64,000 nt of DNA from Myxacorys californica WJT36-NPBG1 (GTDB taxonomy: Bacteria > Cyanobacteriota > Cyanobacteriia > Leptolyngbyales > Leptolyngbyaceae), in assembly GCA_019359315.1 (NCBI GenBank), contig JAHHHO010000009.1, positions 62,001 through 126,000 of the forward strand. The letters run 5' to 3'. The stretch's first letter is position 1; every line of letters starts with the position of its first letter. A program made the position numbers and the translations under genes. The notes below the pieces were generated by a model that was given only the letters and a program-made list of their open reading frames with translations, was not told where the DNA came from and did no database searches. This document shows, piece by piece, positions 1 through 64,000 of the stretch.

Positions 1-1848
1 ACGGTGAGCGCGACGACTTGACCGATATTGAAACACGGTTGCTAAAGTGACAGCATTACTCGCAAGTCCAACCGGACGCACGGGAAACGGATTTGCCGTC
101 ACCGTTCCGTTTCTCAACAGTTGAATGAAATTACGAACCGTCATTGAGGCTGGAGCGTCGCTAAAGTCGCTCCGGCGTAAGCGATCGTCTACTTCCCAAT
201 AGTGCTGCGCGGTTTCTATCAACTCTCTTAGGGCGGCTAATTGATCAAACGGTAAGTGACTGCCACCTAGAAAAAATCGCTGAATCGCGCGATCGCACAT
301 CACGACCGGATTTGCAATTAGTCTTTCTCGAAGCTGCTGACGCTGATCTTCAATCCATTTCACAATTCCCGCATAGGCATCGGCTGCCTGATACCCCAAT
401 CGATCCCACCGGGAAAATGCCGTTGCAGGCATTAGATTTGGATGATCCGGGTGTGGCTCAAAGCAATAATCTGCTATCAATCCTGCTCGGACTGGATCAA
501 TCAAAAATGAGGCAGTACCCACAGATGACGTAGACAAAGTTTCGTCGTTCCTCCAATCGGAGGTTGCTATTTTTTGGCTGAGGACGACTAACATTTCTGC
601 GATCGCGTCTCGATCGACCAATCGACCCAAGCCAGGATAAATCAATGCGAGTAACGTCAACAGCGATCGGATAATCGGACTACTTGCGAGTGGACGCTGA
701 TCGTTTAGCAACTCGACCGGAATTCCTTTTTTTCTCAAAATTTCAGTCAAGCCATAACGAGAGATCGGATCGATTCCCGGACCGATGATCGCAATCTCTC
801 GCGGCTGAATTTGCCCCGATTGCACCGCTTTGACAATCACATCTCCGGTTTGACGAATCAATTGCGCTTGTGTCGTAGTTTGCACCGTTTGAATCGAATC
901 GGGCAAACTCGCAAAGAAAACCGGATCGCTAACCAGTTCAACAATCGACTCGCCCAGATCGTCCATCAGCGATGACACAGACCGGGTTAGGGCAACTTCT
1001 TCGCAGCTAGACGCCAATTCCGCCATGTAGGTTGGATCGGCTCCTAAGCCCAGTCGCACGGCCCCATCTGGGTTAAACCCAAACGCGCAGGCTGTGCCAT
1101 TGTTTAGAAAGACCTCAAACAACTGCCGAGCGATCGCAGGAAATTCGTCTACGTCATCGGCAATGACGCCTTGAAAGCGATCGAGCAGATGCTTTTGATA
1201 AATCGGATTGGGCAACAAATAGCGCCAATACAACTCAGTAATCAAGCTATAGGTGAGCAATCCACGCCGCAAACACCAAAACCGCCACCGTTGCAGCATC
1301 TCACCAACCGTCGCGTAGGAAATCGAGAGTTCTGCTACCTGTCCTTCAATTCCTGGAACGCCTTGTTCTAGCAACATCGGAATTTCGTCTAGCGTAATGC
1401 CGCTCAATGATGCTAGTTGCATCAAGTCTAGAATGCGCCGCACAAGCCTAGCTTCGCTGTAGCTTGTGCGAGCAATTGCGCCATCCAGTTCAGCCCGCCA
1501 CAGCCGCGTGGCTAATTCCTGCTCATTCTCTGGTCGCAATCGAATCGGAAACGTCGCTTTTAGATCCAACGATCCAATTAGCAGTGACCAAAACAGCATG
1601 ACTTCATCCTCAAAAAAACCAAGTGGCGTTGTTGAGCGAAAGGGGCACTTGCCTTGGGTTGCGGCTGTTAGGCGATCGGCCAGATCCAATCGATTATCTC
1701 CGATCGCGGCTAACACCAAAACGCCGATCGCGCTCTGCGTTACGCCACGAGTCAACCCCGGACGCACCCAGTCGCAAAATTGATTGACCAAACGAGTCGT
1801 TTTGCCGCTCCGTGAAGCGCCTGTTACCCAAACAGAATTAGAACGCAC
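1..1848 (-). CDS. Helicase/recombinase-like P-loop protein, 3' end beyond window
   Basis: About 616 residues are visible; the C-terminus lies outside the window. The GTG start at 1848 is forced by an in-frame TGA just upstream and has a GAGG element 7-8 bases before it. The N-terminus reads VWVTGASRSGKTTRL, a Walker A P-loop. About 220 residues in, VIADDVDEFPAIARQL resembles a DExx/Walker B segment, followed later by EIAIIGPGIDPISRYG. This layout resembles superfamily I UvrD/AddB-like helicases and proteins often annotated in cyanobacteria as recombinase family proteins. A role in recombination or repair is inferred from the fold only. Alternative: another P-loop ATPase. Confidence 0.7.
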   Translation of the reverse strand, partial: MRSNSVWVTGASRSGKTTRLVNQFCDWVRPGLTRGVTQSAIGVLVLAAIGDNRLDLADRLTAATQGKCPFRSTTPLGFFEDEVMLFWSLLIGSLDLKATFPIRLRPENEQELATRLWRAELDGAIARTSYSEARLVRRILDLMQLASLSGITLDEIPMLLEQGVPGIEGQVAELSISYATVGEMLQRWRFWCLRRGLLTYSLITELYWRYLLPNPIYQKHLLDRFQGVIADDVDEFPAIARQLFEVFLNNGTACAFGFNPDGAVRLGLGADPTYMAELASSCEEVALTRSVSSLMDDLGESIVELVSDPVFFASLPDSIQTVQTTTQAQLIRQTGDVIVKAVQSGQIQPREIAIIGPGIDPISRYGLTEILRKKGIPVELLNDQRPLASSPIIRSLLTLLALIYPGLGRLVDRDAIAEMLVVLSQKIATSDWRNDETLSTSSVGTASFLIDPVRAGLIADYCFEPHPDHPNLMPATAFSRWDRLGYQAADAYAGIVKWIEDQRQQLRERLIANPVVMCDRAIQRFFLGGSHLPFDQLAALRELIETAQHYWEVDDRLRRSDFSDAPASMTVRNFIQLLRNGTVTANPFPVRPVGLASNAVTLATVFQYRSSRRAHR

Positions 1849-2119
1849 AAATCAGCCTCAGATGAATTTGCTACAATCCTTAGCACTCTAACGATGCGAT
1901 CTACCTGCACTGTCAAAGGCTAGGGACAAATGATTGCCTCTCTCTATATCCTAGATCTCGTTGCAGCAGCACGCTTAGAATGAACTACATCCGCTTCACA
2001 AACCAATTCATGAAAAGGTTAATTTTCTTTTCAGATGCAGAGCCTGAATCTGAGTTCCACCCTCTACGCTACAACCTCTTGACACCCTTCACCCGTCAGT
2101 ATTGCATCCCGATTGAATC

Positions 2120-3562
2120 ATGAGAACGTCTATTTTTGCTCGTTTGAAAGGATCGCTCCGCCGTGCCGAGCAGTGGTATCTCGAAACGCCCGATCGCGCC
2201 CTCGATTTGGCCTATGATGCGGCGTTGAAAATCAAAGCGATCGAGGACGAGCATTTCGGCGGCAAAAAAATTGCTCGGAATACTGGAGATCTCAGCGAAA
2301 ACGCCTTCGCTTATTTTGAAGCCGATCTCAAGCGGCATCTCCGCACGATTCGGATGCGGTTAACCGAGTTTCGCCGCAGTCGCTCGACGCTCAACACCAC
2401 CAATCCCAATAAAGTCGCGGCGAGCCGATCGCTGCGAACGATTGAGACAACAGCGATCGGCTCGGATCGATTTGTGCCGACTGTGCGAGATAAACCCGCG
2501 ATCGCGCTGGAAAAACTAACATTTATTGACGAAATTTTAGCTCGATACACCGAACAAAATCTGACCCTAGAAGCCGTGTCAACGGCAATGATTCCGGCTG
2601 TTGACGCAGAAGATAGACGGTTGAGCAACACGAGTGAGAAACCGTCTAATGAAAAAGTTCCGATCAATGCTGCTACAGGCGGCGACGACTTTGAATCAAT
2701 TTCTGACAAAACGGGTCTGCTGCCGCGATCGATTTTGACCACTTTAAACCGATTGAGACGAGACCTAGATCCCAAATCAGAAGCAGAAGTTGTTCAGACC
2801 TACCGACTTTCCAAAGTCAGAACATTGCTTGCCGTTCGGTTTATTTTGACCCTCATTTTAATTCCACTCTTGGTGCAGCAAGGAATTCGCAATATTGCTT
2901 TAACGAATGCCCTGCCCGCCGGACGCTGGATCAACCAGCAGTTTAGGATCGAGGCTCCTGAAAAGATTTTTCTCAACCAAGAGATGACCGAAGAAGCGTT
3001 GTTAGATTTACAACGGTTTGAAGAGCGACTGAAGTTTGAAAATTTATTAAAAGAAACATTAGACCGACGAGCGTTTTCGTTAGAAGAAGCGGAAGCACGG
3101 ATCAAGAAACGAGCCGAAGCGGTCGAAGCTCAAATGCAAGAAAAAGCAGTGGAGATTGCCGAAACCTTCTCGCTTCATAGTACAGACGCGATCAAAAATT
3201 GGATTGCGGATATTGTAGGCGCGATCGCATTTGCCTTTGTTCTCACCAATAGCAAACGTGAAATCGAAATTCTCAAATCTGTCATTGATGAAGTTGCTTA
3301 CGGTTTAAGCGATAGCGCCAAGGCATTTGTGATTATCTTGCTTACTGATACGTTTGTCGGATTTCACTCGCCGCATGGCTGGGAAGTGCTGCTTGATGGT
3401 CTTTTTAGACATTTTGGTCTACCTGCCAGTCACAGTTTTATTTTCTTATTTATTGCGACTTTTCCCGTGATTTTGGATACGATTTTCAAGTATTGGATTT
3501 TCCGTTATCTAAACCGAGTTTCTCCATCGGCGGTAGCGACCTATCGCGAAATGAACGAATAA
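2120..3562 (+). CDS. pcxA: Proton extrusion protein PcxA (CotA/CemA family)
   Basis: A 480-aa membrane protein of the CemA/PcxA family. Family members drive light-induced, Na+-dependent proton release and support CO2 uptake in cyanobacteria. The N-terminal half is soluble and matches PcxA (SLRRAEQWYLETPDRALDLA near residue 11), with a charged linker. Hydrophobic segments lie near residues 235-258, 360-380, 395-412 and 440-465. The C-terminal signature includes AKAFVIILLTDTFVGFHSPH followed by GWE. It starts at ATG 2120, about 270 bases from the divergent P-loop gene, so it probably has its own promoter. It is intact and of usual length. Confidence 0.93.
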   Translation: MRTSIFARLKGSLRRAEQWYLETPDRALDLAYDAALKIKAIEDEHFGGKKIARNTGDLSENAFAYFEADLKRHLRTIRMRLTEFRRSRSTLNTTNPNKVAASRSLRTIETTAIGSDRFVPTVRDKPAIALEKLTFIDEILARYTEQNLTLEAVSTAMIPAVDAEDRRLSNTSEKPSNEKVPINAATGGDDFESISDKTGLLPRSILTTLNRLRRDLDPKSEAEVVQTYRLSKVRTLLAVRFILTLILIPLLVQQGIRNIALTNALPAGRWINQQFRIEAPEKIFLNQEMTEEALLDLQRFEERLKFENLLKETLDRRAFSLEEAEARIKKRAEAVEAQMQEKAVEIAETFSLHSTDAIKNWIADIVGAIAFAFVLTNSKREIEILKSVIDEVAYGLSDSAKAFVIILLTDTFVGFHSPHGWEVLLDGLFRHFGLPASHSFIFLFIATFPVILDTIFKYWIFRYLNRVSPSAVATYREMNE

Positions 3563-3609
3563 GCTGCGAGAGAAACGTTCCGTTTAATGATCGAATGAGA
3601 TCGCCTAGC

Positions 3610-3627
3610 AAAGCGTCTCAACGCTTT
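3610..3627 (+). terminator. Small hairpin after pcxA
   Basis: A perfect 7-bp inverted repeat, AAAGCGT and ACGCTTT, has a 4-base loop and lies 48 bases after the pcxA stop. No T-run follows, so it may be a transcript-stabilising hairpin rather than an intrinsic terminator. Confidence 0.35.
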
Positions 3628-3733
3628 AGAAGAGAAGCATTTTAAGTGTAGCTGAAGATAAATACTGGGAAATCTAGAGCAAGTACCGGTCTTTAATAAT
3701 ATCGGGAAAATCCATACCCTGTGACTTCAAGCT

Positions 3734-6409
3734 ATGACTCAGCTTTTTCAAACTCCCGAAGTGTCCCCTGCCGAATTGTTAGCAACTGAAACCGACGACG
3801 CCTTAAACCAGGAACTAAAAACCTTACAACAAAGAATAGCTCAGTTGGAGCAAGAGTTGGAACTGCGATCGCAGTCATTGCAGCAGCCAACTCGAGACAC
3901 GCGTGATCCCGTAAAGCTTGGCAAAACCAATCGTCGCCTTCCGCTTGCTGAAGGCGACCATCAGGCGCTGATCGCAATTCTGGGAGCTAGTGCCGACTTC
4001 ATTGAAATTGACTCAATGGACGGGCAATGGTTGTATAGCAATCCGGCAGCCCTGAACCTAGTGGGTCTAAAGGATATTGAGCAAGCCAAGACCAAACACA
4101 TTAGCGACTATATCCTGCCCAAAGACCTCGAGCACTTTCAGCAGCACATTCTGCCAACAGTAAAGCAAACAGGCTACTGGCAGGGAGAGTTACGGTTTCA
4201 CCATTTCAGTACGGGCGAAGTGATCCCGGTTGAATCTACCCTCTTTGTTGTCCCCGATTTGGTCACAAACCAGCCCTTTGGTTTGGCAATCATTAGCCGC
4301 GATATTCGCGATCGCAAGCGCATTGAAGGAGAACTCAAACAACAGACCGATCTGCTGCAACTGATTCTGAACAAGATGAGCGATGGAGTCGTCGTGGCGG
4401 ATGCAAAGGGGCAATTTCTGATCTTTAACCCGGCTGCCGAACAAATGTTTGGCAGAGGAGCAACAGACACTCAACGCGAGGAATGGTCGGAACAGTATGG
4501 ACTCTTCCTGCCCGATCGGGTGACGCCCTTTCCGACAGAGCAGATTCCCCTTGTGCGGACGCTGCGGGGCGAACGTGTGGAAAATGTGGAACTGTTTACT
4601 CGTCATAGCAATGCGCCAAACGGAATTTGGGCAACGATTAGCGGCACATCTCTGAAAGATGCCCATGGAAACCTGAACGGGGGTGTAGTTGTCTGCCGAA
4701 ACATCACAGAGCGCAAACAGGTAGAGGAACAGTTGCAGCAGAGAGAAGGCTTCCTGCACAGCCTTTATGAGGGAGCAGAGGTAGGCTTTTTTGTGGTCGA
4801 TGTTACAGAAACGGGAGAATTTCGCTATCACGGATTCAATCCTTTACTTGAACAGGTCATTGGATTTAGCACGGCTCAAGTGCAGGGCAAGACTCCGGTG
4901 GACGTGTTTGGTGAAGTTATGGGTCCGAGCTTTGAGCAGAGCTACCGACGGTGTACCCAGCTAGAGACAGCCATTTCTTACGAAGAGTTTGCTCACTTTG
5001 ACCAAGGGATTCAGTGGTTCTTGGTCACGCTGTCTCCTTTGAAAGATGCTCAAGGCAAAATCTATCGCCTTGTGGGTACCACCATTGAGATCACCGATCG
5101 CAAGCAGGCAGAACACCAGTTGTTGGAAACGAAAAATCTGTACCAACAAATTCTGAATGCCATCCCTGATTTTGTCGTATGCAAAGGAGCGGAGTCACGC
5201 ATCATTTATGCCAACAAAGCGTTTCGTGACTACTACGACAGGACCTTAGAGCAACTTCAGAACATTACTGATGCAGCCTATAATCAGCCAGACTACACGC
5301 AGCAATATGTGAAGGATGATGCCTATGTCCTCAACACCGGAGAAACCTTGGTGTTAGAAGAGCCAGTCACTCGGCATGATGGTGAGGTACGCATTTTTAG
5401 CACCATTAAGAGCGCCATTTTTGACACGGAAGGAGAGGTGATTCAAACTGTCGGCATCTCGCGCGATATTACCGATCGCAAGCGCGTCGAAGACGAACGC
5501 AAACAGGCAGAAGTCACTTTGCAACAGAAGACAACTGAACTAGAGCAAACTCTAAAAGATCTGCAACAGACCCAGCTCCAAATGATTCAGAGCGAGAAAA
5601 TGTCCAGTTTGGGTCAAATGGTGGCAGGTGTTGCCCACGAAATCAACAACCCTGTTAACTTCATCCATGGCAATCTGGCTCATGTTGATGAGTACACCAA
5701 AAACTTATTAGGTCTAGTGAATTTGTATCAGCATCACTATCCAAACCCGCCGCAGAACATCCTGGATGAAATCGAGGCGATCGATCTAGAATTTCTCAGC
5801 AAAGATTTAACGAACGTTCTCCAGTCAATGCGAGTTGGCACTAACCGAATTCGAGAGATTGTGCTTTCCCTACGAAACTTCTCGCGCTTAGATGAAGCAG
5901 ACGTCAAAGATGTCAACCTTCACGAGGGCATGGACAGCACCCTGACCATCTTGCACAACCGTTTGAAAGCAACATCGGAGCGGTCAGAGATTCAAGTCAT
6001 CCGAAACTATGGAACGTTGCCGTTGGTACAGTGCCATGCGGGTCAACTCAATCAGGTGTTTATGAATATTTTGAGTAATGCGATCGATGCCCTAGAACAC
6101 CAAAATCGCGATCGTACTTGTTCAGAAAGGGTCAACGGTCCCAGTTCCATTACAATTTCGACAGATATCACCAGCGAGAACCAAATCAAAATTACGATCG
6201 CAGATAATGGATCTGGGATGCCGGAATCGGTCAGGCAACGAATCTTTGACCCGTTCTACACAACCAAACCCGTTGGCAAAGGAACAGGGCTGGGACTTTC
6301 GATCAGCTATCAAATCGTCACCGAAAAACACGGTGGATCGCTAGAGTGCTTCTCTAATGAGATGCAAGGAACGCAGTTTGTGATTCAGCTCCCGATCCAA
6401 ATTCGGTAA
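3734..6409 (+). CDS. Multi-PAS sensor histidine kinase
   Basis: An 891-aa two-component sensor with no obvious transmembrane segment, so probably cytoplasmic. A short coiled coil (residues 15-50) precedes four PAS/PAC units at about 75-195, 205-335, 340-460 and 470-590. These end in the usual IxDRK-type PAC motifs (RDRKRIEGEL, TERKQVEEQL, TDRKQAEHQL, TDRKRVEDER). A coiled coil leads to the H-box MVAGVAHEINNPVNFIHGNL with the phosphoacceptor His near 635. The ATPase domain has an N-box (FMNILSNAIDAL), a G1 box (IADNGSGMP) and a G2 box (GKGTGLGLSISYQIV). No response regulator is adjacent, so the pathway and ligand are unknown. Confidence 0.92.
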   Translation: MTQLFQTPEVSPAELLATETDDALNQELKTLQQRIAQLEQELELRSQSLQQPTRDTRDPVKLGKTNRRLPLAEGDHQALIAILGASADFIEIDSMDGQWLYSNPAALNLVGLKDIEQAKTKHISDYILPKDLEHFQQHILPTVKQTGYWQGELRFHHFSTGEVIPVESTLFVVPDLVTNQPFGLAIISRDIRDRKRIEGELKQQTDLLQLILNKMSDGVVVADAKGQFLIFNPAAEQMFGRGATDTQREEWSEQYGLFLPDRVTPFPTEQIPLVRTLRGERVENVELFTRHSNAPNGIWATISGTSLKDAHGNLNGGVVVCRNITERKQVEEQLQQREGFLHSLYEGAEVGFFVVDVTETGEFRYHGFNPLLEQVIGFSTAQVQGKTPVDVFGEVMGPSFEQSYRRCTQLETAISYEEFAHFDQGIQWFLVTLSPLKDAQGKIYRLVGTTIEITDRKQAEHQLLETKNLYQQILNAIPDFVVCKGAESRIIYANKAFRDYYDRTLEQLQNITDAAYNQPDYTQQYVKDDAYVLNTGETLVLEEPVTRHDGEVRIFSTIKSAIFDTEGEVIQTVGISRDITDRKRVEDERKQAEVTLQQKTTELEQTLKDLQQTQLQMIQSEKMSSLGQMVAGVAHEINNPVNFIHGNLAHVDEYTKNLLGLVNLYQHHYPNPPQNILDEIEAIDLEFLSKDLTNVLQSMRVGTNRIREIVLSLRNFSRLDEADVKDVNLHEGMDSTLTILHNRLKATSERSEIQVIRNYGTLPLVQCHAGQLNQVFMNILSNAIDALEHQNRDRTCSERVNGPSSITISTDITSENQIKITIADNGSGMPESVRQRIFDPFYTTKPVGKGTGLGLSISYQIVTEKHGGSLECFSNEMQGTQFVIQLPIQIR

Positions 6410-6416
6410 ATTACTG

Positions 6417-6520
6417 AGGCGCATTGAGCGCCTATCCTTCGGATCTTGCCAAGTGATCCTTCGGAGTTTGCGAAGCAATCGCGGGTTAACAATTGGGGTA
6501 GCGACCTAATGTTAGCCCGC
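6417..6520. terminator. Inverted repeats between convergent kinase and purF genes
   Basis: Two inverted repeats sit in the 133-base gap between convergent genes. AGGCGC/GCGCCT (6417-6433) has a 5-base loop. A 10-base pair at 6481-6490 and 6511-6520 (GCGGGTTAAC and GTTAGCCCGC) has one mismatch. A direct repeat of GATCCTTCGGA lies between them. The position suits bidirectional termination, but there is no long T-run. Confidence 0.4.
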
Positions 6521-6542
6521 GACGCTGCGGTAAATTAACCAA

Positions 6543-8051
6543 CTACACGGGCGCGACTTTTTCTAGGATCAGCTTCGCCCGCTTCACTTGGTCAGGTACT
6601 GAGATCGGATAGTCTCCGGTAAAACACGCCGAACAGAAGCTATTTGTATCTTCTTTCGTGGCAGTCAACATACCTTCCCAACTGAGATATTCGAGAGAAT
6701 CAACCCCAATTTGCTCACCAATTTCTGCAACAGATTTAGTGGCTGCAATCAAATGATCTTGGGTATCTGTGTCGATGCCGTAGAAACAGGGGTGCGTGAC
6801 AGGCGGCGACGAAATTCTCATATGCACCTCGAGCGCACCCGCATCTCGCAACGCTTTGACAATTTTGCGACTGGTGGTTCCGCGAACGATGGAATCGTCC
6901 ACAATGACCACGCGCTTTCCGGCAAGAACGTCCTTGAGCGGGTTGAGCTTCATCCGAATTCCCGCTTCTCGCATTCCTTGGGTCGGCTGAATGAAGGTGC
7001 GCCCAACATAGCGATTCTTGATTAACCCTTCGGCATAAGGAATTCCTGATTCTTGAGAGAACCCGATCGCGGCAGGAATGCCAGAATCGGGAACCGCAAT
7101 CACAATATCGGCTTCAACAAAAGACTCTTGAGCGAGCTGCCGCCCAATGCGTAGTCGATAGCTGTACAAACTTTCCTCATGCATAACGCTATCGGGACGC
7201 GCAAAGTAAATCATCTCAAAAATGCAAAGCTTGCGTTCGGCTTTCTCCGCCCACTGAACCGACGTTAAGCCGTCGGCTGTAATCCACACGAGTTCTCCGG
7301 GCTGAACGTCGCGTACATAGTCTGCGCCGATGATGTCGAGTCCGCAAGTTTCGGAGGCTAAGGCATAGCGATCGGGGGACTCCGGATCGTCTTTGGGTAA
7401 TGTGCCTAGCACTAAGGGACGAATGCCATTGCGATCGCGGGTTGCCAAGATGCCGTCGGGCGTTCCAATCACCAAACTAAATGCGCCACTACAGCGTTTG
7501 AAGGCGCTTGTTGCTGCCTCGACCCAATCTTTGCCGTCGTTGACTTCATCGCCTAGCGCGAGGGCAATCATTTCAGAATCGGTGGTGGTGATAAAGTCAT
7601 GATCGCGTTCAGAGAGTTCTTCCCGCAGTTGGGCGGTGTTGACTAGGTTTCCGTTGTGAGCGAGGGCGAGTGACCCTAGACGGGTCGGTACGATCGCGGG
7701 TTGAGCGTTGACAACTCGGCTTGATCCGGTGGTGGAATAGCGGGTATGTCCTACAGCTAACGAGCCAGGCAGCTTTCCTAAAATGGTTTCGTTGAAGACT
7801 TGCGACACTAAGCCCATGTCTTTGTGCAAACTCACCTGATTGCCATCGAATGCGGCGATTCCTGCTGATTCTTGACCTCGATGCTGCAAGGCATACAAGC
7901 CGAAATAGGCGAGGGTGGCGACCTGTTCTCCGGGTGAGTAGACGCCGAAGACGCCACACGCTTCTTCGGGTTTATCAGAGGCGGCTAGCGTGTCAATCTC
8001 TGAGTCGCTGGACTGGCAAGACTGGTCGGAGAAAGAATCATTCGGCAGCAT
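6543..8051 (-). CDS. purF: Amidophosphoribosyltransferase
   Basis: A 502-aa enzyme catalysing the first committed step of purine synthesis (PRPP + glutamine to phosphoribosylamine). The Ntn nucleophile is Cys32 in EEACGVFGVYSPGEQ, so a 31-residue propeptide is probably cleaved. The PRPP-binding loop RVVIVDDSIVRGTTSRKIV is present. Cysteines in KLCIFEMIYFARP, THPCFYGID and SFCSAC match the [4Fe-4S] ligands of the Bacillus-type enzyme. It lies downstream of purL on the same strand with a gap of about 290 bases, so it may be cotranscribed or have its own promoter. Confidence 0.97.
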   Translation of the reverse strand: MLPNDSFSDQSCQSSDSEIDTLAASDKPEEACGVFGVYSPGEQVATLAYFGLYALQHRGQESAGIAAFDGNQVSLHKDMGLVSQVFNETILGKLPGSLAVGHTRYSTTGSSRVVNAQPAIVPTRLGSLALAHNGNLVNTAQLREELSERDHDFITTTDSEMIALALGDEVNDGKDWVEAATSAFKRCSGAFSLVIGTPDGILATRDRNGIRPLVLGTLPKDDPESPDRYALASETCGLDIIGADYVRDVQPGELVWITADGLTSVQWAEKAERKLCIFEMIYFARPDSVMHEESLYSYRLRIGRQLAQESFVEADIVIAVPDSGIPAAIGFSQESGIPYAEGLIKNRYVGRTFIQPTQGMREAGIRMKLNPLKDVLAGKRVVIVDDSIVRGTTSRKIVKALRDAGALEVHMRISSPPVTHPCFYGIDTDTQDHLIAATKSVAEIGEQIGVDSLEYLSWEGMLTATKEDTNSFCSACFTGDYPISVPDQVKRAKLILEKVAPV

Positions 8052-8338
8052 AGGTTAGGCTCAGCTTAGGATGAGACGATGAGTTTGGGACCGGAAGAGG
8101 CACAGGAATGTAAAGGCAACCTTAACATTCTCTTAAATATCGCACAGATCGCGGGGAGAACTGGAGGAACGGGATGAATGATAGGAATTATGAACTGCAC
8201 CGATAAGAGAAAATGATGAATGCTTCCGTTAGAGGCTTCTGTAGAGTTGTCTGCCACGCTGGTGGTGATAGAGATGCTGTTTTAGAAGGGCTTACCCGAA
8301 TGAAGCATTGCCAGAGGCTGTTCTAATTAGGTTCAGGA

Positions 8339-10711
8339 CTAGAGGGTGAGTCGGCGTTCGATCGCAGTTGACCAGGTAGTGTGCATGAGTGCGATCGTAG
8401 CGTTTATCAAAACAGATGCGTCCCCCGAAAGTATCCGAAGAGAATGATCGGATGTCCCAACTTGACCTAATTTTTGCCAATGACCAGGAAGTTGAGTTTG
8501 GAGGTAGGATTCCCATTCTGCAACTGCTTCAGGCTGGACAGAAACGATGATTCTAGCGCCCCCTTCGGCAAATAAACTGTGATCAATTCGGGTTGAAAAA
8601 GATGGAAGGTTAATGGTTGCGCCGCGATCGCCGCTGATGCAGGATTCGGCTAGCGCGATCGCGAGTCCGCCTTCAGCACAATCATGGGCAGAGTTAACCC
8701 AACCTTTACCAATGCCGTCTCGGCAAGCGGCTTGCACGCGCCGTTCAAGATCAAAATTGACGACGGGGGGCTGCCCTGCGATCGTGTTGTGGAGGACGGC
8801 GAGATATTCAGATGCGCCCAAGGTCAGCGAGGGAGAATCGTCGTCGAATCCGATGCCAAGCAAGTAGATGGCGTCGCCATCGTTCTTCCAGCCTTGTCCA
8901 ACAATTCGAGTTAGATCAGGAATGAAGCCGACCATGCCGACAACGGGGGTCGGATAAATCGGCTGGGGGTTGCCGTTGGAATCTAGCGTCTCGTTGTAGA
9001 GGGAAACGTTGCCTCCGGTGACAGGAGTGGCGAATTCGGTACAGGCTTCCGAGAGTCCACGACAGGCTTCAGAGAGTTGCCAATAGCCAATCGGCTTTTC
9101 TGGACTGCCAAAGTTGAGGTTGTCGGTCACAGCGATCGGGTCTGCGCCGACACAACTGAGGTTGCGAGCGGCTTCGGCGACGGCGGCTTTGGCTCCTTCG
9201 TAAGGATTGAGGTAGACGTAGCGGGAATTGCAGTCGGTGGTGGCAGCGACGGCTTTGGTGATCGATGAAGCGGCTGGAGTGATGGATGAAGAGGTCGCGT
9301 CGGCGAGGGGGCGAATGCGAACGATCGCGGCGTCGGCTCCACCGGGGAGCATGATGGTGTTGTTTTGGACTTGATGATCGTATTGGCGGTAGATCCAGCG
9401 TTTGGAGGCGATCGTGGGAGAGTCAAGCAACTGGTTTAAAACGTCAGTCCAGCTTAACGTTTGTCCGTTGATGCTGATTCCAGACGGATCGGCGGCGGGG
9501 AGCTGGTCGGGTGTCCAGTTCCAAGCGTCACGGGCGTAAGCGGGAGGTTCGGCGATCAGTTCGCGATGATAGATGGGCGTGTTGTCGGCAAGAGCCGTGG
9601 CGGGAATTTCAGCCGCGATCGCGCCTTGAAATAGAATTCTGACGATCGGTTCTTCGATGACCGTTCCGGCAACGACGGCGTGCAGTTCCCATTTGTGGAA
9701 AATGTCGATTAATTCTTGTTCGCGCCCTTTTTGAGCGACAAACAACATGCGCTCCTGCGATTCGGACAATAAATATTCGTAGGGAACCATGCCCGTTTCG
9801 CGAGCCGGGATTAGATCTAAGTCAAGCTCGATGCCGACGCCGCCTTTTGCGGCCATTTCGGAGGTAGAGCAGGTAATGCCTGCTGCGCCCATGTCTTGTG
9901 CTGCCACAACCGCGCCTGTTTTAAAGGCTTCTAAGCAGGCTTCGACGAGAGACTTCTCTAAAAAGGGGTCGCCCACCTGTACGGCAGGGCGATCGTCCAT
10001 TGATTCGTCGGAAAGTTCGGCACTGGCAAAACTTGCGCCGCCCATGCCATCGCGTCCGGTGGTTGATCCGACATACAGCACGGGGTTGCCGATGCCTTTC
10101 GCGCCTGATTTGACAATCTCGGTGGTTTCCATTAAGCCAAGCGCCATCGCATTGACGAGCGGATTGCCTGAATAGGCGGGATCGAAGTACACTTCTCCCC
10201 CAACCGTGGGAACGCCGATGCAATTGCCGTAGTGTGAAATGCCAGCGACGACGCCTGTAAAGATGCGGCGAGTGCGGGCGTCTTCTAAGTTGCCAAATCG
10301 GAGGGAATTTAAGATGGCGATCGGGCGAGCGCCCATGGTGAAGATATCGCGTAAGATGCCACCGACTCCGGTTGCTGCTCCTTGGAAGGGTTCGACGGCA
10401 GATGGGTGATTGTGCGACTCGATCTTAAAGGCAAGTCTCATGCCGTCACCGAGATCGATGACGCCTGCGTTCTCACCAGGCCCCACTAAAATGCGATCGC
10501 CCTCAGTCGGAAACTGTTTCAACAGGGGACGGGAGTTTTTGTAGCAGCAATGTTCTGACCACATCACTCCAAACATGCCAAGCTCGGCTTTATTGGGGTG
10601 ACGCCCCAAGCGCCGCACAATCTCGTCGTATTCGTCGGGCTTAATGCCCTCTGATGCAATCTCTTGTGCGCTAAACGGAGCGGCGGCAATCTCTGTCATA
10701 GACCCTTGCAT
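8339..10711 (-). CDS. purL: Phosphoribosylformylglycinamidine synthase subunit PurL
   Basis: A 790-aa PurL of the small type, which works with separate PurS and PurQ subunits (neither is in this window). It makes formylglycinamidine ribotide from FGAR, ATP and glutamine-derived ammonia. The N-terminus contains [20 protein letters not shown] and the active-site segment [20 protein letters not shown]. Two AIR-synthase-like halves are visible, the second with NFGSPEKP and [13 protein letters not shown] 10711 is used; an in-frame ATG at 10699 is equally possible. It lies upstream of purF on the same strand. Confidence 0.97.
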
Positions 10712-10835
10712 GGATGGAACAGGTTCTTATTCTATCGGTAGGGTGGGACGGATGGGGAAGGAGATTGGAGGGATGAGAGGCAACTTTGCAAGGATTGAAG
10801 CGGAGGAAGCAAGACTTGTGTTTGGAGTGCCACCC

Positions 10836-10898
10836 TTCCTGTTTCAAATCGGATCGTTCCTGTTTCAAATCGGAATAGTTCTGTTTTGAATAGGAATG
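10836..10898. repeat. Three tandem 21-bp palindromic repeats (array A)
   Basis: Three units start at 10836, 10857 and 10878, exactly 21 bp apart. Units 1 and 2 share TTCCTGTTTCAAATCGGA; unit 3 is TTCTGTTTTGAATAGGAA-like. Each is an imperfect palindrome around TTCCT...AAATAGGAA. The array lies in the 448-base gap upstream of purL; the same family recurs at 12265-12485. Apart from the hairpin at 11103, nothing else was recognised in this gap. Confidence 0.8.
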
Positions 10899-11102
10899 GT
10901 GGCTATACCAACCTAAAGCAACGCACTTAAACAGGAAAAGTTTCGATCTCGAACCCAATCATTCTAAGTTTGGGAGCCAAATCTTCTGCTTTTACCTCAA
11001 ACCATTCTTCTCAAATGCGCGATCGCCGAGGTAAATGAGTCAGAGAACCATTAAATCCTCTCTCAAAGCTCTGACAGGATATGTCGGCTGATAGACGGGA
11101 TG

Positions 11103-11131
11103 GCTCTCTAGGAGGCTTTAGCCTAAAGAGC
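11103..11131 (+). other. Hairpin in leader of small acidic gene
   Basis: GCTCTCTAGG (11103-11112) pairs with CCTAAAGAGC (11122-11131) with one mismatch and a 9-base loop. It lies 29 bases before the ATG at 11160. It could be a leader hairpin or a terminator of an upstream transcript; no T-run follows. Confidence 0.35.
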
Positions 11132-11159
11132 GTAGAGCAAGACAGAACAAGAGGTCAAC

Positions 11160-11390
11160 ATGACTGAAGAATCCCGTCCACCTATCCAATTAGCGGTTCA
11201 TGAATCGGCTGATCCGAGTGAAATTAGTGCTAATCCGGAGGCAGAAGCCTCTGGAGAGCTAACCGATCGCAATGACTCGGTTCATGACGATGAAAATGTC
11301 GATGTTCCGACTCCAAGTGTGCTTGATACTTCTGAGAGTAGGACTCTTGGAGATGACCAAATCAGCATCGTAAACCGGAGCGCCGGGTAA
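11160..11390 (+). CDS. Small acidic hypothetical protein
   Basis: A 76-aa protein preceded by AAGAGG 5 bases before the ATG. It is rich in Asp, Glu, Ser and Thr, with no hydrophobic core, membrane segment or recognised motif, and is likely disordered. It lies between the 21-bp repeat arrays and faces the DUF5615 gene convergently (93-base gap). The only support for coding is the good ribosome-binding site and the acidic composition. It may be a chance ORF. Confidence 0.45.
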   Translation: MTEESRPPIQLAVHESADPSEISANPEAEASGELTDRNDSVHDDENVDVPTPSVLDTSESRTLGDDQISIVNRSAG

Positions 11391-11483
11391 GATACACCGT
11401 TTCTGTCTTTTCAAAACAAGCGCTAGAAAGTGAACGCCGAGTGTGGTACTCCAGGTTTGCAATCGATTAGATGTGGCTTTCTC

Positions 11484-11831
11484 CTAGAGCGGAAAATACT
11501 GAATCTGACCCTCTAATTCTCCTTCTGAACTGCAATCGACAACGATCAGCACATCGTCTATCACCTGTCCGACTTGTGCCGATGTACTCACTTCAATCAC
11601 ACCGGGCATCGGCAAACCTTGTTCTACTCGGTCGTAGGCGAAGCGGGTAATTGTAGCAACATCATGAGTCAGTAAAACCCTACCTTCCTGGGCTGCCCAT
11701 GCCAAAATTGTCGGATCATCCTCGCCCGACAGCCCAACGTCCTGAACTCGAACAATATCGATACTAGATCTACGGCGTAGCAGACCTCTCACGATAGTAT
11801 TGTCAAAGTTTTCGTCAGCAAGCAGCTTCAC
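11484..11831 (-). CDS. DUF5615 PIN-like toxin
   Basis: A 115-aa DUF5615 (PIN-like) protein, probably the toxin of a type II toxin-antitoxin pair. It begins with MKLLADENF, where the conserved Asp of the PIN active site follows the first strand. DVGLSGEDDPTILAWAAQEG and VLLTHD supply further acidic positions typical of the family. It starts with GTG at 11831, whose G is also the last base of the upstream antitoxin stop (TAGTG), so translation is coupled. RNase activity is expected from the fold but not shown here. Confidence 0.88.
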   Translation of the reverse strand: MKLLADENFDNTIVRGLLRRRSSIDIVRVQDVGLSGEDDPTILAWAAQEGRVLLTHDVATITRFAYDRVEQGLPMPGVIEVSTSAQVGQVIDDVLIVVDCSSEGELEGQIQYFPL

Positions 11832-12166
11832 TAGGTTTCCTGTTGAGCTTTACGGACTAGCAATCTATCACGTAGTCCTTGCGGGTCAAACCTTGCCTCG
11901 TTCATCTTGCGAACTTCTTGAGCTTGTTGCTGTCGTTGCTGTAGGTACGCTTCAACTTCTTGTGGGTGGTTCAGGTAAAAGGCAATCACAGAATACACAT
12001 CAGCAAGATTAAGCGATGGATAGCGATAGACAATTTCCTCTGCGGTTGCTCCCTGTTGAAAGACCGCAACGACCGTGTCTAGCGTTACACGAGTTTTGCC
12101 TACCCGAAGTACGCCGTCAGCCGTAAATTCTAGGGGTACAGGTTCAGCCGCGATCGCTAATGTCAT
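11831..12166 (-). CDS. DUF433 antitoxin
   Basis: A 111-aa DUF433 protein. The family has a winged-helix-like DNA-binding domain and is usually encoded just upstream of DUF5615 toxins, as here. The core reads VLRVGKTRVTLDTVVAVFQQ, then GATAEEIVYRYPSLNLADVY and YLNHPQEVEAYL. The C-terminal tail, rich in Gln and Arg, probably wraps the toxin. Antitoxin-first order and the 1-base overlap fit coupled expression and autorepression (inferred). Confidence 0.88.
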   Translation of the reverse strand: MTLAIAAEPVPLEFTADGVLRVGKTRVTLDTVVAVFQQGATAEEIVYRYPSLNLADVYSVIAFYLNHPQEVEAYLQQRQQQAQEVRKMNEARFDPQGLRDRLLVRKAQQET

Positions 12167-12264
12167 AATTCATACCAGAGCAGTTGTTTCTAATAGTAAC
12201 AAACCCTAGTATGACTCTCAGCATGGCTCTTGGTAGGGCTCTTGGCACTGTGCAAAGCCCTCGT

Positions 12265-12485
12265 TTCCAATCTTGAGAGTGCTACCTTTCAACTAAAACA
12301 GGACTGTTTATAGTCGAAATAGAAACGTTCCTACTTAAAATAGGAACCGTTCTACTTAAAACAGGAATCGTCCTATCTGAAGCTGCATTATTTCTGTCCG
12401 AAATAGAAATGGCGCTACCTGAAACAGGATTACTTCTATTGAATCGAGGAATGCTGCCCAGAAAAATGAGAATCGTCCTGTGGAG
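12265..12485. repeat. Degenerate 21-bp palindromic tandem array (array B)
   Basis: About ten units in exact 21-base register begin at 12265, 12286, 12307, 12328, 12349, 12370, 12391, 12412, 12433 and 12454, with a partial unit at 12475. The best unit is TTCCTACTTAAAATAGGAAC, a near palindrome. Others diverge to roughly half identity but keep CTA/CTG near the start and AGGA/AGAA near the end. It fills most of the 330-base gap between the antitoxin start and the 3' end of the N-formylglutamate amidohydrolase gene, and matches array A. Confidence 0.78.
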
Positions 12486-12496
12486 TCAGTATACTT

Positions 12497-13273
12497 TCAT
12501 CGCAATCTCCCCACGATCGCTGCAAAAATCTTCTCAAACGTCTCTCTTGCTCTCACCAACTCCTCTACATTCCAGTCAGGTGGCTGCGGTTGATCCAACT
12601 GCGACCCCTTGAGATACACCGGATACCGGACTTCAATCTGAAGCGCTTCTACATCAGGCAGTTGTCCGTAGTGTTTGGTGATGAATCCACCGTTAAACAC
12701 CTTATTTTTCACCACGCGATACCACTGCCGATTAAACGCCCGCGCCACTGCATCGATCATGTCCTCCGAACAGGTTTCTCCATTGCGATTTCCTAGACAA
12801 ATATCATCGGTAATTAGCCCCAGAAAGCTGTGTAGATCCAAAAAATAGACCCGTCCAAAGCGATCGCGCGTCCCTTCTAAAAGCGCGTTCAGCTTGGCAT
12901 GATACGGATCGTAAAATTCCTCAATTCGCCGCTCAATCTCCGCTTGAGTTGGCAAAACTCGATAAATCGGTTGCCCAAATGCGGTTGTTTCAGGAATTAC
13001 CGATGTCCAGAAACTGCCAAATTCAGGCTTTTTTACCGCTCGGTTAAGATCCACAACATAGCGGCTGTGCGTGGCCTGCATCACTGTGATTCCTAGCTGC
13101 GGCAAAAATTGGTAGAGATGGTCAAGATGCCAATCGCTATTCGGCAGTGCCTTTAAATGCTCCGGCGTCATCGTCGCCGCGATCGCATCTGGCACAAATA
13201 GCCCACTATGCGGCAGATTTGCCACAATTGGCACTGCCTCAACCGTAGGCAACGAAAGTTTAAATAGCTCCAT
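12497..13273 (-). CDS. N-formylglutamate amidohydrolase family protein
   Basis: A 258-aa member of the N-formylglutamate amidohydrolase family (zinc-dependent hydrolysis of N-formyl-glutamate or related N-acyl substrates). Visible features are VANLPHSGLFVPD, SRYVVDLNRAVKKP, VYFLDLHSFLGL (metal-ligand region) and LQIEVRYPVYL. ATG 13273 was preferred over an upstream start at 13312, since the upstream Uma2 gene ends at 13278 and the sequence before MELFKL is not family-like. No other histidine-degradation gene is nearby, so the substrate is uncertain. The 21-bp repeat array lies just after its stop. Confidence 0.85.
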   Translation of the reverse strand: MELFKLSLPTVEAVPIVANLPHSGLFVPDAIAATMTPEHLKALPNSDWHLDHLYQFLPQLGITVMQATHSRYVVDLNRAVKKPEFGSFWTSVIPETTAFGQPIYRVLPTQAEIERRIEEFYDPYHAKLNALLEGTRDRFGRVYFLDLHSFLGLITDDICLGNRNGETCSEDMIDAVARAFNRQWYRVVKNKVFNGGFITKHYGQLPDVEALQIEVRYPVYLKGSQLDQPQPPDWNVEELVRARETFEKIFAAIVGRLR

Positions 13274-13277
13274 TCTG

Positions 13278-13931
13278 TTATACGTGTTGATTGATCCAAT
13301 CGCGCAACACAATCAACGCTTGCGCCAGCCCGATCGCGTCACTTTGTTCGAGAAACTCCAGCACTTGCGCCCCAGGCAAGAACGGAAACAAACCACTATT
13401 CGTCGATTCGACATATCGATCCCCTTGCGATCGATAGATCTGCAACGATCCTTTTAGAACGTCATCTCCAACCGTCGTAGTGTAGCGCCAAATTTCAGGA
13501 ACCCCCATTGCTCCATACAGACTCAACCGATCTAACGAGCCACTAGATACCGCCACATCGACAACTAACTCAGGCGGAGCCACTCGCTCTAGATCTAATT
13601 CAGCTCGCTTTTCGATCGCGATCGAACTGCCCACTGAATAACACCCCTCCGGCTGAATCGCCCGTCCCAAGTCGGCCCGTTTGAGCAAAAGCGACCCATT
13701 ACAATACAGAGGTATGTCTGCTTCTTCAGCTACAACCAGAAGCAACGTCTCGATTAAGCGATTGCAGCGGTCATGCTCTTCTAATGGCGTCATCATTTCC
13801 AGCTTGTCGCGATCGTAAGTCAGTCTTGCTGTTCGAGACGTGCCCAATTCACCTAGTAACGTCTCAAACTGTTGCCAACTCACCCCTGGCAGCATCACTC
13901 GCCTCTCAGAAGGGGAAGGATTCTTTGCCAT
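13278..13931 (-). CDS. Uma2-family (DUF820) protein with altered catalytic positions
   Basis: A 217-aa Uma2/DUF820 protein of the PD-(D/E)XK nuclease fold, a family greatly expanded in cyanobacteria and of unclear role. The family core is visible as PPELVVDVAVSS...RLSLYGAMGVPEIWRY. Canonical members read E-V where this has D-V, and KLxLY where this has RLSLY, so the acidic position is conservatively changed and the catalytic Lys is replaced by Arg. It lies 4 bases upstream of the amidohydrolase gene and is probably cotranscribed with it. Function unknown; activity may be reduced. Confidence 0.85.
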   Translation of the reverse strand: MAKNPSPSERRVMLPGVSWQQFETLLGELGTSRTARLTYDRDKLEMMTPLEEHDRCNRLIETLLLVVAEEADIPLYCNGSLLLKRADLGRAIQPEGCYSVGSSIAIEKRAELDLERVAPPELVVDVAVSSGSLDRLSLYGAMGVPEIWRYTTTVGDDVLKGSLQIYRSQGDRYVESTNSGLFPFLPGAQVLEFLEQSDAIGLAQALIVLRDWINQHV

Positions 13932-14075
13932 AAAACACCCCCAGCTCCAAAATCTTTATCCTACTGCCTTCTCAAAGCATCTCCGAGTGCCCTATTCAGC
14001 ACCTTAAAATGAGATCTCTTTCAGAAGACCCGCAGAACCGGATATTCTACTTCTTACGGAACATAGTCACTTAAA

Positions 14076-15428
14076 ATGCACTTCTCAAAAATTCTCATTG
14101 CAAATCGGGGAGAAATCGCCCTACGCATCATCCGCACCTGTGAAGAAATGGGCATTGCAACGGTGGCAGTGCATTCCACCATCGATCGCAACTCGCTCCA
14201 CGTTCAGCTTGCCGACGAAGCGGTCTGCATTGGCGACCCTCCCAGCAGCAAAAGCTACCTCAACATCCCTAACATCATTGCTGCTGCTCTGACCCGCAAC
14301 GCTACCGCCATTCACCCCGGCTACGGCTTTTTAGCCGAGAACGCCCGATTTGCTGAGATCTGCGCCGATCACAAAATCTCCTTTATCGGCCCCTCTCCCG
14401 ACTCCATTCGCTCCATGGGAGACAAATCTACGGCCAAGAAAACGATGCAGCGCGTTGGCGTGCCCACGGTTCCCGGCAGTAAAGGGTTGGTTCAGAACGA
14501 AGAAGAGGCGCGTGCGATCGCCCAAGCGATCGGCTACCCCGTAATCATCAAAGCCACCGCTGGCGGAGGCGGACGAGGAATGCGCCTCGTCACAGCGGAT
14601 GAGGAATTAGGCAAACTCTTTGCCGCCGCCCAAGGAGAAGCCGAAGCCGCCTTTGGAAACTCTGGTGTCTATGTCGAAAAGTTCGTGCAAAATCCTCGAC
14701 ACATCGAGTTTCAAATTCTGGCAGACAGCCAGGGCAATGTGATTCACCTCGGCGAACGTGAATGCTCGATTCAACGGCGACATCAAAAGCTGCTCGAAGA
14801 AGCACCAAGCTCTGCTCTCACGCCAGAGTTGCGAGAAAAAATGGGAACCGCCGCCGTGCTTGCTGCAAAATCGATCAACTATGTTGGAGCGGGCACAGTT
14901 GAATTTCTGCTCGACCAGTCCGGCGACTTCTATTTCATGGAAATGAATACTCGTATCCAGGTCGAACACCCCGTCACCGAAATGATTACCGGAATCGACC
15001 TGATCGCCGAGCAAATTCGGATTGCTCAAGGCGAACCTCTGCGTCTGACCCAAGACCAAGTTCAACTCAGCGGACATGCGATCGAGTGCCGCATCAACGC
15101 CGAAGACCCCGATCACAACTTCCGCCCCAGTCCGGGCAAAATCACCGGCTATCTTCCCCCCAGTGGTCCCGGTGTCAGAATGGATTCTCACGTTTACACC
15201 GACTACGAAATCCCGCCTTATTATGACTCTCTAATTGGAAAACTAATTGTTTGGAACCGCGATCGCCCCTCTGCCATCCGTCGCATGAAGCGTGCCCTGC
15301 GAGAATGCGCCGTCACTGGCCTCCCCACCACCATCAATTTTCACCAACGCATTCTCGAAACTAAAGAATTCCAACGCGGCGAAATCTACACCAACTTCGT
15401 TGACAAAGTCATGATGCCAAAAAAATAA
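14076..15428 (+). CDS. accC: Acetyl-CoA carboxylase, biotin carboxylase subunit
   Basis: A 450-aa ATP-grasp enzyme that carboxylates the biotin on AccB, the first half-reaction of malonyl-CoA formation. The N-terminus is [20 protein letters not shown]. The glycine-rich ATP loop is [14 protein letters not shown], with [16 protein letters not shown] after it. The metal/catalytic segment is [20 protein letters not shown]. Length matches the usual 447-450 aa. The order accC-yggT-psbX-ycf66 is seen in many cyanobacteria. Confidence 0.97.
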
Positions 15429-15503
15429 ACCTTCCCAAATTTAGCTAGATCTCAGAATCACCCCAATCTCGAATCTCCCACCCGTATTTCGTTTGCAGGG
15501 GGT

Positions 15504-15521
15504 TTGGGGGCAAGCCCCCAA
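15504..15521 (+). terminator. GC-rich hairpin downstream of accC
   Basis: TTGGGGG and CCCCCAA flank the loop CAAG, giving a strong stem 75 bases after accC. G-rich hairpins of this kind are common intergenic repeats in cyanobacteria. It lies between convergent accC and yggT and lacks a T-run, so terminator is one reading and dispersed repeat another. Confidence 0.5.
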
Positions 15522-15594
15522 GGATCGGAACCCGAAGTCTAGGCAGAAACAGAACACCGCCCGCCTACACCTCCCCTCCAGAATCACCAGCTCG

Positions 15595-15882
15595 CTAATG
15601 GAACGCCATTGTAATTAGCCCTTGCTGACCCAGCAATAGTTCTCTCACCAAACTAAAAATCCCCACCCAAAGAATCGGCGTAATATCCACCCCACCCAAC
15701 GGTGGAACAATTTTGCGCGACGGTGCTAAAAAAGGCTCCGTCGGAACCGCCACCAGATTGAAAGGAAACCTCTTCAAATCCACCTGCGGATACCACGTCA
15801 ACACAATCCGAAAAATAAAGAGAAACGTCATCAAGCCAAGCAGAATGCTAAATGACCAAGCCGCAACTGTAGAAACTGTCAT
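15595..15882 (-). CDS. YggT family membrane protein
   Basis: A 95-aa inner-membrane or thylakoid protein of the YggT family (Ycf19-related). Two hydrophobic stretches (residues about 5-30 and 68-90) flank the family signature RIVLTWYPQVD...NLVAVPTEPFLAPSRKIVPPLGG. Relatives are linked to cell or nucleoid/thylakoid organisation, but the role here is unknown. It is transcribed toward accC, with psbX diverging on the other side. Confidence 0.9.
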   Translation of the reverse strand: MTVSTVAAWSFSILLGLMTFLFIFRIVLTWYPQVDLKRFPFNLVAVPTEPFLAPSRKIVPPLGGVDITPILWVGIFSLVRELLLGQQGLITMAFH

Positions 15883-16091
15883 AACCTGTAGCGCCTAAAT
15901 GTTTAAGCTTTGTAACTCTTTCTCATTCTATCGAGAATCAGTCAACCTCACCAAACCCCTTTACACTGACACTCTTCTAACTCCACCGCCCCAGCGCTCC
16001 TCTCCATCCCTGATCTTGATCTATACAACGTTGTGACAAACCATTAAAATTATTAGCACTTGGTTGTTGTCTTCAAAGGATAGTAAAGTCC

Positions 16092-16214
16092 ATGACTCCT
16101 TCTTTAATGAACTTTTTGCTCAGCCTCCTCGCGGGTCTACTGATTGTTGTCGTTCCGGCAACCGTTTTTCTCGTCGTCATCAGTCAAGCTGATAAAGTTC
16201 AACGCGGCTCATAA
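16092..16214 (+). CDS. psbX: Photosystem II reaction center protein PsbX
   Basis: A 40-aa single-span protein, MTPSLMNFLLSLLAG at the start, then a hydrophobic helix (LIVVVPATVFLVVISQ) and the charged tail ADKVQRGS. This matches cyanobacterial PsbX, a low-molecular-weight PSII subunit near cytochrome b559 that affects quinone exchange at the QB site. AAAGGA lies 11 bases before the ATG. Position upstream of ycf66 is typical. Confidence 0.93.
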   Translation: MTPSLMNFLLSLLAGLLIVVVPATVFLVVISQADKVQRGS

Positions 16215-16284
16215 CCGTTCGCGAATAGCTGCCAACGTATTAAAATTTCTCTCAAGCTGAAATCACAGCGATAATTAAGCTCAG

Positions 16285-16344
16285 CCTCAGTTTCCGTCGA
16301 GACATTGCTACTTGTAGCCATTCTCTTCACCGACTGAGGTTTTT
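16285..16344 (+). terminator. Probable psbX terminator
   Basis: CCTCAGT (16285-16291) and ACTGAGG (16333-16339) can pair, with a nested GCTAC/GTAGC stem in the loop, followed by five T bases. It lies 70 bases after psbX and before ycf66. The large outer loop lowers confidence. Confidence 0.45.
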
Positions 16345-16412
16345 GCTTGCAGTTTGGTGGTGCTTTGAATCGTTAGCCGCTAACATAGGTCTTATCTAGG
16401 AGAAGCGATCGC

Positions 16413-17180
16413 ATGAGTATTTTTGATATTGGTTTAGCGAGTAGTTCCCACCTATACTTGGCGCAAGTTGCCTTTCAGTTCAATCTCGCCAGCGTGACGG
16501 GAATTGTCCTCGCCGTTGGCGGCGCAGCGCTCTATGCCGTGCGATCGGTGCGCCCGCAACTGTCTAGAGACCACGACATCTTCTTCTCGGCGGTTGGTCT
16601 GCTCTGCGGCTTAATTCTTATCTTCTACGGCTGGCGCTTTGACCCGATCATGCAATTCGGTCAAGTGTTGCTCAGCGGCTCCGCTATTTTCTTCGTGGTA
16701 GAGAATTTGCGTCTACGCCAAGTCTCTACCGAGCAAGCCAAACGCACCGCCCCGATTGTCGATAACGAGCGTCCGGTCAGTCGCACATATCAAGCCGAAT
16801 TTGACGATCGCGAGATGTTTGACGAACGGGCTGAGCGGAGAATTCGCAGCAGTCGAGACGTGCGATCGCGCGATGACTACGAAGAGCGTCCGACCCGTCG
16901 CCCGACCTCCCGCAACGAACCCCGCCTCGCACCTGCTGAGCGTCGCCCGACCCGCCGTTCTGCTGACGATCCACTCGTGGATGATGTCAACGATACATCA
17001 GGTGGTTGGGGCAGTGGTTCTCGCAGTCGCACTACTCCCTCTCGATCTCCGAATCGCTCTGCCCGTCCTAAGCGTCGCCCCTCTGAGAACGTCAACCGAC
17101 CTAGCAGAGATGATGCCAACTATGTAGACTACCGACCCATTGATCCCAACGACAACGAGCGGGACAACTGGAGCGAGTAA
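16413..17180 (+). CDS. ycf66: Ycf66 family protein
   Basis: A 255-aa Ycf66 protein. The first 100 residues hold the conserved part with hydrophobic spans (about 25-45, 57-72, 80-95) and VGGAALYAVRSVRPQLSRDH. The remaining 150 residues are hydrophilic, rich in Arg, Asp and Ser with repeated RRPTSR-like pieces, and probably disordered. CTAGGAG lies 9 bases before the ATG. Ycf66 is conserved in cyanobacteria and some plastids; its function is not established. The psbX linkage suggests a photosynthetic membrane role (inference). Confidence 0.92.
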   Translation: MSIFDIGLASSSHLYLAQVAFQFNLASVTGIVLAVGGAALYAVRSVRPQLSRDHDIFFSAVGLLCGLILIFYGWRFDPIMQFGQVLLSGSAIFFVVENLRLRQVSTEQAKRTAPIVDNERPVSRTYQAEFDDREMFDERAERRIRSSRDVRSRDDYEERPTRRPTSRNEPRLAPAERRPTRRSADDPLVDDVNDTSGGWGSGSRSRTTPSRSPNRSARPKRRPSENVNRPSRDDANYVDYRPIDPNDNERDNWSE

Positions 17181-17205
17181 ATCAGCAAAACTTAAATTGG
17201 GTTTG

Positions 17206-17239
17206 GGAGCGTACAGTATTAGTGCGCTCCTAATTTTTT
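17206..17239 (+). terminator. Intrinsic terminator of ycf66
   Basis: GGAGCG (17206-17211) pairs with CGCTCC (17225-17230) and is followed by TAATTTTTT. It lies 25 bases after the ycf66 stop and has a classic rho-independent form. Confidence 0.75.
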
Positions 17240-17266
17240 GAGCCAAATTTTCAATCCGTCGGTTGA

Positions 17267-17803
17267 ATGGTAATGAGGCTACATTTTTTTGCAATAGGAT
17301 GGCTATTGTGCGTTTTGGCTGCCTGTAGCCCGGTTGAAACCGTGCTGGGCGGATCTTCGCTCAATAGCCGCTACAACGATGAGCAGCCGTCGCTTAGCGG
17401 TGATGGTCGCCTGATGGCGTTTGTTTCTGATCGCCAAGGAGGACGGAACATTCTGGTATATAACCTAGAGGAACGACGGTTTATCGACCTGCCACGCTTA
17501 AACCGACGCAATGCGATCGCCGAAAGTCCCAGCCTCAGCTATACGGGTCGTTATTTAGTCTATTTGTCGAGCGATCGCGGCATCCCCGAACTTCGCCTCT
17601 ACGATCGCGCGGTCGGGCAATCTCAATCGTTGTTATCGCTGTATCAAGGCTGGGTGCGACACCCAAACATCAGTCCCGACGGGCGATATGTCACCTTTGA
17701 GAGTAGCAGTCGCGGACAGTGGGACATTGAAGTGTTTGACCGGGGGGCAGGAATCGAGTTAGATATTCCGAATGGGCGTCCTGTCGTGTCACCGAGTCCT
17801 TAG
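17267..17803 (+). CDS. TolB-like beta-propeller lipoprotein (first of pair)
   Basis: A 178-aa protein with a signal peptide ending in a lipobox (VLAACS, Cys near residue 20), so probably membrane-anchored on the periplasmic side. The rest holds about three TolB/PD40-type blades, each with an (S/G)xDGRxxxFxS(D/S)RxG pattern: LSGDGRLMAFVSDRQGG, LSYTGRYLVYLSSDRG and ISPDGRYVTFESSSRGQ. Too short for a complete propeller, so it may oligomerise or pair with the next gene product. The two genes abut directly. Confidence 0.85.
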   Translation: MVMRLHFFAIGWLLCVLAACSPVETVLGGSSLNSRYNDEQPSLSGDGRLMAFVSDRQGGRNILVYNLEERRFIDLPRLNRRNAIAESPSLSYTGRYLVYLSSDRGIPELRLYDRAVGQSQSLLSLYQGWVRHPNISPDGRYVTFESSSRGQWDIEVFDRGAGIELDIPNGRPVVSPSP

Positions 17804-18343
17804 TTGAAGTTTATTTTGGTGAACCGTTCTACTGTTGTCATTGCAGCTATCACGACTCTACTTAGCGGATGTAGGGGAAGTCACCTGATTGGATTTCCGT
17901 TTGATCCCGTTGGCGGACGCAGCTTGAACAGCGCCTTTGCCGAGCTCAACCCGCGCATTTCCAGACAATTCATTGTGTTCGCCTCCGATCGGCGCGGCAA
18001 TCAAGATATTTATCTTTACGATACGATCGCTCAACGCCTGATCGATCTACCCGGACTGAACGCCTTCGACACCGTTGAGTCAAACCCCTCGGTTACAGAA
18101 GATGGTCGATATATCGTATTTGAAGGGAGCCGTCAGGGAAGATCTGGAATTTATCTCTACGATCGCGAGTATCGTCAACTGAGAAACTTAACCGAGAGCC
18201 TGCGCGCCGAAGTCCGAAACCCGGTAATTAGCGCTGATGGACGCGCGATCGCGTTCGAGTCAAACGCTAGAGGTCAGTGGGATTTGCTGGTTTACAACCG
18301 AGCCGGACAGCCCCTACCCGGAATTCAGACTGACCCCCAATGA
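17804..18343 (+). CDS. TolB-like beta-propeller lipoprotein (second of pair)
   Basis: A 179-aa paralogue of the preceding gene with the same layout: hydrophobic N-terminus with lipobox TLLSGC, then three PD40-like blades (FIVFASDRRGNQDIYLYD, VTEDGRYIVFEGSRQG, ISADGRAIAFESNARGQWD). Shared phrases such as SRGQWDIEVFDR and ARGQWDLLVYNR point to tandem duplication. TTG 17804 directly follows the upstream TAG; GTG 17819 is an alternative start. The substrate or partner is unknown. It converges on hli with a 6-base gap. Confidence 0.83.
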   Translation: MKFILVNRSTVVIAAITTLLSGCRGSHLIGFPFDPVGGRSLNSAFAELNPRISRQFIVFASDRRGNQDIYLYDTIAQRLIDLPGLNAFDTVESNPSVTEDGRYIVFEGSRQGRSGIYLYDREYRQLRNLTESLRAEVRNPVISADGRAIAFESNARGQWDLLVYNRAGQPLPGIQTDPQ

Positions 18344-18349
18344 AAACCG

Positions 18350-18529
18350 CTAAAAGCCCAGCCACGTAAAGAAGTCCTGACGGGTGACAAACTGGAGAAT
18401 CAGCAGTGCGACAAATCCGATCATGGCAAATCGACCATTAATTTGTTCAGCATAAGCCGTCCAACCAAAGCCAGGCTCGGGCGAATTGTCTGATTTCAAG
18501 TCAGTATCTGGAGTGGAATCAGGGTTCAT
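18350..18529 (-). CDS. High-light-inducible protein (Hlip/Scp)
   Basis: A 59-aa one-helix protein with the chlorophyll-binding signature AEQINGRFAMIGFVALLILQ (Glu-Asn-Gly-Arg then helix), near residue 27. Hlips bind chlorophyll and carotenoids, quench excess energy and help PSII assembly and repair in thylakoids. The N-terminal 20 residues are acidic and polar. Its ATG overlaps the sdhB stop in an ATGA tetranucleotide, so it is probably translated from the sdhB message. A second, stress-induced promoter inside sdhB is possible but was not identified. Confidence 0.93.
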   Translation of the reverse strand: MNPDSTPDTDLKSDNSPEPGFGWTAYAEQINGRFAMIGFVALLILQFVTRQDFFTWLGF

Positions 18530-19515
18530 AACTTTGACGTTGCCTTAAATGCTTGTACAGATTCGATCAGCGATCGCACTTGTTTTTGACCTTCGGACGG
18601 CTCAAACTTGCCCGGAAACTTGCCGCGAGCAATCATTCGTAGTCCGAGTGGCGCAAGACTCGCCAAGCCTTCGAGGTCCTTGAACAAATTGCCTACCACC
18701 CTTAGCCCAAACTGTCGCTCATCAATCCAGCCGCCTTGCTTGACAAGCTCGATTAGCGTCCTCCGGTGGCGAATTGAACGGGTGACTTGCCTGTCTTTGC
18801 GCTCTAGAATGTCCTGCTTAATTTTGCTAATTTGGTCCATTGGCGCGACATCCATTGGGCACACCGAATTGCAGTAATAGCAACGAGTACAGCCCCATAC
18901 GCCGTCGGTGGACTGGTTATATTTTTCTAACCGCTCGTCTGTTGCGAGATCGCGATTATCTGCCACCATTCGGTAAGCTTTTGCCAACGCATGAGGACCC
19001 ACAAAATTGGGATTGACTTCACGGGCATTGCATTCTGAGTAGCACGCCCCGCACATAATGCAATTTCCGGTCTGATTGAGTTTGGCGCGATCCTCGGGCG
19101 ATTGCAAAAATTCTCGTTCTGGAATTTGTCGAGATGCGGTGCTGACATAAGGATCAATCGCTTTCAGCGTGCCCCAAAAGTCTTTCATGTCGACCACGAG
19201 ATCTTTGATCACGGGCATATTACCGAGGGGCGCAATCGTGATTTCGGGAACGGCTGACTCGGCTGCAAATCGAGCCACTTCACCCCCCACGTTTTCCTTG
19301 CAGGCTAACGCAGAGCGTCCGTTGATTCGCATTGCGCAACTTCCACAAATAGTATTGCGGCAATTTTTGCGATACGCGAGCGTTCCGTCTTGCTCCCACT
19401 TAATCTGATTGAGACAGTCGAGAATTGTGTTTCCTGGCTCAATGTCGAGCATGTAGGACTGAACCTGCGGCGCACTCCCCTGCTCCTGACGAACAATCTT
19501 AAAGACAACTTGCAT
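18526..19515 (-). CDS. sdhB: Succinate dehydrogenase iron-sulfur subunit
   Basis: A 329-aa SdhB/FrdB protein that passes electrons from succinate to quinone. The [2Fe-2S] motif is CRNTICGSCAMRINGRSALAC-like (near residue 50-70). Ferredoxin-type cysteines follow in NCIMCGACYSECNA and GCTRCYYCNSVCPMDVAP. ATG 19515 is used because the 21 residues upstream in frame are not family-like. The C-terminus is longer than in E. coli SdhB, as usual for cyanobacterial forms. The hli start overlaps its stop. sdhA is not in the window. Confidence 0.94.
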   Translation of the reverse strand: MQVVFKIVRQEQGSAPQVQSYMLDIEPGNTILDCLNQIKWEQDGTLAYRKNCRNTICGSCAMRINGRSALACKENVGGEVARFAAESAVPEITIAPLGNMPVIKDLVVDMKDFWGTLKAIDPYVSTASRQIPEREFLQSPEDRAKLNQTGNCIMCGACYSECNAREVNPNFVGPHALAKAYRMVADNRDLATDERLEKYNQSTDGVWGCTRCYYCNSVCPMDVAPMDQISKIKQDILERKDRQVTRSIRHRRTLIELVKQGGWIDERQFGLRVVGNLFKDLEGLASLAPLGLRMIARGKFPGKFEPSEGQKQVRSLIESVQAFKATSKL

Positions 19516-20247
19516 TCTGATAACCGCACTTCTGAACTTCAGAGGGTCAACGTATGGACAACAACGATGCGGAATCAAAGCATTGTTTGACGGAAATTAA
19601 ATCTAAAAGAGATTCACCCGGGTCAACAAAGACACTTATCAATCTATTGACCGCCATCTCGTTAGCTCGGCTTCCACATAACTTTAGTGTATCATCACCA
19701 TTCACAATGAAACGGTGGCTCAATGCTCCTTTAACTAAATAGATTGAACGTCAATAAATCTGTGATGCTGAGCCACTAAGATGAATGATTCAGACGGTCT
19801 AAGCTTTAACAACCAGCTTACTTAGTAAGAGTTATTGAAGCACCGTTCCAAGATAAAGGCACCTTAAATTTCTTCTAAAACCGCCGATCTCACTGTTTTG
19901 ATTGCTTGAAAATTCCATTTTGCGCGAATTGCCCATGTTTCCAGAGCAAAACACCGCATTAAACCAATTGTTACAGAGATTTTTACGCAATAAGTCTTTT
20001 GCTTTTTTGCTAATAACCTTGTGCTCGAACCCGCTAATTTGTAGATTTCGGTTGGGAAATTAAATCAGATTTTCGAGAATACTAAGTGCTCGTACATGAT
20101 TGCAAACCTAAATTAAAATTAATACTAAAGGAATTTATTCAAAAGCCCTATTCAAATAGAATCGTTTAGAGATATATTCTATAAAGTCAAACATTTAGAG
20201 TTGACGCTAATTACCATTTCAGAAATCGCAAGGACATTCTGTAGCAG
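19516..20247. other. AT-rich intergenic region, divergent promoters
   Basis: About 730 bases between divergent sdhB and cyAbrB. It is AT-rich without HIP1 octamers and has no convincing ORF. A -10-like TATATTCTATAAAG near 20174 could serve the cyAbrB gene. A long leader or small RNA could be present, but nothing specific was recognised. Confidence 0.5.
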
Positions 20248-20655
20248 ATGACTGAACCTGCAACCACTCCTTTAACGGGGAAGGCATTACTTCAAAAGGT
20301 CAAAGAACTGTCGCACTTGCCGCGTCGGGAAACTGCGAAGCGTTGTGGCTATTACACCACTACCAAAAATGATCAGACTCGCGTTAACTTGACTGACTTT
20401 TATGATGCATTGTTAGTCGCGAGAGGGGTTCCTCTGGGCTCGGAAAGTTCAAAAGACGGGCGCGGACGAGAACCGACCTATCGGGTTAGTGTGCATCAGA
20501 ATGGTCAAATTGTGATTGGAGCCGCCTACACGAAAGCAATGGGCTTAAAGCCAGGAGATGAGTTTGAAATTAAGCTTGGTTACAAGCATATTCATCTCAT
20601 TCAGCTTGATGCCGATAAGAGTGATAGAAATGGCGATAATGAAGAGGAGGAATAA
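20248..20655 (+). CDS. cyAbrB transcriptional regulator
   Basis: A 135-aa cyanobacterial AbrB-like regulator. It begins with the conserved PLTGKALLQKVKELSHLPRR then CGYYTTTKN and RVNLTDFYDALLVARG. The C-terminal AbrB-type segment is PTYRVSVHQNGQIVIGAAYT and GLKPGDEFEIKLGYKHIHL. Members regulate carbon/nitrogen metabolism, hydrogenase and photosynthesis genes. The sequence looks closer to the cyAbrB1 subgroup (Sll0359 type) than cyAbrB2, judged from memory. The 18-base gap to the CPBP gene suggests cotranscription. Confidence 0.92.
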   Translation: MTEPATTPLTGKALLQKVKELSHLPRRETAKRCGYYTTTKNDQTRVNLTDFYDALLVARGVPLGSESSKDGRGREPTYRVSVHQNGQIVIGAAYTKAMGLKPGDEFEIKLGYKHIHLIQLDADKSDRNGDNEEEE

Positions 20656-20673
20656 AAATTCTTCCGTTGTTTA

Positions 20674-21537
20674 TTGACACTAGCAGGTCATCATTTGTCT
20701 TCTGATTTTTTATCGTTGCCCTTTTTTAGCCGCGTTGGTCTGTTCCTGACAGAATTACCAACGGGGTTAGAGATAGGGTTCTTTTTTTTAGTTTGGGGAT
20801 TGCTCTGGCTACCAATTGCCGTTCTACTGGCGATCGCACTCAAATGGCATCCTTCCAAACGGCTAGAAATCCGTCAAAAGCTCCCGCTGGTTGCCTCGCT
20901 CTATGTCTTTGCTCCTTTTGTTTTGTGGAGTTTTGCGCGACTACAAGGGCTTCCATTTGCGGCGTTTGGCTGGCACTGGGATAGCCACACTTTAAACTCT
21001 TTTGCTTTAGGACTTGGAATTGGCGCGATCGGGCTACTTCTCTTATTTGGGCTACAAACGTTGCTCGGTTGGGTAACTTGGAAGGGGCAATGGCGGTCAG
21101 TTGCCACCGCGATCGCCACGTCGCTGCTGATTGGTGTGGCGATCGCGGGTATCGAAGAACTGGTGTTTCGTGGCTTTGTGTTTGGTCAACTGCTGCAAGA
21201 GTATGACTTTTGGACAGGCGCGATCGCGTCGAGCATTATTTTTGCCATTCTCCACCTAGTTTGGGAAGGTACAGAAAACATTCCTCAACTGCCAGGCCTC
21301 TCGCTGATGGGCGTTGTGCTGTGTCTTGCGGTTTCTTTTAGGTCAGGACAGCCAGAATTAGGACTTGCTTGGGGCTTACACGCGGGCTGGATTTGGGCAA
21401 TGGCAAGTTTAGACGCTGCTGTGGACTATACCCAAAGCGCTCCAGATTGGTTAACCGGGCTAGATAACAAACCGCTTGCCGGATTTATGGGATTAGGATT
21501 TTTGCTGGCAACGGCAGGAATTGTTCTCGCGCTCTAG
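20674..21537 (+). CDS. CPBP family intramembrane metalloprotease
   Basis: A 287-aa multi-span protein of the CPBP/ABI family. Catalytic motifs are GIEELVFRGFVFGQLL (EExxxR), FAILHLVWEG (FxxxH) and GLHAGWIW (third His). Eight or so hydrophobic segments are visible. The start is uncertain: TTG 20674 is the only early option seen, and a weaker TTG lies downstream. Relatives process prenylated or bacteriocin-type substrates, but the substrate here is unknown. It ends 4 bases into the convergent cbiET gene. Confidence 0.88.
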   Translation: MTLAGHHLSSDFLSLPFFSRVGLFLTELPTGLEIGFFFLVWGLLWLPIAVLLAIALKWHPSKRLEIRQKLPLVASLYVFAPFVLWSFARLQGLPFAAFGWHWDSHTLNSFALGLGIGAIGLLLLFGLQTLLGWVTWKGQWRSVATAIATSLLIGVAIAGIEELVFRGFVFGQLLQEYDFWTGAIASSIIFAILHLVWEGTENIPQLPGLSLMGVVLCLAVSFRSGQPELGLAWGLHAGWIWAMASLDAAVDYTQSAPDWLTGLDNKPLAGFMGLGFLLATAGIVLAL

Positions 21538-22787
21538 GGCCGGGTGAGTGTAATTAGTGTGACGGGATTCAGTGGGGTAAACCGAGTGAGAGCAGCTATT
21601 GGCGTTGATCGTGCAATCTGAACCTGCAACAAACGGTAATTCCAAGCTGAAGATTTGAGGGATGTCATCGCTTGAGTTAAATGTTCTAGCGTCGCTAAGG
21701 CTAAAACAATCACTCCTTCTTCGGCTAATTGAGCCATACAGGCCTTGAGAATGTCTTCTAGGTTGCCTCCGCTGCCACCAATAAAAACGCGATCGGGCGG
21801 TGGCAATTCTTCCAATACTTGGGGTGCAGCCCCGTGAATTGGTTGAATGTTGTTTACCCCGAATCGATCGGCATTTTTTTGAATGAGCGTGACGCCCGCT
21901 GCTGTTTTCTCGATCGCAAAAATTTGAGATGCAGGACAAAGCCGTGCGATCTCGATCGCGACTGAGCCGGTTCCAGCACCAATATCCCAAACAATTTGAT
22001 CCGATTGCAGGGCGAGTTCTGCGATCGCTAAAACCCGAATTTCTCGCTTAGTCATCAATCCCGGACGATCGCTAAAACTCAAGAAACTCTGATCGGGCAA
22101 TCCGAATAAGGGGAGTGCTTGTAATACCGCTTCATTCCTGTTTTGTCGGTTCAAAATCACAACGTTCAATGCTGCAAACGTTTGATGTTGAAGCTCCCGA
22201 AAATCTTGAACCTCTAAAATTTGTTCATTAGAGCCGCCTAAGTTTTCGCACACCCAAACTCGATACGTGCTAGGTAGATCGAGAGAGAGCAACAGAGACG
22301 CGATCGCGCTGGGACTGTTGCTCGCATCCGTCAAGACCGCAATAGTCTCTACTCCTTGGCTCAGCGCTCCAATCAGTTCGTCGAGCGATCGCCCATGGGC
22401 GCTAATGATTCGCGCATCGTGCCACGACAACTTGACGCGGCTAAACGCAAGCTGCACTGAACTGAGATGCGGATGAAACGTCAGTTGTTCCGGCGGAAAC
22501 GCTTCGAGTAACAGCCGACCGAATCCAAAAAAGAGCGGATCACCAGACGTGAGAATGACAATGCAGGAAACGGGAGGATGTTGCTTGATTTGAGCGATTG
22601 CGGTATTGAAATTGCTTAAACGGATGCGATCGCCCACATGATTGGGGAAGTAACTGAGATGGCGATCGCTGCCGACCAACACATCTGCCGTTTCAGCAAG
22701 ATGCTTGACTGATGCGCTCAGTCCTGCCGCGCCATCTAGCCCAATGCCAACTACATGAATTGGCGGCGGAGCCAACTCGCTCGTCAT
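21534..22787 (-). CDS. cobL: Precorrin-6Y C5,15-methyltransferase (CbiE-CbiT fusion)
   Basis: A 417-aa fusion for cobalamin synthesis: CbiE-like C5 methylation in the N-terminal half and CbiT-like C15 methylation with decarboxylation in the C-terminal half. CbiE features are HVVGIGLDGAAGLS and VILTSGDPLFFGFGRLLLE. CbiT features are TKREIRVLAIAELAL, VWDIGAGTGSVAIEIARL (SAM loop) and PDRVFIGGSGGNLEDIL. ATG 22787 overlaps the cobH stop as ATGA; the upstream in-frame extension is not family-like. It forms an operon with cobH and the 2H protein gene. Confidence 0.94.
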   Translation of the reverse strand: MTSELAPPPIHVVGIGLDGAAGLSASVKHLAETADVLVGSDRHLSYFPNHVGDRIRLSNFNTAIAQIKQHPPVSCIVILTSGDPLFFGFGRLLLEAFPPEQLTFHPHLSSVQLAFSRVKLSWHDARIISAHGRSLDELIGALSQGVETIAVLTDASNSPSAIASLLLSLDLPSTYRVWVCENLGGSNEQILEVQDFRELQHQTFAALNVVILNRQNRNEAVLQALPLFGLPDQSFLSFSDRPGLMTKREIRVLAIAELALQSDQIVWDIGAGTGSVAIEIARLCPASQIFAIEKTAAGVTLIQKNADRFGVNNIQPIHGAAPQVLEELPPPDRVFIGGSGGNLEDILKACMAQLAEEGVIVLALATLEHLTQAMTSLKSSAWNYRLLQVQIARSTPIAALTRFTPLNPVTLITLTRP

Positions 22788-23395
22788 TTCTCGTCCCATG
22801 CCATTACGATCAAGGCATTTAGAATCGCGGCGGCGACAGGAGATCCCCCCTTTCGTCCGTCTACTCGAATTTGAGGAACGGGTGTTCGAGACAGCATCAT
22901 TTTTGATTCGACAACCGAAATAAAGCCAACAGGCGCACCAATCACTAAAGCAGGGCTGATGGATGTTTCCATAACGCGCTGGCACAAGGCTAGAAGTGCC
23001 GTTGGAGCGTTGCCAATCACATAGATAGCTTCTGGGTACTGTTTTAGACAGCGTAGCACTCCAGTTTCGGTTCGCGTTTTGCCAGGCAGTGCTTCTGTTG
23101 CTTGTTCAACGGCACTAATCAACGAATTTTTGAATGTCTGCTGCACCAAATTCACGCTGCCCTGACGCACCATACTGACATCAGTAATGATGGGAATCCC
23201 TTGCTGCAACGCAGCCATCCCCGACTCGATCGCGCCCTCGCTGAACTGAACTAGGTGTTTGAACTCAAAATCGGCGGTGCTGTGAATAATGCGCCGCACG
23301 ATCGCATACTCCGCAGGCGCAAAGCTATGCTCACCAATTTCTTGATCGATGACCGCAAAGCTTTGCTGCATGATGGGGTGAACGGGCAACGTCAT
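22784..23395 (-). CDS. cobH: Precorrin-8X methylmutase
   Basis: A 203-aa CobH/CbiC enzyme that moves the C11 methyl to C12, forming hydrogenobyrinate or the cobalt form. Visible motifs are VRRIIHSTADFEFKHLVQFS (catalytic His), IITDVSMVRQG, AIYVIGNAPTALLAL and PAFVIGAPVGF-like PALVIGAPVGFISVVESK. ATG 23395 is used; a TTG lies two codons upstream. It overlaps cbiET by 4 bases and sits 11 bases after the 2H phosphoesterase gene. Confidence 0.95.
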   Translation of the reverse strand: MTLPVHPIMQQSFAVIDQEIGEHSFAPAEYAIVRRIIHSTADFEFKHLVQFSEGAIESGMAALQQGIPIITDVSMVRQGSVNLVQQTFKNSLISAVEQATEALPGKTRTETGVLRCLKQYPEAIYVIGNAPTALLALCQRVMETSISPALVIGAPVGFISVVESKMMLSRTPVPQIRVDGRKGGSPVAAAILNALIVMAWDEK

Positions 23396-23406
23396 ACTCA
23401 AGAACC

Positions 23407-24225
23407 CTAAAACTGGAACGTCGCCCAGTCGGGTTCGCGGTAATAGGTCGCCATATCATCGAACTTGCGAACTTCAGCACGATGAACCCAGAAATCATAG
23501 GAACTGCCGATCCACGGTTGATTCAACTGATCCAAGGTCTGGACTAACGCTTCTCGGTCTAAATCCGGTTTGAGTTCACCAAAGTAGCCCAGCGTGATGT
23601 GCGGGGTGAAGTAGTACTGCTGCTCAATTCCCACCTCAATCAAATCTGGATTTTGATAAATCGCCCGCCGTAACCGAATGGCTCGATTGTAAGCATCTTC
23701 ATCCGTTGGGGCCAAACAAACCGCGATCGATCGCGTCATTACCATTAGCCCCAGCACCTGAAACCGGAGCGGTGCATTTTGGGACATTGACTCACACTGA
23801 CGGAAACTATTCGCCACGCGATCGCGCAATCGCTGATCAAACCCTGAGGTTTCACAGGCATGGCGGTAAGCACTATCCCAAATCAGGTCTGCCAGCGTCA
23901 GATGAAAACTTTCTGGCGGCACGAGCGCCAAAAAATCGACTCCCAATTGCTGCTGAATCTGTGCTTGATAAGCTTGAAGGTAATCATATAGGGCGGCATT
24001 CTTGTGATCGTCCGCGCCCACTGGCGTGATGACAGCGAATCCCGGAAACGGCATCGCCTGCCAACCTTGCTCTGAGCGTTGGAACTTTGGGGATTCCTGA
24101 ATGTGCTGCACCTGTGACGCGTGGGTTTCTGGAAGCGTCAGCCGCATAACTCGGTTCAGGTAAGTCTGATAATTTTCGTCCAACTCGATCGCCTCGTCGC
24201 TTAACTCGATAAAGTAGAAATCCAT
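23407..24225 (-). CDS. 2H phosphoesterase superfamily protein (DUF1868-like)
   Basis: A 272-aa protein with two HxT motifs, FHLTLADLIW (near residue 110) and FTPHITLGYFG (near 220), typical of the 2H phosphoesterase/2'-5' RNA ligase-like fold and resembling DUF1868 proteins. It may hydrolyse a cyclic phosphate or RNA end; no substrate can be named. ATG 24225 is chosen over GTG 24255. It is first in the operon with cobH and cbiET, although no link to cobalamin is known. Confidence 0.75.
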   Translation of the reverse strand: MDFYFIELSDEAIELDENYQTYLNRVMRLTLPETHASQVQHIQESPKFQRSEQGWQAMPFPGFAVITPVGADDHKNAALYDYLQAYQAQIQQQLGVDFLALVPPESFHLTLADLIWDSAYRHACETSGFDQRLRDRVANSFRQCESMSQNAPLRFQVLGLMVMTRSIAVCLAPTDEDAYNRAIRLRRAIYQNPDLIEVGIEQQYYFTPHITLGYFGELKPDLDREALVQTLDQLNQPWIGSSYDFWVHRAEVRKFDDMATYYREPDWATFQF

Positions 24226-24352
24226 CCTTAATCTAGCCGTAAATGAACCCTTCACTCTGCGTAAATAGCGACAACAAGGAGTGAATTCTCCTAAAACAGG
24301 GATCAGGCTTAAATAAACTTAAAAAAATCTGAAAATCTAACTACAAGGGAAT

Positions 24353-25339
24353 ATGCCAATTTACCTATATTGGGGTGACGATAGATATGCGCTGTCGAAA
24401 GCGGTTAAAACGTTGCAGCAAAAAACTCTTGATCCAGCTTGGGAGAGTTTCAACTTTGACAAAATTTCTTCTGAGCCATCAGATGCGGTAATGCAAGCCC
24501 TCAACCAAGCAATGACTCCCCCTTTTGGAACGGGTAATCGCTTGGTGTGGTTGGTCGATACAACCCTGACGCAGCGCTGCTCAGAAGAGTTACTGAGGGA
24601 ACTTGAACGGACGCTGCCTTCGATTCCCGAAACAACAACGTTGCTTTTAACAAGTGCTGGCAAACCTGATGGACGCTTAAAATCGACCAAGCTGTTGCAA
24701 AAGCACGCTCAAATTCAAGAGTTTTCCCCAATTCCACCGTGGAAAACTGACCTTCTAGCGCGGCAAGTTCAGCAAGTTGCCCAGGAAATCGGCGTTAAAC
24801 TCACAACGAGTGCCGTGGAATATTTGGTAGAAGCGGTAGGCAACAACACACAACAACTTCATAGTGAACTTGAGAAACTTCGGGTGTTCACGGGAGAATC
24901 GAGTCAAGCTCTAAACGCAGACGCGATCGCGCCTCTGATCACAGCAACCGCCCAAAATAGCCTTAAACTCGTTGCTGCTATTCGTCAGGGTAAAACAGCT
25001 CAGGCTCTGGAACTCGTCGCCGACTTAGTTCGTCAAAACGAACCTGCTCTCAAAATCGTGAGTACTTTAGTTGGACAGTTTCGCCTCCGGTTATGGATCA
25101 AACTGATGCAGGAATCGGGAGAAGACGAATCTGCGATCGCAAAAGCGGCTGAGCTAAATAATCCGAGGCAACTTTATTTTCTTCAAAAAGAACTGTCTGG
25201 AATTTCTCTAGGTCAACTCCAGCGATCGCTTCCTATATTGCTCGATCTAGAATTTAGTCTCAAGCGTAGTGCTGACGAGACGCTAATTCTACAAACCAAG
25301 GTAATTGAATTATGCGAACTCTTCCGACGACCTGAATAA
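24353..25339 (+). CDS. holA: DNA polymerase III subunit delta
   Basis: A 328-aa HolA protein, the clamp-loader subunit that opens the beta clamp. The N-terminus PIYLYWGDDRYALSKAV is typical, as is TPPFGTGNRLVWLVD. The C-terminal collar region contains LVRQNEPALKIVSTLVGQFR and LLDLEFSLKRSADETLILQT. Length is normal for the family. It is flanked by unrelated genes and seems to be transcribed alone. Confidence 0.94.
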   Translation: MPIYLYWGDDRYALSKAVKTLQQKTLDPAWESFNFDKISSEPSDAVMQALNQAMTPPFGTGNRLVWLVDTTLTQRCSEELLRELERTLPSIPETTTLLLTSAGKPDGRLKSTKLLQKHAQIQEFSPIPPWKTDLLARQVQQVAQEIGVKLTTSAVEYLVEAVGNNTQQLHSELEKLRVFTGESSQALNADAIAPLITATAQNSLKLVAAIRQGKTAQALELVADLVRQNEPALKIVSTLVGQFRLRLWIKLMQESGEDESAIAKAAELNNPRQLYFLQKELSGISLGQLQRSLPILLDLEFSLKRSADETLILQTKVIELCELFRRPE

Positions 25340-25511
25340 ACACTGTATTGTGGAAAAGTGTAGTAAATGAGACTTGCTCTTCCCAACGTTCACCTAAGTT
25401 TTCAATCAATTCGCTAAAATTTTGCCCGTTTTCTGGAACTTATTGCCAATAAAATAATTCAAGACTAATGAACCTCAACCGTGTGCTAGTTTGCGGAATG
25501 TCACACCTCCT

Positions 25512-25988
25512 ATGATGAATCGTCCTTTCTCTCTCTCTGCTCGAACGCAGCAAGTCTTGACTCACTCTCTCTTAGTCGGAAGTCTTTCGACGATTGCAGT
25601 CCTTTGCGGTTGGACGCCTAGCTTTTCTGGACAAGTTGCCTCATTTGATTCGGCGGCCTATGCTCAGGAAGCTCCCTTTACTCGGTACGTCCGGGCGGCG
25701 GTCGAAATTGAAAAAACGCGGCAACGTCTGCTTGATCAGGTTAAACAGTTGACGGGCGGCAGTGTGCCGAGCAATGTTTGCCATGCAGATAACATCGAGA
25801 AAACCAATCCTGGCATCCGCGATCAGGTGAAGGGCATCTGCAACACTTTTGCGGCGCAAGCAGGGCAAATTGTGGCGCGCAATAATCTTAAGCGAGAAGA
25901 ATTTAACCAATTTCAGATGAAAGCTCAGCAAGATGCGAATGTGCGATCGCAAATCAAAAACGAGATTCAGCGATTGGGACTCCGCTAA
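25512..25988 (+). CDS. DUF4168 domain exported protein
   Basis: A 158-aa protein with an N-terminal signal (hydrophobic residues about 18-38, probable cleavage after AAYA, before QEAPF). The mature part is helical and matches DUF4168: FTRYVRAAVEIEKTRQRLL, then KTNPGIRDQVKGICNTFAAQ and IVARNNLKREEFNQFQMKAQ. The domain is common in cyanobacteria and of unknown function. A TTG start at 25491 is possible; ATG 25512 gives a more usual signal peptide. Confidence 0.82.
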   Translation: MMNRPFSLSARTQQVLTHSLLVGSLSTIAVLCGWTPSFSGQVASFDSAAYAQEAPFTRYVRAAVEIEKTRQRLLDQVKQLTGGSVPSNVCHADNIEKTNPGIRDQVKGICNTFAAQAGQIVARNNLKREEFNQFQMKAQQDANVRSQIKNEIQRLGLR

Positions 25989-26023
25989 ACCAACCGCTAC
26001 AACGCGTCAGTTACAGTCTGTAC

Positions 26024-26413
26024 TCAAGGTTCATCCCGACGGCAGGCTGTAACTTGCTTTGCTTCAAGGTGAGCCGCAACGCGCAGCACCAAGGCTTCGT
26101 TGTAGGGCGCAGCAATGATCTGGACGCCCAGCGGAAGTTTTCCAGGGTGATGCACCGGAACTGAAATCACGGGTAGCCCAATGAATGACAGGGGCTGGGT
26201 GAACAGTCCCAAATTGAGGCGCACGAGTACTTCCTTGCCATCCAACAGCATGGTTTGCTGTCCAAGTTTAGGAGCGACGCAGGGCGTCGTTGGAGCAAGA
26301 ATGATATCGATGTGCTGAAAAATTTCTCGAAGGCGATCGCGGTTGTCGCTGAAACTTCTTGTTCTCGAATTGACCGTGCAATCCTTGTAGCGTCAGGCTA
26401 TTGCATCGCTCAC
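26024..26413 (-). pseudogene. atzE-like amidase remnant with large internal deletion
   Basis: GTG 26413 overlaps the atzG-like stop (GTGA) and encodes only VSDAIA before a TGA. The same frame then continues as NRDRLREIFQHIDIILAPTT, PCVAPKLGQQTMLLDGKEVL and LFTQPLSFIGLPVISVPVH to a stop at 26024. This is the C-terminal quarter of an amidase-signature enzyme. The Ser-cis-Ser-Lys catalytic core, normally in the missing 300 or more residues, is absent. The gene is inactive as an amidase. The normal atzG-atzE gene order is kept. Confidence 0.8.
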
Positions 26414-26595
26414 GGCTCAAACGTTGAAGCAGGTTCAATGTCGCTAGGAGGCGGAAACTCCAGAACGAGTTGCGCAATCGCGTGAATTCTCTCAAGATTT
26501 GCAACTACGCTGTCTCGATAGGCCATGGGAATGGGCACGTCTACTGCACCGCTCATTGCCTCAACAAAGGCTGAGCAGTTTGACGGATCAGCCAT
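26410..26595 (-). CDS. AtzG-like small subunit (DUF4089)
   Basis: A 61-aa protein, with ADPSNCSAFVEAMSGAVDVP near the start and SVVANLERIHAIAQLVLEFP in the middle, resembling DUF4089/AtzG proteins. These form a small helical cap on AtzE-type amidohydrolases. A longer in-frame extension into aroQ was discarded because ATG 26595 gives the family length. The partner amidase immediately downstream is deleted internally, so this protein has probably lost its local partner. It looks intact. Confidence 0.75.
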   Translation of the reverse strand: MADPSNCSAFVEAMSGAVDVPIPMAYRDSVVANLERIHAIAQLVLEFPPPSDIEPASTFEP

Positions 26596-26657
26596 CACTA
26601 ACCCTCGTTTCAGTGACAGTTTCACCCAGGATAAGACAGTTGAGCCATCCAAAAAAG

Positions 26658-27098
26658 CTACAACTGCTGCAAATGTGTCACAAGGGCATGCAGTCCGAGA
26701 CGATAGCTGTCTGCGCCAAATCCGCAAATCTGACCAATCGCGACGGGTGCAATGTACGAGTGATGGCGAAACTCTTCTCTGCGATGAATATTGCTTAAGT
26801 GGATCTCTACCGTGGGAAGGCTAACTCCTACGATCGCATCTCGAAGCGCCACGCTGGTATGAGTGTACGCTCCAGGATTGATTAGAATACCGTCGTGTTG
26901 GTCAAAGGCGTCGTGAATCGCGTCGATTAAAACACCTTCATGATTAGACTGCAAAGAAACTAGGTTTACATCCAACGCCTGAGCTTCTTCTTCTAACCGA
27001 CAGACAATCTCATCCAAGGCAACCGAACCATAAACTCCAGGTTCTCTTCTACCCAGAAGATTAAGGTTTGGTCCATGAAGAACCAAAATACTGTACAC
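26658..27098 (-). CDS. aroQ: 3-dehydroquinate dehydratase, type II
   Basis: A 146-aa type II dehydroquinase of the shikimate pathway. It begins [21 protein letters not shown] with the catalytic Tyr in GVYG and Arg in the flexible loop before it. Further active-site segments are [18 protein letters not shown] and [19 protein letters not shown]. It is complete. The 44-aa gene ends 18 bases upstream and the atzG-like gene follows 62 bases downstream. Confidence 0.96.
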
Positions 27099-27116
27099 AA
27101 TAAAATCTGTGACTAA

Positions 27117-27251
27117 TTAGCGACGATAGCGCTCGTCCACGGGGATCGGAATGGGTTCCGCTTCAGGCTGGGTTTCGGGACCCAAAAGCGCCTCAATTAG
27201 TCTTCGTCCCCACTCTTTTAGCTTTTCTAGAACCTTGTCGATGTAATCCAT
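27117..27251 (-). CDS. Small conserved-looking protein, 44 aa
   Basis: A 44-residue ORF begins MDYIDKVLEKLKEWGRRLIE, an amphipathic helix, and ends in a Pro/Glu-rich tail (PIPIPVDERYRR). There is no signal peptide or membrane span. It lies 18 bases upstream of aroQ on the same strand. The helix, alternating acidic/proline tail and tight spacing suggest a real gene. It resembles small cyanobacterial hypothetical proteins from memory; function unknown. Confidence 0.7.
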   Translation of the reverse strand: MDYIDKVLEKLKEWGRRLIEALLGPETQPEAEPIPIPVDERYRR

Positions 27252-27331
27252 TGAGCAGACAACTCCTGCGATATGTCTGAGCTTTTGCCTTACTGGGATA
27301 CAACCAATATTAACAAAAGCCTAATTTGATA

Positions 27332-27469
27332 TTAACAGGGAGTCAAGTTAATTCCAATGCTTCCCTCGGTGTATTCGCTGTAATTTTCCAATTCTAACCA
27401 AAGATAGGGATCTTGATCCCGTTCATACGCCTCTTTCAAGTAAGCGTCGCCGGAGTTGATCCAGCGCAC
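27332..27469 (-). CDS. Candidate small ORF overlapping cinA 3' end
   Basis: A 45-residue frame from GTG 27469 (or TTG 27439) overlaps the last 47 bases of cinA in another frame and ends at 27332. It reads INSGDAYLKEAYERDQDPYL then WLELENYSEYTEGSIGINL, with protein-like acidic/aromatic composition in the part beyond cinA. No strong ribosome-binding site was seen. It may be a small protein translated by coupling with cinA, or chance. Confidence 0.35.
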   Translation of the reverse strand: MRWINSGDAYLKEAYERDQDPYLWLELENYSEYTEGSIGINLTPC

Positions 27470-28700
27470 TGCACGCGCTCACTCGTTGAACCCAATCTCG
27501 ACCGCGATTAGCGCCAAGCGCAACTCCGCAGGAACCGCCAAACCGGAACTCGAAACTGGTCACGTCTTCAGGAGAGGCCAAGCCAATGTAGACTAAGCCG
27601 ACAGGTTTAGTGTCGGTTCCGCCGCCCGGCCCAGCAATGCCCGTAATGCTCAGTCCCCAGGTTGTGTTGAGACGTGCTCTCACGCCCGCTGCCATTTGCT
27701 CGGCGACGATCGCGCTCACCGCTCCAACTTGTTCTAACGCTTGAGAGTCCACTCCTAAAAGGGCTGCTTTCACCGCGTTATCGTAAGAAATAATGCCTCC
27801 CATAAAGTAAGTAGAACTGCCTGAAATCGCGGTTATCATCTGTCCGAGCCTGCCTCCCGTGCAGGATTCGGCAATGCTTAGCGTGGATTGAGCCGCGGTG
27901 AGCAAATCTCCCACAACTGACGCCAGCGAGTCTTCATCGGCTCCATAGCAATCGATGCCTGTAATTTGGCGGAGTTCTTGCTCAACCGGAGCAATCAGAG
28001 CGGAGGCGGCATTCCTCGATGCAGCTCTAGCAGAAATCCGCAGCTTGACTTCTCCTAAATTGGCGTAGGGCGCAACCGTTGGATTCTGCAAATCAAAAAA
28101 CATAGCCACCTTTTCTGCCAGCATCGATTCTGAAATTCCCCAAAATCTCAAGGTTCGACTGGCGATCGTGGCTTGTCCCCATCCCTGGCTTTTGAGATAT
28201 GGCACCGCGATCTGTTGCCACATCACTTTCATTTCGCTAGGCACACCCGGAAAGGTAAGAATGGTAAGATTCGGTCGCGGTTGCCAGATCATTCCTGGAG
28301 CGCTGCCCACTGGGTTGTAAAGAATCTGTGCGCCTTCGGGCAAAAGTGCTTGTTTGCGGTTGTTATCCGTCATCTGACGGCCGCGCTGCGCGAATTTTTG
28401 AGCAATATCCTCAACAATTTCTGGCTTCTCGATTAGAGGAGTACTGAAAAAATCCGCGATCGTTTCGGTGGTTAAATCATCGGAAGTCGGTCCTAGTCCA
28501 CCTGTAAAGATGAGGAGATCCGCGCGATTGCTAGCCACCGCGATCGCGCTTTTTAGCCGTTCTGGGTTATCGCCCACAACCGTCTGAAAATAATGTGGAA
28601 TGCCCAATTCAGCGAACTGCTGCGCTAAAAACTGAGCATTAGAATTCAAAATATCACCGAGTAACAACTCAGTTCCGACACTAATAATTTCTGCACTCAT
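27423..28700 (-). CDS. cinA: CinA family protein (competence/damage-inducible)
   Basis: A 425-aa two-domain CinA. The N-terminal molybdopterin-binding-like domain has AEIISVGTELLLGDILNSNA and LIFTGGLGPTSDDLT. The C-terminal nicotinamide-nucleotide amidase domain has LSIAESCTGGRLGQMITAI (catalytic Ser region) and WGLSITGIAGPGGGTDTKPV. It recycles NMN or clears modified nucleotides; the competence role is species-dependent. The gene is intact, 76 bases downstream of the WecA-like gene on the same strand. Confidence 0.95.
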   Translation of the reverse strand: MSAEIISVGTELLLGDILNSNAQFLAQQFAELGIPHYFQTVVGDNPERLKSAIAVASNRADLLIFTGGLGPTSDDLTTETIADFFSTPLIEKPEIVEDIAQKFAQRGRQMTDNNRKQALLPEGAQILYNPVGSAPGMIWQPRPNLTILTFPGVPSEMKVMWQQIAVPYLKSQGWGQATIASRTLRFWGISESMLAEKVAMFFDLQNPTVAPYANLGEVKLRISARAASRNAASALIAPVEQELRQITGIDCYGADEDSLASVVGDLLTAAQSTLSIAESCTGGRLGQMITAISGSSTYFMGGIISYDNAVKAALLGVDSQALEQVGAVSAIVAEQMAAGVRARLNTTWGLSITGIAGPGGGTDTKPVGLVYIGLASPEDVTSFEFRFGGSCGVALGANRGRDWVQRVSACSALDQLRRRLLERGV

Positions 28701-28776
28701 AACAGGAAAAATGATTCATCTAGTACGGTGATCTAGGCTGAATCAAGAATACCGTCTCGTGCAACTTTAAGGATTT

Positions 28777-29808
28777 CTAACGGGCAGTGCGCCAAACTTG
28801 CCAACTGGTCAAACTCAAGATTACTGTGGCCCCGATCGCATACCCTACTCCGCTCGGCATTCCGGCAACTGCCATTGCTAAACTTCCGGCCCACAGCGTT
28901 AGCGAATAGATAAACACAACTGTTAGCCGATGAGACAATCCTGCTTTGATTAATCGATGATGGAGATGACCTTTATCGGCAACAAACGGGGACTTGCCGC
29001 GCCGCAAGCGATCGAGAATGACGGCTGACATATCGAGAATCGGAACGGCTAGAATCACATACGGCAACAGCACTGCAACAGTCGTCACGCTCTTCACCAG
29101 GCCGATCACGCCAACGCCTGCTAACGTAAAGCCAATAAAATAGGCCCCGCCATCACCCATAAAAATTTGCGCTGGATTGAAGTTGTAGCGCAAGAACCCT
29201 AGGGTTCCTCCGGCTAAAGCTGCTGCAATAATAGCTGCTGCGGGCTGTCCCATAAACAGGCAGGTCCAGAACATCACGACTGCGGCAATTCCTGATACGC
29301 CTGCTGCTAAACCATCTAGACCATCAATCCAGTTAATCGCATTCGCCATGCCGACCAGCCAAATTACGGTGATGGGTAAGCTAAACCAGTCGGGCAATTG
29401 AATGAGTCCAGCCAGGGGATTCGTCAGAAAATCGATCTGAACGCCTGACTGCCAAGCCAAACTCGCGACGGCGATCTGCAAAATCAGGCGAGTTTTGGGT
29501 GAGAGATTGAAGATATCGTCTGCTAGTCCGATCAGAAAAAAGGCAACGCCCCCAAGCGCAACACCCCAGACTCCATATTCGTCTTTTGGATTTAGAACGC
29601 CAAATCCGCCTGTCCACCAGACTACTAAGAGCGCAATCAACACACCAGCAAAAATCGCAACACCGCCCAACCGAACCATGGGACGTTGATGGACTTTGCG
29701 ACTGTTGGGAGAATCGACTAATCCAGCTCGAAGACCGATCTTTCTAATAACAGGCGTACTCAGAAAGACAACGAGGGCTGATATTAGGAATGCAGCTAGA
29801 AAGGGCAT
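28777..29808 (-). CDS. Undecaprenyl-phosphate GlcNAc-1-phosphate transferase (MraY/WecA family)
   Basis: A 343-aa polytopic membrane protein with about ten spans. Motifs of the polyprenyl-phosphate N-acetylhexosamine-1-phosphate transferase family are present: GLADDIFNLSPKTRLILQ, NAINWIDGLDGLAAGV, FMGDGGAYFIGF and the HxHHR motif in KGHLHHRLIKAGLSHR. It would load the first sugar phosphate on undecaprenyl phosphate for envelope glycans. It is WecA/TagO-like rather than MraY, judging by the HLHHRL motif. cinA follows on the same strand. Confidence 0.92.
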   Translation of the reverse strand: MPFLAAFLISALVVFLSTPVIRKIGLRAGLVDSPNSRKVHQRPMVRLGGVAIFAGVLIALLVVWWTGGFGVLNPKDEYGVWGVALGGVAFFLIGLADDIFNLSPKTRLILQIAVASLAWQSGVQIDFLTNPLAGLIQLPDWFSLPITVIWLVGMANAINWIDGLDGLAAGVSGIAAVVMFWTCLFMGQPAAAIIAAALAGGTLGFLRYNFNPAQIFMGDGGAYFIGFTLAGVGVIGLVKSVTTVAVLLPYVILAVPILDMSAVILDRLRRGKSPFVADKGHLHHRLIKAGLSHRLTVVFIYSLTLWAGSLAMAVAGMPSGVGYAIGATVILSLTSWQVWRTAR

Positions 29809-29956
29809 CAGAAATTGTGGGTTGGGAATTGGTGAGCGTCAGGCAGAGTGTACTACAGATTCGACGATACTCAGCAAAGAATTATTAAGCGCAACCAAAT
29901 TCTATAGGGTTGAGTCTCAATATTTCTATACTCTCCAGAGTAGATTTTTGCTGGCT

Positions 29957-29989
29957 TACAAAAAAGAGCGCCATTTTTGGGGCGCTCTT
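29957..29989 (-). terminator. Intrinsic terminator of glyA
   Basis: On the minus strand AAGAGCGCC and GGCGCTCTT pair (29981-29989 with 29964-29972) and a run of T follows (A-run from 29960 on the plus strand). It lies 66 bases after the glyA stop. This is a strong rho-independent structure. Confidence 0.85.
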
Positions 29990-30054
29990 GTAACGACTAT
30001 TCGTGAAACCAAGTTTAGAAACTGGAAAAATCCTGAAATTTCAGCGCAAATCTC

Positions 30055-31338
30055 TTAGACTAATGCTGGAATTTGAGCGCCTAAATGAGGATAGAGCGGG
30101 AAGCGATCGCACAATGCCGCCACACGCTTTAAACAAGTTTGAGTCACGGTTTCATCGTCAGGACTGGTTAAGCGATCGGCGATGATGTTGGCAATTTCGG
30201 TAAATTCGGGAGTCCCCATCCCACGAGTCGTCATAGCGGCAGAACCGAGTCTCAATCCACTCGTGACAAAGGGGGATTCAGGGTCAAACGGAACCGTGTT
30301 TTTGTTAGCGGTGATGTTGACGGTGCTGACTAACCCATCGGCAATCTTTCCGGTCATGCCAATTGACCGCAGATCCACCAGCATCAAATGGTTGTCCGTG
30401 CCACCAGAAACAATTTTGAAGCCTCGCGCTTGCAACTGGGTTGCCATGGCTTGAGCGTTGGCGATCACATTCGCGCAGTAGGTCTTAAATTCGGGCTTTA
30501 GAGCTTCCCCGAATGCCACCGCTTTTCCAGCGATGACATGCTCTAACGGTCCGCCTTGAGAGCCAGGGAAAACGGCTTTATCAAGCTGCTTACCCAGATC
30601 CGCATCCCGAGTCAGGATTAGTCCCCCTCTTGGGCCTCTCAACGTTTTATGGGTGGTTGTCGTGACGACATCGCAGAAGGGGAGGGGATTGGGGTGATGC
30701 CCTGTTACGACCAAGCCGGCAATGTGAGCAATATCTGCCAATAAATACGCGCCGACTTCATCTGCGATCGCGCGGAATTTCTCAAAGTCAATGATGCGTG
30801 GATAAGCCGAATATCCACAGATCAGCATCTTGGGACGGTGCTTCAGCGCTAACTCCCGAATCTGATCGAAGTCTAGCTGCTCGGTTTCTTGACTCACGCC
30901 GTAGTGATAGACGTTAAACCACTTACCAGAGACGTTAACAGGTGAGCCATGAGTCAGGTGTCCGCCATGAGATAAATCCATCCCCATGATCGTGTCACCG
31001 GGCTTTAGCATCGCCAAAAACACCGCAAAGTTGGCCTGTGCGCCAGAGTGAGGCTGAACATTGGCATGGGCCGCGCCGAATAATTCTTTGGCGCGATCGA
31101 TGGCGATTTCTTCAATGCGATCGACAAACTCGCAGCCGCCGTAATAGCGCTTGCTCGGCAACCCTTCCGCATACTTGTTGGTCAACACTGAGCCTTGAGC
31201 CGCCATCACCGCTGGCGAGGTAAAATTCTCACTCGCAATCAATTCCAGGTGGTCTCGCTGACGTTGCAACTCCTGGTGAATCAGATCGGCAACAGCAGAA
31301 TCAGTTTGGGTCAGAAAGTCTGAATTGGTTTGAGTCAC
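30055..31338 (-). CDS. glyA: Serine hydroxymethyltransferase
   Basis: A 427-aa PLP enzyme interconverting serine and glycine with tetrahydrofolate. Motifs are [40 protein letters not shown] and the PLP-lysine segment [22 protein letters not shown] 31338 (VTQTNSDF) is preferred over ATG 31386, since it gives the usual family length and has AAGGA about 9 bases upstream. An inverted repeat lies in the upstream leader at 31362-31396. Confidence 0.95.
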
Positions 31339-31361
31339 AACACAAGTCCTTGAATGCGTCA

Positions 31362-31396
31362 TTCGTAATTCGTAATCGCACTTCACAAATTACGAA
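31362..31396. repeat. Inverted repeat upstream of glyA
   Basis: TTCGTAATT (31362-31370) and AATTACGAA (31388-31396) are perfectly complementary with a 17-base spacer, just upstream of the glyA GTG. It may fold in the leader RNA or be a dispersed cyanobacterial repeat; a similar GAATTCGTAATTCGG occurs near 37326. Confidence 0.5.
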
Positions 31397-31561
31397 CTAC
31401 GCTGTTGAGGTTTCGATCATAGCGTTGATCGCCTCCTCGCAACGGAGTTAAATCTGAAGTTTGTAAAAAATTGTTCTGACCGTTATGAGGAACTCGAGAA
31501 GTCGTGTACAGATGCTGATGACACGGTATACTCCGTTGAAGTTTAGACACAGAAGGACGTT

Positions 31562-32926
31562 ATGGTAGCGGTCGCAATTCTGGCAGCAGGGCGGGGAACG
31601 CGGATGAAATCGGATTTGCCGAAGGTGCTGCATCCGTTGGGCAGTCGCTCGCTGGTCGAACGAGTGCTAGATAGTGTGACTGGATTGAACCCCTCCCGTC
31701 GCTTGGTGATTGTGGGCTATCGGAGTGAGCTTGTTCGAGACGCATTGGCAAGCTACCCGGCAACGGTTGAATTTGTCGAGCAGACGGAGCAACTCGGCAC
31801 TGGACACGCAATTCAACAACTGCTTCCACATCTAGAAGGATTCGATGAGGATTTGCTCGTTCTCAACGGCGATGTGCCGCTCCTGCGTCCTGAAACGTTA
31901 GAGCTATTTCTGACCACGCATCGAGAGAAGGCAAACCCCGCCTCAATTTTGACGGCACATATTCCCAATCCCAAAGGATATGGGCGCGTGTTTTGCGATG
32001 AACGCCAGAATTTGCAGGCCATTATTGAAGATCGGGACTGCACGCTCGAACAACGGCAAAATCAGCGCGTGAATGCGGGTGTTTATTGTTTTCGCTGGAA
32101 GGATTTGGCGGAGGTGCTGCCGAAACTGACCTCGAATAATAATCAAAAAGAATATTATTTAACAGATGCGGTCAACTTCCTCCGTCCTGTGACTGTGTTT
32201 GATGTGGAGGATTATCAGGAGATTTTAGGCATCAACGATCGCAAGCAGCTTTCAGAGTCCTATAGCATTCTCCAAACGCGAATTAAAGACCATTGGATGG
32301 CGCAAGGCGTCACAATTATTGATCCAGGCAGTGTCACGATCGATGACTCTGTGACGCTTCAACCTAATGTGATTATTGAGCCGCAAACTCACTTACGCGG
32401 AAAGACGGCGATTGGCTCAGGCAGCCGCATTGGTCCTGGAAGTTTGATCGAAGACAGCCAAATTGGAGAAAACGTAACGCTGTTATTCTCGGTTGTTTGT
32501 GATAGTGCAGTGCAGTCCGAAACGCGAGTGGGTCCTTATGCTCACATTCGGGGTGAGGCAACCGTCGGCTCAGGATGTCGCATTGGAAACTTTGTGGAAT
32601 TGAAAAATTCTCAACTGGGTGAAAATACAAATGTGGCTCACCTATCGTATGTGGGTGACGCATCGCTCGGCGATCGCGTCAATATTGGGGCAGGAACGAT
32701 CACCGTAAATTACGATGGCGTCAACAAACATCGCACAACCATCGGCGATCGCACTAAAATCGGCTCTAACAATACGCTCGTTGCGCCGCTCACGATTGGC
32801 GAAGATGTCACCACAGCGGCAGGGTCAACCATTACTGATGATTTGCCGAATGATTGTTTGGCGATCGCGCGATCGCGGCAAGTCGTCAAACCAGGATGGC
32901 GAATGAAGGAAAAAGGAGATTCTTGA
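31562..32926 (+). CDS. glmU: Bifunctional GlmU (GlcN-1-P acetyltransferase / UDP-GlcNAc pyrophosphorylase)
   Basis: A 454-aa enzyme making UDP-GlcNAc. The N-terminal uridylyltransferase domain starts [20 protein letters not shown] and has [12 protein letters not shown]. From about residue 245 a left-handed beta-helix acetyltransferase domain shows hexapeptide repeats and [20 protein letters not shown] (acetyl-CoA and catalytic His region). Length is normal. It supplies the sugar nucleotide for the WecA-like transferase and peptidoglycan. The 3' end faces the peptidase gene with a 9-base gap. Confidence 0.97.
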
Positions 32927-32935
32927 GGTCGAGCT

Positions 32936-33886
32936 TCATGCGACGCCGATCTGAAGACCGATATCGGCATCGAGTGTATCGCCCATGCCGTCCTCATTGT
33001 GATAAGCCGCAAGTAAGACTTCACTGGTTTTGCCCCACGCGATCGCACCTGTAGCATCTAGCCCGATCGCGCCCAAATCGCGTCCATGCTGGTGTGCCTC
33101 AGAAAACGATTTCCAAAAGGCATCCTGTAACGATTGTCCATCAGTCACCCGAATCACGATGCGCGGGGCTAAACATTCATCCATAATGTCTTCGCCAATT
33201 CCGGTACAACTGACGCCCGCTTGCGCTGTAGCGTAGTTCCCGGCAGGCATTGCTGAATCACTAACGCGCCCAATTCGCTCGAAGCCTTTGCCTCCCGTGG
33301 AGGTTCCTGCCGCTAGATGTCCTTGAGCATCCAGCGCTACTACGCCGATCGTACCGCGCCCCGCTTCGGTAACGAGTTCTCGCTCTGCCACAACGCCTGC
33401 CATCGCCTTGTCAAAGTTTCCTGCCCGTTCTTGAATCCATTCTTGCAAGCGCACTTCGGTCAGGGGGTCGTACAACGGAATATTCAGTTCTCGTAGCAGA
33501 TCTGCCGAGCCGTAGTCGGAGAGAACGCGATCGTCAGAATCTTGCAGAAACAGCGCGAGATCGATCGGGTTTTTGATGCGTGACGTGTTGATCACGCCAC
33601 TAAAGCTTTGTTTGGCTCCATTCATCAGCGAGGCACTCATGCGGATCTGTCCATCCGATTGCAGCACAGACCCGGTTCCCGCATTAAAGCGAGGATCGTT
33701 TTCTAGAAGCTGGCATCCCAAAACAACGGCTTCTGTCGCGGTCACGCCTGATAGTAGCTGAGCGTAAACTTCTTCAACGACCGCACATAGCGATTTCCTC
33801 ACGGCATCTGCGCCGCCTTTTCCTTTCAGCGAACTTCCTGCTCCTCCATGAATAATCAGTTTTGGCTGGACTCGATTCGCTGACAT
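32936..33886 (-). CDS. Isoaspartyl peptidase/L-asparaginase (Ntn hydrolase)
   Basis: A 316-aa plant-type asparaginase that removes isoaspartyl dipeptides and asparagine. It self-cleaves before the nucleophile Thr in EAGRGTIGVVALDAQGHLAA. Other family segments are KLIIHGGAGSS, NDPRFNAGTGSVLQSDGQI and AAGTSTGGKGFERIGRVSDS. ATG 33886 was chosen; ATG 33898 lies four codons upstream. It probably helps recycle damaged proteins or cyanophycin-type dipeptides (inference). Confidence 0.93.
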   Translation of the reverse strand: MSANRVQPKLIIHGGAGSSLKGKGGADAVRKSLCAVVEEVYAQLLSGVTATEAVVLGCQLLENDPRFNAGTGSVLQSDGQIRMSASLMNGAKQSFSGVINTSRIKNPIDLALFLQDSDDRVLSDYGSADLLRELNIPLYDPLTEVRLQEWIQERAGNFDKAMAGVVAERELVTEAGRGTIGVVALDAQGHLAAGTSTGGKGFERIGRVSDSAMPAGNYATAQAGVSCTGIGEDIMDECLAPRIVIRVTDGQSLQDAFWKSFSEAHQHGRDLGAIGLDATGAIAWGKTSEVLLAAYHNEDGMGDTLDADIGLQIGVA

Positions 33887-33941
33887 GGTAATCCTCATTG
33901 AGCAAATGTTTGGACAAGAAGCTTACCATGTTGACCTGCTG

Positions 33942-34580
33942 TTAATTCATGGATTCACCTATCTGTACCAGTTGATTGACGGTGATTTTTAGCTCTGAAA
34001 AGGCGGGGGAGAGGATGCGATCGCTGCCTTTAAACAAAGCCACAGAATACTCATCGTCAGACAGGACATAGACTGAGACGGTTGGTTCGTGAGGAGAGCC
34101 AATCAATCGTTTTGCGCTCAAGCCACGATCATCGACGATCCAATATTCAGGAATTCCTAACAACTCATACTCAGCCAGCTTTTTAGAATAATCAGCCCGC
34201 CAGTTCGTGCTGACGACCTCGATGAGCAGTTTGGCAGACGCCCCAGTTGAAATTGTGGATGCTTTTCTCCAATATGGATCAGCGTCGATCGTCTCGCGAT
34301 TTAACACGATGATGTCAGGCAAATAGGCTTCAAATTCTTCTGTAGGCTTGACTAGGCAGCTTCGAGGAATAAAGTAGGGCAGCCCTAACCGATAAATTTC
34401 GAGCGTTAGTTGATCTGAAATAAATCCTCCAACTTGCTCGTGAGGACCAGTCGGGCGCATCTCTACAATTGCTCCGTAATGAAGTTCATATTGTCCTCCG
34501 TCTTCGGGGCATTGCGTCAGAAACTCGTCAAATGTCAACTTTTGAGGCCGATCTTGTGACTGAGATAGAGCTTGCATCAT
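33942..34580 (-). CDS. Uma2-family (DUF820) protein, canonical core
   Basis: A 212-aa Uma2/DUF820 protein. Unlike the copy at 13278, the nuclease-like core is canonical: [10 protein letters not shown], then [20 protein letters not shown] and [16 protein letters not shown], keeping the Asp, Glu-Val and Lys positions of the PD-(D/E)XK fold. Its function is unknown in cyanobacteria. The ATG overlaps the DUF2256 stop (ATGA), so they are translationally coupled. Confidence 0.9.
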
Positions 34581-34744
34581 GGCGTTTCTTCTTTGTTAGC
34601 TTGCGACTTATGACGCCGACAGCGATCGGAACAATATTTCACGTCGTCCCAACAGTCTGCCCATTTTTTGCGCCAAGTGAAGGGTAGTCCGCAGACGGGA
34701 CAGACTTTAGTGGGTAAATCAGATTTTGCGCGATGGCGAGGCAT
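34577..34744 (-). CDS. DUF2256 zinc-binding small protein
   Basis: A 55-aa protein with a zinc-ribbon-like [20 protein letters not shown] and [10 protein letters not shown], matching DUF2256. CPVC and CSDRC supply four Cys ligands. In cyanobacteria DUF2256 proteins are often encoded alone or beside photolyase-like genes; the role is unknown. It overlaps the Uma2 gene by 4 bases. Confidence 0.92.
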
Positions 34745-34836
34745 AGAAAACAGGTGGAGTAGGCTTTGGTGACGGTTAAGCGGTAGCTTAGAACTCAGGC
34801 GATAGCCCTATTCTAAGTTTTCTTCCGGTTTATCCT

Positions 34837-35595
34837 ATGTCTCAGAGTGCCTTGTCTAGAGTTCGGATTGTCCTAGTAGAGCCTGCCGGAGCGCTCAATG
34901 TTGGCTCGATCGCTCGCGTGATGAAAAACATGGGATTACATCATCTTGTGCTGGTGAATCCTCAATGCGATCGCACCTCTGAAGAAGCACGCCGGATGGC
35001 AGTTCATGCGGCGGATGTGTTGGAAGGGGCCACGATCGTGACAAGTTTGCCAGAAGCGCTGAAAGGGTGTCACCGCGCGATCGCAACGACTGCCCGCACT
35101 CGTGCCATCGCCACCACCCTTGAGTCTCCTAAAACCGCTCTTCCTTGGCTGATCGACACCACGACCGAACACTCAGCCCTCATCTTTGGCTCAGAAGAAC
35201 ACGGTCTCAGCAACGAAGACCTAAACTATGCCCAGCGATTTATCTGCATTCCGTCTAGTCCTGAATACTCGTCTCTCAATTTGGCGCAAGCGGTAGCGGT
35301 ATGCTGCTACGAGCTTTATGGGCTAACGCAAGAAAAAGCAATACAGCCCGTCGTTTCGCCCTCTCCAACTGATGAAACTGTTGCTGCGATCGATAGCTTA
35401 GAAAACTACTACCAGCACTTAGAAACCGTCTTACTCAACATCGGATATCTCTATCCGCATACTGCAACGAGTCGGATGGAAAAATTTCGACGATTGTTCA
35501 ATCGGGCATCTCTGTCAGAACCAGAAGTAGCAATGCTGCGGGGGATTTTGCGGCAGATGGAATGGGTGATGAAAGGAGGAGGAATGAAGAACTAG
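34837..35595 (+). CDS. trmJ: TrmJ-like tRNA/rRNA methyltransferase (SpoU family)
   Basis: A 252-aa SPOUT enzyme, probably 2'-O-methylating a tRNA nucleotide. The N-terminus VRIVLVEPAGALNVGSIARV and the knot motifs ALIFGSEEHGLSNEDL and PSSPEYSSLNLAQAVAVCCY are typical of TrmJ. The C-terminal helical extension is retained. Its end overlaps the convergent methyltransferase gene by 4 bases. Confidence 0.9.
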   Translation: MSQSALSRVRIVLVEPAGALNVGSIARVMKNMGLHHLVLVNPQCDRTSEEARRMAVHAADVLEGATIVTSLPEALKGCHRAIATTARTRAIATTLESPKTALPWLIDTTTEHSALIFGSEEHGLSNEDLNYAQRFICIPSSPEYSSLNLAQAVAVCCYELYGLTQEKAIQPVVSPSPTDETVAAIDSLENYYQHLETVLLNIGYLYPHTATSRMEKFRRLFNRASLSEPEVAMLRGILRQMEWVMKGGGMKN

Positions 35596-36080
35596 ATTGG
35601 AGCCTTTGGAATTTTCCAGTAGTAGATCGTCGATTCCTCTTCAAGATGGTCCAGCTTGATCACCTGTTGGGGTTGCCAATCGCCCATATCAAAATCGAGG
35701 GACAAAATTTGCGTGCCGGGTTGCAGTTGGCTAAACAGGATGGGACGGAGTTTGAGATTCAGGTGGGGCAACAAGTAGAGAATGACGATCGTGGCGTCTC
35801 GTAAGTCGCTCTCGAACAGATCCGCTGGTCGAAAGGAAACCTGATGGCTGACTCCTGCTGTTTCGGCTCGCGATCGCGCCTCTGCAATTCTCACTGGATC
35901 GATATCAATGCCCACCCCGCGAGCACCGTAGACTTGAGCAGCACGAATCAAAATCCGCCCGTCTCCACTCCCCAAATCGTAAATCACATCCGTCGGAGTG
36001 ACGTGCGCCAAATTTAGCAAGGCGTCGATCGCCTCATCGGGAGTCGGAATGAAGCCAATGTCCGGTTTGCGAAGCAGCAT
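35592..36080 (-). CDS. Class I SAM-dependent methyltransferase
   Basis: A 162-aa methyltransferase. The SAM-binding loop is VIYDLGSGDGRILIRAAQ, with GVGIDIDPVRIAEA as motif II and TIVILYLLPHLNLKLRP following. The short layout resembles FAM173/ATPSCKMT-like lysine methyltransferases, but the substrate cannot be decided from sequence alone. It lies downstream of the hpd gene on the same strand with a 44-base gap, so it may be cotranscribed. Confidence 0.85.
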   Translation of the reverse strand: MLLRKPDIGFIPTPDEAIDALLNLAHVTPTDVIYDLGSGDGRILIRAAQVYGARGVGIDIDPVRIAEARSRAETAGVSHQVSFRPADLFESDLRDATIVILYLLPHLNLKLRPILFSQLQPGTQILSLDFDMGDWQPQQVIKLDHLEEESTIYYWKIPKAPI

Positions 36081-36124
36081 GGTTACACTTAGAACTGGTT
36101 ACACTTAAGAACAAGGGTTTGATC

Positions 36125-37249
36125 TTAGCGGTTGAGGCTGCCTCGCTTCAGTTGTTCTCGTTCGATCGCTTCAAACAAGGCTCGGAAATTTCCTTCTCCA
36201 AATCCTTGCGCGTGCTGAATTTTCTGGTCAATGCAATACTGCCGTCGTTCAATTAGTTCAAAGAAAAAAGTTGGCTGCTCGAAAATTGGCTGCGTGAAGG
36301 TTTGTAGCAAAATTGCTTCAGGCGTATTCGCCTGCCAATCGACGAGAATTTGTTGAGCTGCGATCGCGCTCAACTCCTGTTGGGTCAGCAAGCATCCGTC
36401 CCGGTGACAAAGCTGATCGTAGTAGCACGACGGAACCTGTAGAAATGAAAGATTAGCTTGACCACAGGTTGCGGTTTGTTGAGCGTATCGCAAGGTGCTC
36501 ACGGCACTCACCAAATTTTCGGTCTGCAATGCAATATGCTGCACCCCCGCTCCCCGATTTAAGTCTAAAAATTCCTGAATTTGAGAGCGTTCCGAACTTG
36601 GTTCATTAATTGGAAATCGAATTCCAGTGTTAGGATGCTGCATCACGCGGCTACACAACCCAGAATAATTTGTCTCAATCTCAAACCTCTGTTGAGCTTC
36701 AAATCCTAAAATATTCTGATACCAAGTAACAGCAGAATCTAAATCGCCAATCGAAACATTAAGAACAATGTGATCAATTTCTTTAAAGTATTCAGCATTG
36801 ATTGGATAACAATCTAAATGCGACATCGATAACTCTGCTTGAGGCAACACGGATGTCAATCCAGTCCGCTCAATCAACGTGTGCTGCAAAGTTCCCCAAG
36901 CGGCGATTTTTGCCCACTTGATGCGACCATTTTGCTGCTGATCTTGCCGGATCGGTTGTAGAACGATCGCGCCTTCTGAAACCGCACACCGCATCGATTC
37001 CTCTAAATTGCCAACGCTAAATGCCACATCCACAACACCCGGAGGATGAATCTGTAGAAAGTGGTGAACCGGACTATCCGTTGTCCTCGCAGACGACAAC
37101 ACGAAATGGATCGAACCGCTCCTCACCACCTCGTGTTGAGTGTGAGCATCAAAGGCTGAGCTCACTGCCCAAAATCCCATGTTTCGAGTAAACCAATCTC
37201 GTAACGATTGAGCATCGTCTACATAAAACTGAACGTAGTCAATCTGCAT
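36125..37249 (-). CDS. hpd: 4-hydroxyphenylpyruvate dioxygenase
   Basis: A 374-aa non-heme iron dioxygenase of the VOC fold, making homogentisate for tocopherol synthesis. Two VOC halves are visible. The metal-ligand His residues are likely in EIDHIVLNVSIGDLDSAV and AGVQHIALQTENLVSAV, and the Glu in FFFELIERRQYC near the C-terminus. ATG 37249 (MQIDYVQFYVDDAQ) is used; 22 in-frame residues upstream are not family-like. The closest known cyanobacterial homologue is the slr0090 type (from memory). Confidence 0.88.
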   Translation of the reverse strand: MQIDYVQFYVDDAQSLRDWFTRNMGFWAVSSAFDAHTQHEVVRSGSIHFVLSSARTTDSPVHHFLQIHPPGVVDVAFSVGNLEESMRCAVSEGAIVLQPIRQDQQQNGRIKWAKIAAWGTLQHTLIERTGLTSVLPQAELSMSHLDCYPINAEYFKEIDHIVLNVSIGDLDSAVTWYQNILGFEAQQRFEIETNYSGLCSRVMQHPNTGIRFPINEPSSERSQIQEFLDLNRGAGVQHIALQTENLVSAVSTLRYAQQTATCGQANLSFLQVPSCYYDQLCHRDGCLLTQQELSAIAAQQILVDWQANTPEAILLQTFTQPIFEQPTFFFELIERRQYCIDQKIQHAQGFGEGNFRALFEAIEREQLKRGSLNR

Positions 37250-37765
37250 AAAATCCGGTACAGGACAAACACTCTGCTTGTAGATTTTGCCGCGATCGCA
37301 CACATTCCAGGTCAACCGAAAGAAAGAATTCGTAATTCGGCAGCCTTCTCGCTGAAGGTTCTTAATTTCGCTAAATCTTCGTGTGTAAGGCGACGCTGTT
37401 CAATTTGTCAGTAATTTCCGCTAAATCTGCTGCGGCAGATGTAACGGTTATTAAGCTGCCACTGATAAATTTCACTCGTGGCTTAACGTGCCGTCCAAAT
37501 TAGGCTCTTTTCCTGCATGATTAAAATCTTTGACCAGAACTCCACGCGAAGGCTGAATCTATGGACGATAGCGCAAAGCGCCATTCCTCAGAAGCGCATC
37601 CTCTTGATTGGGCATCAAACTTGTATTGCTTTACACTCTATTAGGCATACTGACACTGCCTCACAATTAAGCACATCTGATTATTGCCCGGTTACCCTTG
37701 ACTGCTATAGTGAGGACTGCTTTAAAGTGCTCTTGTCGTGATGTGCAGCCGTAGGGGAAATTATT
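37250..37765. other. Intergenic region before RodZ-like gene
   Basis: About 515 bases between divergent hpd and the RodZ-like gene. It holds AT-rich promoter-like sequence but no convincing gene. Two small frames (37208-37414 and 37517-37741) have no family features and no ribosome-binding site. Nothing else recognised. Confidence 0.4.
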
Positions 37766-38734
37766 GTGGATCTAGGGTCGTTGGCGCAAGCAGAACAACT
37801 GAAGGTCATCGGTAGCCGATTAAGCGAAGAGCGACAAAATCGCTCGGTCTCGCTGCAACAGGTCGCTGCCAAAACTTACATTCCGTTGCGCTTGCTAAAT
37901 GCGATCGAAGCAGGTCGCTTGGACTTGCTGCCGGAACCTGTGTTCATTCAAGGATTCATCCGGCGCTATGCCGATATGTTGGGATTAGATGGAATATCAA
38001 TCTCTAAAGAGTTTTCAGTGAACCCTCCTCCGGTACCTATCAGTCCTGAGATTCTTGAAACCACCCCGCCAGCTACGCCTACAGAGGTTGACACTGCAGA
38101 GGCTAAGCCTACAGAAACTAAGCCTACAAAGGTTGACACGACAGAAGTTGATACGGCTCCGCTACCTGCTGGCTCCGTTCCGATGTCTGCTCTCAAGGTC
38201 GAGCGCTCTGTCTCGTCAGAATCCTCGTTTGATTCTGATGAGAGGTCTGAGGGAGCCTCTAAGCTACCTTGGATTGTAGGAGGCGTCCTTGGACTCGGTG
38301 CGATCGCGCTTCTAGCATCCCTGCTGAATCGCCCCGCTCCGCCCAAACCTGCTCAAAACCCTGCTGTTCCTGCCACGTCTGCCTCTAAAGCACCCGCCAG
38401 ATCTCCCGCATCCGCTCCAGGCAAGACTGAAGCAAGCTCTGCTCCGTCTCCTGTAGCAAGCCCAACCGCTTCTCCAGAGGCGACTGGCCCGGTCGCAGTC
38501 GAACTAAGCTTTACCGATGATAGCTGGGTCGAAATTCAAGCCGATGGAGAAGTCGTGTTTGAGGGAACGATACCCAAAGGCACAAAAAAATCATGGTCAG
38601 GGAAAAATCAGGTTGTTGTTAGTGCTGGCAATGCAGGTGCGGTATCAGCGTCGTATAACAAGAGTGCTGCCAAAACGTTGGGCGCACTTGGAGGTGTAAC
38701 GACGACCACATTTCCGCCAACCGCAGGGCAGTAA
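37766..38734 (+). CDS. RodZ-like HTH protein with DUF4115 domain
   Basis: A 322-aa membrane protein starting at GTG 37766. The N-terminal Xre-type HTH (residues 10-80) reads LSEERQNRSVSLQQVAAKTY then AIEAGRLDLLPEPVFIQGFI. A variable linker (residues 95-165) has degenerate TEVDT/KPTE repeats, then one transmembrane segment (LPWIVGGVLGLGAIALLASL) and a Pro/Ala/Ser-rich spacer. The C-terminus is DUF4115 (VELSFTDDSWVEIQADGEVV). RodZ anchors MreB; a cell-shape role is likely. Confidence 0.87.
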   Translation: MDLGSLAQAEQLKVIGSRLSEERQNRSVSLQQVAAKTYIPLRLLNAIEAGRLDLLPEPVFIQGFIRRYADMLGLDGISISKEFSVNPPPVPISPEILETTPPATPTEVDTAEAKPTETKPTKVDTTEVDTAPLPAGSVPMSALKVERSVSSESSFDSDERSEGASKLPWIVGGVLGLGAIALLASLLNRPAPPKPAQNPAVPATSASKAPARSPASAPGKTEASSAPSPVASPTASPEATGPVAVELSFTDDSWVEIQADGEVVFEGTIPKGTKKSWSGKNQVVVSAGNAGAVSASYNKSAAKTLGALGGVTTTTFPPTAGQ

Positions 38735-38844
38735 ATGAGCAGTCTTGGTCGTTGCCTCAAAAACTCCTTCTCCGGGTTTGCAGAGCGTTGCAGAAGGCGT
38801 CCTCCCCTTCATAATGGAAAGAGAGATCTTTACATTGCTTCATC

Positions 38845-40356
38845 ATGCCGAGAGACCTGCGGGGATTTATTAAACAGCTTGAAGAACGGGGACAACTGCG
38901 CCGGATTCGTACCTTAGTCGATCCCAATTTAGAGATCGCTGAGATTGCCAATCGACTTCTGCGGCAGGGCGGTCCTGGCTTGCTGTTTGAAAATGTCAAA
39001 GGGTCGCCCTATCCGGTGGCAGTCAATTTGATGGGGACGGTGCAGCGCGTCTGCCTAGCGATGAACATGGAGGCCCCAGAAGAGCTTGAGGGGTTAGGAA
39101 AAAAACTGGCGCTGTTGTATCAGCCTCGTCCGCCGAAAAAAATCTCTCAAGCGATCGATTTGGGTAAAGTCTTGTTCGACGTGCTGAAAGCAAAGCCCAG
39201 TAACGAGTTTTTTCCGCCCTGTCATCAAGTCGTTCTAAAAGACGATGAGATTGATTTCACCCAATTACCGTTTCTGCGAGTTTATCCTGGCGATGCCGAC
39301 AAGGTCGTGACGTTGGGACTCATGATTACTAAAGATCCCGAAACGAAGATTCCAAACGTCGGCGTCTACCGCTTGCAGTTGCAGTCCAAAAATACGATGA
39401 CGGTGCAGTGGTTGTCGGTGCGAGGTGCAACGCGGCATTTACGAAAAGCGGCAGAGCGGGGAGAAAAATTGGAAGTAGCGATCGCGCTGGGTGTTGACCC
39501 TCTCATCATCATGGCAGCCGCTACTCCACTCCCGATTGACCTGTCAGAATGGCTGTTTGCCGGAATCTACGGCGGTTCAGGCGTGCACCTCACCAAGTGC
39601 AAAACTCTAGATTTAGAAGTGCCTGCCGATTCAGAAATGGTGTTTGAAGGCACGATTACGCCGGGAGAAACGGGAGTGGATGGTCCGGCAGGCGATCACA
39701 TGGGCTATTACGGCGGCGTGAACGAGAACGCGCCCCTGATTCGGTTTCATTGCCTCACCCATCGCAAGAATCCAATCTATCTCACCACGTTTAGTGGTCG
39801 TCCGCCGAAAGAAGATGCAATGATGGCGATCGCACTCAACCGCATTTACACACCCATTCTCAGACAACAAGTTCCAGAGATTATCGATTTTTTCTTGCCG
39901 ATGGAAGCGCTGAGCTACAAGGCAGCCGTGATTGCGATCGACAAAGCCTATCCCGGACAAGCCCGCCGCGCCGCCCTCGCCTTTTGGAGTGCATTGCCGC
40001 AGTTTACCTACACGAAGTTCGTGATTGTGGTCGATAAAGATATTAATATCCGCGATCCGCGAGCGGTTGTGTGGGCAATTACTTCAAAAGTCGATCCGGC
40101 ACGGGATATCTTTATTTTGCCGGACAGCCCGTTCGATTCTTTGGACTTTGCCACTGAGAAACAGGGGTTAGGCAGTCGCATGGGCATTGACGCGACGACA
40201 AAAGTCTATCCCGAAACCGATCGCGTGTGGGGTGAACCCTTGGTGTCTGATCCAGACACAGCCGCCTTAGTCGAGCGGCGATGGGCAGAATACGGACTCG
40301 CGGATCTCCAACTCGGTGAGGTCGATCCAAATCTGTTTGGTTATGACATGAAATAA
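38845..40356 (+). CDS. ubiD: UbiD family decarboxylase
   Basis: A 503-aa prenylated-FMN-dependent decarboxylase. It carries RDLRGFIKQLEERGQLRRI at the start and family segments PGLLFENVKGSPYPVAVNLM, VGVYRLQLQSKNTMTVQWL, PAGDHMGYYGGVNENAPLI and VDKDINIRDPRAVVWAI. In cyanobacteria it is thought to decarboxylate the prenylated 4-hydroxybenzoate on the way to plastoquinone. Its prFMN supplier (UbiX) is not in the window. Confidence 0.93.
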   Translation: MPRDLRGFIKQLEERGQLRRIRTLVDPNLEIAEIANRLLRQGGPGLLFENVKGSPYPVAVNLMGTVQRVCLAMNMEAPEELEGLGKKLALLYQPRPPKKISQAIDLGKVLFDVLKAKPSNEFFPPCHQVVLKDDEIDFTQLPFLRVYPGDADKVVTLGLMITKDPETKIPNVGVYRLQLQSKNTMTVQWLSVRGATRHLRKAAERGEKLEVAIALGVDPLIIMAAATPLPIDLSEWLFAGIYGGSGVHLTKCKTLDLEVPADSEMVFEGTITPGETGVDGPAGDHMGYYGGVNENAPLIRFHCLTHRKNPIYLTTFSGRPPKEDAMMAIALNRIYTPILRQQVPEIIDFFLPMEALSYKAAVIAIDKAYPGQARRAALAFWSALPQFTYTKFVIVVDKDINIRDPRAVVWAITSKVDPARDIFILPDSPFDSLDFATEKQGLGSRMGIDATTKVYPETDRVWGEPLVSDPDTAALVERRWAEYGLADLQLGEVDPNLFGYDMK

Positions 40357-40378
40357 AGCACTCCTGTGGAAGTGACTC

Positions 40379-41689
40379 CTACAGGACTCGCAAGACACTA
40401 GCAACGGCAGCGATCGCAGGCATGGCGCGAATTTCCTCTAACGCTTTGCGGAAGTTGCCTTCTCGCACATCATGGGTAACGACGACAATTTCTGCAAAGT
40501 CATCTCTCATGCCCGCTTGCACAACCGATTCAAGACTCACTTCATGATCTCCAAAGCAGGTGCCCAGCTTGCCAATGACACCAGGATAATCTTTGGTGAG
40601 AAAGCGGGCATAGAAGCGAGTCACCAAATCCTCCATCGGCGCGATCGCGCAATAGTGCTGATGCGAACAGGCAAGCAGCGGATCGAGTAACGGCTTGCCA
40701 TCTGCCGTTATGTCTCCATGTCCAACTTTTAGCAACGCGGCAATATTCAAAACGTCAGATACCACGGCGCTTGCTGTTGGGCCTGCTCCCGCCCCGCGCC
40801 CAAAGAACATCACCTGCCCGATCGGGTCGCCCTCAATTAAAATCGCGTTGTAGACATCATTCACACTGGCAAGCGGATGTGTCTTCGGTACTAACGTCGG
40901 ATGGACTCTCACTTCAAGCTCGTCAGTTGCAGAAGCTCGTTTTGCGATCGCAAGTAGCTTAATCACAAACCCCAGTTTCTCGGCATACGCAATGTCCACC
41001 GCGCTGACGTGTCGAATGCCTTCACAATGCACTTCGGGCAGCTTGATTCGTCCTCCAAACGCAAGAGACGCCAAAATCGCAATTTTGTCAGCGGCATCCA
41101 AGCCATCAATATCGGCAGTGGGATCTGCTTCGGCATAGCCAAGATTTTGTGCGTCTGCCAGAATGTCAGCAAAATCGCCGCCTTCAAGCTGCATTCGGGT
41201 CAGAATATAATTTGTTGTGCCATTGACGATGCCAATGACGGTATTCAGCCGATTGGCACACAACGACTGCTTTAACGGCTCAATGACAGGAATGCCACCG
41301 CCGACGGCTGCTTCTAGCAGAACGTAGACACCTGCTTCGGCAGCCGCTGTAAAAATTTCATCACCAAACCGGGCGATCGCGGCTTTATTAGCAGTAACAA
41401 CATGCTTACCATGCTGGATCGCTTTGAGGATCAGCGATCGCGCAGGCTCTAACCCGCCAATCACTTCTACAACAATGTCGATTTCGGGATCGGTGACGAT
41501 TGATTCTAAATCCGTGGTCAGAATGTCGGTAGGAAGCGTAACGTTGCGAAGTTTATCTAGCGATCGTACGCCGACTTTGTGAATCACCAAATCTTGCAGC
41601 AACGAATGACGCTGAGCCGGATTTTGCAAAATCTCGACCGTTCCCGCGCCTACTGTTCCCAATCCCAATAAACCGACCTTAAACGTCAC
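40379..41689 (-). CDS. hom: Homoserine dehydrogenase
   Basis: A 436-aa enzyme reducing aspartate semialdehyde to homoserine for threonine and methionine. Features are the N-terminal NAD(P) loop KVGLLGLGTVGAGTVEIL, the substrate domain with VNGTTNYILTRMQLEG and YAEADPTADIDGLDAADKIA, and a C-terminal ACT domain (residues about 350-430, ARFLTKDYPGVIGKLGTCFG) that senses threonine. It is monofunctional with no aspartokinase. It converges with ubiD. Confidence 0.95.
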   Translation of the reverse strand: MTFKVGLLGLGTVGAGTVEILQNPAQRHSLLQDLVIHKVGVRSLDKLRNVTLPTDILTTDLESIVTDPEIDIVVEVIGGLEPARSLILKAIQHGKHVVTANKAAIARFGDEIFTAAAEAGVYVLLEAAVGGGIPVIEPLKQSLCANRLNTVIGIVNGTTNYILTRMQLEGGDFADILADAQNLGYAEADPTADIDGLDAADKIAILASLAFGGRIKLPEVHCEGIRHVSAVDIAYAEKLGFVIKLLAIAKRASATDELEVRVHPTLVPKTHPLASVNDVYNAILIEGDPIGQVMFFGRGAGAGPTASAVVSDVLNIAALLKVGHGDITADGKPLLDPLLACSHQHYCAIAPMEDLVTRFYARFLTKDYPGVIGKLGTCFGDHEVSLESVVQAGMRDDFAEIVVVTHDVREGNFRKALEEIRAMPAIAAVASVLRVL

Positions 41690-41834
41690 GGCTTTTCCTC
41701 ATCATGACTGCTCTTCAATTCTATTGGACTTTCGCCCCCTCAACTCCGAGTGATCCTCTAGAACGAAGTACGCCAATAAAAAAGCGATCTGCTTCCGCAA
41801 ACCGCTCAAACTCAAACTCATAGGATTCAGTCAA

Positions 41835-42137
41835 TTATTCTGGAAGGTCAACGCGCTCACCGTCTTTGCCTTCGTAGTACATGGGTGGCTCGACCGCAAA
41901 ATTATTGATTTGCCCCGACTCGGTAATTACGTAGCCGTCAGTTGTTTTAAGATCAGTATCTTCTTCTTGTGCAACAGCAGCTTCAAGCTCATGCTTGTTT
42001 TGCTCAACGTCGACTCCCGACGGAATTCGTTCATCTGCCGGATTCACATCTGTTGTTTGTGCAGTTTGCACAGCCCATTGATCGCCTGCGGCTCCTTTTC
42101 CTGGCTGTGCAGCTTTGGGATCAGAATTTTCGCTCAT
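41835..42137 (-). CDS. Acidic hypothetical protein, 100 aa
   Basis: A 100-aa hydrophilic protein from ATG 42137, which has AGGGAA about 8 bases upstream. A longer in-frame start at 42218 is less likely. It is rich in Asp, Glu, Ala and Gln (VDVEQNKHELEAAVAQEED), with C-terminal TDGYVITESGQINNFAVEPP then EGKDGERVDLPE. No signal or membrane span. It looks like a cyanobacterial conserved hypothetical. It diverges from the ChaN-like gene; function unknown. Confidence 0.65.
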   Translation of the reverse strand: MSENSDPKAAQPGKGAAGDQWAVQTAQTTDVNPADERIPSGVDVEQNKHELEAAVAQEEDTDLKTTDGYVITESGQINNFAVEPPMYYEGKDGERVDLPE

Positions 42138-42253
42138 AATTATTTCCCTAGTTTGTAGCGATTTAATGTCTATGACAGTAGCGTGGAAGCAGCACTCCAT
42201 GATTCCTTCATGAGACATAGGGCTTAGTCACCAGAAGGTAGAAAACGCTGGAC

Positions 42254-43195
42254 ATGTCAGAGTACAACTTCTCGAACCCCGCAGCACATAAGTCACGAGC
42301 ATCTTTAATACTTTGGGCATGGTCACTCGGATTGCTGCTGCTGTGGAGTTCTCCGGCTGGTGCAGAACCTATTCTGCTGACCACTGGATCGGCTCCAGTG
42401 TCGGTTAGTACTCCTCATGCAAAAAAACTCGCTCCCCAATCTGTTCTTGACACTTTGGCCCAGCAAGATGTTGTGTATTTGGGAGAAACCCACGATCGCG
42501 AAGCGGATCATCGCGCTCAGCTAGATATTCTTCAGGCGTTACAGAAGCGATCGTCGGGTTCTAGAAAGCAAGCGATCGCGCTAGAAATGTTTCAGCGCCC
42601 CTACCAGGTGGCTCTCGATCGCTATCTTGCTGGAGGCATCAGCGAGCCGGATCTCCAGCGTCTAAGCGAATACGAAAAACGATGGGGCTACCCTTGGGAC
42701 TATTACGCCCCAATCTTGCGCTTTGCGAAAGAGCAGTCTCTGCCCCTGATTGCGCTGAATACTCCGTCAGAAGTGACTCGCAAAGTCGCGCGATCGGGAC
42801 TTCAAAGTTTGACGCCTGCTGAGCGCCAATACATTCCTCCCCTCTCTGAAATTCGGACTGAATCGAATGCTTATCGTGAGCGGATGCGGCAAATCTACGA
42901 AGAAATTCACCACGGTAAAACGAATAGTCGTCAGTTTGAGACCTTTTTTCAGGCGCAAGTGCTGTGGGATGAAACGATGGCCGATCGAATTAGTCACTTT
43001 CTGAATGACAACCCTACTGTCCAAATCATTGTCTTGGTTGGGCAGGGGCATTTGGTATACGGCGACGGAATTCCTAATCGGGTAGCTCGACGGCGAAAGG
43101 ATTTGAAACAATCGGTCGTTCTAATCAATCCACCCGAAGACCTCCAAAGCGAAACCAACCCGCCTGCTGCTGATTACTTTTGGAATCAGCCGTGA
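42254..43195 (+). CDS. ChaN-like heme-binding family protein (DUF399)
   Basis: A 313-aa ChaN/DUF399 protein. A hydrophobic N-terminus (SLILWAWSLGLLLLWSSPAG) suggests secretion; there is no lipobox Cys. The core has VVYLGETHDREADHRAQLDI, AIALEMFQRPYQVALDRYLA, FQAQVLWDETMADRI and VLVGQGHLVYGDGIP. Related ChaN proteins are heme-binding and linked to iron uptake, but the substrate here is unproven. The 3' end overlaps pgsA by 10 bases, tail to tail. Confidence 0.9.
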   Translation: MSEYNFSNPAAHKSRASLILWAWSLGLLLLWSSPAGAEPILLTTGSAPVSVSTPHAKKLAPQSVLDTLAQQDVVYLGETHDREADHRAQLDILQALQKRSSGSRKQAIALEMFQRPYQVALDRYLAGGISEPDLQRLSEYEKRWGYPWDYYAPILRFAKEQSLPLIALNTPSEVTRKVARSGLQSLTPAERQYIPPLSEIRTESNAYRERMRQIYEEIHHGKTNSRQFETFFQAQVLWDETMADRISHFLNDNPTVQIIVLVGQGHLVYGDGIPNRVARRRKDLKQSVVLINPPEDLQSETNPPAADYFWNQP

Positions 43196-43707
43196 TTCGT
43201 TTGGGGAAATAAGTAAATTGCGCCAGAAATCCAAGTTAAGGCAACAGAAATCCAAAAGGCGATCAGGCTTGAGAGTTGCCAAGACGCAGGTAGCGGTGCA
43301 ATCAGGAGCGCGATCGCGACAATCTGGCTAACGGTCTTCAGCTTGCCCCAAAAATTCGCACCTTGCACTGATTGCTGGAGGTTAGGATCAACTCGCCACC
43401 CTGCGATCGTCAATTCCCGCGCCAAAATTAAAAACACGCCCCATGCGGGGATCTGCCCCAACTGGACTAAGGCGACTAGCGGCGCTAAAACCAGCAGCTT
43501 ATCAACCAACGGATCGAGAAATTTTCCTAAATCGGTTATTTGATTGAGCCGTCGTGCCAAATAGCCATCGAGCCAGTCTGTGGTGGCCGCCAGGAGGAAC
43601 ACGCCAACCATAATCCAACGCTCTTCTAAGCTTGGAGCCCGCAGCCCATACAGCAAAATTGGGACACCAAGGAGACGAGACACAGTAATCCAAGTCGGCA
43701 GATTCAT
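43186..43707 (-). CDS. pgsA: CDP-diacylglycerol-glycerol-3-phosphate 3-phosphatidyltransferase
   Basis: A 173-aa integral membrane enzyme making phosphatidylglycerol phosphate, the precursor of the thylakoid phospholipid PG. The CDP-alcohol phosphatidyltransferase motif is DWLDGYLARRLNQITDLGKF...LDPLVDKLL, with the DG..AR..G..D..D pattern. ATG 43707 gives the usual N-terminus MNLPTWITVSRLLG; the longer frame was rejected. Five spans are visible. PgsA is essential in cyanobacteria. Confidence 0.93.
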   Translation of the reverse strand: MNLPTWITVSRLLGVPILLYGLRAPSLEERWIMVGVFLLAATTDWLDGYLARRLNQITDLGKFLDPLVDKLLVLAPLVALVQLGQIPAWGVFLILARELTIAGWRVDPNLQQSVQGANFWGKLKTVSQIVAIALLIAPLPASWQLSSLIAFWISVALTWISGAIYLFPQTNHG

Positions 43708-43741
43708 AACACTTAGCGCCAATAGCATCGACCTCCAGCAT

Positions 43742-43780
43742 AAAAAAAATGGGATAGTCCTGAAAGGATAATCCCATTTT
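43742..43780 (-). terminator. Terminator of sugar transferase gene
   Basis: AAAATGGGAT (43746-43755) and ATCCCATTTT (43771-43780) are perfect 10-bp arms; a nested TCCT/AGGA pair sits in the loop. On the minus strand a T-run follows (plus-strand A-run 43742-43749). It lies 47 bases after the sugar transferase stop. Confidence 0.85.
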
Positions 43781-43826
43781 AGAAAGCTCAAGGAGTACTA
43801 CAAATAACAGCAAAAAGAAACTCTAG

Positions 43827-44531
43827 TTAACAAGCCCCATGCTTATTGAGAACAACTTGGATTGTCTTCAGAATCAACTTTAGGTCATAAACGACTGACC
43901 ATTTGCGCTGATAGTCTAAATCCATCTCAACAATATCTTCAAAATCGGATACGTTAGAGCGTCCGTTCGCTTGCCACTCGCCTGTAATGCCTGGTTTAAC
44001 ATTTAAGCGCTGCCAATGGTAAGCACTGTACCGACTTACCTCATCCACTGTTGGAGGGCGAGTTCCAACCAAACTCATTTCTCCTCTCAAAACATTCCAG
44101 AATTGCGGCAACTCATCTAGACTGGTTCGCCGCAAAATCTTGCCAACGCGGGTAATGCGCGGGTCGTCTTTGCTCTTGAAAATGTTGCCCTTGGCTTCAT
44201 TTTTAACCGTATGCTTCAACTGTTCAGCATTGGTGATCATTGAGCGAAACTTCCAGATGCGAAAGGGCTGACCTCCCACCCCGCACCGGGTTTGACAGTA
44301 GAAAATTGAACCGGGATTGTCGAGTTGAATTGCGATCGCAATTGGAATAGCAATAATGGCAGTGATTGTGAGTCCAACGAGAGCGCCTGTAATATCAATC
44401 AGTCGCTTTAACTTGCTTTGAACTGAATGATGGAGGTCTTCAGCCACAAACAACTGTGAACTTAGGCTTGCGTCCTGGGCAGGTTCGCGCACGGTAGGAG
44501 GATGAACGGAGGGGATATTGATAGTAATCAC
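43827..44531 (-). CDS. Initiating sugar transferase (bacterial sugar transferase family)
   Basis: A 234-aa membrane-bound polyprenyl-phosphate sugar-1-P transferase, the short PglC/WcaJ-type catalytic form. One hydrophobic segment (ITGALVGLTITAIIAIPIAI) is followed by FYCQTRCGVGGQPFRIWKFR, SLDELPQFWNVLRGEMSLVG, TRPPTVDEVSRYSAYHWQRL and VKPGITGEWQANGRS. It begins exopolysaccharide or O-glycan synthesis by loading a sugar on undecaprenyl phosphate. No other cluster genes are adjacent. Confidence 0.9.
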   Translation of the reverse strand: MITINIPSVHPPTVREPAQDASLSSQLFVAEDLHHSVQSKLKRLIDITGALVGLTITAIIAIPIAIAIQLDNPGSIFYCQTRCGVGGQPFRIWKFRSMITNAEQLKHTVKNEAKGNIFKSKDDPRITRVGKILRRTSLDELPQFWNVLRGEMSLVGTRPPTVDEVSRYSAYHWQRLNVKPGITGEWQANGRSNVSDFEDIVEMDLDYQRKWSVVYDLKLILKTIQVVLNKHGAC

Positions 44532-44677
44532 AGAATTACGCTGCTACTTGCATTCAATCTTGATCTCATCCGCTAATATATTCGGCTCCTGTGGGTCTGT
44601 GCTAGACGAACGGGCGTCTTTTGCCTAATCTTTGAACTGCCTCTAAGTTGTGTAAAGTTCAGGTGTTTTACCAGGAT

Positions 44678-44727
44678 GTACGACGGTTTTCTGTCTATTT
44701 GAGTACGACAATTTTCCGTCTACTTGA
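44678..44727. repeat. 25-bp tandem duplication
   Basis: Two adjacent 25-base units (44678-44702, 44703-44727) begin GTACGAC and end TTGA, with 21 of 25 positions identical. They lie between the sugar transferase start and the 3' end of the coiled-coil gene. The motif could be a repeated operator or a simple duplication. Confidence 0.7.
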
Positions 44728-44735
44728 TATAAGCG

Positions 44736-45950
44736 CTATTGTTCTGGCTCAGAGCGCTCTTCTTCTACAAACAGGTTGTCTATACCTTCTAGGCTGAAAA
44801 TAGATTGAGCCTCTTTTGCGATGGAAGGTGGTTGCGCTGCTTCGGGTGGGTAGGATGCTTTGGGTGAGGACTCTGGAAGATTTGTGGACTGAGACGGTGA
44901 CGGTAACTTCGGAAGAGCAATGCGGGGTACAGTTTCTATGGAATTGCGCTCTGTGCTATTTGTCTGCGTTTTTTGGCGCTCTGATAGCGTCATGGGGTAG
45001 CCCAACCTAGTAGTAGGCTGAGCGCGAGAAGGGGCTTCTGGGCTGATGGTCAGCCGCTCGAATAGCTCAGTTAAGGTGTGGATTGTGTCTGGCTGACTGG
45101 TGTTTGGCTCACTGGCGGACTCCTGCTCTGATCCGGTTGCAGGCTGGAGTTCCATTCCGGCATAGGGCAACGCGATCGCGGGTTCTTGAGAGTGCGGCTG
45201 TGGGGCCGGACCTGATGCTTCAAGCGTTTCTGCCTGAGTGCCATCCTCATCTAGCGCCGCGCTTGCTTCTGCTAAAGAAATCAGATCGTCTGAGTCAGGA
45301 AACTCGCCAGGACGCAGGTAAGAGGAGGCGTCTCGCCCCAACTGCTCGGCTAAACGCCCGAGTAGCCCCGAAAACATCACTTCACTTTGCCGTCCTAGTG
45401 TATGAAGGTTATCGAGACCGTGAGAGAGGGAATCTTGATAGGCTTGCATATCGCGTTGTAGCGAATCGAACACAACACGCAGGGTCGTGTCTAGATTAGT
45501 AATCACTTGATCTGCCCGGTCGTGAACCAAGTCCAATTGCGCGATCGTTTCAGGAGCAGACCGTGAAGCGATCGTTTGCTCTTGAAGATAGTCATCTCGC
45601 CGCGCTTCAAGCTGCCGAATTTCGCGAAGTAATGCCGTGCGTTGCTGCATTAAGGTAGAAACTTCATTGTGCAACGGTCGCAGCACGCTCAATCTCATTT
45701 CTTGCATTTCCTGCACCACAGACTGCATTATGTCTTGGGCATTCTCAGTTGAGACTAAAGCGGGTGGTAAATTTAAGGTAGGAATGGGCTTTACTAAGCA
45801 TTGATGCAAAAAATGGCGTACCCGTTTCAAGGCTTGACGAAGTTGGTCAGTCTGAGAGCCAGACCCCCAAGAGAATTTTGGACTGGGCTGTTGGAGAACC
45901 CGATCGATGTCACGTATCAGCGCTTGAATCTGGTCTTTCTGAGCAGTCAC
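44736..45950 (-). CDS. Coiled-coil hypothetical protein
   Basis: A 404-aa protein of unknown function. Residues 1-220 are mostly helical with long coiled coils (residues about 75-130: MQSVVQEMQEMRLSVLRPLH, then EVSTLMQQRTALLREIRQLE). RLAEQLGRDASSYLRPGEFP follows, then 180 residues of low-complexity Ser/Pro/Glu-rich sequence. A short acidic C-terminus reads GIDNLFVEEERSEPEQ. No signal or membrane span. It is not recognised beyond a possible cyanobacterial conserved hypothetical. Confidence 0.75.
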   Translation of the reverse strand: MTAQKDQIQALIRDIDRVLQQPSPKFSWGSGSQTDQLRQALKRVRHFLHQCLVKPIPTLNLPPALVSTENAQDIMQSVVQEMQEMRLSVLRPLHNEVSTLMQQRTALLREIRQLEARRDDYLQEQTIASRSAPETIAQLDLVHDRADQVITNLDTTLRVVFDSLQRDMQAYQDSLSHGLDNLHTLGRQSEVMFSGLLGRLAEQLGRDASSYLRPGEFPDSDDLISLAEASAALDEDGTQAETLEASGPAPQPHSQEPAIALPYAGMELQPATGSEQESASEPNTSQPDTIHTLTELFERLTISPEAPSRAQPTTRLGYPMTLSERQKTQTNSTERNSIETVPRIALPKLPSPSQSTNLPESSPKASYPPEAAQPPSIAKEAQSIFSLEGIDNLFVEEERSEPEQ

Positions 45951-46343
45951 AGCAAAAATCCTTGATAAAAAGTTGATAAAACACGGGGTGATTCAGCTAT
46001 TAAACCGCCACCTCTGCCTTGACCTAGAATAATTTTTACCTCACCTACGTAAAACAAATACTGGATTGTTTCTAAAATACAAAGTCTTTATTGGAAAAGT
46101 TTTGATTCTGCGTAAATTGCTTGGGTAAACATGTCGTTACGTAAACCCTAGTCCTCAAACTCGTTCTCAATTCTAGAGAACGTCTAAAATATCACCAGAT
46201 TAAGGCAACAACGTTCCTGCTCGCGTTGCGGTTTTCCCTGAATCAGGGAATGCTGAAAATACATAGTAATGTTCAAGGTCAGATCAGGCCGGATAGAACC
46301 TTTGCTTGTTTGAAATGACTGCATCGTTTAGAACAGCGTCCCA
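45951..46343. promoter_or_regulatory. Promoter region with two palindromes upstream of Crp-family gene
   Basis: Intergenic, about 390 bases. A 17-base near-perfect palindrome TTCCCTGAATCAGGGAA lies at 46234-46250, 94 bases before the Crp-family ATG. CGTTCTC/GAGAACG (7-bp arms) lies at 46162-46182. Either could be a regulator-binding site or a hairpin. No gene was recognised here. Confidence 0.5.
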
Positions 46344-47045
46344 ATGGAAGATTGGCATAACTTTCGCGACACTAGTATGAGTGCATCGATTCGCACGGCT
46401 CCCTTCTTTGAAGGGTTGTCTGATGGGGTGGTGGACAAAGCGATCGCGCATGTAGTGATGCGGGCGCATCCCGCTAATCAAGTGATTTTGCTCGAAAACG
46501 ATTGGGGGAGTTCAGTCTATTTTATTTTGAGTGGGTGGGTGAAGATTCGGACGTACAACCTGGACGGCAAAGAAGTCACGCTCAATATTTTGGGTAAGGG
46601 AGAGCTATTTGGAGAAATGGCTCCTTTAGATGAAGTACCGCGCTCGACGGATGTGATCACGCTTGCTCCGACTGTGATTGGCAACATGCCCGCTCAAGAT
46701 TTTGTGCAGCTTCTCAACACCGAACCCCAGTCTGGAATTCGATTATCTCAGTTGATGGCGCGACGGCTGAGGCAGGTAAATCGTCGGCTCCGGTTGCGGG
46801 AGTCGGATAGCACGTCACGAGTTGCTGACATTTTGCTATTTCTTGCCGACGGTCAGGGGAAGCGCAGCGAGAACGGAACTGAGATTCCAAATCTGCCCCA
46901 CCGGGAACTCAGCAGCCTCAGTGGATTGGCACGAGAAACGGTGACGCGGGTGTTAAGTAAGCTAGAAAAGAAAGGCCTGATTGTGCGCGATCGTGACATT
47001 CTCTGCATCCCCGATACGCATGCCTTAGAACGAATGATGATCTAG
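46344..47045 (+). CDS. Crp/Fnr family transcriptional regulator
   Basis: A 233-aa regulator with an N-terminal cyclic-nucleotide-binding-like barrel (NQVILLENDWGSSVYFILSG, LNILGKGELFGEMAPLDEVP) and a C-terminal winged helix with HTH (PHRELSSLSGLARETVTRVL then SKLEKKGLI). The GELFGEMAxL segment includes the Glu seen in cAMP pockets, but a ligand cannot be confirmed. Distinct from NtcA by length and N-terminus. Target genes unknown. A palindrome upstream may allow autoregulation. The convergent MBL gene overlaps its end by 4 bases. Confidence 0.9.
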   Translation: MEDWHNFRDTSMSASIRTAPFFEGLSDGVVDKAIAHVVMRAHPANQVILLENDWGSSVYFILSGWVKIRTYNLDGKEVTLNILGKGELFGEMAPLDEVPRSTDVITLAPTVIGNMPAQDFVQLLNTEPQSGIRLSQLMARRLRQVNRRLRLRESDSTSRVADILLFLADGQGKRSENGTEIPNLPHRELSSLSGLARETVTRVLSKLEKKGLIVRDRDILCIPDTHALERMMI

Positions 47046-47731
47046 AGCAACGGCACAGTCGTGAGGCAGGCGTCTAAATCAAGATGCGCCAGTTTCACGT
47101 AGGCCTGGTCGATCGCAGATTTTCCTCGCAAGAATCCGATGCTTGCACCAGGGCAGATAAAATTCAACGTTTCCGGCGTGAATTGATCCAATAGCGATCG
47201 CACGTGACGAATTTGGCGCTTCCAATGAAATGTTTTCGCGGTTCTAAGAGGCGTGGGGTTGCCTTGACGATCGCTCAGCAGATGTCGCCCCGAAAATAGC
47301 ACTCCACCACAAGCATTGAGGTATAAGCAAGATGAGCCTGGAGAATGTCCGGGAGTCCAAAGTGCTCGAGCATCAGAGCTTAGAGCAAATTCTTGCTGAA
47401 ACGGTGTTAGGGCTAACCCTGGCAGCAAGTAGGCTTCCTGTTCTTGAATGAATATTTCACACTGAAAGGCGTGTTGAATCTCGCTCACTTTGCCGATGCC
47501 GCCGCGGTGAGTTAAAAGGAGCGATCGCACGCCACCTTGAGCATGCAAAAACTGCTGATTTGCGTCATCCCAGGCAGGACAATCAATCAGAATGTTTCCC
47601 TCTTTTTCTACAATGAGATAAGCGGTTCCTCCCAGTGTGTCACGATTAGGAGGAAAGGCGTAAATAGTAGTGTGAGGACAGGATGGCTCGACGTCATCCA
47701 GCACACGGCGGGGTTGCTTTAGGGAAGGCAC
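47042..47731 (-). CDS. Metallo-beta-lactamase-fold protein with lost HxHxDH motif
   Basis: A 229-aa protein of the MBL fold: GGTAYLIVEKEGNILIDCP, LLLTHRGGIGK, LWTPGHSPGSSCLYL and GVLFSGRHLLSD. The zinc motif THxHxDH expected after LLLTH is THRGGIGK here, so one His and the Asp/His are gone, although the TPGHSPG His is kept. It may bind a single metal or be catalytically dead. Ferredoxin-type or hydrolase function cannot be claimed. Confidence 0.82.
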   Translation of the reverse strand: MPSLKQPRRVLDDVEPSCPHTTIYAFPPNRDTLGGTAYLIVEKEGNILIDCPAWDDANQQFLHAQGGVRSLLLTHRGGIGKVSEIQHAFQCEIFIQEQEAYLLPGLALTPFQQEFALSSDARALWTPGHSPGSSCLYLNACGGVLFSGRHLLSDRQGNPTPLRTAKTFHWKRQIRHVRSLLDQFTPETLNFICPGASIGFLRGKSAIDQAYVKLAHLDLDACLTTVPLL

Positions 47732-47811
47732 AGCGGCTCAGAAGTATAAAGAATGAAAGGACTGGTGTTTCAATGAGACGATCAAGCTAGAGCGTGAGAG
47801 GTGTAACTAAC

Positions 47812-47902
47812 CTGCCCTCATCCCAACCCTTTTGCCAGAGGAGAAGGGCTTTCAGATACGTTCTGCTTCTCTTCTGTAGGAGAAGGCTAAGGTGAGGGTA
47901 GC
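47812..47902. repeat. REP/MITE-like imperfect hairpin repeat
   Basis: CTGCCCTCATCC at 47812 pairs imperfectly with GGTGAGGGTAG at 47891-47901, and GAGGAGAAGG/TTCTCTTC-type inner pairs occur. This matches the dispersed CCTCACCC...GGGTGAGG repeats common in cyanobacteria. It sits in the 395-base gap between the MBL and S2P genes; nothing else was seen there. Confidence 0.55.
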
Positions 47903-48126
47903 CATAGCAGGCATTCAAGAAAGTCGCACATTGGATTAGATCCTGAGAAGTGCCCTTGCTGATTGTGCCAGATTGTTTCGCAAAGATGTGAAAAGCGTCT
48001 GTTTTAATTGGCTTTGCTATTTCATTCCATCGCTAACTCGTTGATGATATGTTTAAGTTTTTCTAAGGTTCGTGCAGTCTTTTCTAACACGGCGCATGTT
48101 CAGCAAATTCACTGCCTTCTAAGCGC

Positions 48127-49641
48127 ATGATCTGGTTACTGCTACTTGGGTTAATCACCTATTTTGTTGTGCAACGGGTGAGTGGTATCACTCGCACTCC
48201 CATTTGGCTCTTGTGGCTAGTAGCGATGATGCCTGCACTGATCCTGGGAGCGTGGGCGATCGCGCATCGAGGTCAGCGCGTGATGCCAAGGGAACTTGTG
48301 ATCGCGCTGTTCGTTGGCTGCCTGGTGCTCTACGTATTTTTAATTCGATGGGGACGAATTGCAAAGCCTGTGCAAACGCCCCGGAATGATTCTGCCCTTG
48401 ATCCGATCGCTCCGCAACCGTTAAATCTTCCTGAACCAACGCCAGAAATTCAAGCAGAGCAACCGTTGCGTCCCATTACCCAAGATGAAGAAGATCGGCT
48501 GCAAGGGTGTTTTCTATGGTCAATCTATTATTTGCAGCATATTGAATATCGGCCCCAAGCGGTGATCTGTCGGGGCAAGCTCCGGGCGACGCCAGAAATT
48601 GCCTATCGAACGGTTCGGGAGAACATTGAGGCTCAGTTTAGCGATCGCTTCTACGTCGTTTTCCAAGAAGGGCATCGCACCGATCCGTTTTTTGCTCTCG
48701 TTCCCAATCCCTACTCTCAAGTTAAAGAGCCTCAAACCAATCTGTTTTCGTCTGGCGCTAGAAGAAAGCTAATACGTCCTGGCATTGCTTCTGGATTGGC
48801 AGTGGTCACGCTAATTACAACAGTCTTGGCGGGGCTGCAAATGGCAGGTCGCGTGATTTCTAGCCCATTGGTGTTGATCGATGGGTTGCCCTATGCCCTA
48901 CCAGCGATGTCATTTTTTGCCCTGCGGGGAATTGGGCATTTTCTGACGACTCGGAAGTATAAAATTGCTGCCACGTTGCCGTATTTTATTCCCGTAATTC
49001 CATTGTCGTTTTTTCCGCTCGGAACCGTTGGGGCATTCATTCAGATTCGATCGCCGATTCCGGATCGCAAGGCACTGTTTGATGTCGGAGCTGTCGGTGC
49101 GATGCTGGGATTATGTATCAGCATTCCGCTTTTGGCGTGGGGATTGACGCAATCGGAAGTTGTGGGGCTCTCACAACGCGCTGGCATCTTTGACTTCTAC
49201 GCGCTCAATCCTCGGTTCTCGATCGTGTTTTCGCTCTTTAGTAAGCTCGCCTTTGGCAGTGAGTTTGTCGCACAGACAGCCATCAAGCCTCATCCATTTG
49301 CGATCGCGGGCTGGATCGGATTACTGTTCACAGCTTTTAATCTCATGCCAGTCGGACAGCTGGATGGCGGACGCATGATTCACGCTATGTTTGGGCAGCG
49401 CACCGGAGCGTTTATCGGTCAAATTGCGCGTTTTTTGCTGCTGGCGTTCTCGGTTGTGCAGCCTCATCTATTGGTGTGGGCGATTCTCTTGCTGTTGCTG
49501 CCTGCTATGGATGAACCCGCGCTGAATGACGTTACAGAGATCGATAGCTTTCGGGACGCCGTTGGACTGGCATTACTGACGGTCTTGATTTTGATTATTT
49601 TGCCAACTCCCAAATTTCTGATGAACTGGTTGCAAATTTAG
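48127..49641 (+). CDS. Site-2 protease (M50) family protein lacking HExxH
   Basis: A 504-aa polytopic protein of the M50/EGY-like S2P family (length, YKIAATLPYFIPV, TVGAFIQIRSPIPDRKALFD, FNLMPVGQLDGGRMIHAMFG). The HExxH zinc motif expected before the TLPYFIPV segment is replaced by RGIGH (residues 267-271), losing the first His and the catalytic Glu. The downstream Asp of NLMPVGQLDGG (near 413) is kept. It is therefore likely a pseudoprotease, as described for plastid EGY3. The N-terminal 230 residues include two spans and a soluble domain. Confidence 0.9.
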   Translation: MIWLLLLGLITYFVVQRVSGITRTPIWLLWLVAMMPALILGAWAIAHRGQRVMPRELVIALFVGCLVLYVFLIRWGRIAKPVQTPRNDSALDPIAPQPLNLPEPTPEIQAEQPLRPITQDEEDRLQGCFLWSIYYLQHIEYRPQAVICRGKLRATPEIAYRTVRENIEAQFSDRFYVVFQEGHRTDPFFALVPNPYSQVKEPQTNLFSSGARRKLIRPGIASGLAVVTLITTVLAGLQMAGRVISSPLVLIDGLPYALPAMSFFALRGIGHFLTTRKYKIAATLPYFIPVIPLSFFPLGTVGAFIQIRSPIPDRKALFDVGAVGAMLGLCISIPLLAWGLTQSEVVGLSQRAGIFDFYALNPRFSIVFSLFSKLAFGSEFVAQTAIKPHPFAIAGWIGLLFTAFNLMPVGQLDGGRMIHAMFGQRTGAFIGQIARFLLLAFSVVQPHLLVWAILLLLLPAMDEPALNDVTEIDSFRDAVGLALLTVLILIILPTPKFLMNWLQI

Positions 49642-49657
49642 TTGAGCGAAGGATCTC

Positions 49658-50944
49658 ATGACTAAAAAGGCGGGTTCAGCCCAAGACTTGTATGCTCGTT
49701 GTCTGTCGCTGCTAATTTATCGGGAGGTATTTCACGATGAAGTCGGGCAAGCGTTTCTAGCGTTGCTAAAAGCGGCCTCGCAGCAAGATCAGCTAGAGGT
49801 TGTTCAAGCATACGGCGATTGGTTTTCTGCGATCGCTCACACGGGTAAAGGCTGGCAAGACTATCTGCTCAATCGAATGGTAAGTGTCGAAAATGCGTTT
49901 AGTCGAACCATTCAAACCACACCTCCAGAAGCGTTGCCGCCCGCTTTGGTTGATGCGATCGCGCATGATCTGCGAATTTTGCAGCAAATTTACCAGTGTT
50001 CGACGGCTCAGATAGCTCAATGGGTCAGCGATCAGACGCCTGCTTGGTCGGATCATCTCCTCTACCCAAAAACTTCACGGCAAAGGAGAATTGTTCAATT
50101 TAGCACTGACTTAGAGTTGCTGATAGATTGGGCAGCCGCCATTCCTGACTTGGCAGAGTTTTATCAGACCTTTGGAACGGGAATGGTTGCTCAGTACTCG
50201 GCGTTTCGATGGCAGAACGGGCAATTGAACGCGATCGCGCATCCTGATCCGCTCTTAATTGATTCTCTCGTGGGCTACGAAACTCAGCGAGATATGCTGG
50301 TCAAAAACACAGAATTTTTATTGGCTGGGTTGCCTGCGCTACATATTCTGCTATATGGAAGCCGTGGATCAGGGAAATCATCGCTTGTGAAGTCGTTGCT
50401 ACACGAGTATGACAACCTGAGGTTGATCGAAGTTGGCAAATCTGAACTGAAGGATTTGTCTACGATCGTCGAGCAGTTACGCAATCTGCCTCAGAAATTT
50501 ATTATCTTCGTCGATGACTTATCGTTTGAAGAAGATAACGACGCCTATAAAGCGCTAAAAGTTGTATTAGAAGGCAACCTCACCGCAAGACCTCAGAATG
50601 TCGTAGTCTACGCCACCTCCAATCGCCGCCACTTGATTCGAGAATTTTTTGATGAGCGTCCTCGCCCTAAAGACGCCGATGAAATTCACCATTGGGATAC
50701 GGTTCAGGAGAAATTGTCGTTTAGCGATCGCTTTGGGCTAACGCTCACCTTTGAACCTGCGGATCAAACCACCTATCTGAACATCGTTCGCCATCTAGCC
50801 GAGCAAGCCCAGGTTCTAATCAGTTCGGAAGAGTTAGAATTTCAGGCGTTGCAGTGGGCAACACGGCACAACGGGCGATCGGGGAGAACGGCTCGACAGT
50901 TTATTGACTTTCTCAAAGCAGATTTAACGCTGAGTCATTCCTAA
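49658..50944 (+). CDS. DUF815 AAA-type ATPase
   Basis: A 428-aa P-loop ATPase of the DUF815 family. A helical N-terminal part (1-200) precedes LLYGSRGSGKSSLVKSLLHE (Walker A), QKFIIFVDDLSFEEDNDAYK (Walker B) and NVVVYATSNRRHLIREFFDE (sensor 1). TARQFIDFLKADLTL is near the end. The role is unknown; proteins of this family are widespread. It starts 16 bases after the S2P gene and overlaps the menI start by 1 base, so the three form an operon. Confidence 0.92.
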   Translation: MTKKAGSAQDLYARCLSLLIYREVFHDEVGQAFLALLKAASQQDQLEVVQAYGDWFSAIAHTGKGWQDYLLNRMVSVENAFSRTIQTTPPEALPPALVDAIAHDLRILQQIYQCSTAQIAQWVSDQTPAWSDHLLYPKTSRQRRIVQFSTDLELLIDWAAAIPDLAEFYQTFGTGMVAQYSAFRWQNGQLNAIAHPDPLLIDSLVGYETQRDMLVKNTEFLLAGLPALHILLYGSRGSGKSSLVKSLLHEYDNLRLIEVGKSELKDLSTIVEQLRNLPQKFIIFVDDLSFEEDNDAYKALKVVLEGNLTARPQNVVVYATSNRRHLIREFFDERPRPKDADEIHHWDTVQEKLSFSDRFGLTLTFEPADQTTYLNIVRHLAEQAQVLISSEELEFQALQWATRHNGRSGRTARQFIDFLKADLTLSHS

Positions 50945-51369
50945 TGTCTTTTACGTACCCTCGGACAATTCGATTTCAAGAAACCGATGCGGCAGGAGTC
51001 GTCTACTTTGCAAATCTGTTGTCGATTTGTCATGAAGCCTATGAAGCGTCTCTTATCCAGTCAGGCATTGAGGCTCGACGATTTTTTGGCAAAGGTGAAG
51101 TGGCTGTGCCAATTGTTCATGCCAATGTAGATTTTCTAAAGCCGATGTACTGCGGCGATCGCATCTCACTCCAACTCACGCCTACTCAGATGAATGATTC
51201 CACGTTTGAAATTCAATATAACGTGTTCTTTGCGGCTTCAGGGCTGGATGAGAATCGTCTCATGAGTAAAGCTCTAACGCGACATGTTTGTATCGATCCC
51301 CAAACCAAAACTCGAAAAGCCCTTTCCTCTGAGCTTTTAAACTGGTTAGAGCAGACACGTTCTCAATAG
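50944..51369 (+). CDS. menI: 1,4-dihydroxy-2-naphthoyl-CoA hydrolase (hotdog thioesterase)
   Basis: A 141-aa 4HBT-like hotdog thioesterase that releases 1,4-dihydroxy-2-naphthoate for phylloquinone. The active-site segment is RFQETDAAGVVYFANLLSIC with the catalytic Asp in TDAAGVVYF; VDFLKPMYCGDRISL is also typical. The substrate is inferred from the cyanobacterial slr0204-type family, not proved here. The start ATG overlaps the DUF815 stop (TAATG). Confidence 0.85.
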   Translation: MSFTYPRTIRFQETDAAGVVYFANLLSICHEAYEASLIQSGIEARRFFGKGEVAVPIVHANVDFLKPMYCGDRISLQLTPTQMNDSTFEIQYNVFFAASGLDENRLMSKALTRHVCIDPQTKTRKALSSELLNWLEQTRSQ

Positions 51370-51398
51370 ACTAGTCCTCAATAGACTTGAGAGAAGGA

Positions 51399-52064
51399 TC
51401 AGCCGATCAATTTGGAAGTTGTAGGTCTTTGTGCCTGATCTAAAACGGTTCCTACTAGACACGCGCTTGAAAGATTGGCTCCTTCAAGATTCGCATCTTG
51501 TAACTCAGCACAGAGCAGATTTGCGCCTGCCAAGTTTGCACCTGCCAAGTTTGCGCCTTGCAAATCGGCTTCCTCCAAATTAGCTTCACTCAGCACTGCG
51601 CCTTGCAAATCGGCTTGGGATAAATTTGCGCCATGGAGGTTGACACCAGTTAGATTTGCTCCGCGCAAGTCAGCTCCGCGTAAGTCAACCCCTTGAAGAC
51701 TAACGCCAATCAGGTTTGCGCCGCTTAAGAATGCACCCGCTAAGGTGGCACGGGTCAAGTGGGCACGCATGAGATTTGCCCCTCGTAGGTTACTGCCGCG
51801 CAGGTCTGCTTCAGTCAGGTTCGCTTGCATGAGATTTGCCCCGATCAGAGATGAGCGCAGGTCAGCCCCAACAAATTGACATCCAATGAGGTTAGACCCT
51901 TCGAGCGAGGCTCCTGATAGGTTTGCGCCCGACAGGTCTGCCCCCGATAGCCTAGCACCCGCCAAATTAACGCCAGTGAGATCAGCGTTCGATAAATCCT
52001 CATCCTGTAAGTCTACGCCTGCTAACTGTCTAAGCTTACCTGAGCGAATTGCTTGGAGATCCAT
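51399..52064 (-). CDS. Pentapeptide repeat protein
   Basis: A 221-aa protein made of about 35 A(D/N)LxG pentapeptides from residue 20 to 210 (for example LSGADLSGANLSGASLEGSN), forming a right-handed quadrilateral beta-helix. No extra catalytic domain, signal or membrane span was found. Some family members mimic DNA and bind gyrase, but most cyanobacterial ones have no known partner. It converges with menI. Confidence 0.93.
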   Translation of the reverse strand: MDLQAIRSGKLRQLAGVDLQDEDLSNADLTGVNLAGARLSGADLSGANLSGASLEGSNLIGCQFVGADLRSSLIGANLMQANLTEADLRGSNLRGANLMRAHLTRATLAGAFLSGANLIGVSLQGVDLRGADLRGANLTGVNLHGANLSQADLQGAVLSEANLEEADLQGANLAGANLAGANLLCAELQDANLEGANLSSACLVGTVLDQAQRPTTSKLIG

Positions 52065-52107
52065 AAGTCATTGAGGGTGAAGGGATAAGAAGGGGAATGG
52101 GCGAGGC

Positions 52108-53514
52108 TTATGACACGACCTGAGTTGCATCTAAACTGGCTAAGTCCAGCAAATCGTCATCGGAATGAGAATCTAGCAGCCACATGCCAGCCGCAATTTT
52201 TGGCAGATTCACTGAAAGATTCATCCCTTGTTGCATCGCACTGACCAGTAGCGACAGCGCTTCAACGAGTTTTGGATCCCAGCGCTCGTTCGTTTCGGCT
52301 TGACAAGCAGCAAACGCATCGGACAATGCTGTTTCAGTGCGAGCATGATCTTCGCTTGACCGAGCATCCGCGACCCGTTGCTGAAATGCGACTAACAGCC
52401 CTAAAATTCTGGACTCTAACGGAATTTCGTCTCCCGCAAGTCCAGCAGGCAGTCCTTGACCGTTCCACCATTCCGACTCGTGAGTAATAATGGTTGCGAT
52501 CGCTTTCAGTCGCTGCATGGTTCGTAGAATTTGCGCTCCCGGCACGATCGGGCAACTCAACGGCGTAGGCTGGTCATTATTCTGATGACCAAAATTCCCT
52601 GGACTGAGAACGCTATCAGATTGCAAGAAGCCCAACCGATGCAATAGCCCTGCTAACCGTAGTCGATTCATCTGCCACACGGGAAGATCCAATACCTGTC
52701 CCATTGCCTCGGCGAGGGTCGCAACTTCGGCGGCTGCCATTGGATTGCTGATGTCGGTTTGATCGATGAGCTGTGCCAATCGTAAAAAGGCTTGAAGCTC
52801 ATTTGAGACCAAATTGTTATCCAATCCTTCCTGATAACGATCGAGATGCTGTTGACCCGTTTGCAGATAATCGACAACTTTAGAGACGGCGGTATAGACT
52901 TCGTCGCGATCGCGCGTTTGAGCTTCCGCAATAATTGCCTTGACCTGTGACCGCAGGGAGTTGGCGAGGTCGGAGTTGTAGGAATCAATGTGAGCGATCG
53001 CAATCTCGACCGCTTCCCGAACCAGTTCTGCCTCAAACGTCCAGAACCCGTAAAACTTACGCTCTAAATCGTCTTTGGGAACTCCCCGAGCGCCGTAATC
53101 TTCCTCGGAAATCTCCTGACACAGCACCATCGCGGTATAAGTTGGCCCAAAGATCATCAGATGCCATTCTTGCGCGACTGGATCGCTCTTTTCTAGAGCA
53201 ACCAAATCCACATTCGCTTTTTGGCTGGTTGGATGTTCAGCAAAGCCCGTGTCAGGCGATGCCAAGATCGCGACGTGCTGGGCACGATCGGCGAGTTCGG
53301 CATAGCGATCGGCCTCTTCGAGATACCATTTCCCTCGCTGAAAGGCGGTGACGACAAGCGGCGCACTACTGCACGTCAGAATGCAGTCCTCAAGGGCATG
53401 ACACAGCGAAACAAGCGTATTTTTGTAATACACCCCAAAATTTAAGGGACGCTTACCCCCGCCTTCGGTCTGGTGAGCGAGTTTCAGATCTTGCAGAATT
53501 GAGCCTTCCAACAT
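52108..53514 (-). CDS. DICT sensory domain protein with degenerate HD-type domain
   Basis: A 468-aa protein. Residues 1-185 resemble the DICT domain (SILQDLKLAHQTEGGGKRPL near the start, then LVVTAFQRGKWYLEEADRYA). The C-terminal part (about 260-440) resembles an HD/HD-GYP phosphohydrolase: LRLAGLLHRLGFLQSD, IITHESEWWNGQGLPAGLAG and DEIPLESRILGLLVAFQQRV. The HD dyad is HR and the HHE motif is THE, so key metal ligands are missing. It may sense or bind a ligand rather than hydrolyse c-di-GMP. Confidence 0.78.
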   Translation of the reverse strand: MLEGSILQDLKLAHQTEGGGKRPLNFGVYYKNTLVSLCHALEDCILTCSSAPLVVTAFQRGKWYLEEADRYAELADRAQHVAILASPDTGFAEHPTSQKANVDLVALEKSDPVAQEWHLMIFGPTYTAMVLCQEISEEDYGARGVPKDDLERKFYGFWTFEAELVREAVEIAIAHIDSYNSDLANSLRSQVKAIIAEAQTRDRDEVYTAVSKVVDYLQTGQQHLDRYQEGLDNNLVSNELQAFLRLAQLIDQTDISNPMAAAEVATLAEAMGQVLDLPVWQMNRLRLAGLLHRLGFLQSDSVLSPGNFGHQNNDQPTPLSCPIVPGAQILRTMQRLKAIATIITHESEWWNGQGLPAGLAGDEIPLESRILGLLVAFQQRVADARSSEDHARTETALSDAFAACQAETNERWDPKLVEALSLLVSAMQQGMNLSVNLPKIAAGMWLLDSHSDDDLLDLASLDATQVVS

Positions 53515-53565
53515 AAGAGAGATATAGGTAAGAGTTCAAAACGGAAATCTTGGGTCTTGCTAAAT

Positions 53566-55131
53566 CTAAGTGGCACCGACGAGTTCAGCTTTTGCGATCG
53601 GAGCCGTTAAGGCTTCTTCCAAATCAGCTTGCCCTAGTTTTGCTTCTAGAATACGCATCACTTCACGCCCAAAATCATTGGGGTTGCGTTGCCAAGCTTC
53701 TAGGCAAACACGCCCAAAAAATGAACCCAGCGGTTCTGGATTCCACAGCAATTTTCTGACCGTCCACGGTTTCACGTTCATCGGGTCGTATCCGGGCTGA
53801 AGAATATCGTTTTTGAAAGCATACTCTTCCAGATGCGTGTGGGGCTGCAATCCGATGAAGAAAATGGCAGGCTCTACTTTATCTGCCCCAAAGATGCGCT
53901 CTAGCTCACGGTGGTAAGCGATTGTTTGACGAATGGTTTCCGGTCGCTCATCAATTACGTTAAACGAGTAGTTCACCGATACCACATCATTAAATCCAGC
54001 CGCTTTTAGATCGCGGCAGTTCTCTAAAACTGTCCGCAGATTGTACCCCATCCGCATTTTGCGGACAAGCTCTTGGGAACCGCTCGTGATCCCGATTTCA
54101 AAGTAGTTCATCCCCGTCTTGACCATCAGATCGCACAGTTCTGGCGTCAGATTGTCAGCGCGAATATAGGCTGCCCAATGAATATCCTTCATTCCTGCAT
54201 CTAGAACCTTTTGCAGTAGTTCCACTGCGTCGTCAATATATCGTTTTGCTGGAATAAATTGAGCGTCTGTAAACCAAAAATTTCGAATACCGCGATCGTA
54301 GAGTTGCTGCATTTCCTTCACAACTTCATCAGCGGGGTTAATCCGTACTTGCTTGCCTTCAATGACGGTGTAGATACAGTAGCAGCAGTTGTGCGGGCAG
54401 CCGCGTTTTGTCTGTACCCCGATATAAAAGTCTTCTGACTGAAAGTAGTACTCAAAGTCCCTCCAGATCGACTGGATGTAATTGTAGTCGCAGGCGCTTT
54501 TCTCAATTGGTGTCGGAAACTCGTGAATCATGCGATCGCGCGGTTTCGTTTCACCCACAACATAGCAGCGCTCATCTAGAAAACTTTGTCCCCGCAGCAG
54601 CTTCTCTAGTAGCGTCTCCCCTTCACCGACCGAAACGATCGTGCCTTTAGGCAGCGTTCTGCTAATTTGCTCATAGAACACACTAACTGCACCGCCGCCC
54701 ACAACGACTCGCGCTTCAGGACGGTAGCGCTTGGCTCGCTTAACGCCCCGCTTAATCAGGCCTAGATTCCGCCATAGTTCTCCGTAGTACCCTGACGCGA
54801 TGCGAAGCAAACCGAGTGCCCCTCGAATTTTGAGCAGAGGATTACGAGCGTAATAATACTCAAACGTATACTGAAGCGGATTTCCACCCCGACCACCGAC
54901 TGGCGCATAAATTTGAATATCGCGCCAAGAGTAAACCAGCAGCGTCGGCTTAAAGTCGTCAATACAGGCATCGAGTGCCGAGGCATAATCTAACGGCGGA
55001 ATCGTACCCAAATCAAGGATTTGCTGCGCGACGTTTGGAAACTGTTTATGAACGTGGTCGGCAAGATAAACTGCGCCAATCGGGAAGATGGGGTTGCAGG
55101 GTAGGCGAACGTAGAGAATCCGAGTTTCCAT
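53566..55131 (-). CDS. B12-binding/radical-SAM protein, PSII high-light type
   Basis: A 521-aa radical-SAM protein. The N-terminus (1-180) has a cobalamin-binding-like Rossmann region (PIFPIGAVYLADHVHKQFPN, TLLVYSWRDIQIYAP). The radical-SAM domain has the CxxxCxxC cluster in KRGCPHNCCYCIYTVIEG, then GIRNFWFTDAQFIPAKRYID. A C-terminal region holds FFIGLQPHTHLEEYAF. It resembles proteins named photosystem II high light acclimation radical SAM protein. ATG 55131 was chosen over TTG 55167. The substrate is unknown. Confidence 0.85.
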   Translation of the reverse strand: METRILYVRLPCNPIFPIGAVYLADHVHKQFPNVAQQILDLGTIPPLDYASALDACIDDFKPTLLVYSWRDIQIYAPVGGRGGNPLQYTFEYYYARNPLLKIRGALGLLRIASGYYGELWRNLGLIKRGVKRAKRYRPEARVVVGGGAVSVFYEQISRTLPKGTIVSVGEGETLLEKLLRGQSFLDERCYVVGETKPRDRMIHEFPTPIEKSACDYNYIQSIWRDFEYYFQSEDFYIGVQTKRGCPHNCCYCIYTVIEGKQVRINPADEVVKEMQQLYDRGIRNFWFTDAQFIPAKRYIDDAVELLQKVLDAGMKDIHWAAYIRADNLTPELCDLMVKTGMNYFEIGITSGSQELVRKMRMGYNLRTVLENCRDLKAAGFNDVVSVNYSFNVIDERPETIRQTIAYHRELERIFGADKVEPAIFFIGLQPHTHLEEYAFKNDILQPGYDPMNVKPWTVRKLLWNPEPLGSFFGRVCLEAWQRNPNDFGREVMRILEAKLGQADLEEALTAPIAKAELVGAT

Positions 55132-55625
55132 GACAGCGTTACCAAATAAAAATGCTTGCGTCTCCAAACCGCCTAACTTTGGATCGGCAGTTGTAAAGCC
55201 CGCTTGTATCTCACGATTCTGAAAGCTTTTTCACATAACTTTACGATATCATTCACACCAGAACTCTGCATCGTTTTTTGGGAAACTTGCGGCTTTGGAG
55301 GTCGAATTTGGTAGATGGAGGTCTTTCGCACTTGACGCGCAAGGCGTCTGCCGTTCATCGCTTTTTTATTTCTAGATCTCAACAAAGTGTTTTCTAAGCG
55401 GCTTACACCAAATGTAAACAGAAAGCTACATTAGTTGATGCACGAATTCTTAATCTAAATAAACAGAAATCTATCCTCCGATAGGACAAGGCGTACGGCT
55501 CTATCCTGAGAAAGATTTCTGAGTAGGAAAAGCGGTTGGTAATCGTGTTTACAGTTGTCCAAAATCCTAGAGTGTTAGTGTTCGATTACTAACTCACTCC
55601 CTACACAAAAGGTGTCATTTTGATC
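55132..55625. other. Intergenic region between radical-SAM gene and DUF1830 gene
   Basis: About 490 bases between divergent genes, AT-rich. TGTAAAC-type motifs occur near 55413 and 55547 but a full RpaB-type HLR1 direct repeat was not found. A 70-residue frame at 55173-55385 has no support. Otherwise nothing recognised. Confidence 0.4.
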
Positions 55626-55937
55626 ATGGCTCAGATTCTCGACCCAATTCCTTCTGACAGCTCGGATTACGTCGTCTGCTGCTATGTAAATGCAACGAGC
55701 CAAATTCAGATTGCTCGAATTACAAATATCGCAAACTGGTATTTCGAGCGAGTTGTTTTTCCGGGGCAACGGCTGATGTTTGAAGCCCTCCCTGAAGCTC
55801 ATCTAGAGATTCACTCGGGCATGATGGCAAGCGCCATTCTGTCTGATACCATTCCATGCTTGACCTTGTGTTTGCAAAGCGTTCAAGAGATTGAGGCTGA
55901 AGCAGCGTCTTCTACAGTCTTAACCTCTGCCGAGTAA
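55626..55937 (+). CDS. DUF1830 protein
   Basis: A 103-aa cyanobacterial DUF1830 protein: VVCCYVNATSQIQIARITNI, NWYFERVVFPGQRLMFEALP and AHLEIHSGMMASAILSDTIP, followed by CLTL. No signal or membrane span. ATG 55626 is used; TTG 55620, two codons upstream, is better spaced from AAAGG. Function unknown. A terminator-like hairpin lies 168 bases downstream. Confidence 0.9.
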   Translation: MAQILDPIPSDSSDYVVCCYVNATSQIQIARITNIANWYFERVVFPGQRLMFEALPEAHLEIHSGMMASAILSDTIPCLTLCLQSVQEIEAEAASSTVLTSAE

Positions 55938-56104
55938 TGCATAGTTTTGACCCGACAACATTAAGAAAAATTGAATAAAACGCTTGATATTGATCTGTGA
56001 AATGATTAGTGCAAAAGCATCTGTTTCTGTCGCAAAAAAAGCATTCAAGCTATGTAGAAAGAGCAAGTGTTAAGGGCGAAGTAAAGAGCAAGGGTTCAGT
56101 GTGA

Positions 56105-56140
56105 AGAGCAGCCGCGAGGGGAAAGTTGCTGCTCTTTTTT
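56105..56140 (+). terminator. Intrinsic terminator, far downstream of DUF1830
   Basis: AGAGCAGC (56105-56112) pairs with GCTGCTCT (56128-56135) and is followed by a T-run to 56140. It is preceded by a tandem 25-base near-repeat (56058-56082, 56083-56107) containing AAAGAGCAAG. The 168-base distance from DUF1830 leaves room for a 3' UTR or small RNA. Confidence 0.8.
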
Positions 56141-56180
56141 CTAAAACACTAAAATAAGGCTTTGCTTTAGGATTAACATT

Positions 56181-56606
56181 TTGGACTTGCCATCATTTCT
56201 TTGGCTGTGGAAAATTGCGGCTTGGGCAATGGGACTCGCGATCGCAGCCTACCTTCTTCAAGCGGTCACCGGATTCAGCTTTCTCATCTTCCGTCCGTCC
56301 ATTCAGCCCCAGTGGCTACGCCCGCTACATGTCGTCACCGGTGTTGCGATCGCACTGCTGATTTTGGTGCTGCTCGCAATTGGCATTGTGGGTACATTGG
56401 GGCACTACGGCAGCTTAGGGCATTCGTCTCACTTGTTCTCAGGCTTAACCGTGGTTGAACTGGTCTTTCTATCGGCTTGGAGTGCTGCTCAAATTCGCAC
56501 TCGCCCGTGGGCGCGCTCGGTTCATCTCATCGCAAATGTTCTGCTCTGCGCCGGCTTAGTTTGGGCGTCGATCACAGGTTGGGAAGTGGTTCAGAAATAT
56601 CTCTAG
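56181..56606 (+). CDS. DUF4079 membrane protein
   Basis: A 141-aa four-span protein of the DUF4079 family, related to cytochrome b561-type layouts. Spans are near residues 8-30, 47-70, 84-103 and 112-132. Histidines recur (RPLHVVTG, TLGHYGSLGHSSHLFSGL, SVHLIANVLL), which could ligate heme. The start is TTG 56181 (MDLPSFLWLW), typical of the family. The 3' end overlaps nadB by 4 bases, tail to tail. Function unknown. Confidence 0.85.
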   Translation: MDLPSFLWLWKIAAWAMGLAIAAYLLQAVTGFSFLIFRPSIQPQWLRPLHVVTGVAIALLILVLLAIGIVGTLGHYGSLGHSSHLFSGLTVVELVFLSAWSAAQIRTRPWARSVHLIANVLLCAGLVWASITGWEVVQKYL

Positions 56607-58276
56607 AATGGTTTTTCTGGAGTCACAGCCGACGTTCGCCAAGATCCAGATTGAACGATCGTATGTACTTGCCACTCTGAAATAGGGTCAGGATAATCTG
56701 ATCGATAGTGCCCGCCTCGGCTTTCGGTGCGGAACTTTGCACTTCTCAGAATTAAATCTGCAATTTCTAATAAGTTGTGCAGTTCACCCCAATCACGGCA
56801 GATCTGATCCGCATCGGGCACCTTAAACTGAAAAGAGTGATGCGGAGTGAGATTGAGTAACGTTTGACTCAGAGCAAGGGTGCGAAAGTCAGTTTGCCAA
56901 GACTGAACTTGCGCGATCGCAGCGTCTAAGTTTTTTTCATCACGACAAATTCCGGCCCCTTGCCATACGACGCGCGGCAACTCTAGCCGCATCGCCTGAA
57001 CTTTCTCAAGGTCAGAGAATTTTGGCGGCTGAACCGAGGCTTCGCAGGACTGATCACCTAGTTCAGGCAAGTCTTCCAAAGCTAATTGAGCGAACTGCGC
57101 TCCAAACACCAAGCATTCCAACAGTGAATTACTCGCCAGCCGATTCGCGCCATGCACGCCGGTACTTGCCGTTTCACCAACCGCGTATAGCCGAGCGATC
57201 GACGTTTGATTGGTCAAATCGGCATTGATACCGCCCATCCAGTAGTGCGCTGCTGGAGCTACTGGAATCGGGTCTTGAAAGACATCAATGCCCCAGCGCT
57301 GACACACCCCAATAATATTTGGGAAACGGTGCTGAATCGTTTTAGCCGGAATCGGACGCAAATCTAACCAAACATTTGCTGACGCTGGATCGAGTTCTGT
57401 ATTCTGCAAATGGCTAAAGATGGCACGACTGACTACATCTCTAGGCGCTAACTCTCCAGCAGGATGATAATCAAACGCAAAACGATGTCCGACACGATCA
57501 ACGAGATGCGCTCCTTCGCCTCGAACGGCTTCACTAATGAGAAACCGAGGCGCACCGGGTTTAGTGAGTGCCGTTGGGTGAAATTGAACAAATTCTAAAT
57601 CGCGAAGAACGGCTCCAGCCCGATGGGCAATTGCCACCCCATCACCTGTACTAACCGCAGGATTAGTCGTTTGCGCGAACACCTGTCCGCCGCCGCCTGT
57701 CGCGAGAATGACAGCCCGCGATCTCACCCAGTGTAGCCGCTCTCCATAGAACACGCTCACACCCTGACACACTTGACCGTCTAACCACAGATCCAGTACA
57801 AACGCTTGCGATAAAACCTGAATGTTTTTCCGACTGAGAACCTGTTCGGCAAGCCGACTCACCACCGCTCGACCTGTAGTATCTGCCGCATGGAGCACTC
57901 GGCGGCGAGAATGGGCGGCTTCTAGCGTCAAGGCCAGATCTTGTCCACGCCGATCAAATCCCACCCCTAGATCAACTAAGTGATGAATACACTCCGACGC
58001 GTTTTCCACCAAAAACTTCACCGCATCATAGTCACACAGTCCAACCCCTGCTTTCAGCGTGTCTTGAATATGTAATTCCGTCGAGTCTTGAGGGTCGATG
58101 ACCGCCGCAATGCCGCCTTGTGCCCAATCGCTAGCAGAGCGAGATACTTCATCTTTCGTAATTAGCCCAACTCGATACTGTTGCGGCAAGCACAGTGCGG
58201 TGTAAAGCCCAGCCGCACCCGCTCCTACGACAAGAACATCAAACTGAGGAAGGGAGTTCACAGGAGAGACCGTCAT
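56603..58276 (-). CDS. nadB: L-aspartate oxidase
   Basis: A 557-aa flavoenzyme that oxidises aspartate to iminoaspartate, the first step of NAD synthesis. The FAD-binding motif is FDVLVVGAGAAGLYTALCLP, with SASDWAQGGIAAVIDPQDST, HPTALTKPGAPRFLISEAVR and GEGAHLVD. The family signature YAVGETASTGVHGANRLASN is present. The C-terminal helical domain is complete. It is about 134 bases downstream of psbU, past a terminator. Confidence 0.96.
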   Translation of the reverse strand: MTVSPVNSLPQFDVLVVGAGAAGLYTALCLPQQYRVGLITKDEVSRSASDWAQGGIAAVIDPQDSTELHIQDTLKAGVGLCDYDAVKFLVENASECIHHLVDLGVGFDRRGQDLALTLEAAHSRRRVLHAADTTGRAVVSRLAEQVLSRKNIQVLSQAFVLDLWLDGQVCQGVSVFYGERLHWVRSRAVILATGGGGQVFAQTTNPAVSTGDGVAIAHRAGAVLRDLEFVQFHPTALTKPGAPRFLISEAVRGEGAHLVDRVGHRFAFDYHPAGELAPRDVVSRAIFSHLQNTELDPASANVWLDLRPIPAKTIQHRFPNIIGVCQRWGIDVFQDPIPVAPAAHYWMGGINADLTNQTSIARLYAVGETASTGVHGANRLASNSLLECLVFGAQFAQLALEDLPELGDQSCEASVQPPKFSDLEKVQAMRLELPRVVWQGAGICRDEKNLDAAIAQVQSWQTDFRTLALSQTLLNLTPHHSFQFKVPDADQICRDWGELHNLLEIADLILRSAKFRTESRGGHYRSDYPDPISEWQVHTIVQSGSWRTSAVTPEKPF

Positions 58277-58292
58277 GTAAAGAATTAGGGAT

Positions 58293-58355
58293 AAAAAACG
58301 CTCTCCACGGTTGAGCCAGCGTTGCGGCTTGGTTCAAACCTTTAGATGGAGAGCG
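58293..58355 (-). terminator. Terminator of psbU
   Basis: TGGAGAGCG (58347-58355) and CGCTCTCCA (58299-58307) are perfect 9-bp arms, with nested GAGCC/GGCTT pairing in the loop. On the minus strand it is followed by a T-run (plus-strand A-run 58293-58298). It lies 55 bases after psbU. Confidence 0.8.
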
Positions 58356-58410
58356 AAAATTTACAGACGAAGAACACGTAATGTTTATTCAGTTCAGACT
58401 ACCTAGCACC

Positions 58411-58851
58411 TTAGCGGTATACACCGTTATTAATGCGGTCTTGACCTTCAACTAGTTCCTTCGTAACTTCTGTGACGGTGAAATTGTCTAGATTGTCTTC
58501 CAGAATGGCTTTCTGTTGAGCGGTCAAGCCAGGAATATCGAGAACATCTTCTACACTTTCGTAGGGAGCATTCTTAACGATCAGTCCTGCGATCGTCGGA
58601 TACAAGCCCTTATACTGGCGGAAGTAGCGAACATTTGTGTTGTTCAGATCAAGCTTCCGTCCAAATGAGGTGGATAGTTTATCAGACACCACATTCCGCA
58701 GTTCTTCGGCGGTTGGGGCTGCCAACAGCGTCGAAGAGTGCAACATCACGCCAGGATGACCGAGATTTGCTGCCATTGCGCTCTGTGAAACCCATCCTAA
58801 ACAGCTAACCATTACCGCTAGAGTGGCAAAAAAGCGAATCAAACCTTTCAT
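58411..58851 (-). CDS. psbU: Photosystem II extrinsic protein PsbU (12 kDa)
   Basis: A 146-aa precursor. Residues 1-25 are a signal peptide ([20 protein letters not shown] ending SAMA); the mature protein starts near ANLGHPG. The fold has two helix-hairpin-helix motifs, with [20 protein letters not shown] and [20 protein letters not shown]. PsbU stabilises the oxygen-evolving complex on the lumenal side of PSII. ATG 58851 has GGGAGG 10 bases upstream; an upstream frame start at 58875 was rejected. Confidence 0.95.
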
Positions 58852-59014
58852 GTTAATGTTTCCCTCCCAATTCAATCGAGCAAACGCACTACACAGCTTT
58901 TATTAGAGACTAGCATTTTCGGGTTCCACTCGGATGAAGAAGTTCGGGAAATGCGGTAAGAGGGGAGCAAAGAGAATCACTGCTGCAAGTTGTACGATCG
59001 CTCACCAGAGCGCA

Positions 59015-60013
59015 TCAGCTGTACTCGGTTATGTCAGCTTTGCCGCCAAGAAAGCCGTCCAAATCCATAAAGGAGCACGCATAAGTGGGCGTGGGAGTGT
59101 CGTAGCCTTTAAGCTCCACGGTGTAAGGATCGAAAATATCGCAGTCATCGATGAGACGGGAGGCATGCTGATAGGTCGTTTCTCCGATCGCAATGTCCAT
59201 CCCAATCTGTTTGGTTGCCGACTCTAAGCGAAACGCCGCATTCACCGTGTCGCCCAGCGCTGTGTAATCGGGACGGTCTCCACTGCCAGTGTTGCCAACC
59301 ATGGCAAACCCAGTGTTGATTCCGGCCCCAATTCTGAGCGGAAAAGGTAGGGGATATTGGCCGTATAAGCTGTTGGTCATTTTGTGTAGTGCATTGACCG
59401 CTTGGAAAATTTGCAGCGTTTCGTCACGGCTCACGCCTTCGGTTCCATGTGTCCACACCGCCATTACCGCGTCGCCAATATATTTATCGACCCAACTTCC
59501 GTACTCTCGAATGATGTCTCCCGCGCGCCGAAACCATGTTCCGATCACTTCCGATAGAATTTTCTCGTCTAGCTGACGTGTCAGCCCTGTAAAATCGCGG
59601 ATATCGACTACTAAAACAGAAATAAGACTCCGCACATGCAGCGCGGCGGTCGCCGTAAAATCCTTAGAGTCCAGTTCTGGAGAAGAATGCGTGGAAGGAC
59701 TGACTGGACAATGAAATTCTAGTTCAGTTTGCCCAAAGGTAATCCGATCTCTGTTGCGAAGCGTGACCGGAATGCTGACCCTGCGACCATTGACAAACGA
59801 GCCATTGCGACTGCCGAGATCAATTAAGTAAAACTCGCCTGTTTCCATCGACTGCAGCATGGCGTGATTGCGCGAAATCCAGCGATCGCTAATCACGAAG
59901 GTATTATCTTCGCTTCGTCCAAACGTCCAGCAGTTGCCGTTGACCAACGGCAATCGACGGATTTCAGCATCGGTATGCAGGACTAAATGGGGAGCGGGTT
60001 GTAGAGTCACCAC
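59015..60013 (-). CDS. FHA domain class III adenylate/guanylate cyclase
   Basis: A 332-aa soluble protein. An N-terminal FHA domain (residues 25-100) has WTFGRSEDNTFVISDRWISR and LIDLGSRNGSFVNGRRV. The C-terminal class III cyclase (130-310) has metal-binding Asp residues in VLVVDIRDFTGLTRQL and KYIGDAVMAVW, and a substrate segment PDYTALGDTVNAAFRLES. A Lys before YIGD and Thr at TALGD suggest the class IIIb adenylate-cyclase type (inference). No membrane span. It may turn phospho-Thr binding into cAMP output. Confidence 0.87.
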   Translation of the reverse strand: MVTLQPAPHLVLHTDAEIRRLPLVNGNCWTFGRSEDNTFVISDRWISRNHAMLQSMETGEFYLIDLGSRNGSFVNGRRVSIPVTLRNRDRITFGQTELEFHCPVSPSTHSSPELDSKDFTATAALHVRSLISVLVVDIRDFTGLTRQLDEKILSEVIGTWFRRAGDIIREYGSWVDKYIGDAVMAVWTHGTEGVSRDETLQIFQAVNALHKMTNSLYGQYPLPFPLRIGAGINTGFAMVGNTGSGDRPDYTALGDTVNAAFRLESATKQIGMDIAIGETTYQHASRLIDDCDIFDPYTVELKGYDTPTPTYACSFMDLDGFLGGKADITEYS

Positions 60014-60187
60014 AGGCGTTCAAGGGGCACACATCATTCGTTTCTATGATGCATATTGACACACTAAAAGGTTTCAGTGGTAGCGCTTGGAATTCTACAA
60101 CGAGAAAGGTTTGTTGCTCAGTAATGTCCGAGTTCTTAGCAAAGATTTTAATTTTGTCTCCGGGAAATCCCCCGCCTGAATAGGGCT

Positions 60188-60931
60188 CTAGGCAAACAGT
60201 GCGGCGACCCAGAAAAGGCTGTCTACAAAAATGGTGGCTAGGACGGCACCGCTAAATGCGAACCAATGCAGTGTTCTGAGCCTGAATGAAAAGATACCAA
60301 CACTCAGTAGTACAGTTGCTAGGGCAATCACCCAAGTAAACCCCCAGGGGGTATTCATTTGTACTAAAGCCTGCTGAAAAATGGGTCGTACTGCCTCCGG
60401 TTCGACCTGCATCAGTTGTTTCCAGTAGGGAATCAGATCGGCAATATAGAAGTAGATGTCAGTGACGACCGTACCAAAGAGTGAGCCGAGGTAAAAGAAG
60501 TTGCCTATTTTGCACCAATTATGAGTGATGCCCCACAAGGCGATCGGTAGCGCGATCGCTTCGATCGGCAGATGAAGCCCTGGCTCCCAGCGAAACCATC
60601 CCCAGTAGAGTGATCCGGCTAACCATGTCCAGGTAAAGCCTGTCAGCAAGTCGCCCCACATCTGCGTCTTGGGCTTGGAGGCAAGCGTGATGCTAAGCCA
60701 CACCCAAAACCCGGTCAGCGCTAGGCTCAGAAAGGGCAGCGATCGCACCAGCGGCGCTTCAAAGAAGACTGGAACCGATACCAAGAACGCCGCCCCGCCA
60801 AACACAGAGAGGGCAGCAGAGATCCGAGACGCTGGCGAAACAGGGGTTTCTAGAGCTAAAGGGTTAGACACTGAGCGTTGAGCTATCTCAGTATCTGGAT
60901 AAAAGGCAGAATTGGGTGGCGATGACAACAA
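60188..60931 (-). CDS. DUF3120 membrane protein
   Basis: A 247-aa multi-span protein resembling DUF3120, a cyanobacterial family. About six hydrophobic segments follow a 35-residue polar N-terminus. Recognisable pieces are GFTWTWLAGSLYWGWFRWEP, HLPIEAIALPIALWG and FFYLGSLFGTVVTDIYFYIA. Function unknown; it looks like an integral thylakoid or plasma membrane protein. The divergent uppP gene starts 224 bases away. Confidence 0.85.
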   Translation of the reverse strand: MLSSPPNSAFYPDTEIAQRSVSNPLALETPVSPASRISAALSVFGGAAFLVSVPVFFEAPLVRSLPFLSLALTGFWVWLSITLASKPKTQMWGDLLTGFTWTWLAGSLYWGWFRWEPGLHLPIEAIALPIALWGITHNWCKIGNFFYLGSLFGTVVTDIYFYIADLIPYWKQLMQVEPEAVRPIFQQALVQMNTPWGFTWVIALATVLLSVGIFSFRLRTLHWFAFSGAVLATIFVDSLFWVAALFA

Positions 60932-61025
60932 TGGATTCTTAAGTCTGATTAATTTTATTTACGTTACTTAACATTACCACATCAATTTAGAGGGCTGGGG
61001 CTAAGAAATCGTAAATCATGCTTAA

Positions 61026-61040
61026 GGGGGGTATCCCCCC
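61026..61040. repeat. G/C hairpin upstream of uppP
   Basis: GGGGGG-TAT-CCCCCC forms a tight hairpin between DUF3120 and uppP. It has no T-run and is of the dispersed cyanobacterial type. A HIP1 octamer overlaps nearby. Confidence 0.5.
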
Positions 61041-61154
61041 CCTGGGCATCACAATTTATCCTAGCGGAAATTCCTGAGCGCGATCGCATTCTCCGGAAAA
61101 ACTAAAGTGCTAAGGTACTCAAGAGCAAGCAGCTAACCCAAAGGACGATCATTC

Positions 61155-62033
61155 ATGAACTGGCTTCAACTCGCTCCCCTGACGGATCTTATCGCTCAGA
61201 CAGAGCCGACGACTGGGCTTATAGCCATCATTCAGGGTGTGATTCTCGGTCTTGTACAAGGGATTACTGAGTTTCTTCCAATTAGCAGTACGGCTCACCT
61301 ATTAATCTTTAGCGATATTTTTGGTTGGAAAGCGGTCTGGACAAAAGAAGCAACGGATGCAATTCAGTTTGGCAGTGTGATTGCGGTTGTAATGTATTTT
61401 TGGAAAGACATTCAGCAGATTTTGACAGGCGCGATCGCGGCGTTTCAAACCAAAGATTGGCAGCGCGAAGAGTGGAAGATTTTAGTCGGCATTATTGTTG
61501 GAACGGTTCCCGCCCTGACAGCAGGATTATTCATTAAAAAAGTTCTCAATGCATCGTTTGAGAGTCCGCTGCTGATTGCGATCATGTCGATTGTCATGTC
61601 GCTCTTATTGGCTTTGGCAGAAAAACTTGGCAGCCGCAAGCGGGGTTTTGAAAATCTTCAGGTGAGCGATGGCTTTTTAGTAGGTCTCGGTCAAATGGTG
61701 GCCCTACTTCCGGGAGCCTCGCGATCGGGATCGACCTTGACAGCCGCCTTGTTTTTAGGACTAGAACGCAGTACTGCGGCTCGGTTTTCATTCTTACTTG
61801 GCATTCCAGCACTGACTATCGCCACCTTAATTCAGGGCAAAGATGCGTTGGGTCAGCCAGCAATGTTGATTCCTCTGTTAGTCGGAACGGCCTCTGCCTT
61901 TGTGTTTTCCTATCTCTCGATCGCGTGGTTGCTCAAATTCTTGCAGCGCCAAAGTACCTGGGTGTTTGTGTGGTACCGGCTCGCGTTGGGTGTAACGTTG
62001 TTGATTGCGATCGCATCTCATACATTGAAATAG
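61155..62033 (+). CDS. uppP: Undecaprenyl-diphosphate phosphatase
   Basis: A 292-aa BacA/UppP membrane enzyme that dephosphorylates C55-PP to recycle the lipid carrier for peptidoglycan and glycans. Motifs are GLVQGITEFLPISSTAHLLI (Glu-rich catalytic segment) and LLPGASRSGSTLTAALFLGL (PGxSRSGxT). Eight spans are expected. It supplies the lipid used by the WecA-like and initiating sugar transferases in this window. A 93-residue-type gene follows closely. Confidence 0.95.
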   Translation: MNWLQLAPLTDLIAQTEPTTGLIAIIQGVILGLVQGITEFLPISSTAHLLIFSDIFGWKAVWTKEATDAIQFGSVIAVVMYFWKDIQQILTGAIAAFQTKDWQREEWKILVGIIVGTVPALTAGLFIKKVLNASFESPLLIAIMSIVMSLLLALAEKLGSRKRGFENLQVSDGFLVGLGQMVALLPGASRSGSTLTAALFLGLERSTAARFSFLLGIPALTIATLIQGKDALGQPAMLIPLLVGTASAFVFSYLSIAWLLKFLQRQSTWVFVWYRLALGVTLLIAIASHTLK

Positions 62034-62057
62034 GACACTAAAATTACAACCTGTTTG

Positions 62058-62336
62058 ATGACTGACGATCCGAGAGGGCAGGCGCTAGAAAATTTGAAGT
62101 GGCGAGCGGAATGGCTGTTTGAGCGATACGCCTCGCTGTTGCCGAGTATGAATGAATTTATGACCGAAAGCGCTCGGCTGCACGTTGCAACCCGAGTGGC
62201 TGAACTAAGAGATGCCCTCAGAAATTCTGAGATTCCGATCGAAGAAGTTCAGCAACGGTTCAAACGGCTCGATAGTAATTTGTTCGTCATTCGTAACTCA
62301 ATCATCGTGGATGATCTGGGTGATTTGCTGCGATAA
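62058..62336 (+). CDS. Small hypothetical helical protein
   Basis: A 92-aa protein with no signal or membrane span. It reads ALENLKWRAEWLFERYASLL then PSMNEFMTESARLHVATRVA and ends NLFVIRNSIIVDDLGDLLR, forming a likely helical bundle. It begins 24 bases after uppP, suggesting cotranscription. ATG 62058 follows a TTG codon. It looks conserved-like but was not recognised. Confidence 0.72.
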   Translation: MTDDPRGQALENLKWRAEWLFERYASLLPSMNEFMTESARLHVATRVAELRDALRNSEIPIEEVQQRFKRLDSNLFVIRNSIIVDDLGDLLR

Positions 62337-62408
62337 CAGCGTGAAGCGCACCTAACCTACTTCCCCCTTGATAGACTGGAGGTTCAATTCCTTAGCCCGT
62401 TTCAATTC

Positions 62409-63794
62409 ATGAGTGAAGCTTCGATTCGTCCTGCCTTAATTACTGCCGTTTTGCCAGGGTCGATTGCAGAAGAAATCGGCTTTGAGGCAGGCGATCGCGT
62501 CGTCTCCATTAATGGGCAAAAGCCCCGCGATTTAATTGACTACCAATTCTTTTGTGCAGGCGAAATTTTAGACTTGGAAGTGCTAGACACGAAGGGCAAC
62601 GCACATCGTGTCGAAATTGAGAAAGATTACGACGAAGACTTAGGACTAGAGTTTGAAAACGCGCTCTTTGACGGGCTGATTCAGTGTACCAATCGCTGTC
62701 CGTTCTGTTTTATTGACCAGCAGCCTCCAGGCAAGCGAGAAAGTCTCTATTTCAAAGACGATGACTACCGCCTCAGCTTTCTCTACGGCAGTTATCTCAC
62801 CCTGACAAATTTGCCCCAGCACGAATGGGAGCGAATTGAGCAGATGCGCCTCTCTCCGCTGTATGTTTCGGTTCATGCCACAGAACCAGAGGTCAGAAGC
62901 CGCCTACTCAAAAATCCTCGAGCTGGACACCTGATGAAGCAGTTGGAATGGTTTCAAGCGCGGCGGTTGCAAATTCATGCTCAAGTGGTTCTTTGCCCTG
63001 GAATTAACGACGGTGACCACTTGACCCGCACATTGCTCGATTTAGCTCAGTTTCATCAAGGTGACGTGCCGACTGTAACATCGGTGGCTGTCGTTCCGGT
63101 TGGTCTGACGCGCTTTCGCCCGACCGAAGATGAGTTAGTTCCGGTGACTCGTGAGAAAGCCCGAGAAGCGATCGCGCAAGTTGAAGCCTTGCAAGCCCAG
63201 TTTCGTCAGAGCTTTGGCTCGACCTTCGCATGGCTTGCCGATGAGTGGTTTTTGATTGCGGGTCAAGAGGTTCCTCCTGAATCACACTATGAAGATTATC
63301 CGCAAATTGGGAATGGAGTTGGCTCAATTCGGCTGTTCTTGAAGGAGTTTGGGAGAGCGGCAGAACGGTTGCCTCAAAAGATTGAGCAATCCTATCAATT
63401 TAGTTGGATTGTTGGAAATGCAGTCGAGTTGGCATTTGAGCCGCTCGTTCAACGTCTCAACCAAGTTGAAAATCTAACCGTCAACATGATCGCCATCAAC
63501 AGCGAATATTGGGGACAAACCATGACTGTCACTGGATTGTTAACGGGTCAAGATATTCTACAAGCATTGCAAGGAGAGAATTTAGGAGACGGGATTTTAT
63601 TGCCTTCAGTGATGCTCAAACATGATGCCACGGTCTTCCTAGACGATATGAAGGTAGAAGAGCTTGCACAACAGCTGAACACTAAGATTTGGATTGTTCA
63701 AGACGTGGATCAGTTGATTGAGACCTGTTGTGACCCAAGCGCTGAAGTTATTTATGCCGCTCCTCAGCAAGTCTGTACCGCGAGTAATTACTGA
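62409..63794 (+). CDS. Cyanobacterial PDZ radical-SAM oxidoreductase (TIGR03279/DUF512 type)
   Basis: A 461-aa protein. An N-terminal PDZ-like segment (AVLPGSIAEEIGFEAGDRVV then SINGQKPRDLIDYQFF) precedes the radical-SAM cluster CTNRCPFCFIDQQPPGKRES (near residue 95). PLYVSVHATEPEVRSRLLKN and VLCPGINDGDHLTRTLLDL follow. The C-terminal part resembles DUF512 (SVAVVPVGLTRFRPTEDELV). It is a cyanobacteria-specific FeS protein; the reaction is unknown. Confidence 0.92.
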   Translation: MSEASIRPALITAVLPGSIAEEIGFEAGDRVVSINGQKPRDLIDYQFFCAGEILDLEVLDTKGNAHRVEIEKDYDEDLGLEFENALFDGLIQCTNRCPFCFIDQQPPGKRESLYFKDDDYRLSFLYGSYLTLTNLPQHEWERIEQMRLSPLYVSVHATEPEVRSRLLKNPRAGHLMKQLEWFQARRLQIHAQVVLCPGINDGDHLTRTLLDLAQFHQGDVPTVTSVAVVPVGLTRFRPTEDELVPVTREKAREAIAQVEALQAQFRQSFGSTFAWLADEWFLIAGQEVPPESHYEDYPQIGNGVGSIRLFLKEFGRAAERLPQKIEQSYQFSWIVGNAVELAFEPLVQRLNQVENLTVNMIAINSEYWGQTMTVTGLLTGQDILQALQGENLGDGILLPSVMLKHDATVFLDDMKVEELAQQLNTKIWIVQDVDQLIETCCDPSAEVIYAAPQQVCTASNY

Positions 63795-64000
63795 ATATTT
63801 GTTCAGCAATTTACTCAGTAATTCATGGTTTTCCTTGACTTTTAGTAGACTGCTAAATGTAGCTCAATGGGCTGAAAGCTTTGCAGCAAGCGCCTCTCTT
63901 CCTGCTTTGATAAGTTGGTCCTCTGGCTTACCCTGGTGTTGAGTACCTCGGTATAAATTGATTCATAAAAAAAATATCAAAACTGCACCGTAAATTCACC

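Follow-up and report, generated by a model that had tools for sequence, protein, structure and literature searches.

Proteases of the S2P family (peptidase family M50) bind zinc through both histidines of the HExxH motif and the aspartate of the LDG motif, and in SpoIVFB an E-to-Q change abolishes activity (PMC11486902). In Synechocystis, Slr0643 has been reported to be essential for acid acclimation (PMC4284730). Plant EGY3 has been called the sole pseudoenzyme of the family and described as confined to plants (PMC9355673, 2022). We found no inactive members in the available text of a review of bacterial S2Ps (PMC10202637) and no bacterial S2P pseudoprotease in the literature searched, a body that had preprints and most subscription journals outside it, and an earlier mention is possible. 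Here we describe a cyanobacterial gene that probably encodes such a protein.

The gene lies in a 64,000-nucleotide stretch of Myxacorys californica DNA (the window) and belongs to a genome of 5.97 Mb that is 99.98% complete (Table 1). As the initial annotation had stated, the codons for residues 267-271 give RGIGH at the place of HExxH, and the landmarks of the family, TLPYFIPV, RSPIPDRKALFDVG and NLMPVGQLDGG, are all present in the 504-aa protein. The match to the Pfam Peptidase_M50 profile lies above the cut-off of 27.2 bits, and this significant match together with the LDG motif containing D413 places the protein in the S2P fold family. The match begins at profile position 16 and leaves the HExxH part uncovered; that of a canonical relative (locus L041) begins at position 3 and scores 80 bits. 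The proline of the GP motif is also lost (A325), and DGGH has become DGGR. A search of NCBIfam at E 0.001 named no family for the protein, and a profile search of PDB sequences with it returned nothing at E 0.01. The minus-strand reading of the gene, translated in one frame, was full of stops, and opposite-strand coding was rejected.

Table 1. Features of the S2P locus, in positions of the window.
Feature	Position	Strand	Remarks
S2P/M50-family gene, predicted pseudoprotease	48127..49641	+	504 aa, ATG start; PF02163, 45.9 bits
F263-F264 codons	48913..48918	+	Fixed in 20/20 clade genomes; active orthologs (n = 118) have I/V and L/V
Codons 267-271, CGG GGA ATT GGG CAT (RGIGH)	48925..48939	+	HExxH expected here; from the ORF reading
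A325 codon (GP motif)	49099..49101	+	Pro at this position in 97% of active orthologs (n = 118); coordinate from the ORF start
Codons 412-416, LDGGR	49360..49374	+	Third zinc-ligand Asp413 retained; H416 replaced by R
DUF815 (PF05673) AAA+ ATPase gene	49658..50944	+	428 aa, 316.9 bits; 16 bp downstream of the S2P gene; candidate partner
4HBT-type acyl-CoA thioesterase gene	50944..51369	+	Third in the apparent operon; overlaps the ATPase gene at TAATG
Divergent MBL-fold gene	47042..47731	-	Upstream; profile match; marks a conserved locus

Protein matches were found in 128 of 386 genomes of the phylum and in all 42 genomes of the family, the order-level search returning the identical 42. An ortholog was present in 41 of the family genomes, and genome G389 (82% complete) had the paralog only. 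The published primer pair for slr0643 fits an ortholog (locus L151) with 5 mismatches in 38, facing and 126 bp apart, the next best fit having 10; these primer sequences suggest that Slr0643 is probably of the same ortholog group. The pair for sll0862 fits poorly everywhere (best 9/37, tied between a paralog and orthologs). The Slr0643-type label of the initial annotation is probably right on moderate evidence. We collected 223 ortholog rows (222 genomes, with G191 twice) from part of the genomes with a match, an ortholog not coming from every one. Most of this group, 176 rows, have HExxH and the Asp and 47 do not, whereas the Myxacorys protein has RGIGH and DGGR and lacks the GP motif. Five rows were set aside as incomplete (G475 and G448) or doubtful (G438, together with G191a and G280, whose LMPAGQ motif looks paralog-like to us), and a tree was built from the other 218 (42 lost and 176 intact) with the catalytic columns left out of the alignment.

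On this midpoint-rooted tree, 20 genomes of the window's family form one group in which the motif is lost throughout, and in a more careful tree of 53 rows (53 of 148 genomes) the same 20 stay together and are separated from the intact family members and the outgroups. The initial annotation had proposed to count genomes with the same substitution: RGIGH occurs in 2 of the 20 clade genomes and R267 in every one. REGGH (5) and RSFGQ (4) are the most frequent motifs of the clade, and RSLGS, RSLGC, RAAGH, RSIGQ, RSLGQ, RSFGH, RSFGY, RELGY and RELGH occur in one genome each. Two further losses in the family lie outside the clade (HKFSQ in G060 and HELGR in G388), and another 20 lost rows on the tree lie beyond the family, with the motifs RELAN, REMVR, RELGR (4), QKFSH, QKFSN, YHFSQ, YEVGH, HELGS, HEWTR (2), GELSH, KDVVK (2), REVGQ (2), RAIAQ and RGIAQ. 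Across the tree of 218 rows the state of the zinc site changes about 12 times; starred branches force at least 7 of these changes, and the exact number of losses is uncertain as some deep joins involve long branches. Asp413 of LDGG is retained in 41 of 42 lost and in all 176 active proteins; two lost orthologs are also without it (LPGG in G438, locus L262, and LNGG in G490, locus L232). Arginine at position 267 changes state 6 times on the tree; since a single transition turns His into Arg, we make no claim that it is favoured in itself. R267 and the loss of H416 go together in the expected direction, as do the loss of the site and that of P325, but neither link reaches significance across independent, well-supported pairs (median p 0.125 in each case).

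A second, canonical copy in the genome had been suggested as something to look for, and canonical S2P genes do exist elsewhere in it: three of its four M50 loci retain HELGH, namely a 510-aa paralog, a 384-aa gene that we label RseP-like, and a 416-aa gene. A search of the genome with the protein returned only the gene itself and the paralog, which is 31% identical, and no compensating duplicate of the same ortholog was found. The genome thus has a single ortholog, and it is the usual enzyme itself that was converted, with no spare duplicate. Paralogs were read in 34 genomes, comprising the whole clade of 20 and another 14, and HExxH and DG are found in 31 of these; HELGH stands in a broken frame in G394, and the motif is lost in G344 and G497. 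HExxH of the paralog is retained in all 20 clade genomes, and LDGG was also read in 19 of them, the paralog of G394 (locus L288) being in two pieces, possibly through a frameshift or an assembly fault. Arg has also taken the place of the first His in the second S2P paralog, canonical in other respects, of a deep-branching family, f26 (RELAM in G344, loci L237 and L242; similar in G191, loci L268 and L270, and in G280, locus L271), and both S2P proteins thus look inactive in G344 and G191.

Nei-Gojobori dN/dS was 0.031-0.086 in 11 pairs within the clade and 0.038-0.087 in 8 active pairs, a ninth being saturated; the ratios are rough because many dS values exceed 0.8, several exceed 1 and some are saturated. 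R267 is spelled by five codons among the 20 genomes (CGA 10, CGG 5, CGT 3, AGA 1, CGC 1), and so is R416. Position 268 has become S in 10, G in 2 and A in 1, with E kept in 7, and position 271 is H in 10, Q in 6, Y in 2, S in 1 and C in 1, such that E268 is gone in 13 genomes and H271 in 10. R267 is held while the remainder of the old motif drifts. The low dN/dS and the maintenance of R267 through synonymous codon turnover agree with the view of the initial annotation that the loss is functional and not decay, and the frequent random mutation across the gene that would speak against it is not what we see, the values being like those of intact relatives. The best match in each of the 20 clade genomes has no internal stop listed. 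The S2P gene of G395 was read in two overlapping pieces (loci L084 and L289) and may be frameshifted or misassembled. Clade proteins have a larger mean distance to the outgroups than active family members (1.66 vs 1.35), suggesting that some relaxation is possible.

We also compared sites between 118 active orthologs and the 20 clade genomes, with the 10 other lost genomes of the 148 left out. Positions 263, 264, 267, 268, 271, 272, 275, 325, 421, 432, 472 and 490 are conserved in at least 95% of the active proteins and in less than 60% of the clade, and 81 other sites, D413 among them, reach at least 95% in both sets. Residues fixed in the clade and found in less than 30% of the active proteins are I78, F263, F264, R267, P297, W396, F401, F404, R416, H447, L454 and L458, of which P297, F404 and H447 also occur in active family members such as that of locus L041. 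Close to the catalytic segments, changed sites are over-represented (6/9 vs 19/81, Fisher p 0.012, with the three motif positions left out and windows of our own choosing). Judged from the sequences, the old active site of the clade is remodelled and then fixed, with F263, F264, R267, A/S325, W396, F401 and R416.

The apparent operon described in the initial annotation is borne out by the spacing of the three genes. The MBL-fold gene was found upstream at 119 of 140 ortholog loci scanned (119 of 135 when 700 bp or more of sequence upstream was required), and in active and lost genomes alike it serves as a marker of the locus. The DUF815 ATPase gene is directly downstream on the same strand in 20/20 clade genomes, with gaps of -25 to 333 bp between aligned ends, and is beside the S2P gene in 0/103 active and 0/11 other lost genomes (0/114 together). 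This count takes genomes in which the sequence runs on for 500 bp or more beyond the gene and leaves out 9 locus-only rows, of which three with the ATPase are genomes G288, G413 and G414 again. DUF815 genes are otherwise widespread (40/41 family and 138/386 phylum genomes, mostly one match per genome), suggesting that an older gene, perhaps with its neighbour, joined the S2P gene on the branch of zinc-site loss. The joining is one event, and what makes it notable is its persistence across 20 genomes. The ATPase and thioesterase genes are also close neighbours away from S2P (loci L310 and L345, gaps of 41 and 95 bp), implying that the pair may predate the link to S2P. The DUF815 gene of G409 (locus L297) contains one in-frame TGA, which may reflect a frameshift or a fault of the assembly. 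Scans for promoters and terminators gave no more hits than shuffled sequence, and the literature searched for DUF815 yielded only single mentions, apparently unrelated. Past the operon lie a gene that we read as coding for a pentapeptide-like repeat protein (51399-52064) and a minus-strand gene with DICT, CHASE6_C and HD domains (52108-53514).

From these observations, we favour, with a probability of roughly 0.7, the reading that the single ortholog, which is probably of the Slr0643 type, is a true S2P pseudoprotease maintained by purifying selection, that its zinc site was lost in the ancestor of the 20-genome clade and that its role is client-binding and non-catalytic. The loss of catalytic residues in a gene held by selection is the pattern of a pseudoenzyme, and inactivity is predicted from it. 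The absence of H267 and E268 makes cleavage very unlikely; the altered protein would hold no catalytic zinc and would not cleave. The LDGG, TLPYF and RSPIP segments are preserved, as are N-terminal sites, suggesting that the client-binding scaffold is retained. This scaffold with its conserved N-terminal region would still bind transmembrane clients, and the protein would serve as an adaptor, a holdase or a receptor in the membrane and might be coupled to the ATPase. R267, and possibly R416 as well, may sit where the metal was and form a pair with D413, a contact that is a guess because the AlphaFold2 model (10-row alignment, mean pLDDT 49) is unusable. Since the same ortholog lost its site about 12 times, the active ancestor may already have had a non-catalytic role, with cleavage an optional addition. 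The initial annotation did not mention A325 or DGGR, nor that the loss recurs in other cyanobacteria, that the remodelled pocket is shared by the whole clade or that the AAA+ neighbour is specific to it.

Several other explanations have to be weighed against this one. A decaying gene or a sequencing error would fit the loss of several catalytic residues, the somewhat longer distances and the broken frame in G395. However, independent genomes agree and selection has acted, with dN/dS of about 0.03-0.09, 81 conserved sites kept and no internal stop listed in the clade; Myxacorys almedinensis A, the nearest named relative with the gene, has an ortholog that is 83% identical with the same RGIGH, making the sequencing error that had been named as a refutation very unlikely. 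We therefore rule out both a sequencing error and a pseudogene, and this explanation is almost certainly wrong. It is also highly improbable that the protein is still active or binds metal through other ligands. H271 in 10/20 and E268 in 7/20 genomes, together with the conserved H419 and D413, speak for it, but P325 and H416 are lost, the catalytic Glu is absent in 13/20, and no new His, Asp or Glu has been fixed near the site, the fixed H447 being found in active relatives as well.

A regulator of active S2Ps, as proposed in the initial annotation, would pair with the HELGH paralog or compete for its clients, in the manner of iRhoms, inactive rhomboid relatives that inhibit rhomboid-dependent signalling (PMC3149277), and the retention of HExxH by the paralog throughout the clade is consistent with this. 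Yet the two proteins are merely 31% identical and the paralog coexists with an active ortholog in other genomes too, and we consider such regulation unlikely. The ATPase would come in by a special form of the preferred explanation, in which membrane clients bound by the pseudoprotease are passed on to the downstream DUF815 ATPase in the style of Derlins, which are rhomboid pseudoproteases, and Cdc48/p97; Derlins do recruit Cdc48 (PMC8641752). The adjacency confined to the clade, and the presence of DUF815 genes away from the ortholog elsewhere, speak for this adaptor, whereas the single joining event, which may reflect mere shared transcription, and the missing neighbour in all 11 other lost lineages tested speak against it. 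In a comparison of 19 clade and 45 other ATPase sequences, no residue proved to be newly fixed in the clade, which counts against tight co-adaptation, and we give the adaptor a rather low probability. In its boldest version, the protein would be a bacterial counterpart of Derlin-Cdc48 from another protease fold, its emptied, arginine-filled site binding transmembrane clients and passing them to a dedicated DUF815 ATPase joined on the branch of catalysis loss, an analogy that we regard as a long shot.

The preferred reading, a client-binding pseudoprotease, suggests that a group of related species has kept an intact, non-cutting protein beside the gene of an ATP-driven motor for what is now a different job. 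Repeated loss in a single ortholog with no spare duplicate argues for a useful function of this S2P that requires no cutting. The motifs of the clade form a natural series that runs from RELGH by way of REGGH and RAAGH to RSLGS and RGIGH, and the clade also supplies a candidate partner in DUF815, a domain of unknown function. Loss of catalysis with retention of the gene has been described in the S2P family for plant EGY3; here it is bacterial, repeated and in a single ortholog. The comparison with EGY3 made in the initial annotation is a fair one of kind, based on published descriptions: EGY3, like the Myxacorys protein, is an S2P homolog without HExxH that selection has maintained, and both belong to a photosynthetic membrane system (PMC10978774, PMC9355673). 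Unlike the Myxacorys protein, EGY3 is a chloroplast protein beside other EGY proteases, while the Myxacorys protein is bacterial, is the sole ortholog and has an AAA+ neighbour. The iRhoms and Derlins are similar in that the scaffold of an inactive intramembrane protease is retained for client handling, and Derlins work with an AAA+ ATPase (PMC8641752); they differ in being eukaryotic and of an unrelated serine-protease fold, and the AAA+ link of the Myxacorys protein is one of gene adjacency.
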